DNA from: Desulfobulbus sp.
GTDB taxonomy: Bacteria > Pseudomonadota > Gammaproteobacteria > Burkholderiales > Rhodocyclaceae
NCBI GenBank assembly: GCA_009782025.1
Contig: WQUQ01000285.1
Coordinates: 1-19,765, forward strand
Direction: 5' to 3'
Length of the DNA: 19,765 nt
Part shown: positions 1-19,765 of the stretch, piece after piece
How positions within the stretch are numbered: the stretch's first letter is position 1
Layout of the letters: each line of letters starts with the position of its first letter
Notes under the pieces: model-generated
The model's database searches: none
Told to the model about the DNA's origin: nothing
Seen by the model: the letters and a program-made list of their open reading frames with translations, nothing else
Made by a program: the position numbers and the translations under genes

Positions 1-112
1 GCTGGGCAGCAATGATGACACCGACCAGCATGCCAACAATGCCCCAGATGACGGTCATGACGGTGAATTGCCGTACGACCTTATCGTTATATGTGGTTTG
101 TGTTCTAGACAT
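1..112 (-). CDS. ccoN: cbb3-type cytochrome c oxidase subunit I, N-terminal part (runs off the window)
   Basis: Only the first 37 codons are inside the window. The peptide starts [16 protein letters not shown] and continues with a hydrophobic stretch ([18 protein letters not shown]), which is the characteristic start of CcoN: a YND(K/E)VVRQF segment leading into the first transmembrane helix. CcoN carries the haem b, haem b3 and CuB sites of the high-affinity oxidase used under low oxygen; those residues lie outside the window. The ATG is preceded by a GAGAGGTGG ribosome-binding region. It lies downstream of a terminator and an FNR-type site, so it probably begins its own transcript (ccoNO(Q)P expected to the left). 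Identification rests on a short but distinctive N-terminus. Confidence 0.85.
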
Positions 113-208
113 GAACCCACCTCTCGTTAATGAAAAACTGAATAACCATCCTCGTGACCCCAAGATGGCGCATGGGGCTGGATGGTATTCTAGATTGTCC
201 GGCTTGTT

Positions 209-222
209 TTGACCTAGATCAA
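209..222 (-). promoter_or_regulatory. FNR/ANR-type box upstream of ccoN
   Basis: TTGATCTAGGTCAA on the minus strand matches the FNR/ANR consensus TTGAT-N4-ATCAA at 9 of 10 defined positions. It sits about 97 bases upstream of the ccoN start codon. FNR-family control of ccoNOQP is well established in proteobacteria, so oxygen-regulated activation is the natural reading. A TAGAAT hexamer (minus strand, 187-192) is a possible -10, but it is 3-6 bases closer than the classical class II spacing, so the exact start is uncertain. Confidence 0.75.
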
Positions 223-316
223 TCTACAGATTATCTAGTTACAATTAGTCAAAAAGTTGTAAGCGTGACGCAAGCCGTGCCGGATTCATGGCTGGGGCGG
301 GGCTTGGCGTGTAGAC

Positions 317-343
317 AAAAAAAGGGTGCGTCGCAACGCACCC
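317..343 (-). terminator. Rho-independent terminator after ccoS
   Basis: On the minus strand a perfect 8-bp stem (GGGTGCGT / ACGCACCC, 4-base loop) is followed directly by seven T residues (317-323). It lies 86 bases past the ccoS stop codon and before the ccoN promoter, so it separates the ccoIS transcript from ccoN. Confidence 0.85.
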
Positions 344-428
344 CAACCCCAACAGAGAACTGCCGTGACAGCTTTCTTCACATACCTGCCATCATGTCAG
401 TCGGGCTTGGCTGACAGGTTGACACAGG

Positions 429-614
429 TCAACCATTGGCCGGTTTATCGTCGCTGTCGTTTTGCGGCGGCGCGCTATCGTCATCCATCAGCACGCGAAA
501 GGCCGGCCCTTCGAGATCGTCGAACTGGCCGCTCTTCACCGACCACCAGAAGGCTCCGGCGATGCCGAAGACCAGCAACACCGAGATCGGGATCAGCAGA
601 TACACGCTTTCCAT
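429..614 (-). CDS. ccoS: cbb3-type cytochrome oxidase assembly protein CcoS
   Basis: A 61-residue protein beginning MESVYLLIPISVLLVFGI, with one N-terminal transmembrane helix (about residues 4-24) followed by the CcoS hallmark AFWWSVKSGQFDDLEGPA and a short acidic, polar tail. CcoS is a small membrane factor needed for insertion of cofactors into the cbb3 oxidase. The ATG overlaps the TGA of ccoI by one base (TGATG), showing translational coupling. A longer reading of the same frame up to 758 exists, but it lies inside ccoI and has no family support. The length is normal for CcoS (about 45-70 residues). The stop codon overlaps a second FNR-like inverted repeat at 419-432. Confidence 0.92.
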   Translation of the reverse strand: MESVYLLIPISVLLVFGIAGAFWWSVKSGQFDDLEGPAFRVLMDDDSAPPQNDSDDKPANG

Positions 615-3049
615 CAGACATCCTTCAGGCGCTGAATGCGCAGGGAATTGAGAACGACCAGCAGCGAACTGGCGGACATGCCGATGCCGGCCATCCACGG
701 CGTCACGTAACCGGCGATGGCCAGCGGCAAGGCCACGACATTGTAGGCGAACGACCACCCCAGATTCTGGCGGATCACGACCAGGGTCTTCAATGCCCGC
801 CGCAAGCCGCGGCGCAAATGCTCCAGATTTTCGGACAGCAGCACGAAATCGGATTGCGTCCGGGCCAGTTGCGCGCCGCCGCCCATGGCCACCGAGACCT
901 GAGCCTGCGCCAGCACCGGCGCATCGTTCACCCCGTCGCCGACCATCGCCACGACGGCGCCGGCAGCCTGCAAGGCGGTCACGGCGTCATGCTTGCCTTG
1001 CGGCGTGACGCTGGCGCGGACATCGTCAATGCCAAGCTGCCTGGCAACCCGTTCGGCGACGGCAACGGCATCGCCGGTCAGCAGGACGACCTGGCGTCCG
1101 GCCCGGCGCAGATCGGCAACCAGGGCTGCGGCCTCGGGGCGGATTTCATCGCCGATGCGAAACAGCGCCAAACAGCCCGTTTCGTCGCCCAGGACGACAA
1201 TCGTGTCGCCGCTATCGAGCCATTCGGCCAGCAAGGGCGGTCGCTCGCCGCCGGCTGGCAAAGCGTAATCCGGGCGGCCGATGCGATAACGCCGGTCATT
1301 GACATGAGCCTCGATGCCCTGTCCCGGCTCGGCTTGCGCGTCGACGACATTGGGCCATTCGTCGCCAGCGGCACGGCGCAAGGCGTTGGCGACGGGGTGC
1401 TCGGAATGGCGCTCCAATGCCGCAGCGATGGCCAGCGCTTCGGCGCGCGACAGATCGCCGAACACTTCGGCCTCGAGCAGACGCATATGCCCGGTCGTCA
1501 GCGTGCCGGTTTTGTCGAAGACGAAATGCGTGGCTCGGGCCAGGGTTTCGATGGCGTGGCCGCGGGTGACCAGCAAGCCATCGCGCGCCAGCGCGCCGGC
1601 CGACACGGTCAAGGCGACCGGCGTCGCCAGCGACAGGGCACAGGGGCAAGTGACCACCAGTACCGACACGGTGATCCACAACGCCTTGCCCGGATCGATC
1701 CAGTACCAGCCGACGGCGACCAGCACGGCGACGGCCAGCAAGACGGCGACAAACCAGGAGGCAATGCGGTCGGCCATCTCGACGATGCGCGGTTTTTCCA
1801 GCGCCGCCCGTTCCATCAGGCTGACGATGGCCGACAGGCGCGTTCCCTCGCCGACCTGTTCGATCTGCACGACCAGCGGACTTTCGGCATTGAGCGAACC
1901 GCCGGTCACGGCGTCGCCCGGCGTTTTGGCCACCGGCTTGCTCTCGCCGGTCAGCAGCGATTCGTCGGCGCAACTGCGGCCCTCGACGACCCGGCCATCA
2001 GCCGGAATGACATCGCCCGGACGCACCCAGACGTAGTCGCCGGGCCGCAGATCGGCAACCATCCGTTGCTCGGCGGTTCGCTCCGCCGGAAAATTCGGCA
2101 GTTTCTGGGCGAACGCCGGCAAGAGCTTGGCCAGCGCCTCGGTGACGCCAAGCGCCTTTTGGCGCGCCGTCATTTCCAGATAGCGGCCGCCGAGCAGGAA
2201 AAAAACGAACATCGCCACCGAATCGAAATAAATCTCGCCGGCCTGGGTCAGCGTCGCCCAGACGCTGGCGATGAAGGCTGCGCCGACGCCCAGCGCCACC
2301 GGCACGTCCATGCCGACCCGGCGTAGTTTGAGATCGCGCCAGGCGTTGCGGAAAAACGGCGCGGCGGAATAAAAAATCACCGGCAGGGTCAAAACCAGAC
2401 TGGCCCAGCGCATCAGGTTTTCGATGTCGGCCGTCATGTCGCCGTGGGCGATATACATCGGAAAGGCGTACATCATCACCTGCATCATGCCGAAACCGGC
2501 CACCCACAGGCGCCACAGCGCGTCGCGCCGCTCCTTGCGGGACAGTTCCTCGCTCTTGGCGGCATCGTAGGGATAGGCGCGGTAACCGATGGCGGCGACG
2601 GCGGCCAGGATGTCGGACAGCTTGATTTTCGTCTCGTCCCAGCGCACCCGGGCGCGCCGGGTGGCGTAATTGATGTCCACCGCCGTGACCCCGGAGAGCT
2701 TGCCGAGATGCCGCTCGTTCAACCAAATGCAGGCGGAACAGGTAATGCCTTCAAGGAGCAGCGAGGCTTCGCGCTCGCCGGCGCCGAGTTCCTTGACGAA
2801 ATTTTTCTGAAAATCGGCGTGATCGAACAGGGCCAGTTGATCGAGAATCGCCGGCTTCGCCTCGCGCGGCGATTCGGGCAGGGCGTCGCGGCTGCGGTAG
2901 TAATCCTCCAGACCATTGTCCACGATCGCCTGGGCCACCGCCTGACAACCGTAACAGCACATGGCGCGGCGCTGTCCGCCGATGTCCACCGCCAGATCGA
3001 CATCGTCCGGCACCGGCAAGCCGCAGTGGTAACAGGAGCAATCAGACAT
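614..3049 (-). CDS. ccoI: Copper-translocating P1B-type ATPase for cbb3 oxidase (CcoI/FixI)
   Basis: An 811-residue inner-membrane P-type ATPase that supplies copper for cbb3 oxidase assembly. Seen in order: an N-terminal cysteine cluster (C4, C6, C9, C31, C32, C35) typical of CcoI/FixI; a heavy-metal domain with CSAC (residues 104-107); actuator motif LTGES (366-370); the ion-channel motif CPC (468-470); phosphorylation motif DKTGT (512-516); the SEHP motif with HP at 551-552; and GDGVND (704-709), followed by the two last membrane helices. All catalytic elements are intact. It is translationally coupled to ccoS downstream. The start is unusual: the ATG lies only 12 bases after the U-run of the upstream terminator and no Shine-Dalgarno sequence is visible; an in-frame TGA occurs above it and no other start codon is available. 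The order ccoI-ccoS-ccoN is the reverse of the common NOQP-GHIS layout. Confidence 0.95.
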   Translation of the reverse strand: MSDCSCYHCGLPVPDDVDLAVDIGGQRRAMCCYGCQAVAQAIVDNGLEDYYRSRDALPESPREAKPAILDQLALFDHADFQKNFVKELGAGEREASLLLEGITCSACIWLNERHLGKLSGVTAVDINYATRRARVRWDETKIKLSDILAAVAAIGYRAYPYDAAKSEELSRKERRDALWRLWVAGFGMMQVMMYAFPMYIAHGDMTADIENLMRWASLVLTLPVIFYSAAPFFRNAWRDLKLRRVGMDVPVALGVGAAFIASVWATLTQAGEIYFDSVAMFVFFLLGGRYLEMTARQKALGVTEALAKLLPAFAQKLPNFPAERTAEQRMVADLRPGDYVWVRPGDVIPADGRVVEGRSCADESLLTGESKPVAKTPGDAVTGGSLNAESPLVVQIEQVGEGTRLSAIVSLMERAALEKPRIVEMADRIASWFVAVLLAVAVLVAVGWYWIDPGKALWITVSVLVVTCPCALSLATPVALTVSAGALARDGLLVTRGHAIETLARATHFVFDKTGTLTTGHMRLLEAEVFGDLSRAEALAIAAALERHSEHPVANALRRAAGDEWPNVVDAQAEPGQGIEAHVNDRRYRIGRPDYALPAGGERPPLLAEWLDSGDTIVVLGDETGCLALFRIGDEIRPEAAALVADLRRAGRQVVLLTGDAVAVAERVARQLGIDDVRASVTPQGKHDAVTALQAAGAVVAMVGDGVNDAPVLAQAQVSVAMGGGAQLARTQSDFVLLSENLEHLRRGLRRALKTLVVIRQNLGWSFAYNVVALPLAIAGYVTPWMAGIGMSASSLLVVLNSLRIQRLKDV

Positions 3050-3061
3050 GCAAAGGCAAAT

Positions 3062-3085
3062 AAAAAAGGCACCGAAGTGCCTTTT
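3062..3085 (-). terminator. UUCG-loop terminator after the SDR gene
   Basis: On the minus strand AAAAGGCAC-TTCG-GTGCC is followed by six T residues. The five GC-rich pairs extend through an A/T block, and the loop is the extra-stable C(UUCG)G tetraloop. It ends the SDR transcript 39 bases past its stop and lies directly before the ccoI start codon. The A/T symmetry could also let it work on the plus strand, but no plus-strand gene needs it. Confidence 0.85.
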
Positions 3086-3124
3086 GAGTCAAGGGCGGGG
3101 TCAAGGGCGGAGCGGCAGTATAGA

Positions 3125-3892
3125 TTATTTGGCCCCCATGCGGATGGCTCCGTCGAGGCGGATGACCTCGCCATTGAGGTAGGCATTTTCGGCGATATGT
3201 TTGACCAGAGCGGCGAATTCCGCCGGCTTGCCCATCCGCGTCGGGAACGGCACCATCTTGTTCAGCGAATCCTGCACCTCGGCCGGCATGCCGAGCAGCA
3301 TCGGCGTTTCCATGATGCCTGGGGCGATGGTCATGCAGCGGATGCCGCTCTTTGCCAGTTCGCGCGCCACCGGCAGGGTCAGGGCGACGATGCCGCCCTT
3401 CGAGGCGGCATAGGCGGCCTGGCCGAGTTGCCCCTCGAAAGCGGCGACGGAAGCGGTATTGACGATGACGCCGCGCTCGCCGCCGGCATCCGGCGCGCCC
3501 TTCTGCATCGCGGCGACGGCCAGGCGGATCATGTTGAAGGTGCCGACCAGATTGATGTTGATGACCTTGGTAAAACTCTCCAGCCGATGCGGCCCTTCAC
3601 GGCCCGCGATCTTCTCGGCCGGGGCGATGCCGGCGCAGTTGACCAGCCCGTGCAAACCACCGAAATGCGAGACGGCCGTCTGCACCGCCTGGCTGGCCGA
3701 AGCCTCGCTGGCCACGTCGGTTTCAACGAACAGCGCGGCAGCGCCCAATTCAGCGGCCAGCGCCTCGCCGGCCTGGGCATTGAGGTCAGCCAGCGCCACC
3801 TTGGCCCCGGCGCCGATCAGCATGCGGGCGGTCGCCGCCCCCAGACCGGAGCCAGCGCCCGTCACGAGAAATACCTTGTTGTCGATCTGCAT
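3125..3892 (-). CDS. SDR-family 3-hydroxyacyl-CoA dehydrogenase type II (HSD17B10-like)
   Basis: A 255-residue short-chain dehydrogenase. It has the NAD-binding glycine motif TGAGSGLG (11-18), an acidic residue D36 after strand 2 that favours NAD over NADP, NCAG (85-88), and the catalytic set S148, Y161 and K165 (YAASK). The sequence around [11 protein letters not shown], the PGIMETPML loop and the C-terminal [12 protein letters not shown] are typical of the type II 3-hydroxyacyl-CoA / 2-methyl-3-hydroxybutyryl-CoA dehydrogenases. The expected role is NAD-dependent oxidation of 3-hydroxyacyl-CoA in beta-oxidation or isoleucine breakdown, in the cytoplasm. GGAGAG lies 5 bases before the ATG. 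It has its own terminator and stands alone between a tRNA gene and ccoI, so context does not tell the substrate. A general 3-oxoacyl reductase is the alternative. Confidence 0.85.
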
Positions 3893-3917
3893 GTCTGCTC
3901 TCCATGAAATACGCCGG

Positions 3918-3934
3918 CCATTTGCAGCAAATGG
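3918..3934. promoter_or_regulatory. Perfect 17-bp palindrome upstream of the SDR gene
   Basis: CCATTTGCAGCAAATGG is an 8+1+8 perfect inverted repeat, 26 bases upstream of the SDR start codon and 26 bases past the tRNA 3' end. It lacks a following U-run, so it is not a standard terminator. Its position suits an operator for the SDR gene or a transcript-end hairpin for the tRNA. Function is inference. Confidence 0.45.
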
Positions 3935-3959
3935 AACCGTATGGAAGGAGGGAGGAGTC

Positions 3960-4035
3960 TGGTGCCGGAGATAGGAGTCGAACCTACGACCTTCGCATTA
4001 CGAATGCGCTGCTCTACCAACTGAGCTACACCGGC
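3960..4035 (-). tRNA. tRNA-Thr, anticodon CGT
   Basis: A 76-base cloverleaf with encoded CCA. The D arm, anticodon arm (loop TTCGTAA, anticodon CGT for ACG codons) and T arm (GTAGG-TTCGACT-CCTAT) match the well-known bacterial tRNA-Thr(CGU) sequence, including the E. coli gene as I recall it. The acceptor stem GCCGGTG / CTCCGGC pairs at six of seven positions; position 6-67 is a U·U mismatch. The gene is preceded by a promoter with a perfect TATAAT. Confidence 0.96.
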
Positions 4036-4102
4036 ACTGGCCGGCACGTTCTGGGTTCCGCCGAAGCGGTCTTTCCAGCCAGTGGTTGCGGCACAGCGTA
4101 GA

Positions 4103-4132
4103 ATTATAGCTTTTTCGCCGCCGCCGAGGCAA
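4103..4132 (-). promoter_or_regulatory. Sigma-70-type promoter of tRNA-Thr
   Basis: On the minus strand TTGCCT (4127-4132), an 18-base spacer and a perfect TATAAT (4103-4108) form a good promoter. The predicted start near 4096 gives a leader of about 60 bases before the tRNA. It lies just inside the untranslated region upstream of murJ, which is transcribed in the opposite direction. Confidence 0.65.
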
Positions 4133-4144
4133 CGCTCAATCCCG

Positions 4145-5701
4145 ATGAACCTGCTGCGCGCGCTCGCCACGGTCAGCGCCATGACCCTGCTGTCACGAAT
4201 TCTCGGTTTCGTCCGCGACTTCGTCATCGCTCGCGCTTTCGGCGCCGGCATCGCCAGCGACGCCTTTTTCGTCGCCTTCAAGCTGCCCAACCTGCTGCGC
4301 CGGATGTTCGCCGAGGGCGCTTTTTCGCAGGCCTTCGTGCCGATTCTCGGCGAATACCGCAATACCGGCTCGGCGGAAGATACCCGCCGCTTGGTCGATC
4401 ACGTCGCTACCCTGCTCTCCCTGACGCTGTTCGTCATCACCGCCGTCGGCATCATCGCAGCGCCGGTTCTGGTCTGGATCTCGGCGCCCGGTTTCAGCGC
4501 CGACGCCAGCAAGTTCGAACTGACCGTCGCACTGACCCGCATCACCTTCCCCTACATCCTGTTCATGTCGCTGGTCGCGCTGGCCGGCGGCATTCTCAAT
4601 ACCTGGAGCCGTTTCGCGCTGCCGGCCTTCACGCCGGTGTTGCTCAATCTGACCTTCATCGGCATGGCCCTGTTCGCCACGCCTTACTTTGATCCGCCGG
4701 TGCTGACCCTGGGCTGGGCGGTGTTTCTCGGCGGTCTGCTGCAACTGGCGATCCAGATTCCGGCCCTGCGCCGGATCGCCATGCTGCCCCGGCCGACGCT
4801 GAACTGGCGGGCGGCCTGGGGCCACCCCGGGGTGCGCCGCATCGTCAGGCTGATGGGGCCGGCGCTGATCGGCGTCTCGGTGTCGCAGATCAGCCTGTTG
4901 ATCAACACGGTCTTCGCCTCCTTTCTCGCCAGCGGCAGCGTCTCCTGGCTGTATTACGCCGACCGTCTGATGGAATTCCCCTCCGGCCTGCTCGGCGCGG
5001 CGCTCGGCACCATCCTGCTGCCCTCGCTGTCGCGCTGCCATGCCAGCGGCAACCGCACCGAATATGCAAAATTGCTCGACTGGGGCCTGCGCCTGACGCT
5101 GCTGCTGGCCGCCCCGGCCGCTGTCGCCCTGGCCCTGCTGGCGGTGCCGCTGATCGCCACACTGTTTCATCACGGCGCTTTTTCCGCCAGCGATGTGCTG
5201 GCCACCCGCAACGCCCTGGTTGCCTACGCCGTCGGGCTGACCGGCCTGATTCTGGTCAAGGTGCTGGCGCCCGGCTTCTACGCCCGGCAGAACGTGCGCA
5301 CGCCGGTGCGCATCGCGCTGCTTTCCTTGTTCGCCACGCAAGTGATGAATGCCGTTTTCATTTTCGGTTTCAATCTCGGCCATGCCGGCCTGGCTTTGTC
5401 GATCGGTCTGGCCGCCTGCCTCAACGCCGCGCTGCTTTATCGCGGCCTCTGCCGCCACGGCATCTACACGCTGCAACCGGGTTGGCTGTCCTTCATTCTC
5501 AAATTGTGCGCCGCCATCGCGGTCATGGCTGCCGGCCTGTGGTTCGGCATGGGCAGCGAAAGCGCCTGGTTGCAAAAGAGCGCGCTCGACCGGACAATCC
5601 AGCTTTCATGGCTGGTGCCGCTCGGCGTGACAGCCTATTTCGCAACGCTCTGGCTGCTCGGTTTCCGTCTGCGCGATTTCAGGCGGCGGGCCGCCGAATA
5701 G
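4145..5701 (+). CDS. murJ: Lipid II flippase MurJ (MviN)
   Basis: A 518-residue polytopic inner-membrane protein of the MOP exporter superfamily that flips the peptidoglycan precursor lipid II. The N-terminus MNLLRALATVSAMTLLSRILGFVRD and the following KLPNLLRRMFAEGAFSQAF are diagnostic; the arginines R18, R24 and R52/R53 correspond to the essential cavity arginines of E. coli MurJ. Long hydrophobic segments continue throughout, consistent with 14 helices. The ATG at 4145 was chosen because the family N-terminus begins there; the frame stays open to 4082, but those residues do not look like MurJ. No strong Shine-Dalgarno sequence is visible. It is the first gene of a tight rightward group. 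Confidence 0.96.
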   Translation: MNLLRALATVSAMTLLSRILGFVRDFVIARAFGAGIASDAFFVAFKLPNLLRRMFAEGAFSQAFVPILGEYRNTGSAEDTRRLVDHVATLLSLTLFVITAVGIIAAPVLVWISAPGFSADASKFELTVALTRITFPYILFMSLVALAGGILNTWSRFALPAFTPVLLNLTFIGMALFATPYFDPPVLTLGWAVFLGGLLQLAIQIPALRRIAMLPRPTLNWRAAWGHPGVRRIVRLMGPALIGVSVSQISLLINTVFASFLASGSVSWLYYADRLMEFPSGLLGAALGTILLPSLSRCHASGNRTEYAKLLDWGLRLTLLLAAPAAVALALLAVPLIATLFHHGAFSASDVLATRNALVAYAVGLTGLILVKVLAPGFYARQNVRTPVRIALLSLFATQVMNAVFIFGFNLGHAGLALSIGLAACLNAALLYRGLCRHGIYTLQPGWLSFILKLCAAIAVMAAGLWFGMGSESAWLQKSALDRTIQLSWLVPLGVTAYFATLWLLGFRLRDFRRRAAE

Positions 5702-5714
5702 GAGGGAGAACACC

Positions 5715-6344
5715 ATGCGCTTGACCAGCACCAGCTTTGCCGACGGCCAACGGATTCCCAGCGACTACGCCCTCTGCAATCCCGATCCGGCCCGTCACGT
5801 CTGTCTCGGCAACAACCTCAATCCGCAGCTTGCCTGGCACGATGCGCCGGCCGGCACGCGCTCCTTCGCCATCCTCTGCCACGATCCCGACTGCCCCAGC
5901 CAGGGCGACGACGTCAACCAGGAAGGGCGCAGCGTGCCGGCGACGCTGCCGCGCGTCGATTTCTTCCACTGGGTGCTGGTCGACCTGCCGGCCACGCTGA
6001 CGACGATCGCGGCCGGCGAATTCAGCCACGGCGTCACCGCCCGCGGCAAGCCCGGCCCGCAGGCCGCACACGGCGGCCGCCAAGGCATCAACAGCTACAC
6101 CGACTGGTTCGCCGGCGACAACGACATGCGCGGCGACTACTACGGCTACGACGGCCCCTGTCCGCCGTGGAACGATGAACTCGTGCACCGTTACGTCTTC
6201 ACCGTGTACGCGCTGGACATCGAGCAATTGCCGCTGCCCGGCCGTTTCGGCGGCCCCGAGATGCGCGCCGCCATGCAGGGCCACATCCTCGCCGCCGCCA
6301 GCCTGACCGGCACTTACACGCTGAATCCGGCGCTGCCTGGGTGA
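5715..6344 (+). CDS. YbhB/YbcL-type phosphatidylethanolamine-binding-like protein
   Basis: A 209-residue protein of the PEBP/RKIP-like family. Visible signature parts are the SFAILCHDPDCP segment (ligand-site DPD), DFFHWVLVDLP with the conserved histidine, and YYGYDGPCPPWNDELVHRYVFTVYALD. Bacterial members are soluble proteins of poorly known function; roles in ligand binding or inhibition of proteins have been proposed. There is no signal peptide. A GAGGGAGA ribosome-binding site sits 6 bases before the ATG, and the gene begins 13 bases after murJ, so co-transcription is likely. The length is somewhat above E. coli YbhB because of an insertion around residues 60-75 (GDDVNQEGRSVPATLPRV). Confidence 0.88.
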   Translation: MRLTSTSFADGQRIPSDYALCNPDPARHVCLGNNLNPQLAWHDAPAGTRSFAILCHDPDCPSQGDDVNQEGRSVPATLPRVDFFHWVLVDLPATLTTIAAGEFSHGVTARGKPGPQAAHGGRQGINSYTDWFAGDNDMRGDYYGYDGPCPPWNDELVHRYVFTVYALDIEQLPLPGRFGGPEMRAAMQGHILAAASLTGTYTLNPALPG

Positions 6345-6580
6345 CTGAAATGAGAAAACCTCGCCACTCCGGGCAAAAAATATCGCTGATCCTGGCTTTT
6401 GTCAGCGGTCTGCTGGTCCTGCCGGCGCTCGGCATTTTCGTCTGGCTGTGGCTGACGCGCGGCGCGTTGGATACATGGACGCCGAGTCTGCTCGCCATCG
6501 TCGCCTTCCTGATTTGCTGCGCCGGCGTGTTGTATGCGATGAGCGTGCCGCAACCGGTACTGCCGCCCGAGGCTGAATAA
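6341..6580 (+). CDS. Small two-helix membrane protein, unknown function
   Basis: A 79-residue protein with a basic N-terminus (MRKPRHSGQK) and two hydrophobic segments, about residues 14-38 and 49-70, ending in a short acidic tail. I do not recognise a family. The GTG at 6341 overlaps the stop of the previous gene by four bases (GTGA), the usual sign of translational coupling; an in-frame ATG at 6350 is the alternative start. It ends 8 bases before the convergent TolC-type gene, leaving no room for a standard terminator in between. It is likely the last gene of the murJ group. Confidence 0.6.
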   Translation: MTEMRKPRHSGQKISLILAFVSGLLVLPALGIFVWLWLTRGALDTWTPSLLAIVAFLICCAGVLYAMSVPQPVLPPEAE

Positions 6581-6588
6581 GGCCAGGA

Positions 6589-7992
6589 CTACGGCGCCGC
6601 CGGCTCCAGCGCCTGTTGCACCCGCCGCAGGCGTGACTCATCGAGCGCGCCGGCCAGCCGCATCAAACGCAGTGCGTCCAGGTGCACTTGCACCCGCGCC
6701 TGGGTCAACGCCAGTTGCGCGGCGGCGTTGTCGTTTTCGGCGTTGAGCAAATCGAGCGTCGTGCGCTCGCCGATTTCGTAGCCGGTGCGCGTGGAATTCA
6801 GCCGCGCCGTGCTGGCCTGCGCGGCGGCGGCCAGCGCGAGCGCCTGGGCGCGGCCAACCGACACGCCCAGCCAGGCGGCGCGCGCCTGCTGGGTTGCCTG
6901 CTGGCGCGCCTGATCGAGTGCGGCCTGCGCCTGCTGGATGTGGGCCAGCGATTCATCGTGGCGGGCGCTGCGCCCGCCGCCGACATCCAGCGGCAGGCTG
7001 ATCTGCACGCCGATCATGCCTTGGGTCTGGCGGTTGCTGGCGCTGCCGAAATCGCCGCTGCCCGACAATTGCTCATGACCCGCACGCGCCACCAGATCGA
7101 CGCTGGGCGACAGGGCCCCTTCGGTCTTGCGCGCCTGTTCCTGGGCATTTTTCAGCCCCAGCGCCGCCGCCCGCACCTGCGGCGCCTGGACGGCCACGCG
7201 CTCAAGCCAGGGGGGCAGTTCGCCCGCATCGGCGGCGTCGGGCAGCCGGGCTGGCAGGGCCAGCACATCGGCGTTGGTCACCGGCAAACCGGTCAGGTCG
7301 GCCAGCAGGCTGCGGCGCAGTTCCCGTTGCGCTTGCGCCGCCAGTTGCTGAGCGCGCAGGCCTTCGGCGCGGGCTGTGGTTTCATGCACGTCGATGACCG
7401 GGCGGTCGCCGAGATCGAAACGGCTTTGCGCCTCGCTCTGCGCCCGCGTGACGGCGGCAAGCTGACGCTCGATCAGGCGTAACTGCTGGTCAGCCACGGC
7501 GAGGTCGAAATAGCTTTGCGCCGTGCGCAGCATCAGATCGGCCTGCGCGTCGTCCCAGGCCAGATCAGCCTGCTGGGCGCTCAGACGCATTTGCTCGGCC
7601 TCGGCATCGCGCGTGCGGTCAAACAGCGGCTGGCGCAATTCGATGCCGGCGCTGGCGCTGACGCCGCCGTGAATCGAGGTGTCGAAATCGGCGTCGCTCA
7701 TGCGCCCCATGCCGGGCGCGGCAAAGCGTGCGCCGCGTGTGGCGCTGTCGGCGCTCGCCACACCCGCGCTCGCCTGCACGGCCAGACTGGGTCGCCACAG
7801 GGCATCGGCCTGCCGCGTCTGCGTCTGCCCTGCGTCGCGCCCGGCGCGGGCGGTGGCGTAAGCCGGATCATGCGTCAGCGCGGCGCGCCAGGCGTCCATC
7901 AGATCGAGCGCCCAGGCGCCGCCGGGCGCGGCCAGCGTCAATGCCAATGTCAGCGGCGCGAGCCGGTTCATTTTTTTGTTGCGTTGTTTCAT
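6589..7992 (-). CDS. TolC-family outer membrane efflux protein
   Basis: A 467-residue protein with a signal peptide (basic start, hydrophobic LAPLTLALTLAAPGG, cleavage probably after GAWA, residue 28). The mature start LDLMDAWRAALTHDPAYATARAGRDAG is the classic TolC-family opening, and the two repeated halves show long alanine/glutamine-rich helical stretches with the GDRPVIDVHETTARAE and GERTTLDLLNAENDNAAAQLALTQARV segments that mark each half. It would form the outer-membrane channel of the tripartite pump encoded upstream in the same operon (adaptor and RND permease). The start at 7992 is preceded by CAGGGAA at a suitable distance; the ATG at 7971 is an alternative. It is the last gene of the operon and meets the convergent gene at an 8-base gap. 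Confidence 0.92.
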   Translation of the reverse strand: MKQRNKKMNRLAPLTLALTLAAPGGAWALDLMDAWRAALTHDPAYATARAGRDAGQTQTRQADALWRPSLAVQASAGVASADSATRGARFAAPGMGRMSDADFDTSIHGGVSASAGIELRQPLFDRTRDAEAEQMRLSAQQADLAWDDAQADLMLRTAQSYFDLAVADQQLRLIERQLAAVTRAQSEAQSRFDLGDRPVIDVHETTARAEGLRAQQLAAQAQRELRRSLLADLTGLPVTNADVLALPARLPDAADAGELPPWLERVAVQAPQVRAAALGLKNAQEQARKTEGALSPSVDLVARAGHEQLSGSGDFGSASNRQTQGMIGVQISLPLDVGGGRSARHDESLAHIQQAQAALDQARQQATQQARAAWLGVSVGRAQALALAAAAQASTARLNSTRTGYEIGERTTLDLLNAENDNAAAQLALTQARVQVHLDALRLMRLAGALDESRLRRVQQALEPAAP

Positions 7993-8027
7993 CTGCTGAT
8001 TCCCTGCGCTTGGCGCCGCTCACGACA

Positions 8028-8237
8028 TCAATTGCCTGACTGGGCGCCGAGCTTGCGCAAGATGGTTTCCAGCAGACACCAGCGCGTGATGCCGCTTTGC
8101 AGCAGATTGGCACCGACAAAGGCGGTGAACCACAGCCAGTAAACGCTGTGGAAAATCGGGCTGCCGGGCACGCCAAGCGCCAGCGAAAGCAGAATGAAAA
8201 TACCCGCGATGATGCGGACGAGTTGCCAGGAGGTCAT
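8028..8237 (-). CDS. DUF2892 / YgaP-type transmembrane protein
   Basis: A 69-residue membrane protein (MTSWQLVRIIAG...) with two hydrophobic helices (about 7-24 and 28-48) and the family ending LQSGITRWCLLETILRKLGA, which keeps the conserved cysteine (C54) and the ILRKLG helix of DUF2892 proteins. In E. coli YgaP this domain anchors a rhodanese; here it stands alone, as in many sulfur-related gene clusters. The start at 8237 was chosen because AAGGA lies 8 bases before it and family members begin here; the frame is open further up to 8282. It sits between the SQR-like gene and the TolC-type gene in one leftward operon. A membrane role linked to sulfide or persulfide handling is inference. Confidence 0.85.
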   Translation of the reverse strand: MTSWQLVRIIAGIFILLSLALGVPGSPIFHSVYWLWFTAFVGANLLQSGITRWCLLETILRKLGAQSGN

Positions 8238-8307
8238 GATGAATTTCCTTTCCTTGATTTTCTTGAGGGGAGTGAGTCGCAAGTGGGTTACGCGGCCCGG
8301 GCGGCGG

Positions 8308-9630
<1,323 letters not shown>

Positions 9631-12600
9631 CTAGCCGCCAGGCCGGCGGTAAGCGACGTAATACAGCAGCGGAATGACCACCAGGGTCAGCACGGTGGAA
9701 ACCAGAATGCCGAAGATCAGCGAGATCGCCAGCCCGTTGAAAATCGGGTCGGAGAGGATGAACAGCGCACCAATCATGGCCGCCAGCGCGGTCAGCACAA
9801 TGGGTTGGGCGCGGGTGGCGGCGCTCTTGGCAATGGCGCGTTCGAGGGGCACGCCCTCGGCCTCTTGCAGGTGAATGAAATCCACCAGCAGGATGGAGTT
9901 GCGCACGATGATGCCCGCCAGCGCGATCATGCCGATCATGCTGGTGGCCGTGAATTGCGCACCCAGCAGCGCGTGGCCCGGCATGACGCCGATGATGGTG
10001 AGCGGGATCGGCGCCATGATGATGAGCGGCGTGAGGTACGAGCCGAACTGCGCCACCACCAGGAGGTAGATCAGGATCAGCCCGACCGCGTAGGCCGCGC
10101 CCATGTCGCGGAAAGTCTCGTAGGTGATCTGCCATTCGCCGTCCCACTTGAGCGCGTAGCTGCGGTAGGGGTCTTGCGGCTGGCGGATGAAGTATTCGGC
10201 CAGCCTGCCGCCATCGGGCATGGCAAGCTCAGCCAGCGCGCCGCGCATTTTGAACATGCCGTACAGCGGGCTGTCGAGATCGCCGGGTTTGGTGCCGGCC
10301 ATGTCGCCGGTGACGAACTGCACGGGCAGCAAATCCTTGTGATAAATCGGCTCCTCGCGCTGCGTATGGGTGACAGTGACCAGTTCGCCAATCGGCACCA
10401 GCGCCCCGCTCCTGGAACGCACATTGAGTTGCAGCAGCGCATCGAGACTGCCGTGCAGTTCGGGCGTCAGTTGCAGCCAGGTGGGCACGGCAAAGCGGCT
10501 CTGGTCGTGCAGATAGGTGGCAGCATCGCCGCTGAACCCCATGTGCAGCGTGGCGGCAATCGCATCCTGCGTCACACCCAGTTGCGCGGCCTTGCGCCGA
10601 TCCACCAGCAGGTCGATCTTGGGCGCGGCGGCGATGGTGGTGTCATCAATATCGACCACGCCGGGTTGCTGCTCGAACACCTTGCGCACCTGCCGCGCAA
10701 CGGTATGACGGCCGTCAACTTCCGGGCCGTAGATTTCCGCCACGATGGGCGCCAGCACGGGCGGGCCGGGCGGCACTTCCACCACTTTCACGCTGGCGCC
10801 GTAGCGCAGGCCGATTTCGTGCAGCGCCGGGCGCACGCGCATGGCGATGGCGTGGCTCTGGTCGTGGCGCTGCGATTTGTCGATCAGGTTCACTTGCAGA
10901 TCGCCCACCTCGCCGCCCGCGCGCAGATAGTACTGGCGTACCAGACCGTTGAAATTGATGGGCGCGGCAGTGCCGGCGTAGGCCTGGTAGTTGGTGACTT
11001 CGGGCACGGTGGCCAGATGGTTCCCCAGTTCGCGCAGCAGCGCGGCGGTTTTTTCGACCGGCGTGCCAGCGGGCATATCGACCACCACCTGAAATTCGCT
11101 CTTGTTGTCGAAGGGCAGCATCTTGAGCACCACCAGCCCGAGCACCGGCAGCAGCAGCGAGAGCGCGATCAGGCCGCCGATGAAGGCACCGAGCAGCCAG
11201 CGGTTGCGCCCCTTCTTTTGTCCGTCCGGGGCATCGAGCAGGGCGCCGAAGATGCGCTCGAACAGGGGGCCAAGTTTGCCTGCCAGTCCGTGTCCCGCCG
11301 CCTTGCCGTGGTCATCGGTGGCGCTGGCCTTCATCCAGTGCCGCGCCAGCCACGGCGTCAGCACGAAGGCAATGGCCAGCGACAGCAACATGCCCATGCT
11401 GGCGTTGATCGGAATTGGCGCCATGTACGGCCCCATCAGGCCGCTGACGAAGGCCATCGGCAGCAGCGCGGCAATCACCGTGAGCGTGGCCAGAATGGTC
11501 GGCCCGCCGACTTCATCGACCGCGCCGGGAATGATCTGGATGAGCGTTTTGCCGGGGAACAGCATCTGGTGCCGGTGGATGTTCTCGACCACCACGATGG
11601 CGTCATCGACCAGAATGCCGATGGAAAAAATCAGGGCGAACAGCGACACGCGGTTGAGCGTGAAGCCCCAGGCCCAGGACGCGAACAGCGTTACCGTCAG
11701 CGTCAGCACCACCGCCGTGCCGACGATGGCCGCCTCGCGCCGCCCGAGCGCGACGAACACCAGCGCCACCACGGAGAGCGTGGCGAATAACAGCTTTTTG
11801 ATGAGCGTCATCGCCTTGTCATTGGCGGTGGCGCCATAGTTGCGCGTCTCCGACACCTGCACATCGGCTGGAATCACCACCCCCTTCAATTGCTCGACGC
11901 GCTGCATCAGCGCATCGGCCACGGTGATCGCGTTTTCGCCCGGTTTTTTGGTGATGGCGAGCGTCACCGAGGGCTGTTCGACGGCACGCGGCGCGGCCCC
12001 GGCGCGGTCGATTTCGCCATGCCATGCCATGTGTTGTGCGGGCGGCGCGCCGTCGCGCACATTGGCCACTTCGCGCAGATACACCGGTTTGCCATTGCGG
12101 CTGGCCACCACCATTTCCGCGACGTCATGGGCGCTTTGCAGATACGGCCCGGTTTCGATGGCGATGGCGCGTTCGCCCGCCAGCAGATCGCCGACCGGCA
12201 AGCCCCTGTTGGCCGACTGCAAAGCGCCTTGCAGTTCGGGCAAGGTGAGACCCGCAGCGGCCAGCCGCGTCGGGTCGATCTCGATGAGCACGGCGCGGCT
12301 TGGCCCCCCAATCGTATAAACCTCGCGTGTGCCGGGCACGCGCTTGAGGTCGGTTTCGATGCTGTGGGCCACGCGCTCCAGATCGAACGCGCCGCTGTCC
12401 TCGCGCGCCGTCGACAGCGTGAGCGCGACGATGGGCACGTCATCGACGCCCTTGGGTTTGATGATGGGCGGCAGCACGCCCAGGCCCTGCGGCAGCCAGT
12501 CAGCATTCGCGCCCACTGCGTCATACAAGCGCACCACGGCAGTCTGGCGCGGCACGCCAACCTTGAACTGCACCGTGAGTATCGCCACGCCGGGGCGCGA

Positions 12601-12900
12601 GACGCTCAGCACATGCTCGATGCCGGACATCTGCGAAAGCACATGCTCGGCGGGCGTGGCCACCAGCGCCTCGACATCCTTCACGCTGGCGCCGGGAAAG
12701 GGCACGATGACGTTGGCCATCGTCACGTCGATCTGCGGTTCCTCCTCGCGCGGCGTGACCAGCACGGCGAAGATGCCCAGCAGCAGCGCCACCAGCGCCA
12801 GCAAGGGCGTGATTTGCGCCGACTGGAAGAAGGCGGCGATGCGGCCTGATACCCCCAGGCGCGGGGACGCCTCGGGCTGGGGCAGGTGGGCGTCCGTCAT
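9631..12900 (-). CDS. RND-family efflux permease (AcrB/HAE-like)
   Basis: A 1089-residue inner-membrane pump. The N-terminal helix is followed by the VTPREEEPQIDV segment and the PFPGAS porter start; residues 414-440 include LNRVSLFALIFSIGILVDDAIVVVENIH, with the proton-relay aspartates D432 and D433 equivalent to AcrB D407/D408. The second half has GMIALAGIIVRNSILLVDFI and a final helix cluster. Both large periplasmic loops are present, so the pump is intact. The REEEP-type sequence fits a divergent HAE-like group rather than CusA-type metal pumps; I see no methionine relay pattern. The start at 12900 overlaps the adaptor stop by one base (TGATG). The frame is open to 13146, but that part lies inside the adaptor gene and is low-complexity. 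The substrate is unknown. Confidence 0.93.
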   Translation of the reverse strand: MTDAHLPQPEASPRLGVSGRIAAFFQSAQITPLLALVALLLGIFAVLVTPREEEPQIDVTMANVIVPFPGASVKDVEALVATPAEHVLSQMSGIEHVLSVSRPGVAILTVQFKVGVPRQTAVVRLYDAVGANADWLPQGLGVLPPIIKPKGVDDVPIVALTLSTAREDSGAFDLERVAHSIETDLKRVPGTREVYTIGGPSRAVLIEIDPTRLAAAGLTLPELQGALQSANRGLPVGDLLAGERAIAIETGPYLQSAHDVAEMVVASRNGKPVYLREVANVRDGAPPAQHMAWHGEIDRAGAAPRAVEQPSVTLAITKKPGENAITVADALMQRVEQLKGVVIPADVQVSETRNYGATANDKAMTLIKKLLFATLSVVALVFVALGRREAAIVGTAVVLTLTVTLFASWAWGFTLNRVSLFALIFSIGILVDDAIVVVENIHRHQMLFPGKTLIQIIPGAVDEVGGPTILATLTVIAALLPMAFVSGLMGPYMAPIPINASMGMLLSLAIAFVLTPWLARHWMKASATDDHGKAAGHGLAGKLGPLFERIFGALLDAPDGQKKGRNRWLLGAFIGGLIALSLLLPVLGLVVLKMLPFDNKSEFQVVVDMPAGTPVEKTAALLRELGNHLATVPEVTNYQAYAGTAAPINFNGLVRQYYLRAGGEVGDLQVNLIDKSQRHDQSHAIAMRVRPALHEIGLRYGASVKVVEVPPGPPVLAPIVAEIYGPEVDGRHTVARQVRKVFEQQPGVVDIDDTTIAAAPKIDLLVDRRKAAQLGVTQDAIAATLHMGFSGDAATYLHDQSRFAVPTWLQLTPELHGSLDALLQLNVRSRSGALVPIGELVTVTHTQREEPIYHKDLLPVQFVTGDMAGTKPGDLDSPLYGMFKMRGALAELAMPDGGRLAEYFIRQPQDPYRSYALKWDGEWQITYETFRDMGAAYAVGLILIYLLVVAQFGSYLTPLIIMAPIPLTIIGVMPGHALLGAQFTATSMIGMIALAGIIVRNSILLVDFIHLQEAEGVPLERAIAKSAATRAQPIVLTALAAMIGALFILSDPIFNGLAISLIFGILVSTVLTLVVIPLLYYVAYRRPGG

Positions 12901-13937
12901 CACTTGCCGCCCTCGGCCAGCCGCCGCAGCACCGTCTGCGGCTCCGTCACCACGCGCTCGCCCGCCGCCAGGCCGCTGATGATCTCCACCTGATCGCCGC
13001 GCACCGGCCCCAGCCGCACCTGCCGCAGCAGCGGTACGCCCTGGGCGTCCAGCACGTACACCCCCGTCATTTCCGAACGCCGCACCAGGGTTGCCCGGGG
13101 CACCCACACGCCGGCCGCTTCCGCGCTGGCCGCCACCGGCAGCCACAAACGCGCGAACTGCCCCGGCGCCGCTCCCTGGCCGGCCGGCAGATCCGCGCGC
13201 ACCTGCCGCGTCATGGAGGCGGGATCGACCGTGGGCAACACCTGCACGCGCGCCGGCTCGATCCGCCCGTCCTGCCCGCCCAACTGCACGCGCGCGCCGT
13301 CGATGCCCCGCGCCAATACGGCAACCGGCACCGCCGCGCTCACCCGCAGCGCCGCCGGGTCATAGACCGTGATGAGCGGTCGGCCCGGCATGACCATGTC
13401 GCCCTGCTCCACCGCCACCACCGCCACCACGCCGGCAAAAGGCGCGGTGATTTCATGCCAGCCGGTCTGCGCCCGCGCTGCGCGATCCTGCGCCTGCGCG
13501 CTGCGGTATTGCGCCTCGGCCTGCTCCAGCGCGGCGCGGGCGATGTGGTTTTGCGCGAAAAGCTGGCGTTTGCGCTCCACCTCGCGCGTCGCCACCTCCA
13601 GCGCCGCCGAACTGGCCGCCACGCCCTGCTCCGCCGCCCGCGCGTCGATGCGCGCCAGCACCTGTCCGGCGCGCACGCTATCGCCCACTTTCACGTTCAG
13701 CGCCAGCACGGCGCCGGGCACCTGCGCGGCCAGCACCGATTGGCGCACGGCCTCGACCGTACCGTCATACGCTGCGGCGGCGGCATCCGCCCTGGCTTGC
13801 GCGGGCACGGTCGGCCATTCCCCGGCCGGCGCCGCCAGCGGCAAAGCCAATGCCGCGCCCAGCATCAGCCGGGGCAGCAGAAAACACGGTTGACGCAAAA
13901 CACCCCCAGCGAAACGCTTCGTTCCTGAACACCACAT
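12900..13937 (-). CDS. RND periplasmic adaptor (membrane fusion protein)
   Basis: A 345-residue adaptor with a signal peptide (LMLGAALALPLAAPA, cleavage probably after residue 38; no lipobox cysteine). It shows the first lipoyl half (VPGAVLALNVKVGDSVRAGQVLARID, about 73-98), an alpha-helical hairpin (about 102-157), the second lipoyl half (ITAPFAGVVAVVAVEQGDMV, 163-182) and the beta-barrel and membrane-proximal domains ending in VEIISGLAAGERVVTEP. It would link the permease and the TolC-type channel encoded downstream. It is the first gene of the leftward operon; GAGGA lies 7 bases before the ATG. Its short hairpin is consistent with a two-component seal to TolC. Confidence 0.93.
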   Translation of the reverse strand: MWCSGTKRFAGGVLRQPCFLLPRLMLGAALALPLAAPAGEWPTVPAQARADAAAAAYDGTVEAVRQSVLAAQVPGAVLALNVKVGDSVRAGQVLARIDARAAEQGVAASSAALEVATREVERKRQLFAQNHIARAALEQAEAQYRSAQAQDRAARAQTGWHEITAPFAGVVAVVAVEQGDMVMPGRPLITVYDPAALRVSAAVPVAVLARGIDGARVQLGGQDGRIEPARVQVLPTVDPASMTRQVRADLPAGQGAAPGQFARLWLPVAASAEAAGVWVPRATLVRRSEMTGVYVLDAQGVPLLRQVRLGPVRGDQVEIISGLAAGERVVTEPQTVLRRLAEGGK

Positions 13938-13978
13938 GGATCTATCCTCGTTTGTATCCGCCCGCGATGACTCGACTC

Positions 13979-14007
13979 TTGGCAGAAATCATTCTGCGCG
14001 CTATTAT
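13979..14007 (+). promoter_or_regulatory. Promoter of the arsR-type gene
   Basis: On the plus strand TTGGCA (13979-13984), 17 bases and TATTAT (14002-14007) match the consensus at 5/6 and 5/6. The predicted start near 14014 gives a leader of about 30 bases. Its -10 overlaps the -10 of the opposite promoter by five bases, so the two promoters are face to face. Confidence 0.65.
13982..13997. promoter_or_regulatory. Second inverted repeat GCAGAA-N4-TTCTGC
   Basis: A perfect 6-bp inverted repeat with a 4-base centre lies in the -35/-10 spacer of the arsR promoter and over the expected start site of the opposite transcript. It differs in sequence from the other repeat, so it may serve a different protein or form a hairpin at the operon mRNA 5' end. 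Confidence 0.45.
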
Positions 14008-14031
14008 TTGCAGAGTTGCGCAAATAGTCAA
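14003..14031 (-). promoter_or_regulatory. Promoter of the adaptor-RND-SQR-TolC operon
   Basis: On the minus strand TTGACT (14026-14031), a spacer of exactly 17 bases and AATAAT (14003-14008) match the sigma-70 consensus at 5/6 and 5/6. The predicted start near 13996 gives a leader of about 60 bases before the adaptor ATG. The spacer is covered by the inverted repeat at 14005-14026. Confidence 0.7.
14005..14026. promoter_or_regulatory. Candidate ArsR-family operator (TATTTGC-N8-GCAAATA)
   Basis: A perfect 7-bp inverted repeat with an 8-base centre, filling the -35/-10 spacer of the operon promoter and touching the -10 of the arsR promoter. The 22-base size and AT-rich half-sites fit ArsR-family dimer sites. 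Binding would block both promoters. Assignment to this regulator is inference from position. Confidence 0.6.
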
Positions 14032-14044
14032 CATTCCAGCCGAT

Positions 14045-14428
14045 ATGACAAACGATGCTGCCCCCCTGGCCAGAGCGCTGCCTCCCGAAGCGCTGGCGTA
14101 TGTTTCGGATTACTTTCGCGTTTTGTCCGAGCCGATGCGCCTGCGCATTCTGAATACGCTGTGCGCCGGCGAATTGAGCGTCGGTGAAGTGGCGCAGCAC
14201 ATTGATTCGAGCATCGCCAACACCTCGCGCCATCTGGCGCAAATGGCGCAATACGGCCTGATCGAGCGCGAAAGCCGCGGCAACAGCGCCTACTACCGCA
14301 TTGCCGACCCCTCGGTGCATCAACTGTGCGAACTGGTCTGTGGCAGCCTGGTGCGCCGCTTCGATGCACAGGCCGGCACGCACAAGGCGCTGCGCAAGGC
14401 GCGTACCGCCGGAGATCCTGCGGCATAG
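14045..14428 (+). CDS. ArsR/SmtB-family repressor, likely controls the divergent RND-SQR operon
   Basis: A 127-residue winged-helix regulator: LSEPMRLRILNTLCAGELSVGEVAQHI, then the recognition region SSIANTSRHLAQMAQYGLIERESRGNSAYYRI. It has three cysteines, C40, C95 and C99. C40 is at the position of the first reactive cysteine of persulfide- or redox-sensing relatives (BigR, SqrR, HlyU), while C99 lies about one helical turn before their second cysteine. No ELCVCDL metal site of ArsR or SmtB is present. The ATG at 14045 was chosen because it lies downstream of the promoter; an in-frame ATG at 13967 would place the promoter and operator inside the gene. No strong ribosome-binding site is visible. 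Divergent to the adaptor gene with 107 bases between. Confidence 0.9.
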   Translation: MTNDAAPLARALPPEALAYVSDYFRVLSEPMRLRILNTLCAGELSVGEVAQHIDSSIANTSRHLAQMAQYGLIERESRGNSAYYRIADPSVHQLCELVCGSLVRRFDAQAGTHKALRKARTAGDPAA

Positions 14429-14433
14429 GTTCC

Positions 14434-14535
14434 TTCCATTTCCCAATCAACCGATGACTTTGTCGGCTTCGCTTGCCGTACAACCGTACTGTCTCTCGCT
14501 TCGCCTTCGCGTCCTCGGCTGATTTGAAAATGGAA
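14434..14535. repeat. 102-bp intergenic element with 16-bp imperfect inverted ends
   Basis: TTCCATTTCCCAATCA (14434-14449) and the reverse complement of 14520-14535 (TTCCATTTTCAAATCA) match at 14 of 16 positions. The interior contains CGGC..GCCG and a GTAC repeat and reads as non-coding; an open frame across it (minus strand) is low-complexity. The shape suggests a REP/MITE-like intergenic repeat or a long-stem RNA. Copy number cannot be known from this window. Confidence 0.45.
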
Positions 14536-14568
14536 TACGGCGGTCCTGGTGATCGCCATCGTGAAATG

Positions 14569-14594
14569 AAAACCCGGCGTCAAGCCGGGTTTTT
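14569..14594. terminator. Bidirectional terminator between arsR and metY
   Basis: A perfect 7-bp stem ACCCGGC / GCCGGGT (loop GTCAA) extends into flanking AAAA and TTTT, giving a U-run on either strand. It ends metY (minus), whose stop lies 26 bases away, and can also end the arsR transcript (plus). Confidence 0.85.
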
Positions 14595-14619
14595 CGTGGT
14601 GTTGAAAGAGACGATGCGC

Positions 14620-15891
<1,272 letters not shown>

Positions 15892-15904
15892 GCGGATTTC
15901 TCTT

Positions 15905-16729
15905 TCAGATCAGGATGTAACGGTGATTGTGCGTTTCGCGCTGCAAGGCCGCGGCGGCCTCGGCGGCGGGGAAGGAAACCAGGCTGACATACCATTGCCG
16001 GCGGTCGCTGCAATGCAGCATCGGCATTTTCTGCGTCGCGGCCGGAACATCGTTACCGGTCGGCGCAGCCGCTTCCATGCGCAGGAAGCACTCCGGCGCG
16101 GCGAGCCAGCTCAACAATCCCGAGACCAGGCTGTCCGGGGTCAGTTCGCGCGTCTTGGCCGCGGATGGCGGGTGTATTTCGTTCGCCACGATCTTGCTGG
16201 TGTCGTGTTGCAACGCCCATTCCCAGCGGATGGGCTGCATCTGATCCTTGTGCTGCAACTTTTTCACGTGATAGGCGAAATTGCACAGCAGCCGGTCGAA
16301 AGCGGCCAGGCACAGCTTTTCCCGGCAATCATCGGCGCTCTCGGCCAGACTGCGCAGCGTGTGATCGGCCAGATGCGGCGAACCATTGTTGGTGGTTTTC
16401 AAGCGCATGCCGAGCAGGGCATAGACTTCTTTGTCATCGCTCGCCCGTTCCTTCATGGCCTCCTTGACCTCCAGGCTGCGCCCGAGGGCATGACTGATTT
16501 GCTCGGCATCGAACAATGGGCTGGAGGCGAGTGCGCTCGGGCCGGGAATGGCCGCGATCTGCCGCTCGAAATACTCAATCGCAGCCTGGGTGGCCGGGAG
16601 CAGGCGCTGGGCAAAATCCGGGGCCTCGTCGATGCCGTTGCCGATCGCGACTTCGATGCGGGTCAGCAGCGGGTGGTTCGGGGCGGATGTCGAATTGCCG
16701 GAAAAGAAGCGAGCCAATTTGCCAAGCAT
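15905..16729 (-). CDS. Uncharacterised 274-aa protein upstream of metY
   Basis: I do not recognise a family. The start [13 protein letters not shown] was chosen because AGGAG lies 9 bases before it; the frame is open to 16816, but those residues lie in the promoter region. No signal peptide or membrane helix is seen, so it is probably cytoplasmic. The middle (about 75-185) is helical and charged, with [20 protein letters not shown] and [20 protein letters not shown]; several cysteines occur but no CxxC pair. The C-terminus is SSA/EA-rich and ends HNHRYILI. It is the first gene of a probable two-gene operon with metY, 13 bases apart, but shared function is not shown by the sequence. Confidence 0.75.
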
Positions 16730-16824
16730 GGTGCAAGACTCCTGAAAGAAAGAAAAACCGCATACCCGAGATGCTGTTCCGGCTGCTGTCAGCGCGCCCA
16801 AACGCAGGCTTTGCAAGGATTTTG

Positions 16825-16853
16825 TTTTTATTACAAGACCATGCCCGAGTCAA
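16825..16853 (-). promoter_or_regulatory. Possible promoter of the 274-aa gene and metY
   Basis: On the minus strand TTGACT (16848-16853), 17 bases and TAAAAA (16825-16830), 5/6 and 4/6 to consensus, in an AT-rich patch about 100 bases upstream of the start codon. Moderate support only; the -10 is weak. Confidence 0.4.
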
Positions 16854-16867
16854 CGAGGCCAGCAGGG

Positions 16868-18748
16868 TTAGCGCATGCCGATCAGAAAACGCCCCGGATT
16901 GACCGCATCGACCAGATCGCGCTCCAGCGGCAGCGGCTCGCCTTCCAGACGGTTGAGCAACAGATCGGCCATCAGCGCCGACCAGACGATGCCGCGCGAA
17001 CCGAAACCCTGCACGCACCACAGGCCGGGCAGCGTCGGCAGATGGCGCAGACGGCGGTTGGCGGCGGCCTCGGGCCGCGGCATGGCGCCGACGATGGGCA
17101 GGCGATCCGGCGACATCGGGCGAAAGCCGACCCGGCCGGTCAGCGCTGCCGGGTCGATGCCGGCGGCAAAATCGGGCAGGGTCAGGCGCAGGCGGGCGAG
17201 ATTGTCGGCGTGATCGGCGAGCCGCTCGCCGGCCTCGGCATCGTCGTAGGCCAGCGAGGCGCCGATCAGGCGCACGCCGTCGACCTCCGGCATGGCGTAG
17301 CCGATCTGGAACAGCACGGTATCGAGGGCCGGCTTGGCGCTCGCCGGCAGATGGCTGACCTGGCCGCGCGCGGCGCGCTGCGGCAGCCAGGCGAATGGGG
17401 CAAAACCCGGCGCGGCGACGCCGCTGGCCATGACCAGCACCGGCGCTTCGGCCAGCCGCCGGCCATCGGCAGCCAACGCCCGCCAGCCGCCGGCGTCATC
17501 CGCTTCCAGGCGGGCAACCGGGGTCGAGAAGCGGCAATCGATGCGTTCGGGAAAGGTCGCCAGCGCCGCCCGGCAAACCGACGGCGGTTGCACCCAGCCG
17601 GCGCCGGGAAACCACCAGCCGCCGTGCTTCACCGGCTGGCCGAGCCGCTGGCTGGCCGCAGCGCGGTCGAGATATTGCAGCACCCCGGGCGGCAGGCCCA
17701 ACTGCTCGACGGTGCGCCGCTGCTGCGCTTCGTGTTCGGCTTCGCGGGCCAGATGCAGCACGCCGCATGGCGACCAGCGCGCCGCCGGCAGCGTTTCGAG
17801 CAGGGCGCGAGTCGCCAGAAAACCGGCCCGCGTCAGGCGCGACAGGCGGTTGTCGTCGGCGCTGGGCAGCGGCCGCAACATGCCGGCCAGATTGCTGGAA
17901 GCGCCATCGCCAGCGGCCGCCGCCTGTTCCAGCACCGTCACCTGCCAACCGGCCGAGGCCAGCCGGTGCGCCGCCATACTGCCGGCAATGCCGGCGCCGA
18001 TCACGATGGCTCGCCGCTCGGCGGGCAGGGGGCGACGCTCCGGCCGGCGCGAGCGAAAACGGCCGGCCAGCATCTGCCGCTTGCCGGCGAAGCCGGGCCG
18101 TTTCTCCAGATCGAATTCGACCGCTTCCAGCGCGGCGCGTACCTCGCCGGCGACCGACCAGGTCGCCAGCGTGGCGCCCGGCGCGGCCATGCGGGCCAGA
18201 CCCCGGCACAGCGCCGGCGTCCACAGCGCCGGATTTTTGGCGGGCGAAAAACCGTCGAGATAAAAGGCATCGACCGAGGCGTCGATGTCGCCAAGCCGCG
18301 TTGCCGCATCGCCGAATAGCAGCGTCAGCGCCAGTTGGTCATCCGCGAAATAAAGGCGGTGCATCCCCGGCGTCAGCGGCGGCCAGCGCTGCTGCAACGG
18401 CCCGGCCAGCGCGGCGAATTCCGGCCAGGCGCGGTGGGCGACGGCGAGATCGGCGGCGCTGAAAGGATGCTTCTCGAGCGCAACGAAATGCAGCCGCCGG
18501 CAACGCCGCGGATCATCGCGCCAGGCTTGCCAGGTGGCGAGAAAATTCAGACCAAGGCCGAAGCCGGTTTCGAGAATGACGAAACGCTGGCGGCCTTGCC
18601 AGCGCGCCGGCAACGCATTGCCGCCGAGAAAAACATGACGCGCCTGCGCCGGCCCGCCGTGCGCCGAGTGATAGACATCGCCGAAAGCGGCGGAGAATGG
18701 CGTGCCGTCCGGGGTGAAGTCGAGGCGGGCGGGGGTGAGTTTGTCCAC
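16868..18748 (-). CDS. mnmC: Bifunctional tRNA-modifying enzyme MnmC (mnm5s2U34 synthesis)
   Basis: A 626-residue two-domain protein. The N-terminal methyltransferase (1 to about 240) has [20 protein letters not shown], the SAM loop [15 protein letters not shown] (59-73) and the [12 protein letters not shown] motif (165-176). The C-terminal FAD oxidoreductase starts at [17 protein letters not shown] (GxGxxG at 251-256) and ends with the [20 protein letters not shown] segment. The enzyme removes the carboxymethyl group of cmnm5(s2)U34 and then methylates the amine in tRNAs for Lys, Glu and Gln. The start is a GTG at 18748; the frame is open upstream to about 18836 but offers no ATG, GTG or TTG, and the family N-terminus begins here. 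No clear ribosome-binding site. Both domains look intact. Confidence 0.94.
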
Positions 18749-18856
18749 GATGCGGTTGCCGTAATCGCCCCGATTGCGCGCAGGCTGCTTGCTGCCCTGT
18801 CTGGCGCTGTGCGACCATGAAATATGAGCATTTTAAGCAGGTTCTGACGGATGCAT
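18749..18856. other. Intergenic region between mnmC and the IS scar
   Basis: About 108 bases. It holds the region upstream of mnmC and an AT-rich stretch (18818-18840). I see no convincing promoter pair, hairpin or gene. Confidence 0.5.
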
Positions 18857-19240
18857 CAGGGCGATCGCATGAAATTCATGTCAACCCAAGCAATTGAGCG
18901 CGGTAGGGATCGGAAGTCGCGGCGATGAGGCGTCGTGCCTTGATGCCACTCTTTCGTGGAATGGGGTCAAGGCGGATGAGGTTCAGTGTCATGTGCTTGA
19001 GGACGGCCAGGTTGTGGGCGGCATGGCCGGTACGAGCACGCATCTGATCATCGGCGAAGACAACGTTCATGCACCAGTGCAGGCGGTTTTCGACACTCCA
19101 GTGCGCGCGGATCGCCCGCAAGAGGCGATCCGCATCGGGGGCGAGGCTCGAAAGATAGTAGCGATGCTCAAGTGTCGTCTTGCCCTTGATCTCGCGCTGT
19201 GACTCGATCACCGCGAAGGAGTTCAGATCTGACCGGATAC
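18857..19240 (-). mobile_element. ISAs1-family insertion sequence, 3' fragment
   Basis: The element end is placed at 18857, where CAGGGCGATCGCATG begins; terminal sequences of this form are what I remember for ISAs1-type elements, so this is family knowledge rather than proof. The other end is missing: homology stops near 19235-19240 where IS630-type sequence begins. No target duplication can be judged. Confidence 0.7.
18876..19240 (-). pseudogene. ISAs1-type transposase, C-terminal fragment
   Basis: About 120 residues, from SDLNSFAVIESQREIKGKTT to the natural C-terminus. RYYLSSLAPDADRLLRAIRAHWSVENRLHWCMNVVFADDQ with GHAAHNLAVLKHMTLNLIR is the conserved end of the ISAs1 DDE transposase and includes the third catalytic acid (E in SVENRLHW). 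The N-terminal two thirds, with the two catalytic aspartates, are absent. The open frame runs up to 19283, but the first 14 or so residues are out-of-frame sequence from the adjoining IS630-type fragment. Not functional. Confidence 0.85.
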
Positions 19241-19251
19241 TACTCATCAAG

Positions 19252-19660
19252 TCATGCCTTGACCGCTTCGGGGTGTTGTTCATACGCCCGCTTGATCGGC
19301 CTTTGCGGGGTGAAGCCCCAATGCTTGAGATACTCGCCCATGGTGCGGATCGGCAAGTCGATACCGAACTCCTGCTGCATCAAGAGCAACACCGCTCCCC
19401 GCGTCCAGAGCGCAAACGAGAGCTTCAACTGCTCTGGTCGGTTCTTGCAGATCAGCCGCTGGATGTGCAACTCCTGCTCGGCCGACAGGCGCCGCTGCTC
19501 TCCTGGTGCGCGCCCTGTCGGCTTGGGCGTCAGGGCTTGAAGGTTTCCCGCCTTGACCGCCCTGCGTACCGTACCCTGCGCTATGCCCAGCGCCATCGCA
19601 ATGTCTTTGATCGCCATGCTGCGCCGGTGCAACCGCACCGCCTGCTTGCGCCCGTCTGTC
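19252..19660 (-). pseudogene. IS630-type transposase, N-terminal fragment
   Basis: About 135 residues: GRKQAVRLHRRSMAIKDIAMALGIAQGTVRRAVKAG (helix-turn-helix), then LSAEQELHIQRLICKNRPEQLKLSFALWTRGAVLLLMQQEFGIDL and MGEYLKHWGFTPQRPIKRAYEQHPEAVKA, the second DNA-binding region of IS630-family transposases. The protein stops right after the HPEAV(K/Q)A segment, before the catalytic DDE domain, at the join with the ISAs1-type fragment. The 5' end is also short: a stop codon lies only about ten codons above the helix-turn-helix and the family's usual N-terminus and terminal repeat are not seen. A GTG at 19638 is the first in-frame start. Not functional. Confidence 0.85.
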
Positions 19661-19671
19661 CATCCGCTTCC

Positions 19672-19765
19672 CTAGGCGCGGCGCAGGTAGTAGCGGGTCA
19701 GTTCGTAATCGGCGGTATGCTCCAGCAGCGCTGCCGGCAACAGCAGGCAATGCCGGCCATCGACC
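19672..19765 (-). CDS. 3' end of an unidentified gene, possibly truncated by the IS scar
   Basis: The minus strand is open from the window edge to a TAG at 19672-19674 and encodes VDGRHCLLLPAALLEHTADY followed by ELTRYYLRRA. Codon choice resembles the neighbouring chromosomal genes. I do not recognise the protein. The stop codon lies inside a CTAG, the known target sequence of IS630, at the boundary with IS630-type sequence, so the natural C-terminus may have been lost. Too little is visible to name it, and a non-coding reading cannot be excluded. Confidence 0.45.
   Translation of the reverse strand, partial: VDGRHCLLLPAALLEHTADYELTRYYLRRA

Follow-up and report, generated by a model that had tools for sequence, protein, structure and literature searches.

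Described systems related to the locus

An operon that joins an RND pump to a sulfide:quinone oxidoreductase (SQR) has been reported from Azospira suillum PS, where Dsui_3440-3443 comprise genes for a periplasmic adaptor (MFP), an SQR and an RND permease as well as an uncharacterized gene (PMC5358917). According to the passages of that paper that treat the operon, it is highly expressed under H2S and was pointed to by Bar-seq, and the bulk rate of H2S oxidation did not change when the SQR or the entire operon was deleted. The authors favour the export of metal sulfides, and the same passages do not present the operon as a conserved system. In E. coli, the sulfide-responsive ArsR protein YgaV is co-transcribed with YgaP, as stated in the part of PMC9774250 that describes the ygaVP pair. 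Atypical ArsR sensors of As(III) build their metalloid site from three cysteines of helix alpha5 (PMC10509353).

SqrR and BigR share with the repressor analyzed here the ArsR fold and a place beside sulfide-oxidation genes, and the SQR of Acidithiobacillus ferrooxidans (3sz0 and others) has its three catalytic cysteines in common with the SQR analyzed here. In the antimony repressor AntR, the alpha5 cysteines show a CxxxC-like spacing. The RND operon MexGHI-OpmD of Pseudomonas likewise includes a small protein of the inner membrane, MexG, which is of the DoxX type; the substrate is a phenazine. To our knowledge, little has been established about how bacteria dispose of the sulfane sulfur from sulfide oxidation other than by oxidizing it further.

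Organization of the locus

The window, i.e. the whole stretch of 19,765 nucleotides that was analyzed, contains a closely packed leftward run of genes for an adaptor, an RND permease, a type I SQR, a DUF2892 protein and a TolC channel, and an arsR gene faces this run. The features are as follows:

14045..14428, plus strand: ArsR-family repressor (Pfam HTH_5/HTH_20) with C95-x3-C99 (LC[DE]LVC) on the last helix and without the alpha2 cysteine
14003..14028, no strand assigned: operator-like palindrome ATTATTTGC-N8-GCAAATAGT, overlapping promoter-like sites on both strands
12900..13937, minus strand: periplasmic adaptor, MFP (Pfam HlyD_D23; possible start at 13865)
9631..12900, minus strand: RND permease, 1089 aa (Pfam ACR_tran, 492 bits)
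8308..9588, minus strand: type I sulfide:quinone oxidoreductase (Pfam Pyr_redox_2) with Cys128, Cys160 and Cys356
8028..8237, minus strand: DUF2892 / YgaP-like transmembrane protein, 69 aa (PF11127, YgaP-like_TM), with one invariant cysteine
6589..7992, minus strand: TolC-type outer-membrane channel (Pfam OEP)

The Pfam matches together with the start and stop coordinates bear out the positions of all six genes in the initial annotation. The tight spacing described there also agrees exactly with these coordinates: base 12900 is common to the adaptor stop and the permease ATG, giving an overlap of one base, and the gaps are 42 (RND-SQR), 70 (SQR-DUF2892) and 35 nucleotides (DUF2892-TolC). For the adaptor, 13865 is a possible start instead of 13937, and the ArsR start is probably 14045, not the ORF start at 13850. 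An ACR_tran permease with the conserved Asp pair, an HlyD adaptor and an OEP channel in one run constitute a tripartite RND pump; the pair lies in the VDDA motif of the permease and is kept in 121/121 aligned rows.

The SQR matches the A. ferrooxidans enzyme over its whole length (E = 4e-182), which together with Cys128, Cys160 and Cys356 identifies it as type I, and the catalytic cysteines are kept in 41/41 aligned sequences. Unlike the A. ferrooxidans SQR, it sits inside a pump operon. The DUF2892 protein belongs to the YgaP-like TM family, as its PF11127 score is 47.5 bits against a cut-off of 25.3, and its cysteine is invariant (95/95). The family takes its name from the membrane part of E. 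coli YgaP; ygaVP, however, comprises neither a pump nor an SQR, and YgaP carries a rhodanese domain, whereas the window protein corresponds to the membrane part only. In A. suillum the SQR lies between adaptor and permease, whereas in the window it follows the permease, and the passages of PMC5358917 on that operon name no ArsR or TolC there.

Recurrence of the gene set

In a case/control comparison within the same GTDB family, DUF2892 adjoined the window-type permease in 36/40 loci and an SQR lay beside it in 13/40 (one of these 13 matches, L174, is only 30% identical), as opposed to 0/40 in both cases for pumps of the TIGR00915 type. This repeated linkage, which occurs in differing orders and is missing from the ordinary HAE1 RND loci, argues against a general drug or solvent pump into whose operon SQR and DUF2892 came by accident. 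Multidrug RND families are the best NCBIfam matches of the permease, yet below their cut-offs, and in many copies the operon shows no SQR; we consider a drug pump improbable. Counted from the other side, of the 52 SQR places considered in same-family genomes, 24 have a window-type permease no more than 10 kb away, in every case on the same strand; the count omits seven fragment rows of the permease listing and one of the 53 SQR rows.

The placement of the SQR varies among four different positions within or beside the pump operon, and 58 of the 91 rows of the RND tree have none in the operon, although some of these 58 are on short contigs and one (L092) has an SQR just upstream of the adaptor. 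The labels of four loci in the RND tree (L119 and L120 as adaptor-SQR-permease, L092 and L132 as unlinked) are uncorrected there and were corrected in the SQR tree. The order RND-SQR occurs in seven other loci, with DUF2892 behind in six of them, and no TolC match was found beside these seven. Their SQRs form a clade of their own in the SQR tree, and the nearest kin of the window SQR are SQRs located downstream of DUF2892/TolC. By order and annotation, the A. suillum operon resembles the MFP-SQR-RND-DUF2892 type of the same-family genomes, as far as the passages that describe it go. Distant pump copies keep the DUF2892 link with the parts rearranged, as in Vibrio (54.6% identity) and in Azospirillum (43.1%), where an ArsR and a rhodanese are also present. 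By the case/control counts, the SQR is accessory, and DUF2892 is the near-constant partner of the pump. As for the conservation of gene order that the initial annotation proposed to check, an arrangement unique to this genome was rejected for the gene set, as the link between pump, SQR and DUF2892 recurs widely, but the exact six-gene order was seen in the window only.

Genes for persulfide-dioxygenase-like (PDO), TauE, SLAC1 and CsoR-type proteins recur among 80 named loci. The case/control comparison showed no enrichment of PDO, SLAC1, TSUP, CsoR, thioredoxin or rhodanese (1, 0, 0, 0, 2 and 1 of 40 versus 0, 0, 0, 0, 0 and 1 of 40). The rhodanese beside the Azospirillum copy speaks for cyanide or thiocyanate handling, in which sulfane sulfur would give rise to thiocyanate, DUF2892 would move it as the membrane part of YgaP would, and the pump would export it. 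In the part of PMC4730233 that deals with YgaP, its transmembrane domain shows a response to SCN-, and Cys159 is close to the site, but that YgaP exports SCN- is likewise only hypothesized there, none of the six window proteins has a rhodanese domain according to Pfam, and the SQR points to sulfide. We regard this explanation as very improbable.

Since the gene set recurs in many related bacteria, the pump operon probably serves as an intrinsic protection from sulfide toxicity. We estimate the probability that it is one copy of a widespread stress unit for sulfide and reactive sulfur (persulfide or polysulfide) at about 0.7. The sulfide-stress unit had been proposed from the window alone; the recurring link and the expression of the like-ordered A. 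suillum operon under H2S speak for it, and the unchanged bulk H2S oxidation after deletion, as described in that paper's account of the operon, speaks against it.

The ArsR repressor and its candidate operator

C95 and C99 are both invariant in the 21 rows of ArsR alignment A1, and the last helix is predicted at residues 89-122. At the position of the BigR alpha2 cysteine the window ArsR has Asn, and this N37 is nearly invariant in A1. SqrR and BigR use an alpha2-alpha5 cysteine pair; the window protein instead has C95-x3-C99 on its last helix and reaches only 38.9 bits with the BigR model (cut-off 155). Its identification as a SqrR/BigR-like persulfide sensor was therefore rejected at the level of the cysteines. 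In one relative (L052), the second cysteine of CxxxC aligns four residues before the alpha5 cysteine of SqrR. By sequence and fold, the solved structures nearest to the window ArsR belong to the metal sensors SmtB and CzrA, with SqrR and BigR lower and AntR (6uvu) among the matches; the identities to SmtB, CzrA and AntR are low, about 21-34%. AntR was absent from the list when an ArsR relative served as query, and a structure search with the last-helix piece alone gave no matches.

Persulfide-sensor-type repressors nevertheless accompany this pump. Among 135 loci, 47 ArsR-like genes lie within 4.5 kb of the pump, 27 of the CxxxC design and 20 with the BigR/SqrR alpha2 cysteine. An example of the second kind, L047, lies opposite a pump of the window's own four-row RND subclade, and its best PDB matches are BigR and SqrR with both cysteines aligned. 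The expectation of such sensors was thus sound for other lineages, where canonical BigR/SqrR-type repressors adjoin the same pump. Because two sensor designs occur on one pump, the CxxxC ArsR would be informative on how many thiol layouts can read one signal.

The core of the palindrome recurs exactly in 15/36 gaps (shuffled sequences gave 0.04). With at most one mismatch, the operator pattern was found at a single place in the 79% complete genome, and a reversed control pattern likewise had one match. A wider regulon was rejected, as the pattern occurs at one place in this 79% complete genome.

Candidate substrates and proposed mechanism

The main rival reading is the efflux of a metal, metalloid or metal sulfide, in which a soft metal, As(III) or Sb(III) would be bound by the CxxxC pair of ArsR and exported by the RND pump, and the SQR would only relieve metal-precipitating sulfide. 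ArsR proteins with an alpha5 metalloid site exist (PMC10509353), the window ArsR passes an NCBIfam metalloregulator subfamily model (78.9 versus 55 bits), its nearest structures are those of metal sensors with AntR among the matches, and metal-sulfide export is what the A. suillum authors propose in the passages on their operon (PMC5358917). However, the permease lies outside the CusA/CzcA heavy-metal RND family (TIGR00914; 236.8 bits, cut-off 701.45), the ArsR has two invariant cysteines and no third to complete the three-ligand As(III) site, BigR/SqrR-type repressors sit on the same pump elsewhere, and the linkage of SQR and DUF2892 is left unexplained. On balance, metal(loid) efflux appears unlikely.

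That the pump substrate is a sulfur species is a possibility we hold tentatively. This estimate and that for the sulfide-stress unit were lowered slightly because the ArsR model is nearest to metal sensors. No column of the permease alignment (121 rows) has Cys in more than 30% of the rows, so a thiol-based binding site is not visible.

For the sulfide-stress unit we propose the following scheme, which as a whole has somewhat better than even odds. At rest, an ArsR dimer on the palindrome at 14003-14028 would repress both its own gene and the pump operon. Sulfane sulfur made from H2S would modify the C-x3-C pair and thus release ArsR. The SQR, judging from its catalytic residues, would oxidize H2S, passing the electrons to quinone and forming sulfane sulfur. 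Adaptor, RND permease and TolC would form the tripartite pump that expels the toxic product, most likely polysulfide or an organic persulfide or sulfur adduct, and DUF2892, with its single invariant membrane cysteine, may assist by passing on or gating the sulfur species. A more far-reaching version would be a dedicated sulfane-sulfur exporter made of RND pump, SQR and cysteine-bearing DUF2892, which would expel persulfides, polysulfides or adducts of these; its ArsR would be a novel type of thiol sensor, detecting sulfane sulfur by CxxxC cysteines one helical turn apart rather than by the known alpha2-alpha5 pair. We regard this version as rather doubtful. Because the pump is conserved and linked to SQR, DUF2892 and repressors of the persulfide-sensor type, sulfane-sulfur export can be tested directly. 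If true, sulfur export would provide a natural role for an RND family that is present in 111/150 same-family and 137/299 same-phylum genomes.

Origin of the locus

The three best matches of MurJ outside the window come from three genomes of the same genus (80-82%), which makes a contaminant contig unlikely. Carriage on a plasmid was considered and rejected, as the seven records matched in a plasmid collection (E up to 1e-100) are all below 60% identity. The RND copies of the three same-genus genomes are 62-64% identical to that of the window. A sibling genome (G112) has other genes at the MurJ-PEBP site, and gain of the locus by transfer (or differential loss) is therefore likely.

A Divergent RND Pump Packed With a Sulfide Oxidase

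All six genes lie where the initial annotation had placed them, in the Desulfobulbus sp. assembly of 2.36 Mb (79% complete, 360 contigs): arsR on the forward strand and, leftward, genes for an adaptor, an RND permease, a sulfide:quinone oxidoreductase (SQR), DUF2892 and TolC. The packing it described was also confirmed, with one base common to the adaptor stop and permease start and further gaps of 42, 70 and 35 bases. Along its entire length the SQR is homologous to the Acidithiobacillus ferrooxidans enzyme of known structure (E 4e-182), and its Cys128, Cys160 and Cys356 occur in 41/41 aligned SQRs. A fourth cysteine, C302, is likewise invariant in all 41 besides the three catalytic ones. The DUF2892 protein is of the YgaP-like membrane type and has 69 residues. 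By its sequence the permease is a divergent RND protein: it matched 16 NCBIfam models, each time below the cut-off. All 121 rows of the permease alignment keep the proton-path Asp pair, and no column there has Cys in more than 30% of rows. Two further features were labeled by reading:

14620-15891, behind arsR: O-acetylhomoserine sulfhydrylase, MetY-type, an enzyme type that uses sulfide (label from the translation)
18876-19638, right end: two short ORFs resembling transposase pieces, perhaps tied to transfer of the region

Recurrence and Linkage of the Gene Set

The permease has matches in 111/150 same-family genomes (GTDB; E ≤ 1e-100) and in 137/299 genomes of the phylum (E ≤ 1e-180). Neighbors up to 6 kb away from the permease were counted by tblastn (E ≤ 1e-6, hits of any length) in the best 80 matches to the window permease, hence the closest loci; several contigs were short, so that absence is not firm. 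These loci contained the adaptor in 74 cases, DUF2892 in 58, ArsR in 36, SQR in 22, TolC in 18, thioredoxin in 15, rhodanese in 13, a CsoR-type repressor and SLAC1 in 7 each and TauE in 5. A metallo-beta-lactamase near nine of the 80 was read as persulfide dioxygenase, its Pfam assignment being Lactamase_B only. The fullest sulfide set that we noticed is in two Polaromonas loci (L094, L096), with a BigR-type ArsR, a persulfide-dioxygenase-like gene, adaptor, permease, SQR and DUF2892.

We then compared 40 loci of this permease with 40 ordinary HAE1 (TIGR00915) pump loci from the same family, taking about 6.5 kb per side where the contig allowed. DUF2892 was found in 36/40 versus 0/40 loci, SQR in 13/40 versus 0/40 (one of the 13, L174, only 30% identical) and ArsR in 6/40 versus 0/40 (p = 0.026). 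The two sets of 40 showed no difference in dioxygenase, SLAC1, TauE, CsoR, thioredoxin or rhodanese. In the reverse direction, 24 of the 52 SQR places are no more than 10 kb away from the permease, and each of the 24 is on the permease strand; among the remaining 28, at least one (in genome G121) is at a contig end. At the sequence level the pump-DUF2892-SQR set is thus a recurring unit.

The position of SQR within the set varies.

SQR placement among the compared pump loci
Downstream of DUF2892, mostly after TolC: 10 rows (L035: no TolC match between)
Between permease and DUF2892: 8 rows including the window (L101: no DUF2892 match behind)
Between adaptor and permease: 12 rows
Upstream of adaptor: L092, L119, L120

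The tree of SQRs places the window sequence in the downstream-of-DUF2892 group (nearest locus L040, 83% identical; bootstrap there 82-90, not starred), and the seven other loci with the window arrangement form their own clade (100/99). Five placement labels, unlinked included, required 9 changes on this tree versus a shuffled mean of 23.2 (40/41 rows). SQR therefore seems to have arrived beside the same neighbor at least twice, and such repetition favors a functional link over a single frozen accident. In distant pump copies the parts are rearranged yet still together: DUF2892 is divergent from adaptor-permease in Vibrio (permease identity 54.6%), and in Azospirillum (43.1%) ArsR and DUF2892 are divergent, with a rhodanese behind the permease. 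Annotated SQR was absent from the stretches viewed around these two copies.

Two Designs of ArsR Regulator

The initial annotation had named SqrR and BigR as ArsR relatives that sense persulfides. ArsRs of this type do lie beside other copies of the pump, but the window ArsR is not one of them: it reached 38.9 of the 155 bits required for BigR and has Asn in place of the alpha2 Cys. The window ArsR instead has C95 and C99, invariant in 21/21 rows of the ArsR family of its clade and located on the last helix (residues 89-122; AlphaFold model, mean pLDDT 85). Across the 150 whole genomes, 22 matches scored at least 133 bits before a drop to 105, and 17 of them adjoin this permease (positions compared by hand). 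The remainder comprise one each in G074 and G011 without a pump gene within 1.5 kb, one in G006 close to the end of its contig and, in G056, two outside the comparison. The CxxxC pair is present in 19/19 of the matches covered as loci (L235 included). Judged from these positions, the CxxxC ArsR is close to a dedicated regulator of this pump, not strictly one.

By sequence and fold, the window ArsR lies nearest to structures of two metal sensors, SmtB and CzrA; SqrR, BigR and the antimony repressor AntR rank below these. This order counts against persulfide sensing by the window protein. The alpha5 cysteines of AntR presumably have the same spacing as the CxxxC pair. PMC10509353 describes known persulfide-sensing ArsRs as having an alpha2/alpha5 Cys pair and atypical arsenic-sensing ones as having three alpha5 Cys; the CxxxC pair corresponds to neither. 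Judged by their listings, none of the open-access papers that our searches returned describes an ArsR persulfide sensor with this pair.

Within 4.5 kb of the pump, 135 loci contained 47 ArsR-like genes, 27 with CxxxC and 20 with the alpha2 Cys (in L056 the ArsR is truncated ahead of the last helix). Of the latter 20, ten were aligned, and both cysteines are kept in 10/10. The ArsR of locus L047, facing an adaptor-permease-DUF2892 run, has BigR (84 bits) and SqrR (82 bits) as its top PDB matches, with both Cys aligned. In L036 and L038, both designs occur less than 4 kb from a single pump. Six Thiobacillus/Gallionella-type loci (L066, L070, L073, L081, L090, L111) have a third ArsR group (RLKILCVLG...VFC), which is co-oriented with the pump and in several of them is followed by rhodanese, glutaredoxin or thioredoxin genes.

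The gap between arsR and the adaptor gene contains an operator-like palindrome:

14003-14028: putative operator, ATTATTTGC-N8-GCAAATAGT

Its core, TATTT-N12-AAATA, occurs exactly in 15/36 intergenic stretches versus a mean of 0.04 in 100 shuffles, and with at most one mismatch in 22/36 versus 0.91; some of the 36 are near-copies, e.g. L014 and L058. Promoter-like sites overlap the window palindrome on both strands (3 sites in the region scan versus 1.0 in shuffles). A leftward site overlaps it in 14 of the 22 motif-bearing stretches, a count that has no shuffle control and in which the hexamers are partly the palindrome itself. The L047 gap, with its BigR-type repressor, contains another palindrome, ATTATATT-cttt-AATATAAT. 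Regulator and putative operator thus seem to have been exchanged jointly.

Proposed Function and the Pump Substrate

Taking together the parts, packing, linkage, catalytic residues, conserved putative operator and two sensor designs read from these genomes, we propose that the operon would be repressed at the palindrome and that sulfane sulfur would release the repressor. SQR would oxidize sulfide and the tripartite pump would export the product, with DUF2892 as a possible sulfur-handling accessory. The pump substrate is the weakest step of this proposal, and the main rival is that metals, metalloids or metal sulfides are exported. Export of metal sulfides was suggested for Azospira suillum PS in PMC5358917, where the operon Dsui_3440-3443 (with the annotations unknown gene, efflux pump, SQR and MFP) showed high expression under H2S and was highlighted by Bar-seq, and where a separate DUF2892 gene was upregulated about tenfold. 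Deletion of SQR or the operon left the rate of perchlorate-linked H2S oxidation unaltered there. Because bulk oxidation was measured and perchlorate respiration itself oxidizes sulfide, these deletions are no test of detoxification or export. Judged by its listing, no other open-access paper returned by our searches treats RND-DUF2892-SQR as a system.

History of the Locus

The best MurJ matches to the window come from same-genus genomes (80-82%), yet the permease copies of these genomes are only 62-64% identical to that of the window, and one of them (G062) has SQR between adaptor and permease. The window operon was therefore probably acquired from outside the genus. FastTree analysis of the permease puts the window in one group with L041, L042 and L047 (97). 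At the MurJ-PEBP site of another same-genus genome, G112 (L133 9566-17723), an outer-membrane channel gene and a two-component pair replace the pump operon, accompanied by ACR3-type arsenite carrier-like and arsenate reductase-like genes (all labels by reading).
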